Source: an uncultured Hyphomicrobiales bacterium
GTDB lineage: Bacteria; Pseudomonadota; Alphaproteobacteria; Rhizobiales; Beijerinckiaceae
Direction: 5' to 3'
DNA: 64,000 bases
Assembly (NCBI GenBank): GCA_903931945.1
Contig: CAIZEI010000058.1
Location: 1-64,000 of the forward strand
Shown: piece after piece, positions 1 to 64,000 of the stretch
How the letters are laid out: the number at the start of each line of letters is the position of its first letter
Numbering within the stretch: the stretch's first letter is position 1
The notes under the pieces: generated by a model
The model's database searches: none
Told to the model about the DNA's origin: nothing
Seen by the model: the letters and a program-made list of their open reading frames with translations, nothing else
Made by a program: the position numbers and the translations under genes

Positions 1-982
1 AGCTGTCGATCCAGGGCAGGAAGAAGAAGATCAGGATCGCGCCGAACATGCAGACCACGCCGCCGAGCTTGTCGGGGATCGAGCGCAGGATGGCGTAGAA
101 CGGCAGATAATACCATTCCGGCACGATATGCGGCGGCGTCACCAGCGGGTTCGCCATGATGTAGTTGTCGGGCTCGCCGAGGAAATTCGGCGTGAAGAAA
201 ATGAACCAGGCGTAGAAGACAAGGAACACGGAGACCGCGAAACTGTCCTTGATCGTGGCGTAGGGCGTGAAGGCGAGGGTGTCTTTCTCGACATTCTTCA
301 CGTCGATCCCGTCCGGATTGTTCTGACCGACGACATGCAGCGCCCAGATATGCAGCACTACAACGCCTGCGATCATGAAGGGCAGCAGATAATGCAGCGA
401 GTAGAAGCGGTTCAGCGTGGGGTTGTCGACCGAGTAACCGCCCCAGAGCCATGTTGTCACGCTGTCGCCAACAAAGGGTATTGCGGAAAACAGGTTGGTA
501 ATGACCTTGGCGCCCCAGAAGCTCATCTGCCCCCAGGGCAGCACATAGCCCATGAAGCCGGTCGCCATCATCAGCAGATAGATGATCACGCCAAGGATCC
601 AGAGCACTTCGCGGGGCGCCTTGTAGGAGCCGTAATAAAGGCCGCGCAGCATGTGAACATAGACTGCGACAAAGAACATCGAGGCGCCGTTGGCGTGCGA
701 ATAGCGCAAAAACCAGCCCCAGTTGACATCGCGCATGATGTTTTCAACCGAGTTGAAGGCGTAGTCGACATGGGGGGTGTAATGCATCGCCAGCACGATG
801 CCCGTAACGATCTGCGCGCCAAGCATGAAGCTCAGGATCGCGCCGAAGGTCCACCAGTAATTGAGGTTGCGCGGCGTCGGGTAAACGACGAACGAGGAAT
901 GCACGAGCTCGCCGACCGGCAGGCGCGCCTCAAACCATCGGCCAAGGGCTGTTTTGGGTACGTACGTCGAAGGTCCGCTCAT
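1..982 (-). CDS. petB: Cytochrome b subunit of the bc1 complex (C-terminus outside window)
   Basis: Quinol-oxidising membrane subunit of ubiquinol-cytochrome c reductase. The translation starts [10 protein letters not shown] and carries the family's landmarks: paired haem-ligand histidines in transmembrane helices (RYSHANGAS and the helix reading [12 protein letters not shown]), [10 protein letters not shown], and the Qo-site motif [16 protein letters not shown] near the window edge. About 327 codons are visible; the gene runs off the left edge. It lies 61 nt downstream of the Rieske gene in the same direction, the usual petAB(C) order, so cytochrome c1 is expected just outside the window. 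Confidence 0.95.
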
Positions 983-1043
983 GTTTTTGTCTCGTGCAGC
1001 AAGCGTGAAAGCTACCGGATGCGGGCGCGGCCCGCGCCAAAGC

Positions 1044-1568
1044 TCAGCCGATGGTCAGTTTGGAGTCAGAAGCAAAAGTATAGGGCGGAACCGCCAGATT
1101 GAGGGGCGCCGGCCCCTGGCGGATGCGCCCGGACGTGTCGTAAACCGAGCCATGGCAATGGCAGAGCCAGCCGTCGAACGCGCCGTCATGTCCCTGCGGG
1201 ATGCAGCCAAGATGCGTGCAGACGCCAATCAGCACGAGCCATTCCGGCTTCTTGACGCGGGCCGCGTCGGTCTGCGGATCGCGCAAGCTGGAGACATCGA
1301 CATTCTCGGCTTCGGTAATCTCCTTTTTTGTCCTGTGACGAACAAAAATCGGATTGCCGCGCCACTTAATGGTGACGATCTGGCCTTCCTTGATCGCGCT
1401 GATGTCCACATCGACGGGCGCTCCGGCGGCGATGGAGGACGCGTCCGGGTTCATCTGGCTGATAAGCGGCCATGCGACCGATCCGGCGCCGACCGCAGCA
1501 AAGGCCCCGGTAGCGACGAACAGCATGTCCCGGCGGGTTGGTTCATCCATCGTCGATGCATTTGCCAC
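1044..1568 (-). CDS. petA: Ubiquinol-cytochrome c reductase Rieske iron-sulfur subunit
   Basis: 2Fe-2S subunit of the bc1 complex that passes electrons from quinol to cytochrome c1. At 174 aa it has normal length for the bacterial family. A Tat-like N-terminus (RRDM followed by one hydrophobic helix, about residues 13-37) anchors it in the inner membrane. The cluster-binding boxes CTHLGCIP and [13 protein letters not shown] are both intact, giving two Cys and two His ligands plus the disulfide cysteines. It is the first gene of the leftward petAB operon. Confidence 0.96.
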
Positions 1569-1865
1569 GAGAAACCCCTAAATCCTTCGGCGCCAGCCCG
1601 CTCGTCAGGGGGGCGCCCTGACCATGCCGGGATAGCATTGTTGATCGGCGCGCGCGCCTGAATGACACCGTGCCTAGCGATCAGGACTCATTGTCGCAAT
1701 GCGACCGATCGCCGCTTGTTGCCTGAACAGGCGGCGGAAGCCCCGGATTGCCGGCCCTTGTCAATCGGCGGTTCTTTCGCACCCTTCCGTGAGCTTGTCC
1801 ATAGCCGAAGCCGGTCTGTGCAAAACGTTTCTTGCCGGCGGGGGCGCCACCAGTTAGATGGCGCG

Positions 1866-2339
1866 ATGGCGCTCATCCTGGCATTGTTCCAACCTGATAT
1901 TCCGCAGAATGCGGGGACAATGCTGCGCGCCTGCGCCTGCCTGGGCGTGGATGCGGCGATTATCGAGCCAGCTGGATTTCCGACAACCGACAAACATTTT
2001 CGCCGCGCCGGGATGGATTATCTCGATCGCCTCACCATCCAGCGCCATATTTCGTGGCGCGCATTCGAGGATTGGCGCGCACTTTCCGGGCGGCGGCTGG
2101 TGTTGCTGACAACGTCAGGCGCGACATCCTATACAGAGTTCGCGTTTTCGGGCGATGATGTTCTGCTGGTGGGCCGGGAATCGGCGGGGGCGCCCGAGGA
2201 GGTGCATCGCGCCGCTGACGCTCGAATTGTGATTCCTGTGCGGGCGGGCTTGCGCTCGCTCAATGTTGCAGTGGCGGCGGCGATGGCATTGGGAGAGGCG
2301 ATCCGCCAGAACGGATACGCAGAACGGAGCGCAAAATGA
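1866..2339 (+). CDS. trmL: tRNA (cytidine(34)-2'-O)-methyltransferase TrmL
   Basis: SPOUT-class methyltransferase that 2'-O-methylates the wobble nucleotide of certain leucine tRNAs. The 157-aa protein begins [18 protein letters not shown], the conserved N-terminal motif of TrmL, and has the SPOUT knot signatures [14 protein letters not shown] and [17 protein letters not shown] near the C-terminus. The frame is open upstream, but the homologous sequence begins at this ATG. The stop overlaps the start of hemF by 4 nt (ATGA), so the two are co-translated. Confidence 0.9.
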
Positions 2340-3247
2340 CTGAAGCAAAACTGGATTCGCGCAAGGCTGCGGCCCAGGCATGGTTTGAGTCCCTGCAAAT
2401 GAGAATCATCGCCGCGTTTGAGAAGGTCGAGGCGGATTGCCCGGGTCCCTTCGCGCCGGGGGCGGACAGTCCGGGGCGCTTCGAACTCAAATCATGGTCG
2501 CGCACCGACCATTCAGGCGCGCCGGGCGGCGGCGGGCGAATGGGGCTTATACGAGGGCGATATTTTGAAAAGGCGGGCGTTCATTGCTCGACGGTGTTCG
2601 GGACCTTTGCGCCGGAATTCGCCAAACAAATTCCCGGCGCCGACGACGATCCGCGATTCTGGGCGTCCGGCATCTCGCTGATCGCGCATCCCTGGAATCC
2701 GAATGCGCCGACCGTGCATATGAACACACGTTTTGTCGTGACATCGAAAAGCTGGTTTGGCGGCGGCGCGGATCTGACGCCCGTGCTGGATCGCCGCCGC
2801 ACACAGGAGGATGCGGACACCGTTCGGTTCCATGCAGCCATGCGAGACGCTTGCGTCGCTCATCCCGCGGTCGCCGATTACGCAAAATACAAGGATTGGT
2901 GCGACGACTATTTCTTATTGAAACACCGCAATGAGATGCGCGGCGTAGGCGGCGTTTTTTATGATTACCTCAACAGCGCTGGAGATGCAGAACACAGTCG
3001 ATGGGACGAGGATTTTGCATTCACGCGCGATGTCGGGACGCAGTTTCTGAACGTATATCCCGAGATCGCGCGCAAGAATTATGCGACGCCCTGGACCCAG
3101 GCCGATCGTCAGGAGCAATTGATCCGGCGCGGTCGTTACGTCGAGTTCAACCTGCTTTACGATCGCGGCACCATCTTTGGGCTGAAGACTGGCGGCAATG
3201 TCGAATCGATTCTGTCGTCGATGCCGCCGCTGGCGGCGTGGCCATGA
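2336..3247 (+). CDS. hemF: Oxygen-dependent coproporphyrinogen III oxidase
   Basis: Cytoplasmic haem-pathway enzyme that decarboxylates coproporphyrinogen III to protoporphyrinogen IX using O2. The 303-aa length is typical. Family motifs are clear: [58 protein letters not shown] and [18 protein letters not shown]. It is translationally coupled to trmL. The oxygen-dependent form fits an aerobic organism with a bc1 respiratory chain. Confidence 0.97.
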
Positions 3248-3326
3248 CGCGCAGTCCGGGATCATTTGCGCGGTGTAATTTTTTCGCGCATTCATTTTCG
3301 AATGGCGGCCAGCACAGGGAGTTCCC

Positions 3327-4484
3327 ATGCTCCAGATCGCATCGGTGTCCATAGCGGGCTATCGCTCGCTGCGGTCGATCCGGTTTCCTGTGGGGTCGTT
3401 GACGGTGTTTCTCGGCCAGAATGGCGCGGGTAAAACCAATCTCTATCGCGCCTTGCAACTTCTTCATTCAGCTGCGGCAGGGACGTTCGCTCGCGAAATC
3501 GCAGCCGAGGGCGGTATGGAATCGATCCTCTGGGCTGGCGTTCGCCGCAAGGGGCCGGCGCGAGCGATCTTTTCCGTCGATCTTGTAGCCGATCGCGATC
3601 ATAGCGCCTTGGCCACCTATAATTATGCAATTGAAGCGGGAATCGCGCCGCCGATCGCCGCCGCCGCTTTCCCTCTGGAGCCGCAGGTCAAGCAAGAGAA
3701 TCTCGCCAGCCATGTGGGCAGGCGAGGGACAACCCTGCTGGAGCGGCGTGGACCGCTCGTCAAGGCGCTGAACGAAGATGCGCGGATGGTTACGCTGTCC
3801 ACAAATCTGATGGCCTCGGAAACCGCGCTGGGCAATCTCGACGACGCCCTGATGTTTCCCGATCAGCGGCTGGTGCGGGCGACGCTTCTCGATTGGCGCT
3901 TTTATCACGATCTGCGCACCGATGGCGCCTCGCCGCTGCGCCAGCCGTGCCTCGCGGTGACCTCGCCTACGCTGGCGTCAGACGGGTCTAATCTGGCCGC
4001 TGTATTGGCGACGCTGGCACATATCCGGCAGGACATGAACGAACTCGACGAGGCTATCGGCGACGCGTTTCCCGGCGCGCAACTGGTTGTGCCCGTGCCT
4101 GGTCGTTTAGCTACATTCGGCATGATCTTTCGCGAGTTTGTTTTTCCGCCGCAACAGCCGCGCGTCTTCGAACCCGCCGAGTTGTCGGACGGGACGCTGC
4201 GATACCTCGCGCTTGCAGGCGCTCTGCTCGCATATCGCCTGCCGGCCTTCATTGCCCTGAACGAGCCAGAGGGCAGTTTGCACCCCGATTTGATGGAACC
4301 GCTGGCGCGCATGATTGTGCGGGCGAGCAAACGCACACAGGTCTGGGTTGTGACGCATTCAAAATTGCTTGCCGAGGCGCTTGGCCGCGAGGGAAAAATC
4401 GAACCGTTGACGCTGGTCAAGGACAAGGGCGAGACCAGGATCAGGGGGGCTGACCTGAATGGCGCGCGCGACGAGGATGAGTGA
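3327..4484 (+). CDS. AAA family ATPase (COG4637 / AAA_21 type)
   Basis: 385-aa SMC/RecF-like ATPase. Walker A GQNGAGKTN lies at about residues 30-38, an ABC-like signature region ELSDGTLRYLALAG near residue 290, and the Walker B region IALNEPEGSLHPDL near 315, with Asn where many relatives have Asp. A switch-like histidine follows in VVTHSKLLAEAL. No nuclease (TOPRIM) domain follows, so it is not a full OLD nuclease. It stands alone apart from the small DUF2158 gene downstream. Function unknown; DNA repair, defence or regulation are all possible. Confidence 0.8.
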   Translation: MLQIASVSIAGYRSLRSIRFPVGSLTVFLGQNGAGKTNLYRALQLLHSAAAGTFAREIAAEGGMESILWAGVRRKGPARAIFSVDLVADRDHSALATYNYAIEAGIAPPIAAAAFPLEPQVKQENLASHVGRRGTTLLERRGPLVKALNEDARMVTLSTNLMASETALGNLDDALMFPDQRLVRATLLDWRFYHDLRTDGASPLRQPCLAVTSPTLASDGSNLAAVLATLAHIRQDMNELDEAIGDAFPGAQLVVPVPGRLATFGMIFREFVFPPQQPRVFEPAELSDGTLRYLALAGALLAYRLPAFIALNEPEGSLHPDLMEPLARMIVRASKRTQVWVVTHSKLLAEALGREGKIEPLTLVKDKGETRIRGADLNGARDEDE

Positions 4485-4575
4485 AGGCGGTTGTGGCCAA
4501 AACGTCGCTCAATCGAGACATTTCCGTCGTCAGATCAGACCATGGTTCCTCGTCCCTCCAGTAAAGGATTCGGCC

Positions 4576-4794
4576 ATGGTCTTTCATGCAGGCGAAGTTG
4601 TTCAACTGAAATCGGGCGGCCCGGCGATGACCGTCGTCAGCGCCGACGAACAGGGCGTGCATTGCGTCTGGTACGGCGAAGTGAATGATGAAATCCATTC
4701 AGGGGTAATTGCGGCTGTCGCGCTTGAAACCGTTCACATCGAAGACGATGAGGACGAAGACGAGCACGAGGACGGACACAAGCGCCACGAATAG
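4576..4794 (+). CDS. DUF2158 (YodC-like) small protein with acidic tail
   Basis: 72-aa protein starting MVFHAGEVVQLKSGGPAMTV, the characteristic DUF2158 opening (a short beta-barrel fold with the pattern GxVVxLKSGGPxMTV and CxWF/Y). The last 20 residues are strongly acidic (DDEDEDEHEDGHKRH), unusual for the family and possibly a protein- or metal-binding tail. An in-frame opening exists further upstream, but homology begins at this ATG. Confidence 0.7.
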   Translation: MVFHAGEVVQLKSGGPAMTVVSADEQGVHCVWYGEVNDEIHSGVIAAVALETVHIEDDEDEDEHEDGHKRHE

Positions 4795-4808
4795 CGATTG
4801 CGTCTGAA

Positions 4809-4988
4809 ATGGCGACCGTCGGCGATCTGGCGGCCGCCATTAAAGGGCTTTTCATTGACGCTATAGCTACTTGTAGCGACGCTCGTTTTTTGAAAACGAT
4901 TTCGATACGCGACGCCAAGAAACGGCTGACCGAGCTCGCCCGCGAGGTCGAGGCCTGGCAGACGATCGTTGTTATACGCGACGGTTGA
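4809..4988 (+). pseudogene. Truncated Phd/YefM-type antitoxin remnant
   Basis: A 59-codon frame ends in KTISIRDAKKRLTELAREVE...TIVVIRDG followed by a stop. That matches the N-terminal DNA-binding segment of Phd/YefM antitoxins, which usually continue NGKPVA... for another 30-50 residues. The probable original start is now TTG at codon 28, and the C-terminal toxin-binding part is missing. An inverted repeat GCTAC-TT-GTAGC (4866-4877) sits just upstream of the homologous part, where an antitoxin operator would be. Its toxin gene is not visible. It lies next to an intact toxin-antitoxin operon on the other strand. Confidence 0.55.
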
Positions 4989-5060
4989 CCTGTGTTCGAT
5001 TCCGCCGGACGCTTGAGCCTATGTCTCAACACGCATATCGTGTGTGTTAAAACCACGTCT

Positions 5061-5516
5061 TCAATCGGTCGGTAGAAACGCCGCTTCCAGCGGATCGCGC
5101 CAACTGCCGCCGAGGGCCGCGAAGTCCTTTGCGTTGCGCGTCAGGACGATCCAGCCATTGCTCTGCGCTGTCGCCGCGATTATCGCGTCTTCCGCGCTGG
5201 GCGCAAAACCGGCTGCGACAGCGCGGTCCAGCATTTCGCCGGCCATGACCGCGATGTCAGGCGTGAGCGATATCAGCCGGTCCTCGTACAGGGCGAGCAC
5301 ATCAAACAGCCAGAGTTCGAGCGCGACTGTTTTCCGGCCAGGTCTGAGGCGCTTCAAGCGCGCGACGCCGTGAGAAATTTCCATGCATGTGACAGCGCTC
5401 AGATACAGGATTTCGGAATTGTCGCGCACGAAGGCGCGCCATTGTTCGATAGCCGCGCCAGACCGTCCGGAGGACGGGCTGGCAATCGAGAGCACGTCGG
5501 TATCGAGGAGATACAA
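5061..5516 (-). CDS. vapC: VapC-family PIN-domain toxin (ribonuclease)
   Basis: PIN-domain RNase, expected to cleave RNA when released from its antitoxin. The 151-aa protein has the acidic residues in their usual places: LLDTDVLS (Asp5, Asp7), CMEISHG (Glu46), and SAEDAIIAATA (Asp110) with LTRNAKDF after it. The start is a TTG three nt after the antitoxin stop, so the pair is co-translated from one mRNA. It belongs to the type II toxin-antitoxin unit transcribed leftward. Confidence 0.85.
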   Translation of the reverse strand: MYLLDTDVLSIASPSSGRSGAAIEQWRAFVRDNSEILYLSAVTCMEISHGVARLKRLRPGRKTVALELWLFDVLALYEDRLISLTPDIAVMAGEMLDRAVAAGFAPSAEDAIIAATAQSNGWIVLTRNAKDFAALGGSWRDPLEAAFLPTD

Positions 5517-5519
5517 GTC

Positions 5520-5795
5520 TCAGACGACCTTGTTTTGCAGAATGCGTGCCGGCTGGCGTTTGGGGAGATCGTCGGGGTTGAGCGGGCAGTTCAAAAGATA
5601 ATCGGCGAACGAGGGTCTGGAATTGCGAAGTCTCAGGAACTCCTGTTCAGAAATCACGACCACGGCGTCGCTGTTGCGCCGCGTGACTTTCTGTGGTCCG
5701 GATTTGATGGCGGCGTCGAACAGGCCGCCGATGTTGGCGCGCGCTGCGCTGATCGGCCAGCTTTCAATATGAGGCGGTCTCCCGATCTTGTTCAT
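5520..5795 (-). CDS. Phd/YefM-type antitoxin
   Basis: 91-aa partner of the PIN toxin. The start at MNKIGRPPH is chosen because GGAG lies 6 nt upstream; a longer start (MET-) would place the coding region over the operator. Residues WPISAARANIGGLFDAA and VVVISEQEFLRLR match the Phd/YefM fold (SxxARANLGxLxDxA, then beta-strand and helix). The C-terminal third (FADYLLNCPLNPDDL) should wrap the toxin. Autorepression is likely from the palindrome just upstream. Confidence 0.8.
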   Translation of the reverse strand: MNKIGRPPHIESWPISAARANIGGLFDAAIKSGPQKVTRRNSDAVVVISEQEFLRLRNSRPSFADYLLNCPLNPDDLPKRQPARILQNKVV

Positions 5796-5806
5796 CGCGG
5801 TCTCCA

Positions 5807-5825
5807 TTTGTACAATTAGTACAAA
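5807..5825 (-). promoter_or_regulatory. Toxin-antitoxin operator palindrome
   Basis: Perfect inverted repeat TTTGTAC-AATTA-GTACAAA, 7-bp arms and a 5-nt spacer, beginning 11 nt upstream of the antitoxin start. A TTGAAA box (candidate -35) lies just upstream in the direction of transcription, so a bound antitoxin would cover the promoter. This is the usual layout for conditional autoregulation of type II toxin-antitoxin operons. Confidence 0.7.
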
Positions 5826-5837
5826 CTGTCCTTTGTT

Positions 5838-6224
5838 TCAACCTGCATTCTCCGCGAACGTCCAAAGCTTGTGCGCCGCATAGTTCCAGAAAAACACGAT
5901 GCAGGTCGACAGCATACGGGCGGCCATGAAGGGCAGGCCCATTTTGTCCGCGAAGAGCCACACGAACAGGCCGGTGAGCGAAAAGCCCACAACCATGACG
6001 GCGGCGAATTTCCATCCCGCTTCGAAGTGGCTTTTCTGGCTCTCGAATGTATGCAGGCGGTTGAGCGTATAGGACACCGTGCCGCCGCAGCAGTAGGAAA
6101 TGAGCGCAGCGGCGACGCCGGGGACGCCGAGAAACTGGTTCAGCGCGAAGGACGTGCTCCAGTCGGTGAGCGTGGCGGCGACGCCGACGCCAAAAAATGT
6201 GAGGAGCTGTTTCAGGAAAGGCAT
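5838..6224 (-). CDS. GtrA family membrane protein
   Basis: 128-aa inner-membrane protein with four predicted transmembrane helices and the GtrA signature: FFGVGVAATLTDW, SYCCGGTVSYTLNRLHTF and CIVFFWNYAAHKLWTF. Family members are thought to help move polyprenyl-phosphate-linked sugars across the membrane for cell-surface polysaccharides. No glycosyltransferase sits beside it here, so its substrate cannot be inferred. Confidence 0.85.
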   Translation of the reverse strand: MPFLKQLLTFFGVGVAATLTDWSTSFALNQFLGVPGVAAALISYCCGGTVSYTLNRLHTFESQKSHFEAGWKFAAVMVVGFSLTGLFVWLFADKMGLPFMAARMLSTCIVFFWNYAAHKLWTFAENAG

Positions 6225-6553
6225 GGGCGGGGTCTAGCGGCGGGCGTCCGCCTTGTCGAATGATATTCGATGGCCCAGCAGCCAGAATTGGCGGTTTATC
6301 CTCGATTGATGGGGGCAAGGTGGCAATGGGGCTTCCCCCCGGCGGGAAACTCGTTTAAGCCAGCGCAACTTCGGGCCGGGGCGCTTCCCGCTCGATCGCC
6401 CCCTGGGTTCGCGCCCGTCAGGGTTTTCGCACAGGACGCGCTGCGGCCAATCGGGCCGAAGGCGCGGCCTTTTTTTGTGCGTAAAATCTGGCGCTGCCTG
6501 CGGCGGCTAAAATCTGGCGCTGCCTGCGGCGGCCTTGGCGTAACAGGACATAC
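6225..6553. other. Intergenic region between GtrA and carB
   Basis: 329 nt with no convincing gene. It must hold the divergent starts for GtrA (left) and carB (right). A short GC stem followed by seven T (about 6465-6476) resembles a terminator or leader hairpin ahead of carB. A perfect 26-bp tandem duplication follows at 6482-6533. Confidence 0.5.
6482..6533. repeat. Perfect 26-bp tandem duplication
   Basis: The unit starting TAAAATCTGGCGCTGCCTGC is present twice without a mismatch (6482-6507 and 6508-6533), ending 20 nt before the carB start codon. It therefore lies in the carB leader and doubles the distance between any upstream hairpin and the ribosome binding site. Confidence 0.9.
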
Positions 6554-9500
6554 ATGCCGAAACGGACAGACATTTCCACCATCATGATTATCGGCGCGGG
6601 CCCCATCATCATCGGGCAGGCCTGCGAATTCGACTATTCCGGCACGCAAGCGTGCAAGGCCCTGCGCGAAGAGGGTTACCGGATTGTCCTCGTCAATTCC
6701 AATCCGGCAACCATCATGACCGATCCGGATCTGGCCGACCGCACCTATATCGAGCCGATCACGCCTGAAATTGTGGCGATGATCATCGAGAAGGAGCGTG
6801 GCGACCGGTCCAGAGGCTTTGCCCTGCTGCCCACAATGGGCGGGCAGACCGCTCTCAATTGCGCTCTCTCGCTGGAGCAGGCGGGCGTGCTCAGCCGGTT
6901 TGGCGTCGAAATGATCGGCGCTGACGCCAAGGCGATCGACAAGGCGGAGGACCGCGAACTCTTCCGGCAGGCCATGCGGAAAATCGGTCTGGCGACGCCC
7001 GATTCCCGGCTCGCCAACGCGTCCGATCTGAAAAAGGCGGACAAGGACGATTTCAACAAAAAACTTGAGGACGTTGCAGCGTCCCACGCCGACCCCGAGG
7101 AACGCAAGCGCGCGACAGAATCCTTTCGCCGGGAATGGGCGTCGAACGAATCCGAGCGCAAGCGCCGCTATATTTCAAAAGGGCTGCAGGAGGGTCTCGC
7201 CGCCATCGAAGAGATTGGTCTGCCCGCTATCATTCGTCCGTCGTTTACGCTGGGCGGCACCGGCGGCGGCATCGCCTATGACAAGGCCGAGTTTATCGAC
7301 ATCGTTCAATCCGGCCTTGACGCGTCGCCAACGACCGAAGTCCTGATCGAGGAAAGCGTTCTTGGCTGGAAAGAATTCGAGATGGAGGTTGTGCGCGACA
7401 AGGCGGACAATTGCATCATCGTCTGCTCCATCGAAAACGTCGATCCCATGGGCGTTCACACCGGCGATTCCATCACCGTCGCCCCGGCGCTGACACTGAC
7501 GGATAAAGAATATCCGATCATGCGCGACGCATCGATTGCGGTGCTGCGCGAAATCGGCGTCGAAACCGGCGGCTCGAATGTGCAATTTGCGATCAATCCG
7601 GCCAATGGCCGGATGGTCGTGATCGAGATGAATCCGCGGGTGTCGCGATCTTCGGCGCTGGCGTCCAAGGCAACCGGCTTTCCCATCGCCAGGGTCGCCG
7701 CCAAACTCGCTGTTGGCTACACGCTCGACGAAATCGCCAATGACATCACGGGCGGCGCAACGCCCGCCTCGTTCGAGCCCACAATCGATTATGTCGTTGT
7801 GAAAACCCCGCGTTTCGCCTTCGAGAAATTTCCCGGCGCCGAACCGCTGCTCACGACAGCGATGAAATCGGTGGGCGAATCCATGGCGATCGGCCGCACC
7901 TTCGCAGAGGCGCTGCAAAAGTCATTGCGCTCGCTGGAAACCGGACTTTCGGGCCTCGACCCCGTCGAAATCGAAGGCCTCGGCCTTGGCGATGACATGA
8001 ACAAGGTGCGTGCGGCGCTGGGCCGACCGACCCCCGATCGCCTGCTGGTGGTTGGACAGGCGCTGCGCATGGGCATGAAAACTGACGAAATTTTCGAAGC
8101 CTGCAAGATCGACCCGTGGTTCATTGCGCGCCTCGCCGAGATCGTTGAACTCGAAAATCGCGTGAAGACGCATGGGCTGCCCCATGACGCGGCGAATTTC
8201 CGAATGTTGAAGGCCGCCGGCTTCTCCGATGTGCAACTGGCGAATTTGACAGGCGTTGCGGAAATGGACGTGCGCGCGGCGCGACACAAGCTTGGCGTGC
8301 GCCCTGTGTTCAAACGCATCGATACCTGCGCGGCGGAGTTTGCATCGCCGACCGCCTATCTCTATTCGACCTATGAGACGCCATTCGCTGGCGCGCCCGC
8401 CTGCGAGGCTCGGCCATCGCAGGCGAACAAGATTGTGATTCTTGGCGGCGGCCCCAATCGCATCGGTCAGGGAATCGAGTTCGATTACTGCTGCTGCCAC
8501 GCCTGTTTCGCGCTGTTTGAAGCCGGCTTTGAAACAATTATGATCAATTGCAATCCCGAAACCGTATCGACCGATTACGATACCTCGGACAGGTTGTATT
8601 TTGAGCCGCTGACGGGCGAGGATGTGCTCGAAATCCTCGACAAGGAGAAGGAAAACGGGACGCTGAAGGGCGTGATTGTGCAGTTTGGCGGCCAGACGCC
8701 GCTCAAGCTTGCCCATACGCTGGAGCAGGCCGGCATTCCGATCCTTGGAACCTCGGTGGATTCGATCGATCTTGCTGAAGACCGCGACAGATTCAAGCGC
8801 CTGCTCGACAAGCTGGGTTTGAAACAACCGAAAAATGGCATCGCCTATTCGGTGGAGCAGGCGCGGATTGTTTCGAGCGAACTTGGGCTTCCTCTGGTCG
8901 TGCGCCCCTCCTATGTTCTGGGCGGTCGCGCCATGGCGATCATCCGCGATCAGTCGGCTTTTGAAGATTATTTGCTCGGCACCCTGCCAAGCCTGATCCC
9001 GTCCGACGTCAAGGCCCGCTATCCCAACGACAAGACCGGCCAGATCAATACTGTGCTCGGCAAGAACCCGCTGCTGTTCGACCGATATCTTGCCGATGCG
9101 ATCGAGGTCGATGTCGATTGCCTCTGCGATGGCAAGGACGTGTTTATCGCCGGCGTGATGGAGCACATCGAGGAAGCAGGCATTCATTCCGGCGATTCTG
9201 CCTGTTCGCTGCCGCCCCGCTCGCTTGGCCCGCAGATGATCGCGCGCCTTGAAGACCAGACCAAGGCGCTGGCGCTGAGCCTTGAAGTCGGCGGCCTGAT
9301 GAACGTGCAATATGCCCTCAAGGGCGAGGATATCTATGTTCTGGAGGTCAATCCGCGCGCCTCGCGCACGGTGCCTTTTGTCGCCAAGGTCATCGGAAAG
9401 CCGATCGCCAAGATCGCCTCGCGCATCATGGCGGGCGAAAAGCTGGCCAGTTTCGGGCTTGTGGCGCAGGAGCTTGGGCATGTTGCGGTCAAGGAAGCGG

Positions 9501-10039
9501 TGTTCCCCTTTGCCCGCTTCCCCGGCGTCGATACGGTGCTTGGCCCCGAAATGCGGTCAACCGGCGAAGTCATGGGTCTCGACCGCGATTTCGATATCGC
9601 CTTCGCCAAGAGCCAGCTCGGCGGCGGCACCAAGGTTCCCACGGGGGGGACGGTCTTTGTGTCCGTGCGCGACGATGACAAACTGAGGGTGGTGGAGACG
9701 ATGCGTCTCCTGGTTGGCCTGGGTTTCAAGGTCGTTGCGACGGGCGGCACAGCCCGCTTCCTGCAGGGGGAGGGCATTCCGGCGCAGAAGATCAACAAGG
9801 TTTCGGAGGGCCGGCCCCACGTGGTCGACGCCATCCGCAATGGCGGTATTCAACTGGTGTTCAATACGACCGAGGGATCGCAGGCGCTTTCGGACAGTCG
9901 GTCGTTGCGGCGGGCCGCCCTCTTGCATAAGGTGCCCTATTACACCACCTTGGCAGGCGCAGTTGCGGCGGCCCGGGGGGTCAACGCCTATAAGGGCGGC
10001 GGCTTGCAGGTGCGCGCTTTGCAGGATTATTTCGCCTGA
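6554..10039 (+). CDS. carB: Carbamoyl-phosphate synthase large subunit
   Basis: Makes carbamoyl phosphate for arginine and pyrimidine synthesis, with ammonia delivered by CarA. The 1161-aa protein has two ATP-grasp halves: first with [12 protein letters not shown] near residue 230, second with [11 protein letters not shown] near 785, and a C-terminal allosteric MGS-like domain (TGGTARFL near 1063). A charged insertion of about 45 residues around 158-204 ([17 protein letters not shown]...) makes it longer than the about 1073-aa E. coli enzyme, a form seen in alphaproteobacteria. CarA is not in the window. Confidence 0.98.
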
Positions 10040-10164
10040 TCGGGGCGCGTTGAAACAAAGCATTCCAGACGACTCGTGGCTCTTCACGGCGGTTTGCCGC
10101 GCAGGGCGCGTTTCGCCAGACCGGCGCGTCCGGTCCGGCGAAGCCAGACAAGAAAGACAGGACA

Positions 10165-10638
10165 ATGGAAAAGATTCCGATGACTGCCGGCGGCTATGCC
10201 GCACTCGAAGCAGAACTGAAGCGTCGCCAGCAGGAAGACCGGCAGAAAATCATTGCCGCGATTTCTGAAGCGCGCGGCCATGGCGACCTCTCGGAAAACG
10301 CCGAATATCATTCCGCCAAAGAGGCGCAGTCGCATAATGAGGGGCGTATCGCCGAGCTGGAGGACAAGCTCTCGCGCGCCGAAGTGATCGATGTCAGCAA
10401 GCTGTCCGGCAATTCGGTGAAATTTGGCGCGACTGTCACCCTCATTGATGAGGATACGGAAGAAAAGAAGGTTTATCAGATCGTTGGCGACAGCGAAGCC
10501 GAACCCAAGAGCGGCAGGCTGTCGATATCTTCGCCGACCGCCCGCGCGCTGATCGGCAAGAAGGTCGGCGACACCATCGAGGTCAATGCGCCTGGCGGCG
10601 GCAAGAGCTATGAAATCCTGAAGGTGGCCTACGTCTGA
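10165..10638 (+). CDS. greA: Transcription elongation factor GreA
   Basis: 157-aa factor that stimulates transcript cleavage by backtracked RNA polymerase. The N-terminal coiled coil ends in the catalytic acidic tip within [18 protein letters not shown] (Asp and Glu after GHG). The C-terminal FKBP-like domain contains [23 protein letters not shown]-type sequence and [18 protein letters not shown]. It follows carB by 125 nt, an arrangement common in alphaproteobacteria. Confidence 0.97.
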
Positions 10639-10708
10639 GCCGCTCCTTCCGGCCGGCGTAACGGCCTGGGTCATCGGCTCGGGCCGCGCCGGACATCTCT
10701 CTCATTGC

Positions 10709-11617
10709 ATGGGCGTGGCGCAGGCCTTGGGTCTCGATCCCCTTGTCAAGCCCGCGCGCATTGCGGGACTGTTTCCCGCGCTCGCGCCGTTTGGGCCCAT
10801 CGATCCGCGCGATCGACCCGAGCGCACAGGCAGTCCGATCGCGCCGCCGTTTCCCGATTTGTGTTTTGCAGCGGGGCGCAAAACGGTTCCGTTGTTGCGG
10901 GCGTTGCGACGGGCGTCTAAGGGCCGTACGTTTACAGTGTTTCTTGAAGACCCGCGCGTTGGCGCCGGACTCGCCGATCTCATCTGGGTTCCCGCCCATG
11001 ATTCGTTGCGCGGCGAAAATGTCATCGTGACTCCGACAACGCCGCACAGGCTTCGACCAGAATTGCTCGCGGCGGCGCGGCAAAATCCAGACCTGCGGAT
11101 TGCAGCCTTGCCCGCGCCCCGCGCGGCGCTGGTATTGGGCGGCCCCAGCGCCCACTATCGCTTCACCGGCGCCGATGACGCCGCGCTGGCGGGGATTGCG
11201 CAGGCGCTGCTGGCGCAAGGTTTCAGCGTGATGGCGACGCCTTCGCGGCGGACGGCGCCATCGACCGTTGCGGCCGTGAGGGCTACGCTGGCGCTTGCCC
11301 CCGCAAAAGCGTTTTTCTGGGATGGTTCGGGCGACAATCCCTATGCGCAGATGATCGCCAATGCCGACGCCATCGTCGTCACGGGCGATAGCGTGAACAT
11401 GGTCAGCGAGGCGCTGGCGCCGGGCGTCCCCGCCTATGTGTACGAACCCACGGGTGGCCACGCCAAGATGCGACGATTTCTTGACGGCCTGATCGCAGGA
11501 GGACATCTCAGGCGCTGGGCCGGAGTCGCGGGGATGTGGCGGCATGAGCCGCTGGACGCGACCTCTGTCATCGCCGCAGAGGTTGCGCGGCGGTTTCGGG
11601 TTTTCAGGGGCGTCTGA
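10709..11617 (+). CDS. Mitochondrial-fission ELM1 family protein (DUF1022)
   Basis: Protein of the ELM1 family, at least 302 aa, with a glycosyltransferase-like double Rossmann architecture; in bacteria its role is undefined. Recognisable stretches are LVLGGPSAHYRF and IVVTGDSVNMVSEALAPGVPAYVYEP, which matches the family's conserved C-terminal motif. The first ATG is at 10709, but the family's N-terminal motif (AWVIGSGRAGH) is encoded in the same frame just upstream (from about 10664) with no ATG, GTG, TTG or CTG before the upstream stop at 10619-10621. The true start is unresolved. Confidence 0.7.
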   Translation: MGVAQALGLDPLVKPARIAGLFPALAPFGPIDPRDRPERTGSPIAPPFPDLCFAAGRKTVPLLRALRRASKGRTFTVFLEDPRVGAGLADLIWVPAHDSLRGENVIVTPTTPHRLRPELLAAARQNPDLRIAALPAPRAALVLGGPSAHYRFTGADDAALAGIAQALLAQGFSVMATPSRRTAPSTVAAVRATLALAPAKAFFWDGSGDNPYAQMIANADAIVVTGDSVNMVSEALAPGVPAYVYEPTGGHAKMRRFLDGLIAGGHLRRWAGVAGMWRHEPLDATSVIAAEVARRFRVFRGV

Positions 11618-11665
11618 AGAATTTCGGAATTTGAACAGGAAAGGCTGCATGTTCTTGCCTTAAGA

Positions 11666-11694
11666 CAGATAACTCTATAATGCAGAGTTATCTG
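11666..11694 (+). promoter_or_regulatory. Promoter with perfect palindromic operator
   Basis: An 11-bp perfect inverted repeat (CAGATAACTCT and AGAGTTATCTG, 7-nt spacer) surrounds a consensus -10 box TATAAT at 11676-11681, with TTGCCT (11655-11660) as possible -35. A protein bound here would block RNA polymerase. It precedes a three-gene operon whose last gene is a winged-helix regulator, so autoregulation is the simplest reading. Confidence 0.75.
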
Positions 11695-11715
11695 AAATGA
11701 ACGGTGAGGCAAGCC

Positions 11716-12726
11716 ATGTCCGTTGTTTCCGCCCTTGGCCTTGTTGCGCAAATCGCTCATTGGTCGCTCGCCGCGATTGGCCTGGCGACGCTGGGATTCG
11801 CGCTGGCGCTGTCGCGGCCTGTCTCGGTCCCGCCCTTTCTTGCGTCCATCCGCGACACCGCAGTTTCTGTGGACTATTCTGATATGCCAGACCTCCAGCG
11901 CTTTCAGGCGCGCGATGGCGCGTGGCTGGCCTATCGTTTTTATCCTGGACAACAGCCCTCGACCGCGCGGATCGCTATTCTGGCTCATGGGTCCTCTGCA
12001 ATGAGCGACGCCATGCATGGGCTGGCGCGGCCTCTCGCGGCGCATGGCGTGGCGGCCTATGCGCTCGATATGCGCGGTCACGGGCGCTCGGGCGGGCGCG
12101 GCGATATCGCCTATGAGGGCCAGCTCGACGACGATCTCGCCGATTTCCTCGACGTCCTGCAAAAGGACAAACCGGCCTTGCGCCCGATGCTGATCGGCCA
12201 TTCCTCCGGTGGCGGCTTCGCTTTGCATATCGCCGCCTCGAACCTCCAGAGCCGCTTCGAGCGCGCGATCCTGCTGGCTCCCTATCTTGGCTATGATGCG
12301 CCATCCTCGCGTCCGGATGCCGGCGGCTGGGCGCGGCCCGACCTGCCGCGCATTCTCGCCAATATGGCGCTGGCGAAGATAGGTGTGAATTGGTTCGCGG
12401 GCCTGCCGTCGCTGGCCTTCGCGACCGGCGAAAACGCTTTGAATCTTACGTCCGTGTATTCTTACCGCCTGATGCGAAATTACGCGACCAACGACTATCG
12501 CAAGGACCTCGCCAACACGTCGATCCCTATCGCGATCTTTGCCGGCGGCGACGACGAATTGATGGAATCCAGCCGTTATGCCGAGGCGATCAGGGGCTTT
12601 GAAGGCAAAATCCCGATCCGCCTCATTCCGGGCGTCAATCACATGGCGATCGTGAGCGCGCCCGCCGCCGTCGAAGCCATCGCCGCCTACGCCGCCGGAG
12701 ACTTCAAAATGGGGAGCAGTCAATGA
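11716..12726 (+). CDS. Alpha/beta hydrolase (serine aminopeptidase S33 / lysophospholipase-like)
   Basis: 336-aa hydrolase with one N-terminal transmembrane or signal segment (about residues 5-28). The nucleophile elbow GHSSGG, an oxyanion-region HGSSA, the ALDMRGHGRSGG motif, an acid in FAGGDDELM and the C-terminal catalytic histidine in PGVNHMAI complete a Ser-Asp-His triad. GAGG 6 nt upstream supports the ATG at 11716. Its stop overlaps the next start by 4 nt. Substrate unknown. Confidence 0.8.
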   Translation: MSVVSALGLVAQIAHWSLAAIGLATLGFALALSRPVSVPPFLASIRDTAVSVDYSDMPDLQRFQARDGAWLAYRFYPGQQPSTARIAILAHGSSAMSDAMHGLARPLAAHGVAAYALDMRGHGRSGGRGDIAYEGQLDDDLADFLDVLQKDKPALRPMLIGHSSGGGFALHIAASNLQSRFERAILLAPYLGYDAPSSRPDAGGWARPDLPRILANMALAKIGVNWFAGLPSLAFATGENALNLTSVYSYRLMRNYATNDYRKDLANTSIPIAIFAGGDDELMESSRYAEAIRGFEGKIPIRLIPGVNHMAIVSAPAAVEAIAAYAAGDFKMGSSQ

Positions 12727-13280
12727 CTCTGGACAGCAAAGCCGCCGCCGCTGCGCTTGATGACATTGAGTCCATGGCGCAAAAAGTGCGGCAGTCGCAA
12801 TTCTATCAAATCTTCGCGTTGACGATGATCCTGTGGGGCGCTTTGGTGCTTGCAGGAAATCTCGCAACCTTCATTGCGCCGTCCTATGCGCCTGCGATCT
12901 GGATTTTGGTCAATCTTCTCGGCGTTGCCGGGACATTCGGCATCGTCGCGGCCAATCGTGGCGCGGGCGATCGCAAAGGGCAGGCTTGGCGGCAGCTGAC
13001 GGCCTTCGGCTTCTATTTCACCTTCGGCTTCCTGTGCATTGGCGTGCTTGGAAACGTCACGCCGCGCCAGAGCGGCGCGTTCTGGCCGATCTATTTCATG
13101 CTCGCCTACATGATCGCAGGACTATGGCTCGGGCGCGCGCTGGTGTTCATTGGCGCTGTGATCACCGCGCTCACGCTGATAGGCTATTTCTTCGTCCTGG
13201 GCGGGTGGTTCCTGATCTGGATGGCGGCCGTCAATGGCGGCGGACTCATTGTGGCGGGCCTGTGGATGAGGCGCGCGTGA
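12723..13280 (+). CDS. Multi-pass membrane protein of unknown function
   Basis: 185 aa with about five predicted transmembrane helices (FALTMILWGALVLAGNLATF, IWILVNLLGVAGTFGIVAA and others) after a short cytoplasmic N-terminus. No recognisable catalytic motif. It overlaps the hydrolase upstream by 4 nt and is followed one nt later by a winged-helix regulator, so it is the middle member of an autoregulated operon. Confidence 0.75.
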   Translation: MTLDSKAAAAALDDIESMAQKVRQSQFYQIFALTMILWGALVLAGNLATFIAPSYAPAIWILVNLLGVAGTFGIVAANRGAGDRKGQAWRQLTAFGFYFTFGFLCIGVLGNVTPRQSGAFWPIYFMLAYMIAGLWLGRALVFIGAVITALTLIGYFFVLGGWFLIWMAAVNGGGLIVAGLWMRRA

Positions 13281-13281
13281 C

Positions 13282-13584
13282 ATGGAGCCCATCGACGAAA
13301 TCATTCATCAGCCCCTGCGCCTGAAAATCATGTCGGCGCTGAATGCATTGGCTCCGAAAGCCGCGCTCGACTTCACCCGGCTGAAAAAGCTCACGGGCGC
13401 GACCGACGGCAATCTCGGCGCGCATATCGAGACGCTGTCGAAGGCTGGATATGTCAAGGTTGAGAAAGCTTTCGTCGCCAGGCGCCCGCAAACCTCGCTG
13501 TCGCTGACGCCGCAGGGGCGAGCCGCCTTCGCACGCTATGTCGCCGCGTTGCGTGCAATTATTGAGCAGGAAGGGACGGGTTGA
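13282..13584 (+). CDS. Winged-helix transcriptional regulator (HTH_34 type)
   Basis: 100-aa DNA-binding protein: HQPLRLKIMSALNALAP (first helices), LDFTRLKKLTGATDGNLGAHIETLSKAGYV (helix-turn-helix), and the wing with ARRPQTSLSLTPQGRAAF. This matches the stand-alone winged-helix family related to MarR/ArsR. Being last in the operon behind a perfect palindrome at 11666-11694, it is the best candidate to bind that site. No ligand-binding domain is present. Confidence 0.8.
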   Translation: MEPIDEIIHQPLRLKIMSALNALAPKAALDFTRLKKLTGATDGNLGAHIETLSKAGYVKVEKAFVARRPQTSLSLTPQGRAAFARYVAALRAIIEQEGTG

Positions 13585-13659
13585 GAGGCGCTTCTCGTCA
13601 AGGAGACTGCGCAGCAATCATCGGCTCGTGCAATGAGATATAAGGATAGCCCCTCATCC

Positions 13660-13696
13660 CCCGCTTCGCGGGACCTTCTCCCGCAAGGGGAGAAGG
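13660..13696. repeat. Dispersed palindromic repeat, CTTCTCCC family, copy 1
   Basis: Two adjacent hairpins: CCCGC-TTC-GCGGG (13660-13672) and CCTTCTCCC-GCAAG-GGGAGAAGG (13674-13696), preceded by CCCTCATCC. The second stem recurs at 24309-24333 with the same CCCTCATCC motif nearby. It lies between convergent genes and could also act as a bidirectional transcription stop. Confidence 0.7.
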
Positions 13697-13700
13697 GATT

Positions 13701-14660
13701 TCACCCCATCTCGATCTTCAGCAATTTCGCCGCATTGCGCCACGCCACATCTGCGCGCAAGTCTTCATCCATCGCGACATCGTCCATAAAACTGCCCGCG
13801 TCCCTGATCGATTCAAACGGGAAGTCGGCCGAGAACATCACGCGCGAGCGACCCAGCGCGGCGATCGAGCAATCCACCGGCTCGCGCGAATACATGCCCG
13901 AGATCGTCACGGCGATATTGTCGATGATGAATTGCGACACATCCTTTTTCATTTTCACGCCATAAAGCGATTTGGCGCGGCTGTCGAAGCGCCAGAGCAT
14001 GAAGGGCAGGCTCTCACCACAATGGCCGAGCAGCAGCGTCGCTTTTGGAAAGCGCTCGAACACGCCGCCAAACACCATGCGCAGGGCGTGCGTGCCCGTC
14101 TCGACGCCCCAGCCCCAGGTGGCGCGCATCAGCACCTTGTAGTCGCCATAGCCGTCGTACATGCGGACGGGGTCGGCGGGATGCAGATAAATCGGCGCGC
14201 CAAGCTCCTCCGCCTTGGCCCAGAAGGGGTCGAACTGCCGCTCGTCGAGATAGTGACCCAGCGTCTGGCCATTGATCATCGCGCCCTTGAAACCGAGCTG
14301 GCGCACGCAGCGATCGAGTTCGGCCGCCGCCGCCTTCGGGTCTTGCAGCGCGATATGGGCGAAGCCTTCGTAACGGTGCGGACGCTTCTGGATCTCAGCC
14401 GCCAGAAAATCATTGGATTCCGCAGCCTTGTAAGTGGCGCGCGCCGCGTCCGGTTCGATCTGCACGCCGGGTCCGGCGATCGACAGCACGGCCTTTTCGA
14501 TCCCCGCCGAATCCATTTCGCCCAGCCGCAGATCGCCGAAATCCGTCAGGCGCGCGTAAATCGGCTTGAAAACAGCTTCCGGCACCAGCGACATGGTGGG
14601 CCGCCAGTATTCCTCCAGCCCCGGCGACATGAAGTGTTCTTCAAGGGCGATCTTGCGCAT
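13701..14660 (-). CDS. Amidohydrolase-2 family decarboxylase-like protein
   Basis: 319-aa metal-dependent TIM-barrel protein of the ACMSD / gamma-resorcylate / 5-carboxyvanillate decarboxylase group. The family's N-terminal metal motif is EEH (Glu7-His9), followed by YLHPAD (His160), LLGHCGE (His213) and the late Asp in FSADFPFE (Asp279), all intact. Start chosen at MRKIALEEHF, where homology begins. Divergent from a cyclase-family gene, suggesting a role in breakdown of an aromatic or ring acid. Substrate not determinable. Confidence 0.8.
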   Translation of the reverse strand: MRKIALEEHFMSPGLEEYWRPTMSLVPEAVFKPIYARLTDFGDLRLGEMDSAGIEKAVLSIAGPGVQIEPDAARATYKAAESNDFLAAEIQKRPHRYEGFAHIALQDPKAAAAELDRCVRQLGFKGAMINGQTLGHYLDERQFDPFWAKAEELGAPIYLHPADPVRMYDGYGDYKVLMRATWGWGVETGTHALRMVFGGVFERFPKATLLLGHCGESLPFMLWRFDSRAKSLYGVKMKKDVSQFIIDNIAVTISGMYSREPVDCSIAALGRSRVMFSADFPFESIRDAGSFMDDVAMDEDLRADVAWRNAAKLLKIEMG

Positions 14661-14773
14661 ATTCAATCCGTTTTTCCCAATTCGCCCCGCAGCGTCCCGC
14701 GCTTGCAAAGCCCATTTTTGAACGATACAGATTGCATCCGTATCGGGTCAATAGGACTGTCCGGGAGGCATGG

Positions 14774-15616
14774 GTGACGATCAAGATTCGCGGCATTGAT
14801 TTCGAGGACAATCTCGACAATGCAATGGGGCTGGAATTCTACAATCTGTCGCATCGCTTCGGCTATCAATCGCCGAATTGGCCTTATTTTGAGGATGTGA
14901 AGATCGAGCGCATCCATTACATGGCCAAATCAGGCGTGCTGTCGCAGCGCATCACCACCTCGATGCACAACACCACCCATATCGACGCGCCCGCCCATGT
15001 GGTGCAGGGCACGCCCTTCATCGATGAAGTCCCGCTGCCGCATTTCTTCGGTTCCGGCATTGTGCTTTCGATCCCCAAGAAAATGTGGGAGCCGATCACC
15101 TACGACGATCTTGAAAAGGCCGGCGGCAAGCATGTGCGGCCCGGCGACGTCGTGCTCATCAACACCGGCTGGCATCATAAATACGAGGACAGCGAAGACT
15201 ATTTCTGCAAATGCCCGGGCTTCGTGCCCTCCGCCGGTCACTGGTTCGTCGAGAAGAAGGTGAAGGTTGTCGGCCATGACACGCAGGCCAATGACCATCC
15301 GCTGGCGACCGCCATCGGCCCGCAGCGCAACGGTCCGCTGCATCCGCATCTGAAAGAAGAATATTTCAAATGGTCGGGCGGGCGCGACTGGAAAGACGAT
15401 TTCCCAGAATGGGAGCCCGTGCATCGCATTCTGTTCAACAACGGCATTCTGGGTATCGAGAATGTCGGCGGCGATCTCGACAAGGTCACCGGCAAACGCG
15501 TGACGTTCGCCTTCTTCCCGTGGAACTGGGATCGCGGCGATGGCTGCATCATTCGTCTGGTCGCGATGATCGACAAGGGTCAGAAATACCGCATCGAAGC
15601 CGGGGAGACGCTGTAA
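14774..15616 (+). CDS. Cyclase family protein (kynurenine-formamidase-like)
   Basis: 280-aa hydrolase of the PF04199 cyclase family. The metal-binding signature HNTTHIDAPAH fits the HxxTHxDxPxH pattern. GTG at 14774 is chosen as start because GGGAGG lies 5 nt upstream; an in-frame TTG at 14732 is possible but lacks such a site. Members hydrolyse amides or lactones, or open rings. It starts the rightward catabolic operon and overlaps the cupin gene by one nt. Confidence 0.8.
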   Translation: MTIKIRGIDFEDNLDNAMGLEFYNLSHRFGYQSPNWPYFEDVKIERIHYMAKSGVLSQRITTSMHNTTHIDAPAHVVQGTPFIDEVPLPHFFGSGIVLSIPKKMWEPITYDDLEKAGGKHVRPGDVVLINTGWHHKYEDSEDYFCKCPGFVPSAGHWFVEKKVKVVGHDTQANDHPLATAIGPQRNGPLHPHLKEEYFKWSGGRDWKDDFPEWEPVHRILFNNGILGIENVGGDLDKVTGKRVTFAFFPWNWDRGDGCIIRLVAMIDKGQKYRIEAGETL

Positions 15617-15969
15617 TGCTCGCCAAGAAATTTTCCGACGCCCAACCCTATGACGCCGTCAATCATCGCGGCAATGTCGGCCTGCGACTGCAGGGCTTTG
15701 AGCCCGGCGGCCCCACCAATCAGTGGGTCGGGCTGTCGCATTTTCTGCCGGGCGGCGGCGCCGGACCGGATTCGACGCCATTTGAAAAAATCTACGTCGT
15801 CACCGAGGGCGAGATGACCGTGATCATTGGCGGCAAGGAGACCGTGCTGAAAAAATACGATTCCTGCACGATTGCGGCGGGGGAAGTGCGCGAGGCGATC
15901 AATCGTTCGAACGAAGTGTGCACGATGCTGGTGGTGATCCCCTATCCGCCGGGCTATGTTCACAAATAA
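15616..15969 (+). CDS. Cupin-domain protein
   Basis: 117-aa single-domain cupin. The beta-barrel motifs G(X)5HF-like (LSHFLPGGGAGPDSTPFEKIYVV) and the second motif around DSCTIAAGEVREAINRS are visible, but the first-motif histidines are reduced, so metal binding is uncertain. The start overlaps the upstream cyclase stop (TAATG), so the two are coupled. Likely an isomerase, dioxygenase-like or sensor component of the same pathway. Confidence 0.75.
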   Translation: MLAKKFSDAQPYDAVNHRGNVGLRLQGFEPGGPTNQWVGLSHFLPGGGAGPDSTPFEKIYVVTEGEMTVIIGGKETVLKKYDSCTIAAGEVREAINRSNEVCTMLVVIPYPPGYVHK

Positions 15970-15992
15970 CGCCCGAAGCGTACAGGGCTCTG

Positions 15993-16058
15993 TCGTTCCC
16001 GCGAAAGCGGGACTCCAGAATGAACGTTGGTGCTGGAGTCCCGCTTTTGCGGGAATGA
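15993..16058. repeat. Dispersed inverted repeat, TTCCCGCGAAAGCGGG family, copy 1
   Basis: Arms of 26 bp (15993-16018 and 16033-16058) are near-perfect inverted copies separated by 14 nt; each arm itself contains a CCCGC...GCGGG hairpin. A related pair with a longer spacer occurs at 39355-39457. This is a REP/BIME-like extragenic element, located between the cupin and SDR genes. Confidence 0.8.
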
Positions 16059-16107
16059 CCGCGATCTTTCAGAATAAGAAAAGATGCGTGTTTTGCGGGA
16101 GGCGGAC

Positions 16108-16164
16108 ATGAAAACATTGGCCTTGACATTGGCTATCGCGCTGGCGCCGCGCCGGGATCGCTAA
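16108..16164 (+). pseudogene. 18-codon signal-peptide-like stub
   Basis: MKTLALTLAIALAPRRDR then a stop, preceded by a strong GGGAGG at good spacing. The start resembles a secretion signal cut off after the hydrophobic core. It may be a decayed secreted-protein gene broken by the neighbouring repeat element, or simply a chance frame. Confidence 0.25.
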
Positions 16165-16224
16165 CGCTGCGCCGATCGCATACAATCCCGAAAACTGATT
16201 TTCCACGTATTGCAGGACGCCGCC

Positions 16225-17028
16225 ATGACAACCGACTTTTATCGCAACCCGCTGTCGCTCTTTGACGTGAAGGGCAAGACGGCCATCGTGACCGGCGCTT
16301 CGGGCGCCTTTGGCCTGCTGGCCGCCAAGGTTCTGGCGGGCGCCGGCTGCAATCTCGTGCTGACGGCCGGCAAGAAGAGCGAACTTGACGAAGCCGCGAA
16401 GGAATGCGCGGCGCTTGGCGCAAAGGTCGAAGCGCTGAATGTGCGCCCGAGCACGGAAGAATCCTGCGCCGGCATTGTCGAGGCGGGCGTCAAGGCGTTT
16501 GGCGGCGTCGATATTCTCGTTGTCGCTTCCGGTAAAAACGACGTATCGAAAATTGTCGATATGGCGCCTGCGCGGTTTCTCGATGTCATGGACGCCAATG
16601 TCACGCAAAGCTGGCTGATGGCCCGCGCCTGCTCGAAACAGATGATTGCGCAGGGCAGGGGCGGCAAGATCGTGCTGATGTCTTCCGCGCGCGGGTTGCT
16701 CGGGCACCCCGCTGGCTACACTGCTTATTGCGCCTCAAAATCGGCGGTCGACGGCATGACCAAGGCGCTGGGCTGCGAGCTTGGGCCGACGGGCATTACC
16801 GTCAACGCAATTGCGCCGACGGTTTTCCGGTCGCCCCTGACTGCGTGGATGTTCGAGGATAACGACAACGCCAAGGCGGTGCGCGGCGGGTTTCTCACCC
16901 GCGTTCCCAAGGGGCGGCTTGGCGAGGCGTCCGATCTTGCGGGGCCGCTGTTGTTCCTCGCGTCGGCTGCGTCGGATTTCTACACCGGCCATATTCTCTA
17001 TGCTGACGGCGGCTATACGGCGGGTTGA
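16225..17028 (+). CDS. SDR family NAD(P)-dependent oxidoreductase
   Basis: 267-aa short-chain dehydrogenase. The cofactor motif TGASGAFG lies at residues 23-30, the catalytic Ser in VLMSSARG near 154 and the YCASK motif (Tyr168, Lys172) follow. The C-terminus ILYADGGYTAG is typical of classical SDRs of the 3-oxoacyl reductase / gluconate dehydrogenase branch. Start at MTTDFYRN with AGGA upstream. Followed after 4 nt by a 3-hydroxyacyl-CoA dehydrogenase, so a beta-oxidation-like step is plausible. Confidence 0.85.
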   Translation: MTTDFYRNPLSLFDVKGKTAIVTGASGAFGLLAAKVLAGAGCNLVLTAGKKSELDEAAKECAALGAKVEALNVRPSTEESCAGIVEAGVKAFGGVDILVVASGKNDVSKIVDMAPARFLDVMDANVTQSWLMARACSKQMIAQGRGGKIVLMSSARGLLGHPAGYTAYCASKSAVDGMTKALGCELGPTGITVNAIAPTVFRSPLTAWMFEDNDNAKAVRGGFLTRVPKGRLGEASDLAGPLLFLASAASDFYTGHILYADGGYTAG

Positions 17029-17032
17029 GACA

Positions 17033-17941
17033 ATGGCGAAGGCTCGCATTGGCGTTCTCGGCGCTGGTCTTATGGGCCATGGCATCGCGCAGATTTTCGC
17101 GCTGCATGGCCACGAGACCATTGTTTACGATCCCGCGCAGGCGGCGCTCGACAGTCTGAAGGCGCGGGTGTCCGCCAATTTGCGCGACCTTGGCGAAGAC
17201 GCCTCTGCGGTTGAACGCGTCAATCCGTCGTCAACGATTGAAGGGGCGGTTCGCGACGCGGATTTTGTCGTCGAGGCGGCGCTGGAAAATCTTGAGGTCA
17301 AACAGACGCTCTTTGCCGAAGTTGAAAAACACGCCCGCGCTGACGCCATTCTCGCCAGCAATACGTCGGTCATTCCGATCACCGCGATCATGCAGAACAT
17401 CGCTGACGGCTCGCGCGCGCTCGGCACGCATTGGTGGAATCCGCCGTTTCTGGTGCCGCTGGTCGAGGTCATCGGCACGGCGCGCACATCGCAACGCGCC
17501 ATCGACTGGACAATGGAGCTGCACAGGTCGATCGGCAAGACGCCGGTGCATGTGAAGAAAGACGTCCCCGGTTTTGTCGGCAACCGCTTGCAGCACGCAT
17601 TGTGGCGCGAGGCGATTTCGCTGGTGGAACATGGCATCTGCGATGCGGAAACGGTCGATGTCGTGGTGAAGGCGAGTTTTGGCCGCCGCCTTGCGGTTCT
17701 GGGTCCGCTTGAGAACGCCGACATGGTCGGCCTCGATCTCACGCAAGCCATTCACGAGACCGTGCTGCCGGCCATCGACAGCCGGCCCGCGCCATCGCCG
17801 TTGCTGGGAGAGCTGATTGGGCGGGGCAGGCTTGGCTTCAAATCCGGCGAGGGCCTGCGCAAATGGAGCCCGGAAGCGCAGGCCGCATTGCGCCTGAAAG
17901 TCTTGCTGCATCTGAAAAAAGCGCGTGAAAACGACGTCTGA
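17033..17941 (+). CDS. 3-hydroxyacyl-CoA dehydrogenase
   Basis: 302-aa NAD-dependent enzyme. Rossmann motif GVLGAGLMGHGIAQ (residues 7-20), VEAALENLEVKQTLF, ASNTS(V)IPI and the catalytic-histidine region GTHWWNPP, where most relatives read HFFNP, plus DVPGFVGNRLQHALWREA. The HWWNPP form is found in a subgroup acting on substrates other than straight acyl-CoAs (for example carnitine or gulonate dehydrogenase relatives), so the substrate is open. In the catabolic operon. Confidence 0.85.
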   Translation: MAKARIGVLGAGLMGHGIAQIFALHGHETIVYDPAQAALDSLKARVSANLRDLGEDASAVERVNPSSTIEGAVRDADFVVEAALENLEVKQTLFAEVEKHARADAILASNTSVIPITAIMQNIADGSRALGTHWWNPPFLVPLVEVIGTARTSQRAIDWTMELHRSIGKTPVHVKKDVPGFVGNRLQHALWREAISLVEHGICDAETVDVVVKASFGRRLAVLGPLENADMVGLDLTQAIHETVLPAIDSRPAPSPLLGELIGRGRLGFKSGEGLRKWSPEAQAALRLKVLLHLKKARENDV

Positions 17942-17954
17942 ACCGGAGAAAGCC

Positions 17955-19241
17955 ATGAGCAAGCATCGCGACACCGCATTCATCACCCGCCGCCGCGCTG
18001 CGCAACTGGGCGCAGGATTGATCGCAGCTCCGGCCATTCTGCGCGCCGGCGCGGCGCGCGCCGCCGACGATACCCTGCGCATCGGCATGGTGAGCCCGCA
18101 AACCGGACCGCTGGCGGGCTTTGGCGAGGCGGACGCGTTCATTCTGGATGGCGTCAGGAAAGCCATCGGCGCGGGCGTCCAGAGCGGCGGCAAGACCTGG
18201 AAGGTCGAGATTATTTCGAAGGACAGCCAGTCGAACCCCAACCGCGCCGCAGAGGTCGCCTCAGACCTGATGCTGCGCGACAAGGTGGATCTGATCGTAG
18301 CGTCGTCTGCGCCCGAGACCACCAATCCGGTCGCCGATCAGGCCGAGGTCAACGAGACCCCCTGCATCACGACCAATTGCCCTTGGCAGCCCTATTTCTT
18401 CGGACGCAACGGCGATCCCGCCAGGGGTTTTAAATGGACGTATCACTTCTTCTGGGGCCTTGAGGACATCATCGCAGCCTATCTGAAAATGTGGGACACG
18501 GTGCCCACCAACAAGGTGATTGGCGGCCTGTTTCCGAACGATGCGGATGGCAACGCCTGGGGCGATCCGAAGCTGGGCCTGCCTCCCGCTCTGGCGGCGG
18601 CGGGCTACAAGCTGGTGGATCCCGGTCGTTTTCAGGTCATGTCCAACGATTTCACCTCCTATATCGCCGCATTCAAGCAGGCGGGTTGCGAGATTGTCAC
18701 CGGAAACGCCATTCCACCTGATTTTGCGACGTTCTGGGCGCAATGCGCGCAGCAGGGTTTCAAGCCGAAAATCGTCACCATCGGCAAGGCGCTGCTGTTC
18801 CCGTCCGTGATGGATTCGCTGGGCGAGCGCGGCAATGGTCTGTCGACCGAGGTCTGGTGGGGGCCGACGCATCCCTTCAAATCCAGCCTGACAGGCCAGA
18901 GCGCCAGCGACCTCTGCGCTGCCTACACCGCTGCCTCGAAGCGCCCGTGGACGCAGCCGCTCGGTTTCCAGCATGCGCTGCTGGAGGTCGCCATCGACGT
19001 GCTGAAGCGCGCCAGAAACGTCAAGGCGCCGGAGTCCGTGCTCGAAGCGATTGTCGCCACCAATTACAAGTCCATCGTCGGTCCGGTGCAATGGACCGGC
19101 AAGCCGATGAAGAATGTCACAAAAACGCCGCTCGTCGCCGGGCAATGGCGCAAGGGTCCCAAAGGCTTTGAGCTCGTGATTGCCGAAAACGCCACTGCGA
19201 GCGAAATACCGGTCGGCGGCAAGCTCGAACCGCTGGGGTGA
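17955..19241 (+). CDS. ABC transporter substrate-binding protein (LivK type)
   Basis: 428-aa periplasmic-binding protein of the branched-chain amino acid / aromatic acid class. The N-terminus ITRRRAAQLGAGLIAAPAIL is a probable Tat signal ending ARAAD. Mature part begins TLRIGMVSPQTGPLAGFGEAD, the family's ligand-cleft opening. No permease or ATPase genes follow in the window, so the transporter partners are encoded elsewhere. Its position suggests it captures the substrate degraded by the preceding enzymes. Confidence 0.85.
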   Translation: MSKHRDTAFITRRRAAQLGAGLIAAPAILRAGAARAADDTLRIGMVSPQTGPLAGFGEADAFILDGVRKAIGAGVQSGGKTWKVEIISKDSQSNPNRAAEVASDLMLRDKVDLIVASSAPETTNPVADQAEVNETPCITTNCPWQPYFFGRNGDPARGFKWTYHFFWGLEDIIAAYLKMWDTVPTNKVIGGLFPNDADGNAWGDPKLGLPPALAAAGYKLVDPGRFQVMSNDFTSYIAAFKQAGCEIVTGNAIPPDFATFWAQCAQQGFKPKIVTIGKALLFPSVMDSLGERGNGLSTEVWWGPTHPFKSSLTGQSASDLCAAYTAASKRPWTQPLGFQHALLEVAIDVLKRARNVKAPESVLEAIVATNYKSIVGPVQWTGKPMKNVTKTPLVAGQWRKGPKGFELVIAENATASEIPVGGKLEPLG

Positions 19242-19322
19242 GGTCGCGGTCCAGCAAATCCAAAAGCGCCAATCGACTCGGAATCCCAGGTCCCCGCAAA
19301 CGGGGAGGGGAGGCGCGCTGCA

Positions 19323-19523
19323 TCAGCGCGTGCTGTTGACAGGCAGCAACTGACTGGCGCGACCGGCGGCGCGCAAACAGGCGTCCGGATTTGACGCGCA
19401 GAGGTTGGACAATCCCTTTGCGGCGGCGTCGGCCAGCGCGCGCCGGTCTGGCGCATCGGTTGACCAGTTCATATGCATGAACACCAGACCCAGCCAGAAT
19501 GCCGAGCGAATCAGGAACCACAT
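19323..19523 (-). CDS. DUF5330-like small membrane-anchored protein
   Basis: 66 aa, start supported by AAGGAG 6 nt upstream. N-terminal transmembrane segment MWFLIRSAFWLGLVFMHM, then a short extracytoplasmic part with two cysteines (LCASNPDACL). The layout FLIRxAFWLG... and C-x-x-x-P-x-x-C resembles DUF5330 proteins of Rhizobiales but is shorter. Function unknown. Confidence 0.6.
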   Translation of the reverse strand: MWFLIRSAFWLGLVFMHMNWSTDAPDRRALADAAAKGLSNLCASNPDACLRAAGRASQLLPVNSTR

Positions 19524-19604
19524 AGATCGCTCCTTTCTGGAAGACGATTTTCCTCTCGGGGCAATCTACACAATTTGATTCAAGTCCCTCTCAACATAAT
19601 GGCT

Positions 19605-19626
19605 TGAATGCAAAGGGCTGCATTCA
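19605..19626. promoter_or_regulatory. Inverted repeat in the divergent region before the kinase
   Basis: Perfect 8-bp arms TGAATGCA and TGCATTCA with a 6-nt loop, in the 258-nt region between the DUF5330-like gene and the kinase. No U-tract follows, so it looks more like a protein-binding site than a terminator. Which gene it serves is unclear. Confidence 0.35.
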
Positions 19627-19748
19627 TACTTTATCAGGGTCTGTGTCGCCCGAAACGCGGAAATAGCAACAAGTTCTAAACCATGGCGGTGGAAATCCGG
19701 CTTTCCGGCCCCTCGCAGGCGTCTTGATGGCTCGCCCGACCGTTCCGG

Positions 19749-19763
19749 TTAGCACTCACTTAA
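19749..19763 (+). promoter_or_regulatory. Near-consensus CtrA box upstream of divJ-like gene
   Basis: TTAG-CACTCAC-TTAA matches 7 of 8 defined positions of the CtrA site TTAA-N7-TTAA and lies 18 nt before the ATG used for the kinase. CtrA binding is inferred from the pattern only. Confidence 0.4.
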
Positions 19764-19781
19764 GACGGGCTTGCGAAGCTC

Positions 19782-21677
19782 ATGACATCGGCGGGTTGTT
19801 GGCGGCGTCTCGGGAGTGCGGTTGAAGTGATCACTGTGACGCAAATTCGAGAACGGGTCGCCGGATGGGTGCATGACAGCGTCCGCGCCGACCCCGTCGA
19901 ATTGCTGCGTCACCAGTCGTTCATGCTCGTGCGTCTGGCCATCTGTTTGATGGCGGCGCTGATCATCCCCCCTTACATGGCGATCCGCGGCGCGCTTTCG
20001 CCGTGGGAGGCGATGATCGTGCTGTGCGCGATGGCGCCGATGATTTCGGTGGTGACGCTGTCCCGAACCGGAAACTTCAGTCTGGCCTTTGCCGTGTCGG
20101 GGCTTGGATATCTCTGCGCTTGCGCCATTTTCGCCTATGGCGCGGGCGGACTGTCCGCGCCGGCGCTGGTCTGGCTGGCGCTGGCGCCGTTCGATGCGCT
20201 GTTCTCAATGTCGCTGGGCGTTGTCGCGATCATGAGCGCGGCGGTCCTGGTCGCCTTTGTCGGCATCGTTTGCGGCATCCAGACGGGGTTGACGCCTGCG
20301 GAGTCAACGCTATCGCCGTCGTTCCAGCTTTTTATCGTGGCGCCCGCTTTTGCCTACGCCTTTCTGCAAACATTCATGGCCGTCGAGCTCAATACGTTCC
20401 GCGCGCGGATCGAGCGCGCCGCCGCGGCTCGCTATCAAACGCTGACATCGGTCATGGGCGATCTGGTGCTGCGCTGCGACCGGAGCGGCGCTGTGCTGTC
20501 GGCGAGCATCGAATGCGAGGGCATGTTCAAATTGCAGATGCGGGATTTCGTCGGGCGGGGTTTGTTTGAGCGCTTGATGGTGCAGGACCGCCCGGTGTTC
20601 CTCAAATCAGTTTCGGAAGCCTATGCGGGCGACGCGACGGTCTGCTGCAATGTGCGGTTGCGCACCGGCTCGGTGCAAAGCAGGCATGGCGATTTTGAGG
20701 AGCCGGTTTTCACCTGGGTCGAAATGCGCGCCCGCCGGATCGTCGATCGAAACGACCTCAGCGGCGCCCCGGAGCAGACCCGCGTGATGATGGTCATCAG
20801 GGACATCACAGGCGAAAAGCGCCGCGAGCAGGAAATCGAGGCGGCCCGCGCCGAAGCCGAACGCGCCAATGCCTGGAAAGATCGCTTTCTCGCCAATATC
20901 AGCCACGAACTGCGCACGCCGCTGAACGCGATTATCGGTTTTTCGGAAATATTGAGCAATGTCGATCTCATTCCAGCCGAAGCCGAAAAGCGCAGGGAAT
21001 ACGCTGGCATTATCCACGGCTCGGGCCAGCATCTGCTGGAAGTTGTCAATTCGGTTCTGGATATTTCCAAAATGGAGGCCGGACGCTTCGCTATCTCGCC
21101 TGAGCCGTTTGAAGTGCGCCGGTTGATCGACGCCTGTTGCGATATTGTCAGCCTGCGGGCCGAACAGGCCGGCGTTGAACTCAAGCGCGAGATTGGCGAG
21201 GGGATTGACGAATTGAACGCCGACAAGCGCGCGTTCCGGCAGATATTGATCAACCTGCTGGGCAATGCGCTCAAATTCACCCCGCGCGAGGGATGCATTA
21301 CCGTCGGCGCGCGGCAGGAGGGCGACCGGGTCGCGCTTTTTGTCTCGGATACGGGTTGCGGCATGTCGCCCTATGATCTGCCGCGACTGGGCGGGGCGTT
21401 TTTCCAGGCCGGCGCGCCCGGCGAGCGCACCTATGAAGGCACCGGGCTTGGACTATCCGTCGTGAAAGGGCTTGTTGGCCTGCATGGCGGCGAGATTTCC
21501 GTCGAAAGCGGCGTCGGCCTTGGCACCTGCGTAACCGTGCGCCTGCCGCTTGAGTGCAACCCGCTGGTCGCAGGCGCGGCCTCGGCCGGGATCATCGCCA
21601 TTCCCCGCGTCGCTCCGATCGCGGGCGCTGCGGAAAACTCTGTCAGTTCATGGGATATCGGGAGGAAAAGTGCCTGA
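19782..21677 (+). CDS. divJ: DivJ-like membrane sensor histidine kinase with PAS domain
   Basis: 631-aa kinase. Five or so transmembrane helices occupy residues about 45-210, a PAS-like domain about 220-340, then a short coiled coil and the HisKA box FLANISHELRTPLNAIIGFSE with the phospho-acceptor at about His375. The ATPase domain has NLLGNALKF, DTGCGM and YEGTGLGLSVVKGL. Membrane topology, PAS position and the two genes downstream match the cell-cycle kinase DivJ of Rhizobiales, which phosphorylates DivK. The start could also be GTG further in (about 19827). Confidence 0.75.
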   Translation: MTSAGCWRRLGSAVEVITVTQIRERVAGWVHDSVRADPVELLRHQSFMLVRLAICLMAALIIPPYMAIRGALSPWEAMIVLCAMAPMISVVTLSRTGNFSLAFAVSGLGYLCACAIFAYGAGGLSAPALVWLALAPFDALFSMSLGVVAIMSAAVLVAFVGIVCGIQTGLTPAESTLSPSFQLFIVAPAFAYAFLQTFMAVELNTFRARIERAAAARYQTLTSVMGDLVLRCDRSGAVLSASIECEGMFKLQMRDFVGRGLFERLMVQDRPVFLKSVSEAYAGDATVCCNVRLRTGSVQSRHGDFEEPVFTWVEMRARRIVDRNDLSGAPEQTRVMMVIRDITGEKRREQEIEAARAEAERANAWKDRFLANISHELRTPLNAIIGFSEILSNVDLIPAEAEKRREYAGIIHGSGQHLLEVVNSVLDISKMEAGRFAISPEPFEVRRLIDACCDIVSLRAEQAGVELKREIGEGIDELNADKRAFRQILINLLGNALKFTPREGCITVGARQEGDRVALFVSDTGCGMSPYDLPRLGGAFFQAGAPGERTYEGTGLGLSVVKGLVGLHGGEISVESGVGLGTCVTVRLPLECNPLVAGAASAGIIAIPRVAPIAGAAENSVSSWDIGRKSA

Positions 21678-22326
21678 AGCTATGGCCCGTTTCGATGAGG
21701 ATGAGTTTTATGTCGAGCCCCGGGCGCGGCAGAAGCCATCGCGCCGCAAGGCTGTGAAATCGCCGGACAACGACCAGGGCCCGGCGCGTCGCAAGCCGGG
21801 ACGGATGCTGGCGATCGTGCTTTTTGCCGGTATTGTGATCGGCATCATCGCCAACGCCACCCTGATGCAGGGCGCGCGCCATCCTGCGCCGCTGTTCGCC
21901 GGCGCCACCCCGGCGTCCGTTCCTGCGGCCCCGGCGTCAGTTGCGTCCCAGCCGCCGCCAAAACAGACCGACGCCGCGCCTGCGCATGCTGCGCCGACTC
22001 CGGCCACGCTGACGGGCCTGATCAAGGCGACCGCCGGGGCGCGCGACCAGAGCGATGTTTCCGCTGCGCCTCGCAAGGAGCCTAAGGATCCCATCGCCGC
22101 ATTGCTCCGGGGCGAGCCCTCGCCTGAAAAACCGGGCCGGATCGCCGCTGTGCAGCGCGCCTTGCTGAAAGTTGGCTTCACGGTCCATGCCGACGGGGCG
22201 CTTGGCGCAGGAACCAGACAGGCCATCGAGCGCTTTGAACGGGATCGCGGGCTTCCGGAGACAGGAGATCTTTCGCCGCGCACCATCCGCGAACTGAGCG
22301 CGCAATCGGGCGTAGCGATTCCCTGA
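21670..22326 (+). CDS. Membrane-anchored peptidoglycan-binding (PG_binding_1) protein
   Basis: 218 aa. GTG at 21670 is favoured because GGAGG ends 4 nt before it; ATG at 21682 is the alternative. A cytoplasmic charged N-terminus, one transmembrane helix (MLAIVLFAGIVIGIIANATL), a Pro/Ala-rich linker and a C-terminal PG_binding_1 repeat (IAAVQRALLKVGFTVHADG, GAGTRQAIERFERDRGL). It overlaps the kinase gene by 8 nt. Likely tethers a cell-wall position to the membrane near the kinase. Confidence 0.8.
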   Translation: MPEAMARFDEDEFYVEPRARQKPSRRKAVKSPDNDQGPARRKPGRMLAIVLFAGIVIGIIANATLMQGARHPAPLFAGATPASVPAAPASVASQPPPKQTDAAPAHAAPTPATLTGLIKATAGARDQSDVSAAPRKEPKDPIAALLRGEPSPEKPGRIAAVQRALLKVGFTVHADGALGAGTRQAIERFERDRGLPETGDLSPRTIRELSAQSGVAIP

Positions 22327-22341
22327 AACGAAAGCGCTGCA

Positions 22342-22683
22342 ATGCGATTGCGCTCCGATATCTGGGTCTCGGCCTATCTCAGGCGCTGCGCAGTTGAAAA
22401 TATCTCCGCCGTGTTGCGGCGCCGAGGCGCGGCGGAAGCCGGCGCCATTTTCGTCAGGGTTGACAGGCTGGACGGACGTTGCGCGGTGTTCGGTCCCGCG
22501 CCGCAGTCAGAGACGGCCGGGCGTGGCGTCGAGCGCCTGTGGTCCCGCCTGCACAAGGTGGACTGGGTCGATCCTCTGGCGAGCGAGGAGCGGTTGCGGC
22601 GGGAAATCGCCTTCGATCCTGACCTTTGGATCGTCGAAGTGGAAGACCGGGCCGGACGAAACTTTCTCGATCTGGCCGAATAG
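22342..22683 (+). CDS. DUF1491 family protein
   Basis: 113-aa cytoplasmic protein conserved in alphaproteobacteria, recognised from MRLRSDIWVSAYLRRC, GAIFVRVDRLDG and the C-terminal FDPDLWIVEVEDRAGRNFLDL. Function unknown. Sixteen nt behind the peptidoglycan-binding gene, completing a kinase / wall protein / DUF1491 set. Confidence 0.85.
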   Translation: MRLRSDIWVSAYLRRCAVENISAVLRRRGAAEAGAIFVRVDRLDGRCAVFGPAPQSETAGRGVERLWSRLHKVDWVDPLASEERLRREIAFDPDLWIVEVEDRAGRNFLDLAE

Positions 22684-22736
22684 GCGCCAGGGCATTTGCC
22701 GCTCCAATTCGCTTGAAAACGCGAGCGCGCCCGCCT

Positions 22737-23870
22737 TCAGGCCAGACGGCGCAGCAGCAGCAGGTTGCGGCGTTCCGGGCGACCGGGTTCAGTTGCCTGA
22801 ATGGCGGCGCGTCCGGGCGTAGCCGCCGCTGTTGGATCGACGACAGGCCTATGCACAGGACGCTTGCGCTCGGCGAGCGGCGCCAGCATGGAACTCGCAA
22901 GCGCGCGCGCCGCAGTGGGCGTGATTTCATCGACCAGTTTGGTCAAGGCGCGAACCCTGTCGACGGATTCGGCGATGACCGGGTCCATCCGCATAAAAAT
23001 CCGCGCTGCGAGCGGGGCGGGCGTCTGCAACGCTGCCAGCGCAAGCGCGAGCGGTTCCCCATGGGGATCGTGGACGATCTCACAGGCCTCAACAAGGCTT
23101 GCGCCGAGGCCTCTGGCGAGAATGGCTTCAAACAGCGGAATATCGCCCTCGATGGCGGCGCGCTCGATCTCGGCGATAATTGGCTCTCCGGCAAACATCC
23201 GGGTCGTGCGCGCTGCGCTGACCAGATCGGCGCGGCGCGCGGCCAGGATGATGCTCGCGCGCTGGCTGGGCGAGGCGTACAGGAACAGGGACGCAATCAG
23301 CGCCGGGCTTGACGCCCGCTGGCAGAGCGCGCGGGCCAGCGCGGCGTCGCGCGGTTGCCGGACCGCAAGCTCGCCAAGCAAGGCATCGTCGATGGGGGAC
23401 GCGAAATTCATGGCGAGCGCGCGCGCCACCTCGGTTTCCGGGCGTTTTCCAAGCGCGCGCGCAAGATCCGCGTCAAGGTCCGCTCGCCCGGCGATTGCAA
23501 TCGCGATTGCTGTTTCGCCCTCTTGCGCCGCTTTGCGCAACACATCCCTGTCGACAAGGCTGGAATGCGCCAGAAATTCTGCGCCCGCCTTCCCGCCCTG
23601 TTTCAGGAATCGCGTCACGATGCTGGCGGGCGTGGCGCCGAACTGCGCCAGTTTCGCCGCGATGATCTGATGGGTTTGATCGTCGGCATAATCCAGGAGA
23701 CCCAGAACGATGGTCTCGAATTGTTTGATTTCGCCGGGCGTGTGGCTCGGCCGCGAGATGAACATGTCGGTGAGCGCCCTGAGCAGGACAGGTCGTATTT
23801 GGAGATCTTCACGCTTGCCAAGGGCAACCAGCCCCTCAAAGGGTTTCATGAGATTGGATGCGTGAGACAT
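22737..23870 (-). CDS. DUF2336 domain-containing helical protein
   Basis: 377-aa all-helical protein of HEAT-like character with repeated Ala-rich helices (for example LRKAAQEGETAIAIAIAGRADLD, ALARALCQRASSPALIASL), the DUF2336 pattern of alphaproteobacteria. Start at MSHASNLMKPFEGL is chosen by sequence character; no strong ribosome site is seen, and an earlier ATG at 23945 is possible. Convergent with DUF1491. Function unknown; members often sit near motility or cell-cycle genes. Confidence 0.7.
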   Translation of the reverse strand: MSHASNLMKPFEGLVALGKREDLQIRPVLLRALTDMFISRPSHTPGEIKQFETIVLGLLDYADDQTHQIIAAKLAQFGATPASIVTRFLKQGGKAGAEFLAHSSLVDRDVLRKAAQEGETAIAIAIAGRADLDADLARALGKRPETEVARALAMNFASPIDDALLGELAVRQPRDAALARALCQRASSPALIASLFLYASPSQRASIILAARRADLVSAARTTRMFAGEPIIAEIERAAIEGDIPLFEAILARGLGASLVEACEIVHDPHGEPLALALAALQTPAPLAARIFMRMDPVIAESVDRVRALTKLVDEITPTAARALASSMLAPLAERKRPVHRPVVDPTAAATPGRAAIQATEPGRPERRNLLLLRRLA

Positions 23871-24018
23871 TTGCGCAACACTGCCCAGGCTTGATCGCCG
23901 AATCGCCGATTCGCCAAGTTTAGAGATGTTTTGTTGACACAACATTAACCTTCGCCGACGCCTAACGTCGTTACGGTCGTTTTTCAGGATCGCGGATTGT
24001 CGGACTGGAGGTCGCGAC

Positions 24019-24228
24019 ATGGGGGAGTTGGTAGCTTTTAAAACGCGTGAAGGCGTTCGCAGGCGCCCGGCGGACATTGTTCCGGGTGGCGCAGAAATAT
24101 TGTTCTTCCTTGGCGTTCGTTACGAACGCCAGGACAATGCATTGAAAAAAGTCGTCAAGAAGTCAGGCCACGGTCGCCCGCATGGCACCGACCGCCCGAC
24201 AAGCCCAGGCCGCAAGCGCCGCGCCTGA
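24019..24228 (+). CDS. Small basic protein of unknown function
   Basis: 69 aa starting MGELVAFKTREGVRRRP, with GGAGG 8 nt upstream supporting the start. The middle GGAEILFFLGVRYER is hydrophobic-ordered and the C-terminus is Lys/Arg-rich (KKVVKKSGHGRPHG...RKRRA). Divergent from DUF2336. Not recognised; could bind nucleic acid. Confidence 0.5.
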   Translation: MGELVAFKTREGVRRRPADIVPGGAEILFFLGVRYERQDNALKKVVKKSGHGRPHGTDRPTSPGRKRRA

Positions 24229-24308
24229 GCGGGCTAGAGTTCGGGCAGGATTTGCTGCTGTCGAAAGACAGGGCTGAAAATTCAGCGCCAAAACGCCGGG
24301 CGCGTGTT

Positions 24309-24333
24309 CCTTCTCCCGCGTGGCGGGAGAAGG
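24309..24333. repeat. Dispersed palindromic repeat, CTTCTCCC family, copy 2
   Basis: Perfect 11-bp stem CCTTCTCCCGC / GCGGGAGAAGG with a 3-nt loop. GATGAGGGC (24358) and its inverted copy GCCCTCATCC (24411) lie just to the right, the same motif that flanks copy 1 at 13650. Together they look like fragments of one dispersed element lying 3' of the secreted-protein gene. Confidence 0.7.
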
Positions 24334-24422
24334 CGCCGGTTTCGTCAGGAAATGACGGATGAGGGCGGCGACAGATGTACAACTCTTTCGATTTTGCGGG
24401 CGTTTTAAGGCCCTCATCCAGC

Positions 24423-25115
24423 CTATCGGCCACCGTCTTCCGATTCTCGGGAGAAGGATTCGCGCGCCGCGATCCGCGAATATGCCGCCCGCAACGCCGC
24501 CGAAATCGCCTTGCGACGAACGATCACAACGCCAAGCGCTAAAGCGAGCCACGACAGGGTTCCCGCGCCGGGAATGGGGGCGGGTGACGCAGCGGTCACG
24601 GTCAGCGTTCCGGCTGCTGAAGTGAATGGCGACCCCGGCCCCCCAGGCGCCCCATTATAATTGTTGCCCCCCGCCGTCGCCTGATAATTAGTCGTGCTGT
24701 TGGTGCCAACAAAAATAGCCTCTTGCTGGGCGCCAACTGTGAACCCAATGCCATAGGTGTCGACATAGCATGCTGGACATGTTGGATTGCTTCCACTTCC
24801 GGATGGGTAGAACAACTTGTTGTCGATGCAAAAGCCATAGGTGCAATAATTAGGCGCCGTTATCAGGCCTGTGATCGCCCCGTTGGCTGAGTTTGCGCCC
24901 GATTCGCCGGAGACCGTTCCCGTAATGCCGGTGACGATGTAAGGCGCGGAGCCGGCGCCAGTTGTGAGCGTGCCAATAATACTGACAGTTCCGTCAGTAA
25001 AAGTGAAATTATAGAGCGTTGCGAAAGCTGCGCTGGTGCCTTGCCCGACCAACGCGCTCAATGCCAGCGCCGCCGAAAACAGCCATCGCACTGCCGAAGA
25101 TTTCAAACCGCCCAT
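24423..25115 (-). CDS. Secreted protein with PGAGTLSW-type C-terminal anchor, paralog 1
   Basis: 230 aa: signal peptide (about 1-31, ending SAAFA), then a mature start with YNFTFTDGTVSIIGTL, a Gly/Thr/Ser-rich body with two close cysteine pairs (CTYGFC, CPACY), and the tail APIPGAGTLSWLALALG followed by VVIVRRK. That tail (short motif, hydrophobic segment, basic cluster) is organised like PEP-CTERM exosortase signals but the motif differs, and about 28 residues continue after the basic cluster. Paralogs at 30091 and 31101. An 11-G run lies 45 nt upstream of the start. Confidence 0.75.
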   Translation of the reverse strand: MGGLKSSAVRWLFSAALALSALVGQGTSAAFATLYNFTFTDGTVSIIGTLTTGAGSAPYIVTGITGTVSGESGANSANGAITGLITAPNYCTYGFCIDNKLFYPSGSGSNPTCPACYVDTYGIGFTVGAQQEAIFVGTNSTTNYQATAGGNNYNGAPGGPGSPFTSAAGTLTVTAASPAPIPGAGTLSWLALALGVVIVRRKAISAALRAAYSRIAARESFSRESEDGGR

Positions 25116-25159
25116 TGCACGCCCCTGAAGTCAGCCCTTGCGAAGTCCTAACATGGCGA

Positions 25160-25170
25160 GGGGGGGGGGG
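25160..25170. repeat. Homopolymeric tract of 11 G upstream of the secreted-protein gene
   Basis: Eleven consecutive G on the + strand (C on the transcribed-gene strand), 45 nt before the start codon of paralog 1, in the promoter-proximal region. Tracts of this length are slippage-prone. The rest of 25116-25341 contains no gene I can support. Confidence 0.85.
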
Positions 25171-25341
25171 AGCAAGGCGAAAGCGTCTGTCCCGCAGGGC
25201 AATCAGGTGAGGAAGAGGAGCAGCGTCCTTTACCCGATTGGCATGGTCCGTCCGGCATCGAAATTTCTTTGCCGGATTGGTCACAGATGGGAACCCCACC
25301 TCGCCCTGCGCGAAGCGTCAATGCGAACGCTTTTTCGACGT

Positions 25342-25992
25342 CTATGGAGTCAGGGCGCTGTTCAGGCCGCAATTGATCGCTGCGACGCGGCGTTGTGCAG
25401 CGATCCGGTCGCTGGGCCGCTCTGCAAGCGAGCGAAACAGAACAAACCCCAGCGGCGTTGGCGAGACGATGCGCAATTCCTGCGGCAGTTCATCCTCGCT
25501 GTCATTGGCTTCGACATCGTCGCGCTGTTGTTCCAGAAACAACAGCACCTCAAGACGCCCGCGCGTCGCGCTACGGTCGGTCATCGAATAAAAGATCTGA
25601 CCATAACGGGAATGAAACGACATCAGCATCAAGGATTCCGGAGTCAGGCTGGCGCGCACGCGCAGCGGCCCCTGCTTCAGATCGAACCGACAGACGCCCC
25701 GGATCAGGGCGGGATCGTCAACCCATTCGCTGGACGGCAGACCGAGAAGCCCGGCCAGTCCCTTATGGCCGCCGGCAGCTGCGGGCGTGGCCTCGATGGC
25801 GGGCAGGAGCGTTGTGCGATGCAGGGGCGCCAGCGCCGCCATGCGCGAAAAGGCGTCATGCGGCGCAAGCCCAGGCATCATGAGAATCGACGTCAAATGC
25901 GTGACCCCCGCGATGACGGCGATGGCGAGCGCCCATAGGGTCAGGCGTGTCAGTCGATCGGAAATGGTTTCCGCTGTATTGCGCGCGCTCAT
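25342..25992 (-). CDS. DUF1254 domain-containing membrane-anchored protein
   Basis: 216 aa. One N-terminal transmembrane helix (LTLWALAIAVIAGVTHLTSILMMP), then APHDAFSRMAAL and a DUF1254-like body (RFDLKQGPLRVRASLTPESLMLMSFHSRYGQ-type, cut here). In alphaproteobacteria this family is regularly paired with a DUF1214 gene, which is exactly the case here, with a 4-nt overlap. Function unknown; envelope location. Confidence 0.75.
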   Translation of the reverse strand: MSARNTAETISDRLTRLTLWALAIAVIAGVTHLTSILMMPGLAPHDAFSRMAALAPLHRTTLLPAIEATPAAAGGHKGLAGLLGLPSSEWVDDPALIRGVCRFDLKQGPLRVRASLTPESLMLMSFHSRYGQIFYSMTDRSATRGRLEVLLFLEQQRDDVEANDSEDELPQELRIVSPTPLGFVLFRSLAERPSDRIAAQRRVAAINCGLNSALTP

Positions 25993-26567
25993 GCGCAGGC
26001 TCCGCGCCGGATCGAGGGCATCTGGCTGGCGTCGAGTGTGAAGGCCGAGGCGCTGGCGGGCGTGTCATAGAGGCGCAGAACCAGCCTGAAGGGTTCGCCC
26101 CTGACGACCGGCAGCCAGTTGCCGGGCCGCGCAGTCCCCGCAACGGCGATGGCGAAAGCGCCTTTGTCGTCGCGAATGATTTCTGACGATGTGAATTCGT
26201 AGCGTCGCGTGCTTGTGTCGAGCAGGGCGCCGGTGGGACTGGTGGCGATCAGGGTCCAGAACCGCGTCGGCGGCACTGCGCCGCGGACGATATAGTCGCA
26301 GCGAGAATCGAACCTGGTTCCGGAATCGTCGGCGCTCGCGACAAAGGTCAGCCCTTCCGTCAGGCCCAACGGCGTATCGCCGCTGCGCGCCCGCTGCGCG
26401 CGCGTATAGGGATCGACGTCCGCCGCTCCCTCCTTCGGCCAGCCGGTCCAGGCGCCGGCTTGCACGGCGCCGAATTCAGGTCCGCCGCTGACTGTCTCCA
26501 GAGTGACAGTCAGGCCAAGCGCCACGCCCAGGATGACGGCAATCATGGATTTGAAAACAAGAACCAA
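25989..26567 (-). CDS. DUF1214 domain-containing protein
   Basis: 192 aa with an N-terminal membrane segment (MIAVILGVALGLTVTLETV). Features of DUF1214: WTGWPKEGAADVDPYTRAQRAR, RFWTLIATSPTGALLDT, and a C-terminal GNWLPVVRGEPFRLVLRLYD motif. First gene of the DUF1214-DUF1254 pair, 80 nt downstream of the PBP1A gene end on the same strand side of the window. Function unknown. Confidence 0.85.
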   Translation of the reverse strand: MVLVFKSMIAVILGVALGLTVTLETVSGGPEFGAVQAGAWTGWPKEGAADVDPYTRAQRARSGDTPLGLTEGLTFVASADDSGTRFDSRCDYIVRGAVPPTRFWTLIATSPTGALLDTSTRRYEFTSSEIIRDDKGAFAIAVAGTARPGNWLPVVRGEPFRLVLRLYDTPASASAFTLDASQMPSIRRGACA

Positions 26568-26647
26568 GTTGGCTGGCCCGGCGATACGGAAACAGGGCCT
26601 CCCGTTTGCACGCTTGGCGCGCGGGGCGCAAGGGCGAGGCGTGGTTT

Positions 26648-28915
26648 TCAGTCAAGTCCGGTATGGCGCGTCAATGTCCGCACGTCGGTGTCGATCCGCG
26701 CATAGGAGTTGACCGGAGGCCCGAGCGTTTCCGCCCGCTTGCCGTTGCTCGCCGCGCCGATCAACTCGCCAATGCCCTGCAAGGCCTCGCCGGTCTTCTT
26801 CGAGAGCGTTGCCGGGCGTTGCGCGACAGTTATGTCGCTCGATGCTGCGGCGTTCGCCCCCGGAGAGCCCTTGGCCGGCGGCGTATCGTCGACGCCATAG
26901 AGGTTCTTCAGTTCGATGCCCTGATGCGCATAGACCATGATGTCATGCCAGGCCTGCGCGGGCAGCTGTCCGCCCTGCAATCCATTGGTCGGCGAATTGT
27001 CATCGTTGCCGAACCAGACAGAGCCAACATAATTGCCGGTAAAGCCATTGAACCAGGCGTTGCGCGATTCATTGGTCGTGCCGGTCTTGCCGGCGACGAC
27101 GACGCCGTCAAGCGCAGCGCGCTTGCCGGTGCCCGCAATGACCACGTATTTCAGGAGCGTGTTGTTCACCTCCGCAATCTTGTCGGCAGGGATCACCTGC
27201 TTGTAGGCTGGCCCGTCGCGATCGCGGCGGTATACGATCTCGTCGCGCGAATTGCGGATCTCGACCGCAGCATAGGCCGGCGCCCATTTGCCGCCATTGG
27301 CGAAGGCGGCGTTGGCGGACACCATATCGACCATCTTCACATCGTCCGCGCCCAGCGGCAGGGATGGGGTGTCTTCGAGCGGCGTATGCACGACGCCCAT
27401 GGCGCGCGCCGTCTGGACGATGGTGGCGCGTCCGGCTTTGGCGGCGATCCAGTCGCCGGGATATTTGTTGGCCGGGAATTGCGCGCGACCGATCTGGATG
27501 GACAGCCAGGCGGCGACCGTGTTCAGCGATTTTTCCAGCGCTACAACCATGGGCAACAGGCCCGCGCCAGCGCCGCCAAAATTGTGCGGACACCAGTTGC
27601 CGATGCAGAGCGGCGATCCGTTGACCATGGTGTTGGCGTGGAATTTCCCGGTCAGAACGGCGCTGAGATAGACGAATGGCTTGAACGAGGAGCCAGGCTG
27701 GCGCGCAGCGTCGAGGGCGCGGTTGAACTGACTGCGGCCATAATCGCGCCCGCCGACAACGGCGTGAACAAGACCGGCGGGGTCGGCGATCATGGCGGCG
27801 GCCTGTGAGGCGTGTTTTTCCTTGCCATACTGACGCAGGGCGTCCTCAATGGTGGTTTCCGCCCAGCGCTGAAGGTTGACATCGAGCCCGGTGCGCACGG
27901 TCAGCACGCGGTCATTGCCAAACTTGTTCTGCTCGGCAAGATCCAGAATTTCGCGATAGGCAAAATCGAGATACCAGTCCGGGCTCGAATCGCGCCGACG
28001 ATCAATGGGCGTCGCCGGATTGCGACGGGCGGCGTAGACCTGCCCCTCGGTGAGATAGCCGGCGTCAACGAGGTTTGACAAAACGTCATTGGCGCGGGCG
28101 CGCGCGGCGGGCAGATTGATATGCGGCGCATATTTGGTCGGCGCCTTGAACAGGCCGGCGAGCATGGCGGCCTCGGCAAGCGTGACGTCGCGGACATTTT
28201 TCCCAAAATAGAATTCGGAGGCGGCCTGCACGCCATAAGTGCCTGCGCCCATATAGGCGCGATCGAAATAGAGTTTCAGAATCTCGCGTTTGGGCAGGCG
28301 CGCCTCCAGCCACATCGCCAGAAAGGCTTCCTTGATCTTGCGTTCGATGGAGCGCTCGTTGGAGAGGAACAGGTTTTTGGCGAGCTGTTGCGTCAATGTC
28401 GAACCGCCCTGCACAACGCCGGATGAGCGGGCGTTGACGGTCAGCGCCCGCAGCGTGCCGACGGGATCGATGCCGTAATGATCGAAGAAGCGCCGGTCTT
28501 CCGTCGCGAGCAGCGCTTCGATGAGATAATCGGGATATTGCTCCAGCGGCACGGCATCGTCGTGCTTGATGCCGCGCCGGCCGACTTCCGCGCCATAGCG
28601 GTCGAGAAAGGTGACGGCGATGTCCTGCTTTTTCAGCCAGTCCTCGTCCGAGGTTTGCTGGAAGGCGCCCTGCGCCAGCGCCAGCAGCAGGCACATGCCG
28701 CCAAGGCCAAGGGTCAAGCCCTCGCAGGCAAGCTCCACCAGCGCTTTCCTGAAGCCGCCGACGTGAAACCGGTCCATGAACGTGGAAAAATCTTCATAGG
28801 CGCGGCGGGCCGATTCGCCGCTGTCATAGATGGACGAATTCAGCCACGCATCGAAGCCCCAGAAGGAGCGTACAATGCGCTTCCAAAGCGCTGACTGGGT
28901 CCACTGCTCAAACAT
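26648..28915 (-). CDS. Class A penicillin-binding protein (PBP1A family)
   Basis: 755-aa bifunctional peptidoglycan synthase. Cytoplasmic N-terminus, one transmembrane helix (about 65-84), GT51 glycosyltransferase domain with [12 protein letters not shown] (139-150) and [12 protein letters not shown] (170-181), and a transpeptidase domain with SSFK (Ser409), SLN (463-465) and KTGT (610-613), all intact. The C-terminal tail is low-complexity ([14 protein letters not shown]). A near-consensus CtrA-like sequence lies 35-50 nt before the start. Confidence 0.95.
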
Positions 28916-28949
28916 GGCGTCCTGCTGCCCCGGCCTCGGGCCGGTTTCT

Positions 28950-28964
28950 TTAACACAAACCTAA
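28950..28964. promoter_or_regulatory. Near-consensus CtrA-like box between PBP1A and ycgN
   Basis: TTAA-CACAAAC-CTAA matches 7 of 8 positions of TTAA-N7-TTAA. It lies 35 nt before the PBP1A start on the other strand, in the 297-nt divergent region 28916-29212. Pattern match only. Confidence 0.3.
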
Positions 28965-29212
28965 CGCGCTTGACGATATCGGGACGGACGCGTTGTGATA
29001 TGAACGACGGGCAAGGCGCGTGCCGGAGGCGGTTGCGCCAAAACGGGACAATTGGGCGGCTTTTCCGGGGTCCTTGCAAACGCTGGTCCCAATGCCGGGT
29101 CGCGCGCCGGGGTTCGCGCCAGGCGGCAAAAGCGGCTAGACAGTCCATTCGGGCAGAAGCGCCAGATTGTTGTCGCGCGAAGCGGAAACGCCTCCAGAGG
29201 AACCGGGACCCA

Positions 29213-29713
29213 ATGCAGAGCGACGATCCCAAGGCCGAGGCGGCAAAACCCTTCTGGCGAACCAAGAGGCTGGACGAGATGAACCCCGTGGAATGGGAGA
29301 GTCTGTGCGACGGCTGCGGGCGCTGTTGCCTCGTCAAGCTGATCGACGAGGACACGGAGGAGGTCCATTTCACAGATATCGGCTGCAAATTGTTCAACGC
29401 CGAAACCTGCGCCTGCAAGGATTACCCCAACCGGCAGAAGAAAGTGCCCGATTGCATCAAGCTGACGCCCCGTGAGGTCAAGCGGATTCCATGGCTGCCG
29501 CCCTCCTGCGCCTATCGGCTGGTGGCCGAGGGCAAGGATTTGCAATGGTGGCATCCCCTGAAATCGGGCCGCCCCGAGACCGTGCATGAAGCAGGCGTTT
29601 CAGCGCGGGGCCGGGTCGGCGCGATGGAGGGCAAAATCCGCCAGCGTGATTATGTCGACCGGCTCGTGACATGGCCGGGGGAGTTTCCGAAGCCGAAGAA
29701 GCCGAGAGCCTAG
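29213..29713 (+). CDS. YcgN family cysteine-cluster protein
   Basis: 166 aa of the UPF0260/YcgN family, built around the cysteine cluster [10 protein letters not shown] (residues about 33-42) with further cysteines in [15 protein letters not shown] and PSCAYRL, consistent with metal or Fe-S binding. Start at [11 protein letters not shown], matching the family's usual length; an open frame continues upstream. Biochemical function unknown. Confidence 0.85.
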
Positions 29714-30090
29714 GGGCAGGTTTGCAATTCATGTCTATGCGGCGACGGCTTCTGCCGCTTTTACCAGGTTGCCATGCGCGTGGCCGTTTGCTGAACTCTC
29801 ATCGTCGCCAATCGACGCGACACCCCTGACTCCGGACCGGCGCAGAATTTTCCACGCGGAAAGCATACGAAAGACGCGAATGCTTCAACTGCGGACGCGC
29901 TAGACGGGTTCGGCGGCTGGTCGGGTTCGGCGGCCATGCGCCAATTGCGAAAATTCGCACCAGAACATTGCCAGGCTCAATTGCAAGCTTGACCATGCGG
30001 CGCCAGCGACATAATGAAAGGGTTTGCTCAAGTGTGCTTCCGCTGCCGAAAGAGACGGAGTGCAATCTGACTGACGAGTGGGAGTATCTC
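29714..30090. other. Non-coding region carrying upstream repeat copy 1
   Basis: 377 nt between ycgN and secreted paralog 2 without a supportable gene. Most of its middle (29817-29943) is the first copy of a duplicated sequence; the last part must hold the promoter and ribosome site (GGAG, 8 nt before the ATG) of the next gene. Confidence 0.6.
29817..29943 (+). repeat. Duplicated upstream module, copy 1
   Basis: About 127 bp matching 30790-30916 at an offset of 973 in the core, including more than 40 consecutive identical bases beginning GCGGAAAGCATACGAAAGAC. It ends about 148 nt before the start of secreted paralog 2. Confidence 0.85.
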
Positions 30091-30684
30091 ATGCTGCAGC
30101 GTTTGGATCGATTTATCGTTTTGTTCGTTCTTGCCTTTTCGATTCAATTCGGTTTTGCAGCGCGGCAAGCCTCCGCCCAATCGGTTTACAATTTTCAGTT
30201 TGCATCATCAATCGGGTCCGGTTCAATCTACCTGATCCTTGGCAGTGGCTCCGGCAATCCAGTCACCGGTGCGTTCGGCGGAACGGGCATCATGACGAGT
30301 GCTGCATTAAGCACGAGCAATAATCCATTCGGTCTTGGCACCGCCCCGGCTCTTAATTCGGTGACGACGGCGCCTTTTTTTGGCCAGTTTTCGACTACAG
30401 TATATTTAAACACGGGCACATATACATATGCGCTAAACGGTGGCGCATCCGACAATATTTACAAACATGATGACTCACAAAGTATAGACACCTGGGTCGT
30501 CGGCGCGCAAGGGATCCCCTTCACCATGGAGACGATGACCTACGCCGGGCCCGCCCCTGTTCCCGGCGCGGGAACCCTGTCATGGCTCGTTTTGGGGCTT
30601 GGCATTGTGATCATTCGTCGCAAGACCGTTTCAGCGGCGGTGCGTTCGGCCTATGCGCGGATCGCCGGGCGCGCATCGGCCTGA
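30091..30684 (+). CDS. Secreted protein with PGAGTLSW-type C-terminal anchor, paralog 2
   Basis: 197 aa. Signal peptide (about 1-28, ending ARQASAQ), mature start SVYNFQFASSIGSGSIYLI, Gly/Thr/Asn-rich body without cysteine in the visible stretch, then PAPVPGAGTLSWLVLGLG, IVIIRRK and a 20-residue tail (TVSAAVRSAYARIAGRASA) very close to that of paralog 1, including at DNA level. Start at MLQRLDRF is supported by GGAG. Probably exported and then held at or released from the membrane by the C-terminal helix. Confidence 0.75.
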   Translation: MLQRLDRFIVLFVLAFSIQFGFAARQASAQSVYNFQFASSIGSGSIYLILGSGSGNPVTGAFGGTGIMTSAALSTSNNPFGLGTAPALNSVTTAPFFGQFSTTVYLNTGTYTYALNGGASDNIYKHDDSQSIDTWVVGAQGIPFTMETMTYAGPAPVPGAGTLSWLVLGLGIVIIRRKTVSAAVRSAYARIAGRASA

Positions 30685-31100
30685 GCCAAATTCCTCGCGA
30701 CCTTTCGCGATCTCCGCATGTCGTGTGGCGACTTTTCAGGGTCATCAATCGACGAAGCCGGCGGAAAAATCCCGGCAGTTTGCATGGTCGCGACACCTCC
30801 GATATCGGACTGGCGCAGAATTTTCCGCGCGGAAAGCATACGAAAGACGCGAATGCTTCAACTGCGGACGCGCAGAGCGGGTTTGGCGGCTGGGCGGGTT
30901 CGGCGGCGGTGCGCCAAACAGTGACATTTGCGCAACCCCGTCGGGCAAATTTCCAGCATGCGATGCGTCGACCCCTTAAAATTTTGGCCTGGACTTGACA
31001 ATACGACATTGATCCGATCTGAATGAATTTGGTCAAGCAATTTATCATATTTTAACTCTTTGCTGGATCGCACTTACGTGGCGTGTCGCAAGGAGTTGTT
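30685..31100. other. Non-coding region carrying upstream repeat copy 2
   Basis: 416 nt between paralogs 2 and 3. Contains the second copy of the duplicated module (30790-30916) and, further right, an AT-rich stretch (about 31015-31060) likely to be the promoter of paralog 3. No gene supported. Confidence 0.6.
30790..30916 (+). repeat. Duplicated upstream module, copy 2
   Basis: Second copy of the module at 29817-29943. It ends about 185 nt before the start of secreted paralog 3, so both copies sit at a similar distance upstream of related genes. Confidence 0.85.
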
Positions 31101-31706
31101 ATGTCATCTCGTTTTGTTCGATTGTTCGCATCTGCTGGCTTCGCCCTTTTGCTCCAGATTGGCTTTGGTGGTCAGCGAGCCTCTGCTACGGCCTATAATT
31201 TCAGCTTTAATGGCGGGGCTTTTGGTGTAATTTCAGGTGTTTTCCAAATCACCGGGACAACGGTAACGTCAGCATCGGGGAATACGACTGGGAGCGCTCT
31301 AGGGGGGAACGGAGCGGTCTCACTGGCGGGTTCTGCCGGAGCCAGCGGAATTTTTGGCCGAGCAATCTCCTACACATTGCAAACGGTGGGCGCCACTGGC
31401 CCTTATTTCCCAAACGACCAGGGCCCTGTCCCACGGGAGTTTGATATAAATTCGGGAAGTGCTGTGTTCGCGCTTTTCATGAACGGCGTGGGTGGATCCG
31501 ATACAATAACGAACGGAACGGGCGGTAACCCCTTAGGCAGCGAGTCGCTGACATCCGCTGCCGCCCCCGCCCCCGTTCCCGGCGCAGGAACGCTGTCCTG
31601 GCTTGCTCTCGCTCTTGGCGGGTTGTGGATCAAGCGCAGGACTTTGTCGGGATTGGCAAGCACGCTCACAGGCAGGTTCTCGCGCAGGGCCAGCGCGAAG
31701 TCATAA
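31101..31706 (+). CDS. Secreted protein with PGAGTLSW-type C-terminal anchor, paralog 3
   Basis: 201 aa; start at MSSRFVRLF supported by AAGGAG 5 nt upstream. Signal peptide ends ASATA, mature start YNFSFNGGAFGVISGVFQ echoes the other paralogs. The C-terminus reads PAPVPGAGTLSWLALALG, then GLWIKRR and a divergent 23-residue tail (TLSGLASTLTGRFSRRASAK). The different tail may come from a 3'-end rearrangement into unrelated sequence. Confidence 0.72.
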   Translation: MSSRFVRLFASAGFALLLQIGFGGQRASATAYNFSFNGGAFGVISGVFQITGTTVTSASGNTTGSALGGNGAVSLAGSAGASGIFGRAISYTLQTVGATGPYFPNDQGPVPREFDINSGSAVFALFMNGVGGSDTITNGTGGNPLGSESLTSAAAPAPVPGAGTLSWLALALGGLWIKRRTLSGLASTLTGRFSRRASAKS

Positions 31707-32042
31707 TCGGCGGGAGCGCCCGGCCCGTCCAGCGCCGCACACAGGCCCCTTGCCGGGGAGCGTATGACCGCTCCAGCCGCCAAAATGTCCCTCCGAGCGC
31801 ACAGGACGTTGTCATTTCGGTCGCCTTCTCCCGCGCACTGGAGACGGCGCGCGCACCGCAGCGATTTCGCGTCGCTGATTCAGACATAGTCTTCAAGAAC
31901 TGAAAACCCTTGCGCTGCAACGATTGACCAAAATTCTCAATACGCTTGCCTTCGCAAAATCCGTAACTCCCCCCAAACAAATCGCCCCGCGCCGGCAATC
32001 CGGCGCGGGGCGAACAAAGCTGCAAAACAAGTCTGAAAAACC
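31707..32042. other. Non-coding region 3' of paralog 3
   Basis: 336 nt. Short open frames on both strands have no start site or motif I can support. The right end contains the GC-rich hairpin at 31982-32013, which belongs to the PsiF-like gene on the minus strand. Confidence 0.5.
31982..32013 (-). terminator. Strong hairpin, probable terminator of the PsiF-like gene
   Basis: Perfect 14-bp stem (TCGCCCCGCGCCGG with its inverted copy) and a CAAT loop, 30 nt past the stop of the leftward PsiF-like gene. The following minus-strand sequence TTTGTTTGGG is only moderately T-rich, so termination is likely but not certain. Confidence 0.6.
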
Positions 32043-32318
32043 TTACATCTTGCCTTCTTTGCAGGCCTCGCGGAACTTCTTGCGCTCCTTGCCATGCAGG
32101 CCCTTCGCGTCGGCGTCGGCCGAGCATTTCTTGGACATGGCGGCCTTTTCAGCTGCGCCCATTTTCATCGGGGCGGCGGCGGGCGCCGCAGCAGGAGCAG
32201 CCGGGGCCGCAGCAGCCGGCGCGGCAGGCTTGGCGGGCGCCGGGGTCTGCGCGAAGGACGCAGAAGCGGAGACCAGGCCGAACAGGGCGACGAGGGCGAG
32301 CGTCGGGATCTTTTTCAT
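32043..32318 (-). CDS. PsiF-repeat periplasmic protein
   Basis: 91 aa. Signal peptide MKKIPTLALVALFGLVSASA...FAQ, an Ala/Pro-rich linker, and a C-terminal PsiF-type repeat (MSKKCSADADAKGLHGKERK, then FREACK) with two cysteines that likely pair. PsiF is named as a phosphate-starvation-induced protein in E. coli, with no known biochemical role. Only one repeat is present here. Confidence 0.75.
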   Translation of the reverse strand: MKKIPTLALVALFGLVSASASFAQTPAPAKPAAPAAAAPAAPAAAPAAAPMKMGAAEKAAMSKKCSADADAKGLHGKERKKFREACKEGKM

Positions 32319-32653
32319 AAACAGACTCCTGAAAAGGGATTTCGGGCTGAAACCCTTACCCTTTCTGTCTAGCTTGTGTGGCGAAAATTGGGAAGGGCAG
32401 GCGCCGCCGGGTCCGATATGCGTCGGCCTGTTTCGGCGCAGTTCGCAATGGGATCGATCCGGGCCGGTCAAATCCTGTCATTCGAAAGACTGGGGGGAGG
32501 ACCGCGAGCCAGGGATGTGGTGACGCCAAATTAACCTGGTTATCCTTTGATACCCAGCAATCGACAGTATCGTCGAAAAACTGCGGTATGCCGGCAAGAC
32601 ATTGTTCATCGGTCGGGAAGAATCTGGAGGCCGGCAAGAAACAGGAGTTAGCC

Positions 32654-33849
32654 GTGTATTTTCAAAATTCATTTGTGAAAGGCTTCGCCAGCCTCGGCTG
32701 CGACGCCTTGGGGCGCTGCGGCAATGACAGGCGCGGCAATATTTCGATCATGGCCGCTGTCTCCCTGATTCCGATTGTCGGGATCATTGGCTTCTCCATC
32801 GATTACTCGCGGGCCAACGCCACGAGATCCAAAGTTCAGGCGGCGGCTGACGCGGCAGCGCTGGCGGCAACGACCATTGCTGTGAATGGCGGGACGAGCA
32901 GCGCTGCGCAAACCGCAGCATCGGAGGTTGCCGCCGCCTCACTCGGACATATTCCCGGCCTGTCGTATAATTCTTCCACAAATCCGGCGGTCAGCGTGTC
33001 GAACCTCAATGGCGTCGTTTCGACGACGGTCTCGTTTTCTGGCGCTGTAAACACAATCTATACCGGGCTGCTGGGCCTTCCCACCCTGCCGGTGACGGTC
33101 CGTTCGGGCGCCACCGGGGCGGCGCTGTCGCCGCTGCCGGGGCCGGCCAGTACTATGGCTCTGGCTCGCTATCGCAGGATCCTGTCATCGTGGGCGCCGA
33201 TGGTTCATCGCAATTGTTTGTCTGCGATTACTCGGGCAACACCTGGTACAATCTGCTGAGCGACGCCGGCTTTCAGATCAATGCAAACTGCACGGGCAAT
33301 TCTGCCTGGAGCGAATATTACAAGGTCAGCATTCTGGCGGGCGCACATACGATCTCGATTTCGCCAAGCATTACGTCCGTCGGCTGGCATGGTACGACAC
33401 AAACCGGCGAGTCCTGGATGGGCGCCATTACAATCGATGGCGTCGCCTATCCCGCAACATCTGGAACCAATATCTGGCTGACCGACACGACAGCCGGCAT
33501 TTCCGTCAAGACGGTCATCGGTCAACCCGGCGTTGTCGGCAGCTCCGCCAATTATGCCCTGATTACAACGCCGGGTTATTCGGTTTCGGTGGCGTACGAC
33601 TCGGATGACGACGTGGATTCTTCAACCGGAAAAGCCGCGACTTTCGGCTTTGCGGATATCCAGATCGCGGCCAATAACGTCGGCGCCTGCGGCGTGCCGG
33701 GCGGCACCTGGGGCGGCACGCTCGGTCACGTCGACGATTTCAACGCCAATGACTTCATTGTTTCTGGCCCGACAGCGCAAGCGAGCCAGTTTACCTGGAA
33801 TTGCACGAGCGCGGCGCTGGCGAACGCCAAAGTCCGGTTGAACAACTGA
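32654..33849 (+). pseudogene. TadG-like Flp-pilus-associated protein, frameshifted
   Basis: The N-terminal frame starts GTG at 32654 (AGGAG upstream) and encodes the TadE/TadG-like segment GNISIMAAVSLIPIVGIIGF with SIDYSRANATRSKVQAAADAA. It leaves the correct frame near 33121-33135. The coding sense continues in the -1 frame as QYYGSGSLSQDPVIVGADGS (from about 33148) through a Thr/Ser/Gly-rich extracytoplasmic domain to 33849. A single missing base explains this; sequencing error or a programmed shift are alternatives. No other tad genes are nearby. Confidence 0.65.
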
Positions 33850-33908
33850 TCTCGATACGGGCGCCATTTCGCTAGCGGTCATTCACATCAGACAAAAGGA
33901 ATTGTGTC

Positions 33909-34241
33909 ATGAAATCCGTTCCAGCCGCCGTTTTGACGCCCCGGGGCGCTCATCCGGTCTTGAAAGCCCTGCTGCTTGCGGGCTCCGCGCTGACGCTCGG
34001 TCCGCCGCCGGCCCTCGCCGATGGTATCGCGAATGCGCCGCAGACCTGCCAGAAAATCCAGCAGAACTGTCTTGCGCGCGTCGCCAAAGGCGCCGCCACC
34101 CGGGCGAAGGCGCCTCAGGACGGCGTCGACCGGCCGCATCTGACCGAGGCCGACTGTTCCGCCTCCTATGCGCAGGCGCAGACGACAGGCGTCTGGCCGG
34201 AACACTTGCCGTATAATTTTGCGGCGCAGTGCACCAACTGA
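33909..34241 (+). CDS. Secreted protein of unknown function
   Basis: 110 aa with signal peptide (hydrophobic LKALLLAGSALTLGPPPALA, about 18-38) and AAGGA upstream of the ATG. The mature part has four cysteines (TCQKIQQNC, DCSAS, QCTN), suggesting two disulfides. It lies 59 nt behind the TadG-like gene. Not recognised. Confidence 0.55.
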   Translation: MKSVPAAVLTPRGAHPVLKALLLAGSALTLGPPPALADGIANAPQTCQKIQQNCLARVAKGAATRAKAPQDGVDRPHLTEADCSASYAQAQTTGVWPEHLPYNFAAQCTN

Positions 34242-34305
34242 TTGTAACGCGGTCGCGCGCTTCGATACGGCGGGCATCCGCCAGCGTCGCATTTCCTGCG
34301 GCGCC

Positions 34306-35472
34306 ATGCTAACCGCAATCATGGGCGCGCCAACCTTCATCGAACTGTTTGCCGGCGGCGGCATGGCCCGCGCCGGGCTGGGGCCGGGCTGGCGCTGCCT
34401 GTTCGCCAATGATATCGACGCCAGCAAAGGCGAAAGCTATGTCGCCAACTGGGGCGCGGGCGAGTTCCGGCCGGGCGATATCCACAAACTCCGCGCAGAT
34501 CATATTCCCGGCATCGCCGATCTCGCATGGGCGTCTTTTCCCTGTCAGGACCTGTCGCTGGCGGGCGCCGGGGCCGGGCTGCGCGGGGGACGTTCCGGCG
34601 CGTTTTTCGGTCTGCGCGATCTCATCGCAGGGCTGGCGGGGGAAAATCGGGCGCCCAGAAGTCTTGTGCTTGAGAATGTCATTGGCGCCTTGACGTCGAA
34701 TGGCGGCGCGGATTTTCGCACGCTCGCAGAAGAGCTTTCCGCGCTGGGATATCGGTTCGGCGGCATGACAATCGACGCCGCGCTGTTTCTGCCGCAGTCC
34801 AGACCGCGCCTGTTTGTCGTTGCTGTGCGCAGGGGTCTGGAAATCCCCACTTCGTTGCGCCGGGATCGCGGCGAAACCAGATGGACAGGAGGGCCGTTGC
34901 AACGCGCGTTTGACGCATTGCCGGAATCGTTGCGCACCGATTGGATATGGTGGGCGTTGCCGACGCCGGATACGCCGAACCTGCGTCTGAAAGATGTCAT
35001 TGAAGAGCAGCCCGCCGATGTTTCCTGGCATTCGGACAGCGAAACCGCGCGGCTTCTGTCATTGATGGCGCCGGGCCAGCGCGCCAGAGTTGAGACCCTG
35101 GCGCAATCGGGCCAAAGGCATGTCGGCGGCGTCTATCGGCGCACGCGTGTTGAAAACGGACAGAAAGTTCAGCGCGCCGAAGCGCGGTTCGATGGACTGG
35201 CCGGTTGCTTGCGCACGCCGGGCGGCGGCTCCAGCCGGCAATTCATCATCGAGATCGCCTGCGCTCGCATTCGCACGCGTCTTTTGTCGGGACGTGAAGC
35301 GGCGGTTTTGATGGGCTTGCCGCCGGACTATCGTCTGCCCCGGCGATATAGCCAGACCTGTCATCTGCTCGGCGATGGCGTTGCGGCGCCTGTCGTTCGC
35401 CATCTCGCGCATCATCTGCTTGAACCGCTGATTGTCGCCAATTCCCGGTTGCAGCAGGTTCGCAAGCCATGA
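34306..35472 (+). CDS. DNA (cytosine-5-)-methyltransferase
   Basis: 388 aa; start at ATG 34306 or 34321. Motif I FIELFAGGGMARAGLG, motif IV SFPCQDLSLAG with catalytic Cys at about residue 80, motif VI LVLENV, motif VIII QSRPRLFVV, and C-terminal motifs around LLSGREAAVLMGLP and LGDGVAAPVV. This is a complete C5 methylase of the Dcm/type II class. The variable target-recognition region (about 200-310) does not let me name the site. It overlaps the vsr gene by 4 nt; no restriction endonuclease gene is adjacent. Confidence 0.92.
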   Translation: MLTAIMGAPTFIELFAGGGMARAGLGPGWRCLFANDIDASKGESYVANWGAGEFRPGDIHKLRADHIPGIADLAWASFPCQDLSLAGAGAGLRGGRSGAFFGLRDLIAGLAGENRAPRSLVLENVIGALTSNGGADFRTLAEELSALGYRFGGMTIDAALFLPQSRPRLFVVAVRRGLEIPTSLRRDRGETRWTGGPLQRAFDALPESLRTDWIWWALPTPDTPNLRLKDVIEEQPADVSWHSDSETARLLSLMAPGQRARVETLAQSGQRHVGGVYRRTRVENGQKVQRAEARFDGLAGCLRTPGGGSSRQFIIEIACARIRTRLLSGREAAVLMGLPPDYRLPRRYSQTCHLLGDGVAAPVVRHLAHHLLEPLIVANSRLQQVRKP

Positions 35473-35945
35473 ACCGATCCGCCATCATGCGCGCGGTGCC
35501 CTCGCGCAATACATCGGCGGAACTCAAGGTCCGCGCCATTCTTCGCACGATCATGACAGGCTATCGGCTGCATCGATCTGACATTCCAGGCAAGCCCGAT
35601 ATTGCATTCGTCGGGCGGCGGCTTGCGATATTTGTGCATGGCTGTTTCTGGCATGGTCATGATTGCAAACGCGGCGCGCGCGCGCCGAAAACGAATGCGG
35701 AATATTGGCGCGCCAAAATCGAGCGCAATGTTGCCAGGGACGCGCTGCATCAGACCGCATTGCGCGAACAGGGCTGGCGCGCGCTGACGATCTGGGAGTG
35801 CGAATTATCCGACGCCGACTTGGTCGCTGTAAAATTGCGGTCCTTTATCGCGGCGCCAGAAACCTCTGTGTCGCAACGAGAGTCTCGCGCGCTCGCGCCG
35901 CGACCGAAAGCCCGGCGAGGCGAGCGCTCGGGGCTTCAACGCTGA
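35469..35945 (+). CDS. vsr: Very short patch repair endonuclease
   Basis: Vsr nicks at T:G mismatches arising from deaminated 5-methylcytosine. The 158-aa protein has MRAVPSRNTSAELKVR, LHRSDIPGKPDIAFVGRR (catalytic Asp in PGKPDI), IFVHGCFWHGHDCK and YWRAKIERNVARD, all typical. It is coupled to the cytosine methylase. The last 33 codons overlap the convergent gene at 35845 and diverge from family sequence, so the ancestral stop may have been earlier. Confidence 0.92.
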   Translation: MNRSAIMRAVPSRNTSAELKVRAILRTIMTGYRLHRSDIPGKPDIAFVGRRLAIFVHGCFWHGHDCKRGARAPKTNAEYWRAKIERNVARDALHQTALREQGWRALTIWECELSDADLVAVKLRSFIAAPETSVSQRESRALAPRPKARRGERSGLQR

Positions 35946-36648
35946 TCGCGCAATGTGGCGGCAGGTTTGCCATCAGATCATGGAGCGGCAGTGCGCCTTC
36001 GCCCGGCAGCAGACGCGCCGTGCGCGATTCCTTGCGCAATTCATCAATGGATTTTGCGCCCGGCGTAAAGGGTGTGGCGTCGCAGAGATGCACAAGTTTC
36101 AGCAGCGCCGGATCGACAGTCGCGAGGTCGCGGGGATGTCCGCCCGAGCGCGAGAGATGCAGGGCGTCGATAACGAGCCCGGTGTTGGCATGATGGACGG
36201 CTTGCACAATTTCCGCTGCGGCAGCCAGATTGATGCAGGCGCTGTAGGGATTGAATTCGATCAGCGCATCGAGGCGATAATCCGCGCAGAGATCGCAGAG
36301 GCGCGAGTAGGTTTGCAACCGCCTGTTGCGGTCCGGGTCTTCAACCGGGCAGACGACGTAGCGCGCGCCAAACTGCGCAGAAAATGCGAGCACAGGCGCG
36401 AGCGCGGCGACATCGAGCTGCGCGGTGATCGGGAACACGCCGATTTCCAGCAGACGCATGTTGGCGTCCTGCATGGCGGCTCTCAATTCCGCCTCGCGAT
36501 CGGCGTGTCCGACAATGGCCATATCGGTCGCGAGCAGGGGATTGAGACGCAGGCCGACGCTTTTCCAGCCTGCAGCCGCCGCCGCGCGAACCTGACCGAT
36601 GGGTCCGGCGTCGAGAATGGTGAGGGCGGCAAGGGAGATTGGTTGCAT
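35845..36648 (-). CDS. TIM-barrel protein (sugar phosphate isomerase/epimerase type)
   Basis: 267 aa of the xylose-isomerase-like TIM-barrel superfamily, start at MQPISLAALTILD. Beta-strand ends carry the usual acidic and His residues: LLEIGVFPIT, IEFNPYSACIN, GLVIDALHLSRSGG, LVHLCDATPF and LPGEGALPLHDL. Substrate not determinable. It converges on and overlaps vsr by about 100 nt, and lies 8 nt downstream of rarA on the same strand, so may be co-transcribed with it. Confidence 0.75.
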   Translation of the reverse strand: MQPISLAALTILDAGPIGQVRAAAAAGWKSVGLRLNPLLATDMAIVGHADREAELRAAMQDANMRLLEIGVFPITAQLDVAALAPVLAFSAQFGARYVVCPVEDPDRNRRLQTYSRLCDLCADYRLDALIEFNPYSACINLAAAAEIVQAVHHANTGLVIDALHLSRSGGHPRDLATVDPALLKLVHLCDATPFTPGAKSIDELRKESRTARLLPGEGALPLHDLMANLPPHCAISVEAPSARLAGLSVAARARETLVATQRFLAPR

Positions 36649-36656
36649 ATCGATCC

Positions 36657-37964
36657 TCACTCCCCGCGCTCCTTGCGCAGTTTCTCCCAATAATCGAGAC
36701 GCTTGCGAATGTCGCGTTCAAAACCGCGTTCGACGGGTTCGTAGAATTTGCGTCGACCCAGCGCTTCGGGAAAATAGTTCTGACCTGAAAAGGCATTTGG
36801 CTCATCGTGGTCATAGCGATAGCCCTTGCCGTAGCCCTCGCTTTTCATGAGTTTTGTCGGCGCATTCAGAATGATCGCAGGCGGCGCCAGCGACCCATGC
36901 TGCCTGGCGACGCTCATCGCGGCCTGGAAGGCGGTATAGGCGGCGTTCGACTTTGGCGCGCTGGCGACATAGATCACCGCTTGCGCAATCGCCAGTTCGC
37001 CTTCCGGGCTGCCCAGAAAATCATAGGCGCCCTTGGCCGCCATCGCGACGCTCAGCGCCTGCGGATCGGCAAGGCCGATATCCTCGACCGCCATGCGCGC
37101 GACGCGGCGCGCGATGAACAGCGGGTCCTCGCCTGCGTCCAGCATCCGCGCGAGGTAATAGAGCGCAGCATCGGGATCCGAGCCGCGCACGCTCTTGTGC
37201 AGCGCGCTGATGAGATTGTAATGACCATCGGCGGATTTGTCGTAGATGGGCGCCCGGCGCTGCGTGATGTCGATCAGAGCCGCCGTGTCGAAGGTCTCGC
37301 TGGGTCTGGCGGCGCGCCAGATCTCCTCGGCCAGCGTCAGCGCCGCGCGACCATCGCCATCGGCCATGCGGATCAGGGTTTCCCGCGCGTGCTCATCGAG
37401 CGGCAGGGCCTTGCCTTCGAGAGTCTCGGCGCGCTGCAACAATTGCGCGATGGCTGTGGCCTCAAGCGGTTTGAACGTCATGACGCGCGCACGCGACAGC
37501 AAGGCGGCGTTCAATTCAAACGAGGGGTTTTCGGTCGTGGCGCCGATCAATGTCACCACGCCGTCTTCCATGACCGGCAGGAACGAATCCTGCTGCGCTC
37601 TGTTGAAACGGTGGATTTCATCGACGAACAAAAGGGTGCCCCGGCCCATCGCGCGGCGCGCGCGGGCTTCCTCGAAAACCTTTTTCAAATCGGCGACGCC
37701 GGTGAAAATCGCAGAGAGCTGGACAAATTCAAGATCGGTTTGCCCGGCCAGCAATCGCGCGACGGTTGTTTTCCCGGTGCCCGGCGGCCCCCAGAAGATG
37801 AGCGATCCCAGGGATTTTGCAGCAATCAGACGCGTCAGCGCGCCATCGTCGCCAACAAGATGCGCTTGTCCGTGCACATCGCCCATGGCGAGCGGACGCA
37901 ACCGGTCTGCAAGCGGGCGCGGCGCGGAGGTTTGCAGGCCAGCGGCTTCGAAAAGCGTGTTCAT
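36657..37964 (-). CDS. rarA: Replication-associated recombination protein A
   Basis: 435-aa AAA+ ATPase that acts at stalled replication forks (RarA/MgsA/Mgs1 family). Walker A FWGPPGTGKTTVAR (57-70), Walker B LLFVDEIHRFNRAQQD, sensor 1 LIGATTENPSFELN, and the C-terminal tetramerisation and helical region ending NAFSGQNYFPEALGRRKFY. Length and motifs are complete. Confidence 0.97.
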   Translation of the reverse strand: MNTLFEAAGLQTSAPRPLADRLRPLAMGDVHGQAHLVGDDGALTRLIAAKSLGSLIFWGPPGTGKTTVARLLAGQTDLEFVQLSAIFTGVADLKKVFEEARARRAMGRGTLLFVDEIHRFNRAQQDSFLPVMEDGVVTLIGATTENPSFELNAALLSRARVMTFKPLEATAIAQLLQRAETLEGKALPLDEHARETLIRMADGDGRAALTLAEEIWRAARPSETFDTAALIDITQRRAPIYDKSADGHYNLISALHKSVRGSDPDAALYYLARMLDAGEDPLFIARRVARMAVEDIGLADPQALSVAMAAKGAYDFLGSPEGELAIAQAVIYVASAPKSNAAYTAFQAAMSVARQHGSLAPPAIILNAPTKLMKSEGYGKGYRYDHDEPNAFSGQNYFPEALGRRKFYEPVERGFERDIRKRLDYWEKLRKERGE

Positions 37965-38113
37965 GAGACCGACCTAAGCAGGAATTCACAGCTTCGCCAA
38001 CGAGCGCCTGCCTGGTTACATTGGCAAAGCCGCCTTCAGGGTCCTGCGCAAGGACTGAAATGACGCGAGTGGCCCATTATGGCGCATAACCAACGGCATC
38101 CGGCTTCCCCGCG

Positions 38114-38181
38114 TTAACAGCGTTTTAACACGGAAAAATAGAAAGTTAATGCGGAGGTCGATAAAATTAAGCATTCGTTAA
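38114..38181 (+). promoter_or_regulatory. Two perfect CtrA-type boxes
   Basis: TTAA-CAGCGTT-TTAA (38114-38128) and TTAA-GCATTCG-TTAA (38167-38181) both match the CtrA consensus TTAA-N7-TTAA fully. They lie 38 nt apart in the 374-nt region 37965-38338 between divergent rarA and the ParA-type gene, 157-225 nt before the latter. The rest of this region is AT-rich non-coding sequence. CtrA control is inferred. Confidence 0.65.
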
Positions 38182-38338
38182 AGCTTGGCAGCCAAACGTT
38201 GGTGCAACACAGATGTCATGGAAGCAGAACGAATCAGCTGGCAAGCGCCCGCTCCCATAGCTCTTCGCTCCATGTTCCGGTTCGCGTTCGCGTCCTTGCG
38301 TTCAGAGATTCTGTTTCACACAATAGAGGCATATTTCC

Positions 38339-39013
38339 ATGCGGACCATTGCATTCGTGACACAAAAAGGCGGGGTGGGAAAAAGCACTCTTGCATCTTC
38401 AGTCGCCGTCGCAGCCTTTGAGGCGGGCGAACGCGTCTTCGTCCTCGATCTCGACCCCCAGCAATCCCTCGTCAAATGGTCAAAGACCCGTGGCGAAAAA
38501 GATGTGCCTGTCGTCGAAATGAAGGCTGGCAAACTGGCAAAAGCCCTCGCTCAGCTCGCAAAGGACGGCGTGACCCTTTGCATTATCGACACTTCAGGCG
38601 CGGATTTGCCGGCAACGGTCGCTGCGATGGAAGCCGCCGATCTGAACATTGTCCCCACGCGGCCCAACGCTTTTGATCTGTGGGCTACAGAGGCGACGCG
38701 CAAGACCTTGCGCGATCTCGGCAAGGATTACGCTTTCCTGCTGACTCAATGCCCGCCGGCGCAACAAAGCGCGCGCGTGGCTGAGGGCGTCACGGCGCTT
38801 GAGGCGATGGGTGGGTTGATCTCGCCGCTGATTTCGGCGCGCGTCGATTATCAGGAGGCGGCCCGGCATGGCCTCGGCGCTACGGAATATAATCCGTCAG
38901 GGTACGCCGCCGAGGAAATCCGCAAACTGTGGTCGTCGGTGAAACGTCGTCTGGCCAAAGGCAAGGCGGGTCAGGGGGGAACGCCTGTCAAAAAGATTGC
39001 AAAAGCCGCGTGA
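38339..39013 (+). CDS. ParA-family partition ATPase (orphan)
   Basis: 224-aa deviant Walker ATPase. KGGVGKSTLAS at residues 10-20, VLDLDPQQSLVKWS (Walker A' / switch), CIIDTSGADLPATVAAMEAADLNIVPTRPNAFDL (Walker B region and downstream). No ParB gene follows; a terminator stands 28 nt after the stop, so it is monocistronic. Orphan ParAs position chromosomes, plasmids or protein clusters. Upstream CtrA-type boxes suggest a cell-cycle-timed role. Confidence 0.85.
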   Translation: MRTIAFVTQKGGVGKSTLASSVAVAAFEAGERVFVLDLDPQQSLVKWSKTRGEKDVPVVEMKAGKLAKALAQLAKDGVTLCIIDTSGADLPATVAAMEAADLNIVPTRPNAFDLWATEATRKTLRDLGKDYAFLLTQCPPAQQSARVAEGVTALEAMGGLISPLISARVDYQEAARHGLGATEYNPSGYAAEEIRKLWSSVKRRLAKGKAGQGGTPVKKIAKAA

Positions 39014-39040
39014 CATCGCAATCGATCGAATAGGATCAAA

Positions 39041-39063
39041 GGCGGGCGCAGCCCGCCTTTTTT
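39041..39063 (+). terminator. Rho-independent terminator
   Basis: GGCGGGC-GCA-GCCCGCC, a perfect 7-bp GC stem with 3-nt loop, followed directly by six T. It ends the ParA-type gene's transcript. The following region to 39523 contains no gene I can support, only the inverted-repeat element at 39355-39457. Confidence 0.92.
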
Positions 39064-39354
39064 GTCCGGCGCGGCGCCAGGCGTTGAAAAATAAGAAAAA
39101 AAACATATTAGGAAAATTCACTTTACAGCGCGCCGCTGATCGGGTAAACATCTGACATGCCCGAGAGATGCGGACGCACCGGGGCCAAGGGCCGGACGGC
39201 GGTTTGAGGCGGCCTCACGCATTTGCAATCCGGCTGCGATGATTTCAGCCATAGCTGCTCTTTGCGCCGAAGAAATTCGTCCAATCGGCATTGCAATTGT
39301 TCCGAGGGCTGAGTGTCTGCCAGGGAACAAATACCGTAAAATCAAACGCTTTTT

Positions 39355-39457
39355 TCATTCCCGCGAAGGCGGGAATCCAGTCTTCTTTCTATCCAGAGAG
39401 AAAAAAGGCCTTTCGCGGCGGACGCCGCTTCTGGATTCCCGCGTGCGCGGGAATGAC
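39355..39457. repeat. Dispersed inverted repeat, TTCCCGCGAAAGCGGG family, copy 2
   Basis: Outer arms TCATTCCCGCG...GGGAATCCAG (39355-39380) and its inverted copy (39431-39457) enclose about 50 nt. Same arm consensus as 15993-16058 but with a longer spacer. REP/BIME- or MITE-like. The 510-nt gap 39014-39523 otherwise holds only the terminator and AT-rich sequence. Confidence 0.8.
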
Positions 39458-39523
39458 AGCCGCACGGGTCGTAAATGCCTAATTCTCACCGCTTTCTTTC
39501 GAGACCGACCCACTGGAGGCCCA

Positions 39524-40201
39524 ATGGCTGACGCGATCAAAACGAAAGTGATTGGCAGGCCGTTTACCCGTTATCCCGACCCTGACGCGGCAACGCTCGC
39601 CAGCCTGCGCAAGCGCTACGATGCGGGGAAGATCAAAGCGGCGGGAATTGCTGCTGAACTTGGATTTTCCATTGTGACTGCGCGCAATCGACTGCGCGAA
39701 TGGGGTTGGCAAGCTGAAGGCCCGGTTGCTTCAAAAGGCGCATTCTCCAGGCGGCGCAACCCGGCGACAACGACGAGCAGAAAGGCCCCGTCCGTCAAAC
39801 GGGTAAGAGCGCCTGCACTTCCTCCTGATTTTCCATTCGACATCGGGGAACGGGATGTCAGCGAAATTGCGCCTGACGCACGCGCTGCATTGCTCAAACG
39901 TCTTTACGCGCTGGCGGACCAGTTGGTTCGCTATGCCGAACGGCTGATCGCGCTCGGCGGTGAGCGGAACATGGCGAAAGTCGATCGCGCGATTGCCAAT
40001 CTCGTGAAAGTGACGATGCAGATCGCGCGCCTTGAGGGCAGGAACGGACCGCCGCATGACCGCAACTCCGATGCCGCCCTCGCCAGTTCACGAACTCCCG
40101 CCGCTGGCGCCGACCTGGCCCGGATCAAATCGGATCTGGTTGAAAGACTTGTTCGCGCAGGCCGGCCCGAAAATGCTTCAGAAGATTTTGGAGACGCTTG
40201 A
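39524..40201 (+). CDS. Terminase small-subunit-like protein of gene-transfer-agent / phage type
   Basis: 225 aa; start supported by GGAGG 5 nt before ATG. N-terminal helix-turn-helix (AAGIAAELGFSIVTARNRLREWGW), a basic low-complexity linker, and a C-terminal helical segment (LLKRLYALADQLVRYAERLI, AKVDRAIANLVKVTMQIARLEG). Position directly before a GTA-type terminase large subunit fits the small subunit that recognises DNA. Overlaps the next gene. Confidence 0.65.
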   Translation: MADAIKTKVIGRPFTRYPDPDAATLASLRKRYDAGKIKAAGIAAELGFSIVTARNRLREWGWQAEGPVASKGAFSRRRNPATTTSRKAPSVKRVRAPALPPDFPFDIGERDVSEIAPDARAALLKRLYALADQLVRYAERLIALGGERNMAKVDRAIANLVKVTMQIARLEGRNGPPHDRNSDAALASSRTPAAGADLARIKSDLVERLVRAGRPENASEDFGDA

Positions 40202-40509
40202 TTCAGGCACGCTTGCGAAAATCGATTCCTGTTGGGATCTGCATGGGCGCTACGATCAACTCCCGCCGTCGCGCGCCAGCAATGGCGCGGAATGGCTGCA
40301 ATGGTTGATCCTGGGCGGGCGCGGCGCAGGTAAAACACGCGCTGGCGCCGAATGGGTGCGCGGCGTTGCGCTGGGTCTGAACGGGTTTGCATTGCAGCCG
40401 GCCTCGCGCATCGCGCTGGTCGGCGAAACCATGGCCGATGTTCGCGATGTGATGATCGAGGGCGTTTCGGGAATATTGCAGACGCATGGACGTTGGGAGC
40501 GTCCGCTTT
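40056..40509 (+). pseudogene. Gene-transfer-agent terminase large subunit, 5' part, cut by prophage
   Basis: Only the N-terminal 150 codons remain. LQWLILGGRGAGKTRAGAEWVRG is the Walker A region characteristic of GTA and related DNA-packaging ATPases, and RIALVGETMADVRDVMIEGVSGIL follows as in that family. Homologous sequence ends at WERPL (40509); the open frame then runs 18 codons into prophage sequence and stops at 40565. The rest should lie beyond the prophage right end, outside the window. An internal start at 40173 is also possible. Confidence 0.75.
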
Positions 40510-40545
40510 GTGACGCGACAGAACGGATGGCCACAAAGGGAGAAG

Positions 40546-40575
40546 GCGGGATCAGCCGGGATTAGGCGGGACTTC
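40546..40575 (+). repeat. Three 10-bp direct repeats near the prophage left end
   Basis: GGCGGGATCA, GCCGGGATTA and GGCGGGACTT follow each other without gap, 37 nt inside the predicted left end. One helical turn spacing fits side-by-side binding of a protein on one DNA face, such as the transposase end sites. The remaining 40576-40861 has no gene I can support. Confidence 0.6.
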
Positions 40576-40861
40576 GCGGCCTAGAATGGGCGTTTCCGCC
40601 ATTTTGCAGTCCCGCGCTGCATTTTGCGCGCGTCAAAACAAATGGCCATTTTGCCGGTTTGCGCAAGTTGGCAAGTTGGCGGAAAGATCAATCATTTCAA
40701 CGAAAGCCAAAACGACAGTCGAGCGAACTCTGCGGAACTGGCTGATGCCGTCATTTTTCCGAAATTTCGACAAAGGCCCGTGCGCCAAGGGTTTCCGCGC
40801 ATTCGCCACTTTTTGTGCGGTGCGGGAACTTTTCGGTTTGTCGGCGGCTTGAAAGGTCATT

Positions 40862-41209
40862 TTAATGGCCTTCAAAGGAGCAGGGCGCGCCGGGCGGATC
40901 GCCGCACGCGCGCTTGAGGTCGCGCCAGCCCGCGCATTGGCCATTTGGTTTTCTCCAGCCGGGTCCGCCCTTGCAGCCGCAGCCCGAACAGGCGGGCGGC
41001 GCGGCGCCGCCTGTCTCGTGGATGCAGGCGGTCTCCGGCGGATTGCCGCAGATGCGGGAGAGCTCGGCGGCGCTGACGCAATGGCCGTCCGGCGCCCGGT
41101 AGCCAGGTCCGCCATCGATCCCGCAGCCATAGCGGTTGGGCTGCTGGGCGAGAGCGGGGAGGGAGAGGAGGAGAAGGAGTGACGCCTGAACGAGGCGTAT
41201 TAAGGTCAT
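40862..41209 (-). CDS. Secreted cysteine-rich protein with internal duplication
   Basis: 115 aa: signal peptide (LIRLVQASLLLLLSLPALAQ), then two copies of a module: GGPGYRAPDGHC...ELSRICGNPP and GGPGWRKPNGQC...DLKRACGDPP, joined by a CSGCGC segment. Ten or so cysteines imply several disulfides. Overlaps the upstream gene by 4 nt. It is last in the leftward operon headed by the phage repressor, so it should be made in the lysogen. Function unknown. Confidence 0.65.
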   Translation of the reverse strand: MTLIRLVQASLLLLLSLPALAQQPNRYGCGIDGGPGYRAPDGHCVSAAELSRICGNPPETACIHETGGAAPPACSGCGCKGGPGWRKPNGQCAGWRDLKRACGDPPGAPCSFEGH

Positions 41210-41772
41210 CGTTTTGGACCTGCGGGCGGTCCGAATGAGAAGTGTGTCCATTGACGTTCAGGCTCACGGAAGCTGACGCAATCGATAACGCCGTTGGTGA
41301 CCTTCATGGCGTCAACATGGCCGCCGTTCGTCCAATCTTCCGGTGGCGGGTCGCCACGCTTTTTAGCCGCAGCCTTGTCCCGAAGGTACTCGGCCCGTTC
41401 GTCGCCCTCATTCTTGATGGCGGCCTTCTGGCAGGCATAGAGAGCCGCGAGGATTTCGGCTTTCGGAGCTTTGACCAAGACGGTTGCGGCGGTCGCCGCG
41501 ATGTCGAAAAACTCGCGGGGCGGGAACCCCATTTTTATATCGACATCGATGCCCGGATACGGCGCTCCACATTGAATATTGAAATCAATCACCCCCAGAT
41601 GGAGGAAACTGTTGCCTCCCGGCGACTTGCGCTCGAAAACCGCGCCTGTCTTTGAAATGAGATCGGCGGTGTAAATGTCCATGGAAGGCTTGCCGCATTC
41701 ATCCGCCGCCTTTGCATGCGTCGCAATCGCGCAAAAAGCACTCAGAATTGACGCAAAAATGAGACGTTTCAT
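41206..41772 (-). CDS. Secreted protein of unknown function in the repressor operon
   Basis: 188 aa with signal peptide MKRLIFASILSAFCAIATHA and mature part starting KAADECGKPSMDIYTADLIS. Cysteines in DECGK, IQCGAPY, YACQK and IDCVSF. No family recognised. Its ATG overlaps the repressor stop and its stop overlaps the next ATG, so the three genes form one operon. Likely a lysogenic-conversion (moron) protein. Confidence 0.65.
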   Translation of the reverse strand: MKRLIFASILSAFCAIATHAKAADECGKPSMDIYTADLISKTGAVFERKSPGGNSFLHLGVIDFNIQCGAPYPGIDVDIKMGFPPREFFDIAATAATVLVKAPKAEILAALYACQKAAIKNEGDERAEYLRDKAAAKKRGDPPPEDWTNGGHVDAMKVTNGVIDCVSFREPERQWTHFSFGPPAGPKR

Positions 41773-42458
41773 AGCCGGTTATCCCACCAGACCACCTTTC
41801 CGACGATCTTGAGCGATTTCTGCCGATCAATCAACTCGACCGGGAATTCGGTGCCATTCTCGCTCACCAGCGCAGCCCAGCGCTCGTCGAGTGTTTCAAT
41901 CCGTTTGACGCGGTAGCCCATGGAGCCGTGAACGAAAACGAAGATCGGGGCCGATGTCTTCCGGCGCGCCGCCTCCGAGCGGACGCGGGGAAAGGCCTTC
42001 GCGGCCTCGCTTGTGTCGATCATCAGGAGCGCACCCGGCTCGATCAGCGGGCGCATGCTGTCGCCCTTGACCCGCAGGCACTCCACATGGCGGGCGTTGG
42101 CGCCCAGCTTGTCGAGAAAGGCGCGCGGGAACTCGAATGAACTGACGCGTTCCACCTGGTCAACGAAATGGCTGGTTCCCGCGGCGGCTTCCAGATTGAC
42201 CTCGTGGATTGTTACCGTGGCGCCGGGCTCGGGAGACGGCGTCTGATCCCAGCCAAAGAACCAAGCCGGGTCCTTATTGGCAGCACTTGCGATGGCCATC
42301 AGCGTTTCGATATCCGGCACGGTTGTTCCGTTGAAGTAATTCAGCAGGGATCGCCCCGCAAACCCGTGCGTCGCAGCGAATTTCGAGACGTTGCGCTTGC
42401 CGCCAACGGCCTCCCGGAAGCGCTCCCGGAAGCGCTCGATATCAAGAGGCTCCCTCAT
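41769..42458 (-). CDS. Phage repressor, XRE HTH plus S24 peptidase-like domain
   Basis: 229 aa, start at MREPLDIERF. N-terminal helix-turn-helix (VSKFAATHGFAGRSLLNYFN), linker, and a C-terminal LexA/CI-like domain with the nucleophile in RVKGDSMRPLIEPG (Ser about 134) and Lys in YRVKRI (about 185). Such repressors keep the prophage silent and may self-cleave upon RecA activation, giving SOS induction. Mu's own repressor lacks S24 cleavage, so this phage uses a lambda-like switch. Operators lie just upstream. Confidence 0.9.
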   Translation of the reverse strand: MREPLDIERFRERFREAVGGKRNVSKFAATHGFAGRSLLNYFNGTTVPDIETLMAIASAANKDPAWFFGWDQTPSPEPGATVTIHEVNLEAAAGTSHFVDQVERVSSFEFPRAFLDKLGANARHVECLRVKGDSMRPLIEPGALLMIDTSEAAKAFPRVRSEAARRKTSAPIFVFVHGSMGYRVKRIETLDERWAALVSENGTEFPVELIDRQKSLKIVGKVVWWDNRL

Positions 42459-42504
42459 GGCGCGGGACAATTAGAAATATTTGGCGATTTGTTTCGAACG
42501 AGGG

Positions 42505-42573
42505 TTGACACAATCGGCCAAATCAGGCGAATTGGTAACGTACGTTGATTTGATTTCGCCAAATCAGGCGAAT
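42505..42573 (+). promoter_or_regulatory. Early promoter and repressor operators
   Basis: A perfect -35 TTGACA (42505-42510) points rightward. Two direct copies of CCAAATCAGGCGAAT (42518-42532, 42559-42573) flank a 10-bp palindrome AACGTACGTT (42537-42546). A related inverted piece ATTTGGCGATTT lies at about 42478. This is the 135-nt region between divergent repressor and Ner genes, so these are best read as operators for the repressor and/or Ner. Confidence 0.7.
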
Positions 42574-42593
42574 AGCGCAACCCGGAGCCCTTC

Positions 42594-42911
42594 GTGCCAC
42601 CCAAACCCGTCCAGGCAGATGAACCGCCCGGCATGCATCCCGCCGATATTGTGGCGTCAGTGCGGAAGATGGGCACAAACCTCTCGCGCCTGGCGCTGGA
42701 GAACGGGCTGGGGTCCTCGACCCTGCGGGTGGCGCTGTTGAAGCCGCATCCGCGCGCCAACAGGCTGATCGCGCGAACGATCGGCAAGACGGTCCACGAG
42801 CTGTGGCCCCTATGGTTCGATACATCTGGCAAGCGCATTCCCAAAAAGCGTCATCCTGCCACCGCTCCCCGCCGGGAGTCGAGTCAATCCCCCAAAAAAC
42901 AAGCCGCCTAG
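42594..42911 (+). CDS. ner: Ner/Nlp-family DNA-binding protein
   Basis: 105 aa. The core MHPADIVASVRKMGTNLSRL, ALENGLGSSTLRVALLKPHP and IARTIGKTVHELWPLWF matches the Ner/Nlp helix-turn-helix family; Mu Ner turns down early and repressor transcription. The visible GTG start at 42594 gives 13 extra residues before the family's usual MHPADI start (42633). First gene of the rightward operon. A basic tail of about 30 residues is added after the HTH. Confidence 0.85.
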   Translation: MPPKPVQADEPPGMHPADIVASVRKMGTNLSRLALENGLGSSTLRVALLKPHPRANRLIARTIGKTVHELWPLWFDTSGKRIPKKRHPATAPRRESSQSPKKQAA

Positions 42912-42920
42912 GGAGGCCAA

Positions 42921-43799
42921 ATGCCCGACCGTATCGCCATATCAGCCATTTTTACGGACGGGCGGCTGCGTCCTGCCGATCCCGCATGGGTCGAGATGCT
43001 GGCCGCGTCGATCGAGGAAACCGGTCTGCTCCAGCCGATCCTTGCGCGGCGGGATGGCAACCGGCTGTTGCTGATCGATGGCATGCACCGGTTCGAGGCC
43101 ATCAAGTCGCTGGGCTGGGCGGAGCTGGAACTCGGCCAGCATATCGTCATCACGAACAAGACGGCGGACGAGGCGCGGCTGGCGAAAATCGACGCGCTGC
43201 TGCTCCGCAATGACGCCAGCCCGCTGGACCGGGCGCTTTTCCTCTTTGAGCGCAAGGCGGTCTATGAGCGTATCCATCCGGAGACTCGTGGCGGCGACCG
43301 GCGATCCGAAAAAGTAAGCAAAATCAAGGATAAATCAAAGTCGCCAAATTGGCGACTTTGTTTGCCACCCCGGTTTACCGCCGAAGCCGCTGAAAAAGTC
43401 GGCCTCAGCGAGCGCGTCATCCAGCGGTCCATCGAACTGGCCTCCAAACTCTCCCCCGAAGCCATAACAAACATTCGCGGCACATGGGTGGCCGGCAATC
43501 AGGTCGCCTTGTTGCAGCTTGCCGCCGAGCGCCCCGCCGACCAGATCAAAATCGCGGCCGAGGTGGCCAAGGGCGAACACAAGCGGCTGATCGACGCCAA
43601 GGTGGCGATGGGGCTCTCGCATGAGACGGTGAGCGACCCGCAAGCCACCTGTTCGCAGCGGCTGATGTCGCTGTGGGCGCTCGCGGACAAGCGCACGCGG
43701 GCGATCTTCCTCCGCCACATCGGCGCGGAGGGGCCGGCCAATCTGGTCCCGCTGCCCAAGCCGAAAAAACCAAAAGCCAAACCAGTGAAAGGGAGTTGA
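42921..43799 (+). CDS. ParB-like nuclease-domain protein
   Basis: 292 aa with an N-terminal ParB/Srx domain: IEETGLLQPILARRDGNRLL, LIDGMHRFEAIKSLGW (the GxHRxxA-type box), and a middle HTH-like region (KVGLSERVIQRSIELASKLS). C-terminus is Lys/Pro-rich. ParB-like proteins occur in early regions of several Mu-like phages of alphaproteobacteria; a role in transcription control or replication is likely rather than partition, since no ParA is encoded beside it. Confidence 0.8.
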   Translation: MPDRIAISAIFTDGRLRPADPAWVEMLAASIEETGLLQPILARRDGNRLLLIDGMHRFEAIKSLGWAELELGQHIVITNKTADEARLAKIDALLLRNDASPLDRALFLFERKAVYERIHPETRGGDRRSEKVSKIKDKSKSPNWRLCLPPRFTAEAAEKVGLSERVIQRSIELASKLSPEAITNIRGTWVAGNQVALLQLAAERPADQIKIAAEVAKGEHKRLIDAKVAMGLSHETVSDPQATCSQRLMSLWALADKRTRAIFLRHIGAEGPANLVPLPKPKKPKAKPVKGS

Positions 43800-43801
43800 G
43801 T

Positions 43802-44029
43802 ATGAGCCTGCGCAATCTCACGTTGCCGCAAGTCGTCACGCTGGCCGATGCGGCCTGCGCGGGCCGGGTTTACCGGGGCGCGCCCTGCGGGAGCCTGCGC
43901 ATCCCGCATGCACGCTGGCAGCCCGTGGACGCCCTGCGCAAGGCCGGGCTGCTCCAGCGGACTGAACATCCCCGGGTCTTCGCCATTACCGACGCCGGTC
44001 TCCGGCAGATCGAAAAGGCGATGTCATGA
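43802..44029 (+). CDS. Small phage protein, winged-helix-like
   Basis: 75 aa, MSLRNLTLPQVVTLADAACA... with VDALRKAGLLQRTEHPRVFAITDAGLRQIEK at the end, which reads like the recognition helix and wing of a small winged-helix domain. Not recognised as a named family. Overlaps the next gene by 4 nt. Confidence 0.55.
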   Translation: MSLRNLTLPQVVTLADAACAGRVYRGAPCGSLRIPHARWQPVDALRKAGLLQRTEHPRVFAITDAGLRQIEKAMS

Positions 44030-44277
44030 CCTTCCCGCTGGAAGTCCAGATCGCCCGCGCACGCCGGGATGTCGAGGAGGCGAAGGCAGCGCTGGCGCAG
44101 GCCTGCAAGGGCCATGTCGCGGCTGAATACACCGCCGCGCAAACGGCTGTCGAAGTCCGCATGTCCATTCTGGGGGCGCTGCGCTGGCTGCGCGACAAAG
44201 AGCCGAAGCTTCCGCCGGTGATGCGCGCTGAAATCGCAGCATGGAGCGTTGGTTTGGGCGAGGGGCTGTCATCATGA
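44026..44277 (+). CDS. Small helical phage protein
   Basis: 83 aa, mostly helical with an N-terminal coiled coil (VQIARARRDVEEAKAALAQA). Not recognised. It overlaps both neighbours by 4 nt, within the chain of early genes leading to the transposase. Confidence 0.5.
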   Translation: MTFPLEVQIARARRDVEEAKAALAQACKGHVAAEYTAAQTAVEVRMSILGALRWLRDKEPKLPPVMRAEIAAWSVGLGEGLSS

Positions 44278-44510
44278 GCGACAGAATTTCCCTCAACCAG
44301 CAGATCGAGGAAGTGCAGCGCGAACTCAATGTGCGTGCGCAGGTCTATCCGGGCCTGATCGCGCGGGGCCGGCTGCGCCAGTCGGAAGCTGATTACCAGT
44401 CCGAGCGCCTGCGGGCGGTGCTGAAGACGCTCAAATGGCTGCAAGAGAACGAGGACGACATCCGCGCCGCCGCCCATAACAGCGCGCCCTTCAAGGGAGT
44501 GCGGGCGTGA
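44274..44510 (+). CDS. Small phage protein
   Basis: 78 aa starting MSDRISLNQQIEEVQREL. Contains ARGRLRQSEADYQSERLRAV and LKTLKWLQENED, a pattern seen repeatedly in small early proteins of alphaproteobacterial Mu-like phages but without assigned function. Coupled to the transposase gene (GTGA overlap). Confidence 0.55.
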   Translation: MSDRISLNQQIEEVQRELNVRAQVYPGLIARGRLRQSEADYQSERLRAVLKTLKWLQENEDDIRAAAHNSAPFKGVRA

Positions 44511-46651
44511 AGGACTCGCTCACACTCGCCGAACTCGCCGCCCTCGACCTGCCGGGCCTGCCCGACATCAGGGGGCTGGCCGATCGCGAGGGCTGGGCGG
44601 AGCGCGCTGACAGGACGCGCGTGCGCGCCGGGCGCGGCGGCGGGCTGGAATATTCCATCGAGTTGCTGCCGAGCCAGGTGCGCGCGGTCTACACGGCGCG
44701 CAGTCTTGGCGCCATCGAGACGCCGGCCAGCGCCGCCGCAGAGCCGGCGGCAGGAACCCTTTCTGCCCGCGCGCTGGAGGGCCGCGACGCCAGGCTGACC
44801 ATCCTCGCGCTCGCGGACAAATACGCCGCCAGCGTTCGCCTGCCGCGCGTCGTCGCCGACGGGCAATTTGCCGATCTTTACACAACCCGCAAAATCGATG
44901 CGCCGGACTGGGCGCGCTCCGCTGTCGGCACGCTGTCGGCCCGCACGCTCGGGCGCTGGCGCGGCATGGTCAGGGCTGGCGCCATCTCAAGGCTCGGCGT
45001 TGACAAGGGCGCCAATCGCAAGGGCAAGGGCCTGCTCGATACGGCTCTGGGCGGGCAGGTCCGCACTTTCGCGCTGGCCTGCGTGCTGCACCAGCCGCAT
45101 CTCTCATCGCATCATGTGCGCGGGCTCGTCAGAGACAAGTTTCCCGATTTCGACTGCCCGCCGGTGCGCACATTCCAGCGCGCGCTGAGCCTGTGGAAAG
45201 CCGACAACAAGGTCGCCATTCTTCAGGTGACCAATCCCGACGCTTTCAAGAGCCATTACAGGGCCTCTGCAAGGGGCTCAAACCCGGTTTCAAGGCTCAA
45301 TGAACTCTGGATGATCGACGCCTCGCCAGCCGACGTGCTGCTGAAAGAGGGAAGGCATTCCATCTATCTCTGCATCGATATTTTCAGCCGCCGCGTGGTG
45401 ATTACGGTCAGCAAAACGCCGCGCGCCAGCGCGGTGGGATTGCTGATCCGCAAAAGCATCCTGCAATGGGGCGTTCCAGAGCGCGTCAAGACGGACAATG
45501 GCTCGGATTTCAAGGCGAAATACACTGAACGGCTGATGACGGCTCTCGGCGTCGAATATGAGTTTTCCGCGCCCTACAGCCCTGAGCAAAAGGGCCATGT
45601 CGAGCGCGCCATCGGCACGATGCAGCGCGATCTGATGACGCTGCTCCCCGGCTTCATCGGTCACAGCGTGACGGATCGCAAGGCGATCGAAAGCCGGAAG
45701 TCATTCGCCGAGCGTCTCGGCGAAAAAGACGACAAGGTTTTCTGCGTCGATCTCACGGCGCCCGAGTTGCAAAGCTATTGCGACACATGGGCCAACGAGC
45801 GCTATGCGCATCGCGCGCATGAGGGCCTGCAAGGCCGCACGCCCTTCGCGGTAGCAGCTGCTGCGCCCGGCGCGATCAGGCGCGTCGAGGAGCGCGCGCT
45901 TGATATGCTGCTGGCCCCTGTCGCCGGCAAGGACGGGCTGCGCGCTGTCACCAAGTCTGGCATCCGCATCGACGGCGCCTATTACATGACGCCGACCGTG
46001 CTGCCCGGCCAGCAAGTGATGGTCCGCATGGACGGCGCCGACGCCGGCAAGGCATTCCTGTTCTCAGCCGATGGCGCACAATATCTTGGCGAGGCCATTT
46101 GCCCCGAGCTTGCGGGCGTCGATCCGCAAAAACTCATTGCGCAAGTCAAGGCTGCGCAGAAGGCGCTGCTCGAAGAGGGCATGGTCGATATCAGGAAGTC
46201 GATGAAGGCGATCAAGCCGCGCGACATGATCGAGGCCACGATGCGGCAGGCCGCGCGCGACGCCGGCACGCTTGTGGACTTTCCAAGGCGGCAAGAGGCG
46301 CACACGACGCCCGCGCTCGAAGCGGCTGCCGACGCCACAAACACAGCGCCGCAGGAACCCGTTCAAACCGAAATGTTCCGCGCCTCGATCGAGACATTGC
46401 AGGCCGAGGTCGAACGCGATCTGGCGGGCCACCAGGCCACAGTCGCAGAGGGCTCGAACATCACGCCGCTGCATGGTTCGGCGACGCGCGCGCAGCGCTT
46501 CAAACACGCGCTGCATCTGCGCGCCGCCATCGAGCGCTGCCAAGAAATTTCAACGTCCGAAAGCCTGTGGCTGGCGGGCTATGTCGCCAGCGCGGAGTTC
46601 AGCGCGATGGAGACGATGTTCACGGATTTTGGAGAGGCCGCGTTGCGTTAG
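44507..46651 (+). CDS. Mu-type DDE transposase (MuA)
   Basis: 714 aa, GTG start. N-terminal Mu DNA-binding domain (LPDIRGLADREGWAERADRT and the RGGGLEYSIELLP turn), a central RNase H-like integrase core with the DDE residues at about Asp271 (MIDASPAD), Asp330 (KTDNGSDF) and Glu366 (HVERAIG), and the Mu-transposase C-terminal barrel (RKSFAERLGEKDD onward). It integrates and replicates the phage DNA by transposition. All catalytic residues are present. Confidence 0.96.
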   Translation: MKDSLTLAELAALDLPGLPDIRGLADREGWAERADRTRVRAGRGGGLEYSIELLPSQVRAVYTARSLGAIETPASAAAEPAAGTLSARALEGRDARLTILALADKYAASVRLPRVVADGQFADLYTTRKIDAPDWARSAVGTLSARTLGRWRGMVRAGAISRLGVDKGANRKGKGLLDTALGGQVRTFALACVLHQPHLSSHHVRGLVRDKFPDFDCPPVRTFQRALSLWKADNKVAILQVTNPDAFKSHYRASARGSNPVSRLNELWMIDASPADVLLKEGRHSIYLCIDIFSRRVVITVSKTPRASAVGLLIRKSILQWGVPERVKTDNGSDFKAKYTERLMTALGVEYEFSAPYSPEQKGHVERAIGTMQRDLMTLLPGFIGHSVTDRKAIESRKSFAERLGEKDDKVFCVDLTAPELQSYCDTWANERYAHRAHEGLQGRTPFAVAAAAPGAIRRVEERALDMLLAPVAGKDGLRAVTKSGIRIDGAYYMTPTVLPGQQVMVRMDGADAGKAFLFSADGAQYLGEAICPELAGVDPQKLIAQVKAAQKALLEEGMVDIRKSMKAIKPRDMIEATMRQAARDAGTLVDFPRRQEAHTTPALEAAADATNTAPQEPVQTEMFRASIETLQAEVERDLAGHQATVAEGSNITPLHGSATRAQRFKHALHLRAAIERCQEISTSESLWLAGYVASAEFSAMETMFTDFGEAALR

Positions 46652-46666
46652 GCGGACCAAAAGAAA

Positions 46667-46694
46667 GCCCCGCGCGGTTGCAGCCGGGCGGGGC
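46667..46694 (+). other. Hairpin in the gap between transposase and ATPase genes
   Basis: GCCCCGC (46667-46673) pairs with GCGGGGC (46688-46694), with further partial pairing inside. No T-run follows, so not a classic terminator. It sits in a 71-nt gap in an operon where most neighbours overlap, and could adjust the transposase-to-ATPase ratio. Confidence 0.5.
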
Positions 46695-46722
46695 GGGATT
46701 ACTCAACAGTAAGAAGAGCAAA

Positions 46723-47466
46723 ATGAACGCTAACGCACCTCCCGTCAAGACCATCACACATGCGCCGCTCAAAAATGTCGTCGGCTGCCTGTCTACGGTT
46801 AACAGATTGATCAACCGCGCGCCGGGCCTGCCCGGCCTCGGCGTGATGTATTCGCCCAGCGGATACGGCAAATCATGGGCGTCAATCTACGCCCAGAACA
46901 AGACTGGCGCCGTGCGCGTCGAGGTCGGCGAAAGCTGGAACCGCAAGACGCTGCTCGGCGCCATCCTGCTCGAATGCGGCGATCCCCTGCCCAAGGGCAC
47001 CGCAGCGACATTGATGGCCGAGGTCATCCGGTCGCTCGGCGACAACCCGATGCGGCCCCTGTTTATCGACGAAGCCGACAAGCTCGTCGACAAGGGCATG
47101 ATCGAGCTCGTGCGCGAAATCCACGAGCACTCGCAATGCCCGGTGCTGCTGATCGGCGAGGAGCTCCTGCCGAAGAAATTGCAGGCCGTCGAGCGCGTGC
47201 ATAACCGCGTTCTCGAATGGTGCATGGCGCAGCCCTGCGATCTCTCCGACGCGCAGCACCTGGCCAAGGTCTATCTGCCCGGCGTGTCGATCGGCGACGA
47301 TCTGCTGGAGAAGGCGCGCGCCGTCGCTCAGGGCCGCGCGCGCCGCATCGTCGTCACGCTTTCAAACATGGCGGAATGGGCGCGCGGATCGGGCGCAAAA
47401 ACCATTCCCGCCGACTGGAACGGAACCCTCTGCAATGGCGAGCCGCCGGTCAGGGGGCGGCGATGA
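46723..47466 (+). CDS. MuB-like AAA ATPase (transposition target selector)
   Basis: 247 aa. Walker A in MYSPSGYGKSWASIYA (about residues 43-58), Walker B PLFIDEADKL, then LLIGEELLPKKL and a C-terminal helical part with ARRIVVTLSNMAEWA. MuB-type ATPases bind target DNA and activate the transposase. Shorter than Mu's own 312-aa MuB but typical for the AAA_22-type proteins of related phages. Start ATG 46723. Confidence 0.88.
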   Translation: MNANAPPVKTITHAPLKNVVGCLSTVNRLINRAPGLPGLGVMYSPSGYGKSWASIYAQNKTGAVRVEVGESWNRKTLLGAILLECGDPLPKGTAATLMAEVIRSLGDNPMRPLFIDEADKLVDKGMIELVREIHEHSQCPVLLIGEELLPKKLQAVERVHNRVLEWCMAQPCDLSDAQHLAKVYLPGVSIGDDLLEKARAVAQGRARRIVVTLSNMAEWARGSGAKTIPADWNGTLCNGEPPVRGRR

Positions 47467-48077
47467 AAAAGCCCAAGGGGTTCCAGAAATACTGGGACGA
47501 GATGCGCGCCTATGGCGCCGACGGGTTCACGGCTCTGGATATCTCGGCGGGCGAGCCCTTCGGGATGGCTGCCATGCGCAAGTACGTCGAGTTCCTGTGG
47601 AAGGCGGCTTATCTCCGCAGGCTCGATCAGACGCGCGCCAGCCCGAAGAATGGCCGCGCCAGTGGCGTTTATGCGGTGCGGGAGGGCGCGCCGAAACGCG
47701 CGCCGACGCCGAAAACCCATGGCCGCATCGCGCGCTATGGGCAGCAGCAGGCGCATATGTGGGTCGCGATGCGAACCCTCAAGCACTGGACGATCGGCGA
47801 GCTCGCGGTGGCTGCTGCGACCGATGACACGCCTGTCACGATCACGATGGCCTATTCCTTCATCGCCACGCTGAAACAGGCGGGCGCCATCGCCACGCTG
47901 CGCGCGCCGATGACAGGCGGCCTCGCCAATGCGTTCGCGCGGCCCGGCGTCTTCCGGCTGAAACCGTCTTTCAATACGGGTCCGGTTCCGCCGGTGATCA
48001 TCCGGCGCAATGGCAAGGTGCGCGTCTACGACGGCAATCGCGACCTCTTCCTTGATGAACTCAGGGAGGCCGCATGA
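47463..48077 (+). CDS. Phage early protein with two winged-helix-like segments
   Basis: 204 aa. The N-terminal part (YGADGFTALDISAGEPFGMA...YVEFLWKAAYLRRL) and the middle (MRTLKHWTIGELAVAAATDD...FIATLKQAGAIATLRAP) both resemble winged-helix modules joined by a basic linker. Not recognised as a named family. Overlaps MuB gene by 4 nt; a role in early regulation or replication is plausible. Confidence 0.6.
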   Translation: MKKPKGFQKYWDEMRAYGADGFTALDISAGEPFGMAAMRKYVEFLWKAAYLRRLDQTRASPKNGRASGVYAVREGAPKRAPTPKTHGRIARYGQQQAHMWVAMRTLKHWTIGELAVAAATDDTPVTITMAYSFIATLKQAGAIATLRAPMTGGLANAFARPGVFRLKPSFNTGPVPPVIIRRNGKVRVYDGNRDLFLDELREAA

Positions 48078-48481
48078 ACGCCTCCCTGAAACAGGCTGCA
48101 AAGCCCGCAACCGACTTCGTGGACAACGCCATTCAGGCGTGGGGCGCATTGCCTCCCGACTGGATCATGGCGCTGGCCGAGGACGCCAACCGGACGTCGG
48201 GCACCGAGGCGGCGCAACGCATCGGCTATTCCTCCGCTGTCGTCACCTCCGTGATCAACAACAACTATCGCGGCGCGATGAAGACGGTCGAGGCGCGGGT
48301 GCGCGGCGCGCTGCTCGCCGAAGAGGTGGACTGCCCGATCATCGGCGCGATCCGGCGGGATCGCTGCATGGACGAACAGAAGAAAAGCCACATCGGCTCC
48401 TCGGCGCAACGCACGCGGCTTTATCACGCCTGCCGCTCGGGCTGCGCGCATTCCAGACTGAAAGGAGGCGGCGATGTCTGA
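48074..48481 (+). CDS. Early phage HTH-like protein
   Basis: 135 aa. TSGTEAAQRIGYSSAVVTSV then INNNYRGAMKTVEARVR looks like a helix-turn-helix; the C-terminal part holds three or four cysteines (DCPIIG, DRCMDEQ, ACRSGCAHS). Proteins of this shape, with CPxxG and a Cys-rich end, occur in the same place in other Mu-like phages of alphaproteobacteria. Function not established. Confidence 0.6.
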   Translation: MNASLKQAAKPATDFVDNAIQAWGALPPDWIMALAEDANRTSGTEAAQRIGYSSAVVTSVINNNYRGAMKTVEARVRGALLAEEVDCPIIGAIRRDRCMDEQKKSHIGSSAQRTRLYHACRSGCAHSRLKGGGDV

Positions 48482-48878
48482 CGATCTCAACGCCCTCCAC
48501 GCCAGCGATCATCTGGTGCGGCTGGAGGCCTGGATGGAGGCGATCCGCACTGGCGTCGCGGCATTCACGCCCGACGGCATGCGCGAATTCCAGCGCATCC
48601 TGATCCACTGCGCCAAACGCACGCTCAGCATGGAAATGGCCTGCGAGGCGGCGGGGCTGTCCAAGCCGCCGCCCTATCCCGGCCCGATGCTGGCGGCGGG
48701 CTCGCCCGAGCGGCGCATCGCCGAAAACATCGAAACCCTGAAAGCGCTCGGCGCGGCGAGCGACACGCTCGATCGCGAAAGACGCGCTGACATCGCCGCC
48801 GAGGTCGCGGCCATTCGCGACGCCAGCGCAAAATTCAAAGTGTTGCCATTTCCCCCCTCAGCCAGGAGACAGCCATGA
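48474..48878 (+). CDS. Early phage protein of unknown function
   Basis: 134 aa starting MSDDLNALHASDHLVRLEAWMEA, mostly helical. Overlaps the previous gene by 8 nt and the gam-like gene by 4. Not recognised. Confidence 0.55.
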   Translation: MSDDLNALHASDHLVRLEAWMEAIRTGVAAFTPDGMREFQRILIHCAKRTLSMEMACEAAGLSKPPPYPGPMLAAGSPERRIAENIETLKALGAASDTLDRERRADIAAEVAAIRDASAKFKVLPFPPSARRQP

Positions 48879-49399
48879 GCCGCGTGAAGACAAAGGGCGC
48901 GAATATTGACGTGCCGCAGTCGCAGGGCGAAGCCGCCGAGTTCATCCGCCAGATCGGCGTCAGCAACCGGCAGATCGCCCGGATTGAAGCCGACATGAAT
49001 GACGAGATCGCCAAAATCAAGTCGCGCGGAGAGGCCCGCGCACTGCCGCTGACCGCCAATGTCGATGCGCTCACGCAGGGGCTGCGCATCTGGTGCGACG
49101 CCAATCGCGCCCGCCTGACGGACAATGGCAAGGTCAAATCGGCGGAACTAGGCACAGGAAAAGTGTCGTGGCGCATCGCACCGCCGAAGGTCTCGATCAA
49201 GGGCGTTGAGGACGTGCTCAAAAAGATCGCCACGCTCGGTCTCGGGCGCTTTATCCGCACGAAGGAGGAGATCAACAAGGAGGCCCTGCTGGCGGAGCCT
49301 GACGTGGCGCGCACGATCAAGGGCGTCGCCATCGTTTCGGGCGTCGAGGACTTCGCCGTCGAACCCTTCGAGGTCGAGATTGAAGGGAGGGCGGCATGA
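48875..49399 (+). CDS. gam: Host-nuclease inhibitor, Mu Gam family
   Basis: 174 aa. Gam binds double-stranded DNA ends, protecting phage DNA from exonucleases; it is related to Ku. Typical regions are IARIEADMNDEIAKIKSRGE, the LTQGLRIWCDANRARLTDNG block with KSAELGTGKVSWRIAPPKV, and FIRTKEEINKEALL. Length matches Mu Gam. Confidence 0.92.
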   Translation: MSRVKTKGANIDVPQSQGEAAEFIRQIGVSNRQIARIEADMNDEIAKIKSRGEARALPLTANVDALTQGLRIWCDANRARLTDNGKVKSAELGTGKVSWRIAPPKVSIKGVEDVLKKIATLGLGRFIRTKEEINKEALLAEPDVARTIKGVAIVSGVEDFAVEPFEVEIEGRAA

Positions 49400-49614
49400 G
49401 CTTTTACGTCCAAACAGAGGTGAGGGGCCGGGATATCGCCACGGCCTGTAATGAGGACGGCGAGCTCACTGCCCATATTCTCAACCAGATGGGAGAGTTG
49501 CGCGAAATCGCGTTGCCGGCATTCTGGATCGAGGAGTTCTTCGATGAACTCGACGACACCGGACGGCGCGTGCTGGCCGAACTCGCGGCGCTCATTCCGG
49601 GAGGCGCGGCATGA
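49396..49614 (+). CDS. Small phage protein
   Basis: 72 aa, MSFYVQTEVRGRDIATACNE, acidic, with IEEFFDELDDTGRRVLAELA. Not recognised. Overlaps gam by 4 nt and the next gene by 4 nt, so clearly part of the early operon. Confidence 0.5.
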   Translation: MSFYVQTEVRGRDIATACNEDGELTAHILNQMGELREIALPAFWIEEFFDELDDTGRRVLAELAALIPGGAA

Positions 49615-49958
49615 GCGGCTGCGAAATCGACGACAGCGTTGAGGCGATCGACAAACGCGTCCTCGAACACTGGCCCTACATGAGCGACCTCGATCATCGC
49701 CGCCGCGTGATCGAACTGGCGATGCGGCGTTACCGCAATTCACTGGCCGTGGCGCGCGCCGAGCTGCTCGCTCAATGCCTCACGCCTTTCGAACGCGCGG
49801 GCGCCTTCGAGCAGATGGGACAAGCCGCCGTCCAGGAGGGCTGCTCCCTCTGGATCGAGGAGCAGAGGTTGACGGATCGCCGCGTCGATATGGTGAAGGT
49901 GCATGATCGCGCGCTGTTCGCCACATCGCTTTTTGCGATCGAGCGGAGGCGCGCATGA
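49611..49958 (+). CDS. Phage protein of unknown function
   Basis: 115 aa, helical, with DLDHRRRVIELAMRRYRNSL in the first half and FEQMGQAAVQEGCSLWIEEQ later. No motif assigned. Chain of 4-nt overlaps with its neighbours. Confidence 0.5.
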   Translation: MSGCEIDDSVEAIDKRVLEHWPYMSDLDHRRRVIELAMRRYRNSLAVARAELLAQCLTPFERAGAFEQMGQAAVQEGCSLWIEEQRLTDRRVDMVKVHDRALFATSLFAIERRRA

Positions 49959-50137
49959 AACTCCTCCTCATCCTGCTCGCACTGGCGGCTGCGGCGCTCG
50001 GCGGCGTGGCCCTCGTCGTCATGATCGCGCCCCTGTCCTACGGCTTTGCGGCGTTGTGTCTGGCCGTGGCCTTTTTCACCCTCGTTCAGGCGGGCGTGTT
50101 CGACGCGCGCGCAAAAGCCGAAAGGGAGCCCTCATGA
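49955..50137 (+). CDS. Small two-helix membrane protein
   Basis: 60 aa with two transmembrane helices (LLLILLALAAAALGGVALVV and YGFAALCLAVAFFTLVQAGV) and a short charged end. Overlaps both neighbours. Could affect the cell membrane or superinfection, but nothing in the sequence shows it. Confidence 0.55.
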   Translation: MKLLLILLALAAAALGGVALVVMIAPLSYGFAALCLAVAFFTLVQAGVFDARAKAEREPS

Positions 50138-50841
50138 GCACGCCCGCGCAAATCAAGGCGATCCATACGCTCAAAAGCCGCATCGGCCTGTCGGACGAAG
50201 ACTACCGCGATCACCTCATGTCGATCACCGGCAAAAAGTCCTCGCGCGATCTCAGCGGCGGCGAGGCCCTGCGCTTCATCGACCGGCTCAGGGAGTTCGC
50301 GGGCCCCGACCAGCGCAGCAACGCGCGCAAGCCTTCCGTCACGGCCTCGGGCAAATATGCGCCAGTGTTGCAGGCCCTGTGGATCGCCGCATGGCATCTC
50401 GGCCTCTCCAGATCGAAGGACGATCGCGCGCTGATCGCTTTCGTCGAGCGGCAAACGGGCTTGAAGCATACGCGGTTCCTTGTCGATCACGCGGCGGCGA
50501 CCCGTGCGATTGAGGGGCTCAAGGCGTGGCTGGCTCGGGACGGCGGCGTTGTGTGGCCGACGGGCGTCGATCCGCTGGAGCGCAAGGCTGCGATCTGTCA
50601 GGCGATTGCTGCCCGCCTGGTCGCGGCTCGCGGCTTCAAACCCTTCTCGCCACATGCGCATCCATGGCCCGGCGACTTCACCGCTTATGGACGTTCGTTC
50701 GGGCTGCCGGCGGCGTTTGACTATTACACCGCGCAGCAATGGGACGATTTATGCGCACGACTTGGTGGCCGCTTGCGCGCTGCGCTGGCGAAGCAGGCGG
50801 CGCCGGTGGCTGCGGCTGCCAAAAATGGAGAGGCGGCATGA
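50134..50841 (+). CDS. Mu GemA (gp16-like, DUF1018) protein
   Basis: 235 aa. The start IKAIHTLKSRIGLSDEDYRD and MSITGKKSSRDLSGGEALRF are the defining DUF1018 motif; further on come ALWIAAWHLGLSRSKDDRAL and FVERQTGLKHTRFLVD. In Mu, GemA modulates host gene expression. Start at MSTPAQIK overlaps the previous stop. Confidence 0.88.
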   Translation: MSTPAQIKAIHTLKSRIGLSDEDYRDHLMSITGKKSSRDLSGGEALRFIDRLREFAGPDQRSNARKPSVTASGKYAPVLQALWIAAWHLGLSRSKDDRALIAFVERQTGLKHTRFLVDHAAATRAIEGLKAWLARDGGVVWPTGVDPLERKAAICQAIAARLVAARGFKPFSPHAHPWPGDFTAYGRSFGLPAAFDYYTAQQWDDLCARLGGRLRAALAKQAAPVAAAAKNGEAA

Positions 50842-51167
50842 TCATTTCTCCTCAAATCCGCGCACAGCTCGACAGCCGCCATCTCACAAGCCATCGCCGC
50901 TGTTCAAACCTTGGTTGTGCTGGCGCGGGGCGCTTTACGCCGGTGCTGTCCATGCATCTGATGGATGAGCCCGCCCAGAAACAGCCCCTCCAGATCATGA
51001 TTGACGCCTTCCTGTGCGAGCCCTGTTCGCAGGAGGTGACGCGCGAGGAATTCATCGAACGCACCTCCGGCTGGCTCACGGATGCGACGGAGGCGAGCGG
51101 GCAACCGCCTCCCGACTTCGCCACGTTCGAGTTCTGCATGGCAGTGCCAGGAAGGGCGGCGAACTGA
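50838..51167 (+). CDS. Small phage protein with possible zinc-binding cysteines
   Basis: 109 aa. Cysteines are arranged as CSNLGC near residue 22 and CEPC near 60, a possible four-Cys metal site. Not recognised. Follows gemA with a 4-nt overlap. Confidence 0.5.
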   Translation: MIISPQIRAQLDSRHLTSHRRCSNLGCAGAGRFTPVLSMHLMDEPAQKQPLQIMIDAFLCEPCSQEVTREEFIERTSGWLTDATEASGQPPPDFATFEFCMAVPGRAAN

Positions 51168-51168
51168 C

Positions 51169-51549
51169 ATGATCCCCGCGCCCTCGTCATTGCAGGCGCT
51201 CGAACGCGACGAATTGATCGCGCTCGTGCAGCGTGCGATTGACGCGGGCGCGTTCAGCGGCGGGCCGGTCGATCTGATGGACGCAAGGCGGCGCGTCGTG
51301 CGCCAGAAGGCCACAGACTTGAAGGGCGCCTATGACCGGCTCGTGCTTGTCACAGAACAGGCGGACCGCACGGTGCGAGATGTTGGCAACCGCGAAGGGT
51401 TTAAAGGGACTGCTTACGCCGAAGTCGCGCGGGCCGCGCGCCTCGCCCATTCCAATTCAAACTACGCCTATCGTCGCTACCGTCGCGCGGTCAGGCAATT
51501 GCAAGAGATCGATGAGGCCATCCATCACATCAAAAGGAACGCCGCATGA
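51169..51549 (+). CDS. Phage protein of unknown function
   Basis: 126 aa. N-terminus MIPAPSSLQALERDELIALV, then a highly basic helical C-terminal half (YAYRRYRRAVRQLQEIDEAI). Not recognised. Overlaps the phospholipase-D-like gene by 4 nt. Confidence 0.5.
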   Translation: MIPAPSSLQALERDELIALVQRAIDAGAFSGGPVDLMDARRRVVRQKATDLKGAYDRLVLVTEQADRTVRDVGNREGFKGTAYAEVARAARLAHSNSNYAYRRYRRAVRQLQEIDEAIHHIKRNAA

Positions 51550-52052
51550 AAGCCTTCGCCTTGATCGCCGCCCTTGCGTTCGTCTGCCCCGCGCTGGCGC
51601 AGGAGCGGCCCATGCCCTCGATCCATTATTCGCCCGCCGAGAACCTCGAACATATCGACCTCGGACTGATCGGCGGCGCCACGCAAAGCATCGACTTCGC
51701 CGCCTATGTGATGACGGATGTGCCTGTGATCGAGGCCCTGATCGCAGCCGGTCAGCGCGGCGTCACGGTGCGCATCTATCGCGATGGCGGCTCGGGCTCA
51801 TCCCCCAAGGGCAGGCCCGGCGAGGCGCTGCTGCGCCTGCTGACGACGCCCAATGTGACGATGATCTTCAAGGCGCCGGGACCTCTCATGCATCTGAAGG
51901 GCTATGCGGTGGACGGCAGGATTTTACGCACGGGCTCGGCGAACTTCTCGCCCTCGGGCCTCAAGCGGCAGGACAATGATCTGATTGTCATTGCTGATCC
52001 CGATGAAATCAGGGCGTTTGAAAGCGCCTTTGAAGCCATGTGGAGGCGGTGA
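51546..52052 (+). CDS. Secreted phospholipase-D-superfamily nuclease
   Basis: 168 aa with a signal peptide (MKAFALIAALAFVCPALAQ). One HKD motif is present: His116, Lys118 and Asp123 in MHLKGYAVDGRILRTGSANF, with SANFSPSG after it, as in Nuc-type endonucleases that act as dimers. The predicted periplasmic location is unusual for a gene in the early operon, just before mor. It could degrade incoming DNA or act on the envelope. Confidence 0.8.
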   Translation: MKAFALIAALAFVCPALAQERPMPSIHYSPAENLEHIDLGLIGGATQSIDFAAYVMTDVPVIEALIAAGQRGVTVRIYRDGGSGSSPKGRPGEALLRLLTTPNVTMIFKAPGPLMHLKGYAVDGRILRTGSANFSPSGLKRQDNDLIVIADPDEIRAFESAFEAMWRR

Positions 52053-52561
52053 TGAACACAGCGCTCGCCAGATCGCCCGTCCAGTCGCCCGCGCCAGCGG
52101 ACGCCTTCTCCTGGCTGCCCGAAGTTCTCGCGCAGATTGCCGCCGTGGCGGGGATCGACGCGGCGCTTGCCATCGCGAGGGTCAAGGGCGGCGCGCGCTG
52201 CACCTTCCCGCCCAAAGTGCGCGAGGACCACTGGCTGGCCGAGCTTGTCGGACGCGATACGGCCAACGCGATCTGCAAGGAGCTGGCGACGGGGATCGGC
52301 GTCGAGCTGCTGATCCCCAGAGGCGAGCACGCCACGCGCAAGCGCCGCTTCTACGATCTGAGGGCGGAAGGGATGTCGGTCGAGGGCGCGGCGCGGGCCT
52401 GCGGCGCCACCGTGCGCGCCTGCCGCGTGTGGGAGAAAAACAAATCGCTCAAGGCCGAAGCGCGAATGCGCGTCGGGGCGGCGGAACGGGCGCGCGCGCG
52501 CCGCGAGGCCTCGCCGCAGATCGACCTGGTGGACCTTCTCGACCAACGCAAAAGCGCGTGA
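52052..52561 (+). CDS. mor: Mor-family transcription activator
   Basis: 169 aa. A long N-terminal dimerisation part (LPEVLAQIAAVAGIDAALAI) and a C-terminal helix-turn-helix (FYDLRAEGMSVEGAARACGA) as in Mu Mor and C, which activate middle and late promoters. It ends the early operon and is followed by a 179-nt region with a 19-bp palindrome, the likely target. Start ATG overlaps the previous stop. Confidence 0.87.
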   Translation: MNTALARSPVQSPAPADAFSWLPEVLAQIAAVAGIDAALAIARVKGGARCTFPPKVREDHWLAELVGRDTANAICKELATGIGVELLIPRGEHATRKRRFYDLRAEGMSVEGAARACGATVRACRVWEKNKSLKAEARMRVGAAERARARREASPQIDLVDLLDQRKSA

Positions 52562-52655
52562 TTTGACTTTTCCGCCGCGCGGTGGATCATCGGACACGCG
52601 GGGTCGAGCGTAGTCCGCCCCGCGCCTCCCAATAAAAATACCGCTTCACGTGCAA

Positions 52656-52674
52656 CCGGTGAAGGCTTCACCGG
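52656..52674 (+). promoter_or_regulatory. 19-bp palindrome, candidate Mor site and middle promoter
   Basis: CCGGTGAAG-G-CTTCACCGG is a perfect dyad. Twelve nt further right is a second hairpin (AAGCGGGA-TCG-TCCCGCTT, 52677-52695) and a possible weak -10 TCTAGT (52695-52700). That places the dyad centre about 43 nt before a start site, where Mu Mor binds. The same palindrome occurs at 61534-61552. Confidence 0.65.
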
Positions 52675-52740
52675 CCAAGCGGGATCGTCCCGCTTCTAGT
52701 GTCCATCCATCGCATTCCGATCGCGCGATGGAGACGGGAC

Positions 52741-53250
52741 ATGAACTGGCCGCACGAGAGCAACGTCCAGCAACTCGACGAGTTCTACGGCAATCCGCAC
52801 GGCGATGACGGGCAGGCCAGCGGGCTCTGGACCTCGCAGAACGTCGTGGCGCTGATCCCTCCCTACCAGATGCAATTCTCATGGGGGCCGAAGGTGGGCG
52901 TGCTGCGCTTCCACCGCAAATGCCGCGACGCCTTTGGCGAGGCGCTGCTCGAAATCAAGAAACTCTACGGAACGCAGGCCGATATCAAGGCGCACCGGCT
53001 GCATCTCACCGGCGGCTCGTTCATGTACCGTTTGATGCGCGGATCGGCGACGAAAATGTCGATCCACTCATGGGCGGCGGCGCTCGACATCGATCCCCAG
53101 CACAATCCCTTCCCGGCCAGATGGCGCCCCGGCTTTATCCCTGCCGAGGCGGCGGCGTGCTTTCAAAAATGCGGGCTGATCTGGCGCGGCGCCAATGGCG
53201 ACGACGATCCCATGCATTTTCAGGCCGTCGATCACAGCTACGCCGCGTGA
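52741..53250 (+). CDS. M15-family peptidase endolysin
   Basis: 169 aa. Zinc ligands fit the M15 (VanY/L-alanyl-D-glutamate peptidase) pattern: His109 and Asp116 in SIHSWAAALDID, and a C-terminal His159 in PMHFQAVDH. Cleaves peptide crosslinks in peptidoglycan at the end of infection. Start MNWPHESN follows GGAG. First gene after the putative middle promoter. Confidence 0.85.
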   Translation: MNWPHESNVQQLDEFYGNPHGDDGQASGLWTSQNVVALIPPYQMQFSWGPKVGVLRFHRKCRDAFGEALLEIKKLYGTQADIKAHRLHLTGGSFMYRLMRGSATKMSIHSWAAALDIDPQHNPFPARWRPGFIPAEAAACFQKCGLIWRGANGDDDPMHFQAVDHSYAA

Positions 53251-53253
53251 CCC

Positions 53254-53508
53254 ATGGGACCCTGCAAAACATGCGGCTCGCCATGGCGCACCAACCCCTG
53301 CTTCTGGGCTCTCGACAATCCCTTGCAGGTGAAGGCGGGGCGCGTCGCGCCGTGCCGTCTCGACATGGAAGCCGAGGAGCACGCCGCCAGGGTTGCCGAG
53401 GCGCGGTTGTGGCTCTGCGTCGCCGTGCTGTTGACCATTGCGGGCGCGCTGCTTGCGGTCGCAGGTTTCCGCCTTTTTCCTTTTCCCTGGCTTGCAACCT
53501 TTTTTTAA
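53254..53508 (+). CDS. Small membrane protein of the lysis module
   Basis: 84 aa. Four cysteines in the N-terminal part (CKTCGSPWRTNPC, PCRLD) and one transmembrane helix near the C-terminus (LWLCVAVLLTIAGALLAVAG). Lies between endolysin and holin-like genes, so a lysis or envelope role is likely but unproven. Confidence 0.55.
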   Translation: MGPCKTCGSPWRTNPCFWALDNPLQVKAGRVAPCRLDMEAEEHAARVAEARLWLCVAVLLTIAGALLAVAGFRLFPFPWLATFF

Positions 53509-53525
53509 ACGGATGGAGTTCCGCC

Positions 53526-54185
53526 ATGAATGAGACCAAAGCCCTCGTCCAGAGCAAGGCCTTCTGGAGCGCGCTGCTGGCGCTCGCCACGATTGTCGCC
53601 TCAACCTTTCACCTCACGCAATTCGCGGCATGGGCCGCTGACCCCCAGACCCTCGACGGCATCGTCCAGGGTGCGGGCATCCTCGGAGCTCTCGGCGCCA
53701 TCGTGTTCCGCTATTCGGCGACCGCGAAGACGACGACGATCCTGCCGCCGCCGGCTTCTGGCAGTCGTGGCGTCACAACGAATGCACACTGGCTGGCCTG
53801 CGCATTCGCTGTCTGTCTGGCGGCGTTCGGGCTCGGCGGCTGCTCGACAAGCCAGATCGCATCGCTTCAGGCCGGCACCACGGCGCTGGTCAACTGGAAC
53901 AACGCGCTGATCACCCTCTCCACGACAATCATCGGCGACCTTCAGGCGCAGGCCAAAGCCTTCGCGCCGATCGCCTGTGGCGGCGTCAATCTCGGCAACT
54001 TCCTGTTGTCGCAGTCAGCATTCGCCAAGGCGGTGGACGCCGCGTTGAAGAGCAAGCAAGCGCAGACCACCGCCAATGAAATCCAGATCACCGCGACTTC
54101 GCTCTGTCAGAACGCCGGCCTGTCGCCGACCGTGACGGCACTGCCGCCGCCCGCTGTCCCTGCGCCTGCGGCGAACGGGGCCTGA
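53526..54185 (+). CDS. Holin-like protein fused to a lipoprotein (spanin-like) domain
   Basis: 219 aa. Residues 12-30 (AFWSALLALATIVASTFHL) and 45-62 (GIVQGAGILGALGAIVF) are two transmembrane helices as in class II holins. After a Pro-rich linker a second hydrophobic segment ends in the lipobox LGGC (Cys106), followed by a periplasmic-type helical region and a Pro-rich end. A single frame holding both units is unusual; an internal start for the lipoprotein part may exist. Confidence 0.6.
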   Translation: MNETKALVQSKAFWSALLALATIVASTFHLTQFAAWAADPQTLDGIVQGAGILGALGAIVFRYSATAKTTTILPPPASGSRGVTTNAHWLACAFAVCLAAFGLGGCSTSQIASLQAGTTALVNWNNALITLSTTIIGDLQAQAKAFAPIACGGVNLGNFLLSQSAFAKAVDAALKSKQAQTTANEIQITATSLCQNAGLSPTVTALPPPAVPAPAANGA

Positions 54186-54186
54186 C

Positions 54187-54402
54187 ATGACCGAAGGGCG
54201 CCGCAAGATGTCGCTCGAAGCCATGCTGGCAGGCGCCATGGATCGCGATCTCACATTCCAGACCTATGTCTGGCGCGATCCACAAACCGGCAACCTGCTG
54301 GTGCGGTTCACCGAACATCGCCTGAAATTCGTTGCTTGCTTCATGGTCACAGGCAATGCGGCCATGCCGATCGACCCCATTGATCCCCCGGAGGACGCAT
54401 GA
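54187..54402 (+). CDS. Small phage protein
   Basis: 71 aa, MTEGRRKMSLEAMLAGAMDR, then FQTYVWRDPQTGNLLVRF and an acidic/proline end. Not recognised. Overlaps the next gene by 4 nt. Confidence 0.5.
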   Translation: MTEGRRKMSLEAMLAGAMDRDLTFQTYVWRDPQTGNLLVRFTEHRLKFVACFMVTGNAAMPIDPIDPPEDA

Positions 54403-54710
54403 GCACGCAAGGCATAGCGGACCGTTTGCAGGCCTTTGTCGACAAGGCCGCAGCCATCGACAAGAAGGCGCTCGATGTCATTCGCCTGGTCGAGAGTTCG
54501 ACCGCCGCGCATCAGATCGAAAAGATGGTTCCCGGCGCCGCCGATTTCGTGGCGCGCATGGGCGGTCCCGTCAAACTGCTGGAGACGTTCGGGGCCGTTG
54601 CCCCGCAGGTCGATATGGGGATCGCGGCGTTCGAGCTGTTGCAGCAGTTCGGCAAGCCCGCCGAGCCCGACACAGAGCGTGACAAGGAACTGATGGACGG
54701 TGGGAATTGA
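54399..54710 (+). CDS. Phage protein of unknown function
   Basis: 103 aa, helical: LQAFVDKAAAIDKKALDVIR and KMVPGAADFVARMGGPVKLL. Its end has acidic and lysine residues. Located between the lysis genes and DUF2730, as in related phages. Not recognised. Confidence 0.5.
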   Translation: MSTQGIADRLQAFVDKAAAIDKKALDVIRLVESSTAAHQIEKMVPGAADFVARMGGPVKLLETFGAVAPQVDMGIAAFELLQQFGKPAEPDTERDKELMDGGN

Positions 54711-55087
54711 TGGACATCGGCAACCTCTCGCAGCTTGGCTCCTTTGTCCTCTCCGCCGTCGCGCTGATCTGCGCCGGCCTCGCCTGGTGGCGCAAGGCTG
54801 ACGACAAGCTCTGGCAATCGCAAATCGAGAAATGGGGATCGAACCATATCGATCACGAGCGCTTCTGGTCGAAGGCGAATGATCATGATGGCCGCATCTC
54901 AAGGCTCGAAACCGAGTTCGCGCATCTGCCGAGCTCCACGGTTGTGGGGCGTCTCGAAACCACGATGGTGCGTCTGGAAGGCGAGATGAAAGTCTTGCAG
55001 GAAAGCCTGAAGCCGATCGCGGGCATATCGCACCGGTTGCAGGACTTCCTGTTTGAGCAGGGGAGTAGAAAACATGAGCATGGATGA
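54710..55087 (+). CDS. DUF2730-like membrane and coiled-coil phage protein
   Basis: 125 aa. One N-terminal transmembrane helix (LGSFVLSAVALICAGLAWW), then a coiled coil with HDGRISRLETEFAHLPS and LETTMVRLEGEMKVLQESLK. This matches DUF2730-type proteins (Mu gp25-like), which lie upstream of the packaging genes; function unclear. Its ATG overlaps the previous stop. Confidence 0.75.
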   Translation: MDIGNLSQLGSFVLSAVALICAGLAWWRKADDKLWQSQIEKWGSNHIDHERFWSKANDHDGRISRLETEFAHLPSSTVVGRLETTMVRLEGEMKVLQESLKPIAGISHRLQDFLFEQGSRKHEHG

Positions 55088-55373
55088 CATCGTCCGCCAG
55101 GATGCGCGGCTCGCCATGCTGAAGGCTCTGGGCGAACAGCCCGACGGTCAGTTGAATTCGGCCCTGCTGCGCGACGATCTGCACGATCGCTGGGGCGTCT
55201 CGCGGCCCACGAACTGGGTGCTGGAGGAGCTGCGCTATCTCGCCTCGCTGGGCGCGATCAGCATCGTCAAGGATTTGGGCACAATCTTCATCGTGTCGCT
55301 GACTGAAAAGGGTCGCGACCATATCGAACGCCGTCTGATCATCACCGGCGTCAAGCGCCCACGGGAGGAGTGA
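55074..55373 (+). CDS. VpaChn25_0724-like phage protein
   Basis: 99-aa winged-helix-like protein: LAMLKALGEQPDGQLNSALL, DRWGVSRPTNWVLEELRYLA and a wing with FIVSLTEKGRDHIER. This matches a widespread family located before DUF3486 in Mu-like phages (Mu gp26 position). Overlaps DUF2730-like gene by 14 nt. Confidence 0.75.
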   Translation: MSMDDIVRQDARLAMLKALGEQPDGQLNSALLRDDLHDRWGVSRPTNWVLEELRYLASLGAISIVKDLGTIFIVSLTEKGRDHIERRLIITGVKRPREE

Positions 55374-55374
55374 G

Positions 55375-55998
55375 ATGGCGCGCGAGACACGCGGGCGGCT
55401 CTCCAGCCTCGATCTCGCGCCCGACGAAGCGCAGGAGGACATCCGCTGGGCGCTCGCCGAACTGAATGCGCGCAAGCGCACGCAGATGGACATTCTCGAC
55501 GAGTTGAACGGGCGGCTGGCCGACAAGGGCCTCGATCTCATTTCGAAGTCGGCGTTCAACCGCAAGGCGGTGCGCACGTCGGCGGCGGCGGCAAAAATCC
55601 ATGAGGCCCGCGCTGTCTTCACCGGCATCGCGCCGGCCTTCACGCCCGAGACGATGGACGAGACCAACATCGTCGTCGGCGAGCTGATCAAGATCCTGAT
55701 CATGGAGCTGCTGGAGAAAGACAATCACACGCCGAAGGGCGCGATGGAGCTGACATCAGCCTATGTCGGCTCGATCCGGGGGCAGGCCATCTCGGCCAAA
55801 TACCGCGAGACCACGGAGCGCGCCTTCGCGAAGAAGGCCAGCGAGGCCATCGAGAAGGTCGGCAAGGTCAAGGGCCTCACAAAAGACATGCGCGACAGGC
55901 TGCGCGCGGAGCTGCTGGGCGTGAAAATGCCGGTCAGCGATGCATCGTCGAGCGGAGCCCAGGCCGCATCGCCAAAAGATGGTGCGGCCCATGCTTGA
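55375..55998 (+). CDS. DUF3486 family protein, probable terminase small subunit
   Basis: 207 aa. Motifs ALAELNARKRTQMDILDELN and LADKGLDLISKSAFNRKAV at the N-terminus are the DUF3486 signature (Mu gp27 position), with a helical body and C-terminal basic region KGLTKDMRDRLRAELLGVK. Probably recognises phage DNA for packaging by the following terminase. Confidence 0.85.
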   Translation: MARETRGRLSSLDLAPDEAQEDIRWALAELNARKRTQMDILDELNGRLADKGLDLISKSAFNRKAVRTSAAAAKIHEARAVFTGIAPAFTPETMDETNIVVGELIKILIMELLEKDNHTPKGAMELTSAYVGSIRGQAISAKYRETTERAFAKKASEAIEKVGKVKGLTKDMRDRLRAELLGVKMPVSDASSSGAQAASPKDGAAHA

Positions 55999-56377
55999 TC
56001 TCTCAGCAGATGTCTGCGCCCTGACTGCGGAAGTCGAACGCCTGCGCGCCGAGAACGGAAAACTGCGCGCCGCGCTGAAAGCGCCGCCCTACAACTATCC
56101 CACGCTGGGGCTGACGACGATGGAGGCGCGCTGTCTCGTCGCGCTGCATGAGTTCGCGCCGAACATTGTCTCGCCAACAGAAATGCGCGACCGGCTCTAC
56201 GGCGTGGGGGCGGATATCGAGGCCACCAGCAAGGTGATTGACGTCTACCTCTGCCGCATCCGGCGCAAGCTGACGGGCGTCGATATCACCATCCACAATG
56301 CGCGCGGGCAGGGCTGGTGGATCGACGAGACGGGTCGCGCCAGGCTCGATGACTGCACGCTGGCGGGCGAGGTATGA
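55991..56377 (+). CDS. OmpR/PhoB-type DNA-binding domain protein encoded by phage
   Basis: 128 aa. Short N-terminal coiled coil (VCALTAEVERLRAENGKLRA), then a winged-helix domain of response-regulator effector type: GLTTMEARCLVALHEFAP, KVIDVYLCRIRRKLTG and IHNARGQGWWIDETG, the wing that in OmpR relatives reads RGxGYxL. It has no receiver domain. It lies inside the packaging operon between DUF3486 and terminase (overlaps both). Confidence 0.75.
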   Translation: MLDLSADVCALTAEVERLRAENGKLRAALKAPPYNYPTLGLTTMEARCLVALHEFAPNIVSPTEMRDRLYGVGADIEATSKVIDVYLCRIRRKLTGVDITIHNARGQGWWIDETGRARLDDCTLAGEV

Positions 56378-57984
56378 GCGGCCCCGTCGAACTCCAGTCG
56401 CCGCGTCTCATCAGCGAGGCCGAATGGCGAAAGCTTCGGCTGGACTCGCTGCGCTTTGCGCCGCGCCCCGATCGGGACGGCATACCCTCGGTGCTGCTCA
56501 CCTATCAACAGCGCCTGCTGAACACGACCTCACGCCACGCCATCACGGTCTGCGAGAAGAGCCGCCGCACCGGCATGACATGGGCGGCGGGCGCCGACGC
56601 CGTGCTGACCTCCTCCTCCGCCAAATCCTCCGGCGGCATGGACACGCTCTATTGCGGCTACAATCTCGACATGGCCCGCGAGTTCATTGATGTCTGCGCC
56701 ATGTGGGCCAAGGTCTTCGACCAGGCGACAACAGCCATCGATCCCGAACAATTCCTGTTTGACGAGGGCGGCGAGGAAAAGGCCATCGCTGCCTTCCGCA
56801 TCAAATTCGCCTCGGGTTTTGAAATCATTGCGCTGGCCTCGCGCCCGCGCTCCTTTCGCGGACGGCAGGGCTACGCCATCATCGACGAGGCCGCGTTCCA
56901 CGACGATCTTGAAGCTGTGATGAAGGCGGCGACGGCGTTCCTGATGTGGGGCGGTAAAATCCTCGTCATCTCGACCCACAACGGCGAGGACCATTATTTC
57001 AACCAGTTGGTCAAAAGCATTCGCGGCGGCAAGAACCCTGCGGCCCTGCTGCGCATCGATTTCGACGAAGCGCTGCATGAAGGCCTCTATGAGCGCATCT
57101 GCTACGTGCAGGGCAAGACCTGGACGGCGGAGCTTGAAGCGAAATGGCGCGCCGAGATCATGGCCTTTTATGGCGACGCCGCCGACGAGGAACTGTTCTG
57201 TATTCCGCGCGAGGGCGGCGGCGTGTTCCTGCCCGGCCCCCTCGTGGAAGCCCGCGCCAGACAGGGCGTGCCGGTGCTGCGGCTCCAGCGGTCGCCTGAG
57301 TTCACGCATTGGGCGCAGCATCTGCGCGAGGCCGACATTGCGGACTGGTGCGAGCGCGAGCTGCTGCCGCTGCTGAAAGCGCTTGATCCCGCGCTGACGC
57401 ACTGCATGGGCGCAGACTATGGCCGCGTCTCCGATCTGACGGTGCTGTGGCCGCTGGCGATCCAGCGCACGCTGAAGCGCACCACGCCCTTTGTGGTGGA
57501 GATGCGCGGCATTCCGTTCGACCAGCAAAAGCAGGTGCAGAACTATCTGATCCGCCGGCTGCCGAAATATTCTGCGTCGAAACACGACGCGACGGGCCTT
57601 GGCATGTCGCTGGCTGAAAGCGCCGCACAGGAATTCGGACTTTTGCGCGCCGAGCCGGTGATGCTGTCCGTGCTCTGGTATCGCGAGAACGCGCAGCCCC
57701 TGAAAACCGCCTTTGAAGACGACATGATTGAAATCCCCGCCGACGCCGATATCGCGTCGGACCTGCGGGCGGCGATCCTCAAGAACGGCGTCGCGTCGAT
57801 CCCGGCGATCAAGAATGGCCAGAACAAGGACCGGCATGGCGACGCCTTCGTTGCGCTGCTGCTCGCCTATGCGGCCTCCCGCGCGATCGTGCCCATGTAT
57901 GGCTACGAGAGCCTGCGCACGATTGCCGAAGACGGGCGCGGCGATGATGACGATCAAAAAAGCTTTCGCAGAGGACTGTACTGA
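56374..57984 (+). CDS. Phage terminase large subunit (Mu gp28 type)
   Basis: 536 aa. N-terminal ATPase with an atypical Walker A around CEKSRRTGMTWAAG, Walker B region FRGRQGYAIIDEAAFH, and coupling motif VISTHNG. The nuclease part holds acidic residues in CMGADYGRVSDLTVLW and the later HDATGLGMSLAE and GDAFVALLLAYAA. Packs DNA by headful. Overlaps both neighbours. Confidence 0.93.
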   Translation: MSGPVELQSPRLISEAEWRKLRLDSLRFAPRPDRDGIPSVLLTYQQRLLNTTSRHAITVCEKSRRTGMTWAAGADAVLTSSSAKSSGGMDTLYCGYNLDMAREFIDVCAMWAKVFDQATTAIDPEQFLFDEGGEEKAIAAFRIKFASGFEIIALASRPRSFRGRQGYAIIDEAAFHDDLEAVMKAATAFLMWGGKILVISTHNGEDHYFNQLVKSIRGGKNPAALLRIDFDEALHEGLYERICYVQGKTWTAELEAKWRAEIMAFYGDAADEELFCIPREGGGVFLPGPLVEARARQGVPVLRLQRSPEFTHWAQHLREADIADWCERELLPLLKALDPALTHCMGADYGRVSDLTVLWPLAIQRTLKRTTPFVVEMRGIPFDQQKQVQNYLIRRLPKYSASKHDATGLGMSLAESAAQEFGLLRAEPVMLSVLWYRENAQPLKTAFEDDMIEIPADADIASDLRAAILKNGVASIPAIKNGQNKDRHGDAFVALLLAYAASRAIVPMYGYESLRTIAEDGRGDDDDQKSFRRGLY

Positions 57985-59696
57985 TGGACGCCAGTATCCT
58001 GAACGGCGAGTCCGAGGGCGACCGCACGGGCATGCATGGCCCCTCTCCGATCCTTGGACCGGACGGCCAGCCGATGCGCCGCCTGCCCGCGCCCTCACAG
58101 AGGAAATCCCTCTCCGACGAAATCGCGCGCCCGCAGCTGATCGGCGCGCGGCAATTGTGGGATACATCCACCGTCTCGGGCCTGACGCCCGAGCGGCTGG
58201 CCGTCCTGCTGCGCGAGACCGTGCGCGGCGACATCCGGGCTTTCATCATGCTCGCCGAGGAGATGGAGGAGCGCGATCTCCACTACGCCTCCGTGATGGG
58301 CACGCGCAAACGCGTGCTGTCGGGCCTCAAGCCCTCGATCACGCCGGCGTCGGAAAAGCGCGTCGATAAAAAGATCGCCGAAGACGTGCGCGACCTCATC
58401 GAAAACGAGGCGCTGCCCGATCTGATCGAGGACCTGCTCGACGGGCTCGGCAAGGGCTTTTCGGTCTGCGAAATCATGTGGTCCACGGTGGGCGGCAAAT
58501 GGACGCCTGTGGCTTTCCCCTGGCGCGACCAGAAGTTCTTCACCTTCGATTACATCTCGCGTTCTGAAGTGCGCATGGCGGAGTTCGGCACGATTGACGG
58601 GCTGGAACTGCCGCCGGGCAAATTCATCGTCCACACGCCGAAACTCAAAAGCGGCATTCCGATCCGGGGCGGTCTGGCGCGGCTTGCCGCATGGGCCTTC
58701 CTGTTCAAGTCGTTCACGCTGAAGGACTGGATGACGTTTCTCGATGTCTATGGCATGCCCGTGCGCGTCGGCAAATATCATCCCGCCGCGACAGCGGATG
58801 AGCGCCGATCCCTGCTGCGCGCGGTCGCCGGCATTGCGACGGACGCCGCCGCGATCATTCCCGAAAGCATGGCGATCGAATTCATCGAGGCCAAGGGCTT
58901 TGCCGACAAGCCGTTCGAGACCTTCGCCAAATATCTCGACGAACAGGTGTCCAAAGCCGTGCTCGGCCAGACATCGTCCGCCGACGACAGCGCGACGGTG
59001 GGGCAGGCCCGCATTCATGACGAGGTCCGCCGCGACATCCAGCAGGCCGACGCGCGCCAGCTCGCTGCGAGCCTGAACACATATCTGATCGGCCCCTATG
59101 TCGCGATGAACTATGGCGAGAATGTTCGCGCGCCAAAAATCGAATTCCCGATCGCCGAGCCGCAGGACATCTTGGCGCTGTCGGCAGCCCTGCAACGCAC
59201 GGTGCCTTTGGGGTTGAAAGTCAGCCAGGAGCAGGTGCGGGAAAAGCTGGGCCTGCGCGAACCCGAGGAGGGAGAGGAGCTGCTGACGCCGCCGCCGGTC
59301 GCTGCGCCAGGGGTGCCTTCGGACACCGATCCGCCGGCGCCCGAAAATCAGGGCACCACGGATTATTCGCGGACCTCGCAGCGGTTTAGAGCCGAAGGCG
59401 TCTTCGCCGGGCCGCAGCAATGCGCCTGCGCCAATTGCCGCGCGCTGGCGGCGGCTGGCGCGCTCGACGATCCCCACAACGCGGATGTCGATGCGCTTGA
59501 CGCCTCGGGCGCTGCGGACTGGCAGAGACAGATCGGCCCGATGAAGGATGCGATCTCGGCGCTGATGAAACGCTCGAAATCGCTGGCGGAGTTTGAAGCC
59601 GGCTTGAAGCAGCTTTACGCCGGGCTTGAGACCAGCGCGCTCGAAGCAGGTCTGGCCACAGCGCAGATGAAAGCGCGCGGCATCGGGGAGGGGTAG
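57984..59696 (+). CDS. Portal protein (DUF935, Mu gp29 type)
   Basis: 570 aa. DUF935 features: MEERDLHYASVMGTRKRVLS, FSVCEIMWSTVGGKWTPVAF, DVYGMPVRVGKYHP and the C-terminal region. The portal forms the dodecameric ring through which DNA enters. A cysteine-containing insert (QQCACANCRAL) near residue 478 joins the portal core to a C-terminal helical tail. One-nt overlap with terminase stop. Confidence 0.92.
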   Translation: MDASILNGESEGDRTGMHGPSPILGPDGQPMRRLPAPSQRKSLSDEIARPQLIGARQLWDTSTVSGLTPERLAVLLRETVRGDIRAFIMLAEEMEERDLHYASVMGTRKRVLSGLKPSITPASEKRVDKKIAEDVRDLIENEALPDLIEDLLDGLGKGFSVCEIMWSTVGGKWTPVAFPWRDQKFFTFDYISRSEVRMAEFGTIDGLELPPGKFIVHTPKLKSGIPIRGGLARLAAWAFLFKSFTLKDWMTFLDVYGMPVRVGKYHPAATADERRSLLRAVAGIATDAAAIIPESMAIEFIEAKGFADKPFETFAKYLDEQVSKAVLGQTSSADDSATVGQARIHDEVRRDIQQADARQLAASLNTYLIGPYVAMNYGENVRAPKIEFPIAEPQDILALSAALQRTVPLGLKVSQEQVREKLGLREPEEGEELLTPPPVAAPGVPSDTDPPAPENQGTTDYSRTSQRFRAEGVFAGPQQCACANCRALAAAGALDDPHNADVDALDASGAADWQRQIGPMKDAISALMKRSKSLAEFEAGLKQLYAGLETSALEAGLATAQMKARGIGEG

Positions 59697-59698
59697 GG

Positions 59699-59758
59699 AT
59701 GGTCGATCTCATCGTTGGGTTCGTTGTCGGCATAGTTTTAATCGTGGCATTTACCTGA
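59699..59758 (+). CDS. Very small membrane peptide (19 aa)
   Basis: MVDLIVGFVVGIVLIVAFT, a single transmembrane helix, filling the gap between portal and the next gene. GGGGAGGGG upstream is a strong ribosome site. It is close-packed (2 nt after the portal stop, 1 nt before the next ATG), which supports a real gene. Confidence 0.45.
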   Translation: MVDLIVGFVVGIVLIVAFT

Positions 59759-59759
59759 C

Positions 59760-60029
59760 ATGGCGGACCCCGTCATCATCGAAGTCTACGAGGTGCGCAT
59801 AAGCGCGCCGTCGATGTGGACAGGTCGCAGCGAGCGCATCGAAAAGGCAATCGGCTTTGTCGCACTGTCGAAAGCCATCGCGCCGGGCTTTCATATCGTC
59901 AATCAGGTCGAGCGCGCCTATGTGTGCTCGATCGAGAGCGCGGATATCCTCGCGCGCAACATCGAAACTCCGCACCGGATTTGTAAATTCCTAAAAACGG
60001 AACGGAGCCCGAGAAATGCCACAGCCTGA
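59760..60029 (+). CDS. Small phage protein
   Basis: 89 aa starting MADPVIIEVYEVRISAPSMW. Mixed beta/alpha composition; no motif. It overlaps the head protein by 14 nt. Not recognised. Confidence 0.5.
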   Translation: MADPVIIEVYEVRISAPSMWTGRSERIEKAIGFVALSKAIAPGFHIVNQVERAYVCSIESADILARNIETPHRICKFLKTERSPRNATA

Positions 60030-61263
60030 TCCCGTCAACCCCGACGGCGCGTTCGACCAGGTCGCGCCGGAAATCCGCCGCTTCTTTGCTTCGAAAGGCC
60101 TCACGCCCTCCTTCGACTATCGCGATGTCTGGCAGGATGAACATGCGCTCGCCTTCACGGTGGCGAAATCCGCCGGCTACGACATTCTTGGCGATGTCCG
60201 CGACGCCGTCCGGAAAGCCATTGAGGAGCGGCAGGATTTCGAGGACTTTGAAAAGGGTCTTGAACCCCTGTTAAAGGCCAAGGGCTGGTGGGGCCGCGCG
60301 AAGCAGATCGATCCGCTGACGGGCAAAGAGGTCGAGGTCCAGCTCGGCTCCGCGCGGCGGTTGCAAACGATCTACTGGGCGAATGTGCGCGCGGCCCGCG
60401 CCGCCGGCGAATGGGAAAAAATCAACCGCACGAAACGCGGTCTGCCCTATCTGCTCTATCTCATCTCGACAGCCGAGCATAAAAGGCCGCTGCATCTCTC
60501 ATGGGTCGGGACCATCCTGCCGGTCGACGATCCCTGGTGGGATACGCATTACCCGCCCAACGGCTGGAACTGCCAGTGCCGCGTGCGCCAGATTTCCGAA
60601 GGCGACGCCATATCGCGGGGCTATGATCCGGAGAACCCCTTGCCCGCGCCGGACGATGGCTTTTCAAACTACGTCAACAAGCGCACCGGGCAGGCGCAGC
60701 GCATTCCCAACGGCGTCGATCCCGCGTGGGCGTCGAACCCCGGCAAGACGCGCATGCAGAACGCCAGCGATCTCCTGGCCGGCAAGCTCGATGCGATGGA
60801 TGACGAGACGCGCCGCATCGCGACAGCTGACATAGCGGGCTCGTGGCTGGTGGAGCGCATCCGTTCGGGAGACATCCCCTATGATCCCCTGTCGACGGAC
60901 CCCGCCAACGTGGAGCGCGGCAGGATCTCCGCGCCGATCGCCAGTCTGCCCGAGGCGGCGGCAAAAGCCATCGGCGCGCAGACGCGCGTCGTCAGCCTGT
61001 CCGTCGCCGACGCTGTCAAAATCGCAAAGGAGCATTCAGACCTGCCGGAAGATTGGGTGCGCCAGGTGCAGGCGTCGATCGACGCCGGGGCCGAGCGTGT
61101 GCAGGAACGCCCGAACCAGATCGGCGTGCTCTTCGGAAAGTTCCGGCTGCTGTTCCAGTCGGTCAACAAGGGCAGCCACGTCGTGCTGAAAACCATCCAC
61201 CTCGCGGGCGAGCGCTACATGCGTTCGATCCGGCGACGTGGGGAGGGCGGTGCAAAGGAGTGA
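60016..61263 (+). CDS. Minor head protein (MuF type)
   Basis: 415 aa. N-terminal helical part with DILGDVRDAVRKAIEERQDF and the MuF core: LQTIYWANVRAARAAGEWEK, YLISTAEHKRPLHLSWVGTI, the conserved PPNGWNCQCRVRQISEGDAI-type motif (with its Cys-x-Cys). The end (GERYMRSIRRRGEG) is basic. Thought to sit in the head near the portal. Confidence 0.9.
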   Translation: MPQPDPVNPDGAFDQVAPEIRRFFASKGLTPSFDYRDVWQDEHALAFTVAKSAGYDILGDVRDAVRKAIEERQDFEDFEKGLEPLLKAKGWWGRAKQIDPLTGKEVEVQLGSARRLQTIYWANVRAARAAGEWEKINRTKRGLPYLLYLISTAEHKRPLHLSWVGTILPVDDPWWDTHYPPNGWNCQCRVRQISEGDAISRGYDPENPLPAPDDGFSNYVNKRTGQAQRIPNGVDPAWASNPGKTRMQNASDLLAGKLDAMDDETRRIATADIAGSWLVERIRSGDIPYDPLSTDPANVERGRISAPIASLPEAAAKAIGAQTRVVSLSVADAVKIAKEHSDLPEDWVRQVQASIDAGAERVQERPNQIGVLFGKFRLLFQSVNKGSHVVLKTIHLAGERYMRSIRRRGEGGAKE

Positions 61264-61586
61264 GGCGCTCGCGAGGTGGACGCCATCCCACCCCGGCAGA
61301 AGCCGGCGAGGCAATTTTCCGCGAGCCCGATCTGAATACCCCATTCCACCCCTGAAAGCCAGACCACCGCACGGGCGGGGCGTGAGCCCGCTGGCCCCTG
61401 TTCCGGGGCCATCCTAGCCCCCAGCCCCCAAAAAGCCGCCTGCGAGGCCCGCACCCTTTAAAAAAACGCTTAAAATCCCCGACTGCGGATCGTGGGCAGG
61501 GTTCTGCGGGGGAGGGGCCGAAAAGCCGGGGAGCCGGTGAAGCCTTCACCGGTCAAAGCCGGGACGGCGCAACGCAATGTTGCCCC
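61264..61586. other. Intergenic region with candidate late promoter
   Basis: 323 nt, unusually long for this packed phage. No gene supported. A perfect 19-bp palindrome CCGGTGAAG-C-CTTCACCGG stands at 61534-61552, 34 nt before the first ATG of the protease gene, and matches the palindrome at 52656-52674 except for its centre base. Confidence 0.65.
61534..61552 (+). promoter_or_regulatory. Second copy of the 19-bp palindrome
   Basis: Perfect dyad with 9-bp arms and one central base. The following bases also resemble those after copy 1 (GGTCAAAGCCGGGA here, GGCCAAGCGGGA there). Candidate activator site for transcription of protease, decoration and capsid genes. Confidence 0.65.
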
Positions 61587-62621
61587 ATGCTTCGCCACCC
61601 CGCAAGACCCCTTCTCGCACTTTGTTCAGCCCGGCCCGAAACGGCTCAGGGCGAACCGGTGGCGCTGGCCCGGTCTGGCGATGGATCGGCCTCCGCGCCA
61701 AAGCTCATCCAGATTTTCCCCAAAGGCCCGGACATCAGGGCTGTCGATGGCCGCGCCTGGACGCTCGATGCGCCGGCGTTGCTCGCCGCGTTCAGGCGTC
61801 AGGGGCGCCCGCTGCCGATCGATTACGAGCACGCACAGGATTTGAAAGCCCGCCAGGGCGAGATCGCGCCCGCCGCCGGCTGGATCGAGGCGCTGGAGCT
61901 CCGCGACGGCGCGCTCTGGGCCGAAGTCGAGTGGACCCCCAAAGGCGCGGCCTCGGTGACATCCAGAGAATATCGTTTTCTCAGCCCCGCCTTCACGCAC
62001 ACCAAAGACGGCGCGGCGCTGGAGCTGCTCGGCGCGGCGCTCGTCAATCGCCCCGCCCTCACCATGACCGCGCTGTCGCGCGCCGAACTCTCTTCACCGA
62101 AGGAAACCCACGCCATGGAAGAACTGCTTGCCCTGCTCGGCCTGCCCGCCGGCTCGACCCAGACGCATATCATCGCCGCTATCACGGCCTTGCAGACGAA
62201 GACGGCCACGGCCATCGCCGCCGCGCAGACGCCGTCGCTCGAAAAGTTCGTGCCGCGCGCTGACTACGATGTCGCGCTGGCCCGCGCCACGGCAGCCGAA
62301 GTCTCCATCGCCGCCAGCGCCAAAGCCGCCCTCGACGCCGAAATCGAGCGCGAAGTCAGTGCCGCCGTCGCCGCGGGCAAGGTGACCCCGGCGACGAAGG
62401 ACTACTACGTCTCGACATGTCAGGCCGCTGGCGGGGTCACCGCCTTCAAAGCCTTCATCGCCACGGCTTTGCCGCTGGTCGGCACTTCCGGGCTTGAGAA
62501 CAGGGACCCGAATAACGGCGGCGAAAAGCTGACCGCGCTCACCGCTGAACAGAAGGATGTCTGCCGCGTGATGGGCATCCCTGAAGACAAGTTCGTCTCT
62601 TCCCTCGCCGCGCAGAAGTAA
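61587..62621 (+). CDS. Head maturation protease with scaffold domain (Mu I/Z type)
   Basis: 344 aa. Protease domain: IQIFPKGPDIRAVDGRAW, LPIDYEHAQDLKAR (His and neighbouring acid), SREYRFLSPAFTH, ending with ALVNRPALTM. C-terminal helical scaffold part from about residue 176 (MEELLALLGL), which has its own ATG at 62115. The real start may be GTG 61659 (VALARSGD), since AGGG precedes it and the N-terminal 24 residues are not family-like. Confidence 0.87.
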   Translation: MLRHPARPLLALCSARPETAQGEPVALARSGDGSASAPKLIQIFPKGPDIRAVDGRAWTLDAPALLAAFRRQGRPLPIDYEHAQDLKARQGEIAPAAGWIEALELRDGALWAEVEWTPKGAASVTSREYRFLSPAFTHTKDGAALELLGAALVNRPALTMTALSRAELSSPKETHAMEELLALLGLPAGSTQTHIIAAITALQTKTATAIAAAQTPSLEKFVPRADYDVALARATAAEVSIAASAKAALDAEIEREVSAAVAAGKVTPATKDYYVSTCQAAGGVTAFKAFIATALPLVGTSGLENRDPNNGGEKLTALTAEQKDVCRVMGIPEDKFVSSLAAQK

Positions 62622-62659
62622 CGCGCGCTCCACCCGACACAACATAGGGACATCAGGAT

Positions 62660-63082
62660 ATGGCTGCACTTCAATCCGGACGCTTCGTCACCCAGCGCGC
62701 GCGAGCCTCCGTGCGTCGTGGTCCCGTCGCTGCGGCGACTGTCTGCTGGGAGGGCGGCATGGTCGCCCTGTCGGGCGCAGGCTCCGCCGGCGTGTTCGTT
62801 CCTGCTTCCGCCAACACGGCTCTGAAAGTGCTCGGCGTGGCGCTCGGCAATGCTGACAATCGCCTTGGCGCTGCTGGCGCTGTCACCGTCGATTACACGC
62901 GCGAGTGCTGCCTGATGAACAACAGCGCCACCGATCCCGTCGCCATCGGCGACATCGGCGCGGCCTGCTACGCGGCGGACGACAACACCGTCGCCAAAAC
63001 CAGCGCCTCGGCAACCCTGCCGCAGGCGGGCACCGTCTTCGACATTGATGTCTCGGGCGCCGTCTGGGTGAAATTCGCCTGA
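62660..63082 (+). CDS. DUF2190-like capsid decoration protein
   Basis: 140 aa. RGPVAAATVCWEGGMVALSG and ALGNADNRLGAAGAVTVDYT resemble the DUF2190 / capsid cement fold, a small beta protein between the protease and capsid genes in Mu-like phages. Likely stabilises the head shell. Confidence 0.65.
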   Translation: MAALQSGRFVTQRARASVRRGPVAAATVCWEGGMVALSGAGSAGVFVPASANTALKVLGVALGNADNRLGAAGAVTVDYTRECCLMNNSATDPVAIGDIGAACYAADDNTVAKTSASATLPQAGTVFDIDVSGAVWVKFA

Positions 63083-63123
63083 ACCCGTTTCAACAGGCGC
63101 GAGCGCCTAAGCAGGAGCCTTAA

Positions 63124-64000
63124 ATGCCTCAAGTCATCACACCGTCGGTTTTGGCGGCAGCCTTCCAGGCCTTCAATTTCGTATTCAATGACGCCATGAA
63201 GGGCATCGAGCCCACCTGGCAGAAGATCGCGATGCCTGTGCCCTCGCAGGCCGCCGCAGAGAACTATGGCTGGCTCGGCCAAATCCCGCGCTTCCGCGAA
63301 TGGATTGGCGACCGCACGATCAAATCGCTGAACAGCTATGGCTACCAGGTCGCCAACAGGACCTTCGAGAACACGGTCTCGATCAAGCGCGAGCAGATCG
63401 AGGACGATATCTACGGCATGTTCTCTGTCGCCTTCGCTGAAATGGGCAGAGCCACGAAGCTGTTCCCCGATGAGCTCGTCTATCCCCTGCTGAACGCCGG
63501 CTTCGCCAGCCTCTGCTACGACGGGCAGAATTTCTTCGACACCAGCCATCCGGTGCTCGACGCCAATGGCAATGTGACGCTGGTCTCCAACAAACAGGCG
63601 GGCTCGGGTCCGCGCTGGTTCCTGATGGACACCACCCGCGTCGTCAAACCGATGCTGTTCCAGAAGCGCCGCGAGTTCGCGTTTGTCGCCAAGACCAATC
63701 CGCAGACCAGCGACCGCGTTTTTGAGACCAACGAATTCGTCTACGGCGTCGATGGCCGCTGCAACGCGGGCTTCGGCCTCTGGCAGCTCGCCTATGGATC
63801 ACAGGCGGCTCTTAACCGCGCCAACTTCCGAGCCGCGCGTCAGGCCATGATCGCACTCAAGAGCGACTTCGGACGGCCCATGGGCATCAAGCCCAATGTG
63901 CTGGTCTGCGGCCCTTCGCTCGAACAGACAGCGCGCGATCTCATCAAGTCGAAGTTCCTGCCGGTCGATGGCGCGCCAGGCGAAACCGTTCTCTCGGGCG
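63124..64000 (+). CDS. Major capsid protein (Mu gpT type), 3' end outside window
   Basis: 292 codons visible. The start MPQVITPSVLAAAFQAFNFV, WQKIAMPVPSQAAAENYGWL, REWIGDRTIKSLNSYGYQV and FENTVSIKREQIEDDIYGMF are the typical Mu-like major head motifs; then NFFDTSHPVLDANG. The gene runs off the right edge. Confidence 0.95.
   Translation, partial: MPQVITPSVLAAAFQAFNFVFNDAMKGIEPTWQKIAMPVPSQAAAENYGWLGQIPRFREWIGDRTIKSLNSYGYQVANRTFENTVSIKREQIEDDIYGMFSVAFAEMGRATKLFPDELVYPLLNAGFASLCYDGQNFFDTSHPVLDANGNVTLVSNKQAGSGPRWFLMDTTRVVKPMLFQKRREFAFVAKTNPQTSDRVFETNEFVYGVDGRCNAGFGLWQLAYGSQAALNRANFRAARQAMIALKSDFGRPMGIKPNVLVCGPSLEQTARDLIKSKFLPVDGAPGETVLSG

Follow-up and report, generated by a model that had tools for sequence, protein, structure and literature searches.

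Three exported proteins with a common C-terminal tail

What purpose is served by a C-terminal tail carried by three exported proteins, and is there an enzyme in this bacterium that would read it? The question arises in the window, i.e. the whole 64-kb stretch of DNA analysed here, where a sequence-only reading had described three such genes and proposed for them a variant sorting signal. All three open reading frames are present, at 24423-25115 (protein 1; P0003, 230 aa), 30091-30684 (protein 2; P0001, 197 aa) and 31101-31706 (protein 3; P0002, 201 aa), the latter two on the plus strand; the minus strand of the first gene is absent from that earlier account. Protein 1 consists of a signal-peptide-like start, the mature start TLYNFTF, a Gly/Ser/Thr-rich body and the tail, and the mature starts SVYNFQF and TAYNFSF of proteins 2 and 3 confirm the common pattern (YNFTF, YNFQF and YNFSF, respectively). 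The C-terminal signal of protein 1 (24426-24587, minus strand) reads SPAPIPGAGTLSWL, followed by a helix, RRK and a 28-residue extension, the whole laid out as PAPIPGAGTLSWL..RRK + 28. In protein 2 (30547-30681, plus strand) the order is PAPVPGAGTLSWL, helix, RRK and 19 residues, and in protein 3 (31563-31703, plus strand) PAPVPGAGTLSWL, helix, KRR and 21 residues. The extension beyond the basic cluster is real, but its lengths of 28, 19 and 21 residues do not keep to the 20-28 first given.

None of the three full-length proteins scored over the cut-off of any NCBIfam 20.0 model. The predicted structure of protein 2 is of low confidence (pLDDT 39.4), with helices at residues 2-29 and 160-195 only, and protein 1 matched PDB entries at chance level only. 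A 134-nt non-coding repeat lies upstream of gene 2 (29811-29944, plus strand) and a second copy, with 87% identity, lies in the gap separating gene 2 from gene 3 (30784-30917, plus strand); patches related to it adjoin other tail genes. A generic repeat was rejected, since matches in the window and in the 19-kb enzyme locus fall only within or beside tail genes. The neighbouring gene at 28970-29713 (plus strand) encodes a CxxCxxCC domain (PF03692), and a homologue with 59% identity also adjoins the tail gene of the metagenome-assembled genome (MAG) REEB362. Searches of positions 24000-32500 for RNA families gave one match, below threshold, and plasmid searches gave no matches.

The tail family across the genome

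The family had been taken to have three members, an undercount because the window edges cut off the others: 24 complete tails, the window's three included, lie on 17 contigs of this genome. The similarity of the tails is well above chance. A 44-aa tail query hit 28 places, 27 of them at E <= 2.4e-4, and a 21-row tail profile hit 27 places at E <= 1e-3; removal of three tails listed twice through overlapping loci reduced 27 to 24. In the tail, PxPxPG is followed by S(W/Y) and a hydrophobic helix, and a basic triplet precedes the last 14-37 residues (counted from position 25). Motif, transmembrane helix and basic cluster follow in this order in every one of the 24 tails, seven of which have N-R-K at the triplet positions. 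Of the 24 genes, 22 have a signal-peptide-like N-terminus in frame when checked by rule; of the remaining two, one is a frame at a contig edge and one is open for just 69 codons, which include a complete tail. The bodies are otherwise unrelated, and signal peptide, body and tail have been shuffled independently of each other, as judged by a modularity test that 21 of the 24 tails entered. A body profile (L002/L009) found matches in this genome only, among 385 genomes of the class, and a second one found outside this genome (61 genomes searched) a single contig-edge fragment, in genome G310 of the same genus. No tail was detected in 36 genomes of the genus, several of them less than 90% complete, and the C-terminus of the G310 body fragment falls off its contig.

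Tail genes share flanking DNA and, therefore, copying has occurred. This raises the alternative of a plain transmembrane anchor, one that is alike among proteins through duplication and gene conversion and is read by no enzyme. The pattern of substitution speaks against it. In the largest subtype, (T/A)LSW, comprising 13 tails, pN/pS is 0.09 for the motif vs 0.59 for the helix at a synonymous divergence of about 0.5, and over all 24 tails the values are 0.30 and 0.71 (bootstrap of the ratio, 0.31-0.53). To judge from these ratios the motif is under selection, and with synonymous sites so far diverged (about 0.5 differences per site) and the motif conserved, recent duplication is rejected as the source of the tails. 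An anchor needs no constraint of this kind, by which the motif is held far more tightly than the helix, nor would it be expected to track one exosortase clade over three lineages, as the tail does (see below). We therefore regard the plain anchor as improbable.

A candidate cognate exosortase on another contig

As already stated in the sequence-only reading, the 64-kb window encodes no exosortase; a homologue is nonetheless encoded elsewhere in the same genome, on contig C123, in a frame that one in-frame TAA splits in this assembly. It conserves the Cys, NxxR and HxxxG motifs and five of the six residues invariant in EpsH, with Cys-Ala-Ser in place of Cys-x-Gly. Its catalytic (C-terminal) half scores 30.8 bits against PF09721 when scanned directly (cut-off 25.7), so that the lack of any PF09721 match in the search of this genome is a false negative, an error to which the other negative results of that search method, that for rhombosortase among them, are equally exposed; against TIGR04178 the half reaches 19.2 and 18.9 bits, below the cut-off of 23. 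The nearest relatives found are those of three Labrys genomes and one Hyphomicrobiales MAG, in a clade with tree support of 100/99. In a leave-one-out HMM built from Labrys and REEB362, this genome's half scored 78.6 bits, and none of 11 other exosortases, six of them from its own genus, exceeded 28.9 (E-values of this HMM and of the BLAST comparison of the C123 enzyme refer to 12-protein sets). The Labrys exosortase did not match PF09721 at E <= 1 and had no counterpart in the PDB, whether by sequence (E <= 1) or by fold (E <= 0.001), its predicted structure being of middling confidence (pLDDT 64.9). Exosortases of the tail-bearing genomes matched general or foreign exosortase models only, and no family model seems to be dedicated to this clade. 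Contamination was considered for C123; its tetranucleotide correlation of 0.974 with the window (two window blocks give 0.985 and 0.964) speaks against it, weakly, as REEB362 reaches 0.958.

Given the stop codon, one may read the system as being in decay in this strain, with a pseudogene for its exosortase and the 24 proteins left unprocessed in the inner membrane. Three tail remnants that lack the complete motif and the 69-codon frame, which retains a complete tail and no signal peptide, would fit such decay. On the other hand, the 134 codons past the TAA are open and keep all the catalytic residues, the partner gene that overlaps the exosortase gene is open as well, and conservation of the tail motif remains high; moreover, the TAA may be a sequencing or assembly error, or the enzyme may be produced as two parts, the second of which carries every catalytic residue. 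We consider decay a serious possibility, if not the one we would favour. What it calls into question is solely whether the system works in this strain today; the tail as a sorting signal elsewhere is compatible with it.

Tail and enzyme in other genomes

The sequence-only reading had proposed a profile search for the tail combined with a search for a co-occurring processing enzyme. Homologous tails were retrieved from three Labrys genomes and MAG REEB362, each with the same exosortase clade, so that the tail is present in all five genomes that have the clade, this one included; it was found in none of the 11 compared genomes with other exosortases, among the candidates scored. In a 297-genome sample of the order, tail and close enzyme (E < 1e-60) occur in the same four genomes. 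The tail surveys scored at most 24, 117, 150 or 18 candidates per genome, depending on the survey, and weak tails elsewhere may escape them; a simple screen beside other exosortases yielded one different candidate, in genome G297. The three Labrys genomes represent one lineage. As both this genome and Labrys contributed members to profiles A7 and A8, the independent evidence is that from REEB362 and the leave-one-out HMM. REEB362 was chosen by its enzyme alone and the tail was found afterwards, one at E 1.7e-4. The target bodies of Labrys and REEB362 are homologous (31%) and their shared tail therefore owes something to common descent. In all three Labrys genomes exosortase and target are 1.4 kb apart, the exosortase gene is uninterrupted, and besides the one adjoining target there is at most one further clear target; the pair adjoins glycan genes in one of the three genomes, the one annotated. 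A constant number of targets per genome, as had been anticipated, was not observed: clear targets number one or two in Labrys and REEB362 and 24 here. Neither is the tail confined to three recent duplicates in genomes lacking an enzyme, the finding that had been named as contrary to a sorting signal; there are 24 tails here, five genomes and one exosortase clade.

Comparison with known sorting systems

The textbook exosortase signal has its basic cluster at the very C-terminus. Here the cluster is followed by 14-37 residues, by 18-21 in four Labrys tails and by 27 in REEB362. This position and the TAA in the enzyme frame both count against a sorting signal. An ArtA substrate has reportedly been found with its tripartite part away from the C-terminus; because of this exception we take the C-terminal position as typical rather than defining.

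PEP-CTERM/exosortase (EpsH) systems (PMC1569441) have in common with ours the signal peptide, a motif-helix-basic tail on many diverse bodies per genome, the exosortase Cys, NxxR and HxxxG, and polysaccharide genes near the enzyme; six EpsH residues are called invariant there, with Cys-x-Gly among the motifs. They differ in that the present system has no PEP motif, Cys-Ala-Ser for Cys-x-Gly, and 14-37 residues past the basic triplet. PEP was found in none of the 24 tails, which matched no NCBIfam or Pfam PEP-CTERM model. Upstream regions of classical PEP-CTERM genes have a sigma-54 box, whereas no such enrichment was seen here (mean best score 5.00 vs 4.94 in shuffled sequence, 22 of 24 genes). 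PGF-CTERM/ArtA (PMC7157517) has a Pro-Gly in the motif and an enzyme of a related superfamily, but it is archaeal, with a PGF motif and an archaeal lipid anchor. MYXO-CTERM tails are likewise tripartite and occur by the dozens per genome, but according to PMC11980579 they need an invariant Cys, and myxosortase is a CPBP protease; Cys is absent from the first 13 residues of all 24 tails, one of which scored, as a bare tail, 16.9 vs 15.85 bits with the older model TIGR03382.

GlyGly-CTERM/rhombosortase (PMC3237569) offers a homologous tail over unrelated bodies, and an enzyme encoded close to its target in genomes with few targets but at a distance in those with many. One bare tail scored 15.7 bits against GlyGly-CTERM TIGR03501 (cut-off 15.5), and nine of 21 bare tails matched at E <= 10 (best E 0.0042), which might suggest a signal read by another protease such as rhombosortase. 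This match is marginal, the full-length protein falling to 12.6 bits, below the cut-off. The GlyGly-CTERM enzyme is a rhomboid-family serine protease (PMC3237569); no rhombosortase scored over the TIGR03902 cut-off in 46 genomes, by a search method that missed PF09721 in this genome, where the best score (32.7 vs 84 bits) resembles those of rhomboids in other genomes. In Labrys the gene linked to the target is an exosortase. We deem another protease highly improbable.

A proposed enzyme-signal pair

We infer that the tail is probably an exosortase-type C-terminal sorting signal, forming with its enzyme a pair that has been expanded and shuffled in this species. In favour of this reading, which upholds the variant signal first proposed as far as sequence comparison allows, stand the tail itself, selection on its motif, the unrelated bodies, co-distribution with a single exosortase clade in the same five genomes, and gene linkage in Labrys. 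The protein would be exported by means of its N-terminal signal peptide and then anchored in the inner membrane by the tail helix, so placed that the PxPxPG..S(W/Y)L motif faces the periplasm while the basic cluster, together with the 14-37 residues beyond it, lies in the cytoplasm. An exosortase of the cognate clade would then cut at or near the motif using Cys, Arg and His, and the body would be released or transferred to an envelope or polysaccharide partner. In this species the target set would have been enlarged to 24, with signal peptides, bodies and tails shuffled.

It is tempting to speculate further, with more doubt than conviction, that one exosortase clade and its own signal form the chassis of a shuffled, species-private surface repertoire, in which 24 genes recombine while the motif stays fixed for one enzyme, perhaps made in two pieces. 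If so, the constant motif would let a single enzyme process all 24 proteins. The sorting-signal reading would add an enzyme-signal pair to the exosortase systems of the Hyphomicrobiales. To our knowledge, the action of bacterial exosortases on their substrates is still mostly inferred, and the small version in Labrys would be a convenient place to learn about it, while the 24-gene family would show how a sorting tail is passed between bodies inside one genome.

A many-copy C-terminal tail on shuffled modules

The open reading frames at 24423-25115 (minus strand), 30091-30684 and 31101-31706 encode, as the sequence-only reading had described, proteins whose signal-peptide-like start is followed by YNFxF at the start of the mature part, a body rich in Gly, Ser and Thr, and a C-terminal tail reading PAP(V/I)PGAGTLSWL, followed by a hydrophobic stretch and RRK or KRR. 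The extension past this basic cluster, which had also been noted, is indeed present; taken in order along the window, its lengths are 28, 19 and 21 residues instead of the 20-28 proposed. No NCBIfam model matched the full-length proteins at cut-off and Pfam listed nothing for them. What had been taken for a three-member family proved far larger in the genome searched (5.03 Mb, 203 contigs; 98.5% complete and 4.8% contaminated by the tool's figures). A 44-residue tail query matched 28 places, 27 of them at E <= 2.4e-4, and the 21-row tail profile A2 gave 27 matches at E <= 1e-3; once three double listings were taken out, 24 tails with a complete motif remained, spread over 17 contigs. Under a simple rule, 22 of these 24 genes have a signal-peptide-like start in frame. 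The tails comprise the subtypes (T/A)LSW (13), xYSW (7), PLSY (3) and LLSW (1), and the extension after the basic triplet (14-37 residues, median 19) bears a positive net charge in every one of them. Three decayed copies lacking the full motif (C5:13504-13629, C5:24455-24565 and C170:21590-21703) show turnover of the family.

In pairwise comparison of the 21 proteins amenable to splitting, identity in the signal peptide, in the body and in the tail varied without correlation (Spearman 0.05, 0.02 and 0.01). The tail loci L018 and L021 share 95% identity in the tail and 21% in the body, L017 and L021 share 96% in the signal peptide and 33% in the body, and L005 and L017 combine 63% identical bodies with tails of different subtypes. 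Non-coding flanks have patches in common as well, including a 134-nt repeat adjoining tail genes at 29811-29944 and 30784-30917, relatives of which flank tail genes on other contigs. Homologous tails on unrelated bodies are likewise described for GlyGly-CTERM (PMC3237569, in excerpt). Elsewhere in the window, a TadE/G-like gene (PF13400; 32378-33849, plus strand) seems to run into an overlapping second reading frame, possibly through a frameshift, and a C-5 cytosine methylase gene precedes a Vsr mismatch endonuclease gene (34168-35945, plus strand).

Selection on the motif

Within the (T/A)LSW subtype (13 tails), pS was 0.49 and pN 0.043 over the opening 13 codons (ratio 0.09), against 0.54 and 0.318 in the helix (0.59) and 0.53 and 0.282 in the extension (0.53); across all 24 tails the pN/pS ratio was 0.30 for the motif and 0.71 for the helix, with a bootstrap of 0.31-0.53 for the motif/helix ratio. 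This stronger constraint on the motif than on the helix means that the motif is kept by selection, recent copying not being the sole cause. Such constraint would be expected under recognition, and would be needless if the tail were a plain anchor.

An interrupted exosortase gene

When ten genomes were searched with TIGR04178, matches fell close to the tail genes in all three Labrys genomes, and this genome's contig C123 gave a weak one (19.2 bits; cut-off 23). Scanned directly against PF09721, the C123 frame scored 30.8 bits (cut-off 25.7); the exosortase of the congeneric genome G299 also matches PF09721, and the Labrys enzyme has no match to it at E <= 1. The frame (C123:24971-25870, equal to 12972-13871 of locus L093; minus strand) contains one in-frame TAA, which separates 164 codons aligning with residues 12-148 of the Labrys WJW enzyme (E 4.6e-9) from 134 codons aligning with residues 150-275 (E 2e-19; both in a 12-protein comparison). 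This interruption may reflect decay of the system in this strain, a reading compatible with an exosortase-type signal. The Cys (in GCAS), NWAR and HNGDG all lie downstream of the TAA; of the six residues reported invariant in EpsH (PMC1569441, in excerpt) five are kept, Cys-x-Gly being replaced by Cys-Ala-Ser.

In this genome, Labrys WJW and G299, the exosortase end is overlapped by four bases by a small unnamed protein gene, whose product here is 25% identical to its Labrys KNU-23 counterpart (E 2e-7). A cyanobacterium whose exoproteome reportedly changes in an exosortase-dependent way is described as carrying a protein gene directly downstream of the exosortase (PMC12188702, in excerpt), which may, by analogy, parallel this small partner. 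Genes for a polysaccharide deacetylase and a GNAT-type acetyltransferase are among the neighbours of the C123 exosortase; the neighbours in Labrys WJW include two glycosyltransferases, a carbamoyltransferase and an epimerase.

Co-distribution of tail and enzyme

Among the matches listed, the tail was found in 4 of 297 genomes of the order, namely this one, Labrys sp. WJW, Labrys sp. KNU-23 and Labrys okinawensis (Alphaproteobacteria, Hyphomicrobiales), in this genome only among 385 of the class, and in none of 36 others of the genus, one of which (G310, contig C252, locus L069, 3-305, minus strand) holds the N-terminal half of a protein resembling tail-family bodies that runs off the contig before its C-terminus. 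The three Labrys genomes have 2, 2 and 1 clear tails, a further KNU-23 match (E 0.04) being left out; these tails read PGPVPGTSTISYL...GRKK and are attached to a different body that bears a weak resemblance to 'choice-of-anchor C'. In 3/3 Labrys genomes 1.4 kb separates enzyme and target. In congeneric G297, a protein with another tail, PIPLGGVGGMVALLGMFALRR (L138:11329-12105, plus strand), lies near a different exosortase; the two may form a second enzyme-signal pair for this genus.

In the order sample, an enzyme profile that included sequences of this genome and Labrys found close matches (E < 1e-60) in the same four genomes as the tail and, in five others, only distant matches (E 7e-9 to 2e-5). 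Against circularity, an HMM of the three Labrys enzymes and that of REEB362, a Hyphomicrobiales MAG, with this genome left out, scored this genome's C half at 78.6 bits and 11 other exosortases (6 from its genus, 5 from the order) at 28.9 at most. These five enzymes group with 100/99 support in a maximum-likelihood tree, in which this genome's half-length row fills 42% of columns. Tails occur in 5/5 genomes with this clade and, among the matches listed, in 0/11 with the other exosortases of genus and order (Fisher p 2.3e-4 by genome, 0.0027 with Labrys as one lineage, ignoring kinship among the 11). REEB362, chosen by its enzyme match, then yielded one tail (PGPLPGGGLWSWL...RRRRR, E 1.7e-4) on a body homologous (31%) to the Labrys target, and its tail-enzyme agreement is therefore partly common descent; its tail gene has beside it a homologue (59%) of the CxxCxxCC-domain gene that adjoins the second window gene.

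Reading of the tail by a rhombosortase is favoured slightly by the marginal GlyGly-CTERM scores that bare tails give, and is disfavoured more strongly by the rhombosortase search, in which none of 46 genomes exceeded the cut-off. Rhombosortases are described as near their targets when these are few and apart when many (PMC3237569, in excerpt), a rule from which REEB362 departs because the gene of its single detected target lies outside the 11.8 kb around the enzyme.

The present analysis supports the tail, its constraint, the shuffling, the co-distribution with one exosortase clade, the Labrys linkage and the catalytic residues. The variant exosortase-type sorting signal first suggested is the likeliest explanation; as judged from sequence, the tail is genuine, occurs in many copies and probably acts as an exosortase-type C-terminal signal that has an enzyme branch of its own. 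A tail protein would be exported, inserted into the membrane with a given topology and cleaved at the tail motif, its body being transferred to an envelope partner. We found nothing in the literature pairing a PGAG C-terminal with an exosortase, or an exosortase with Labrys; the 2012 archaeosortase/exosortase survey or closed papers may name them. What would raise the system above a routine addition is the single-species expansion, the module shuffling, an extension predicted to be cytoplasmic and the interrupted enzyme.
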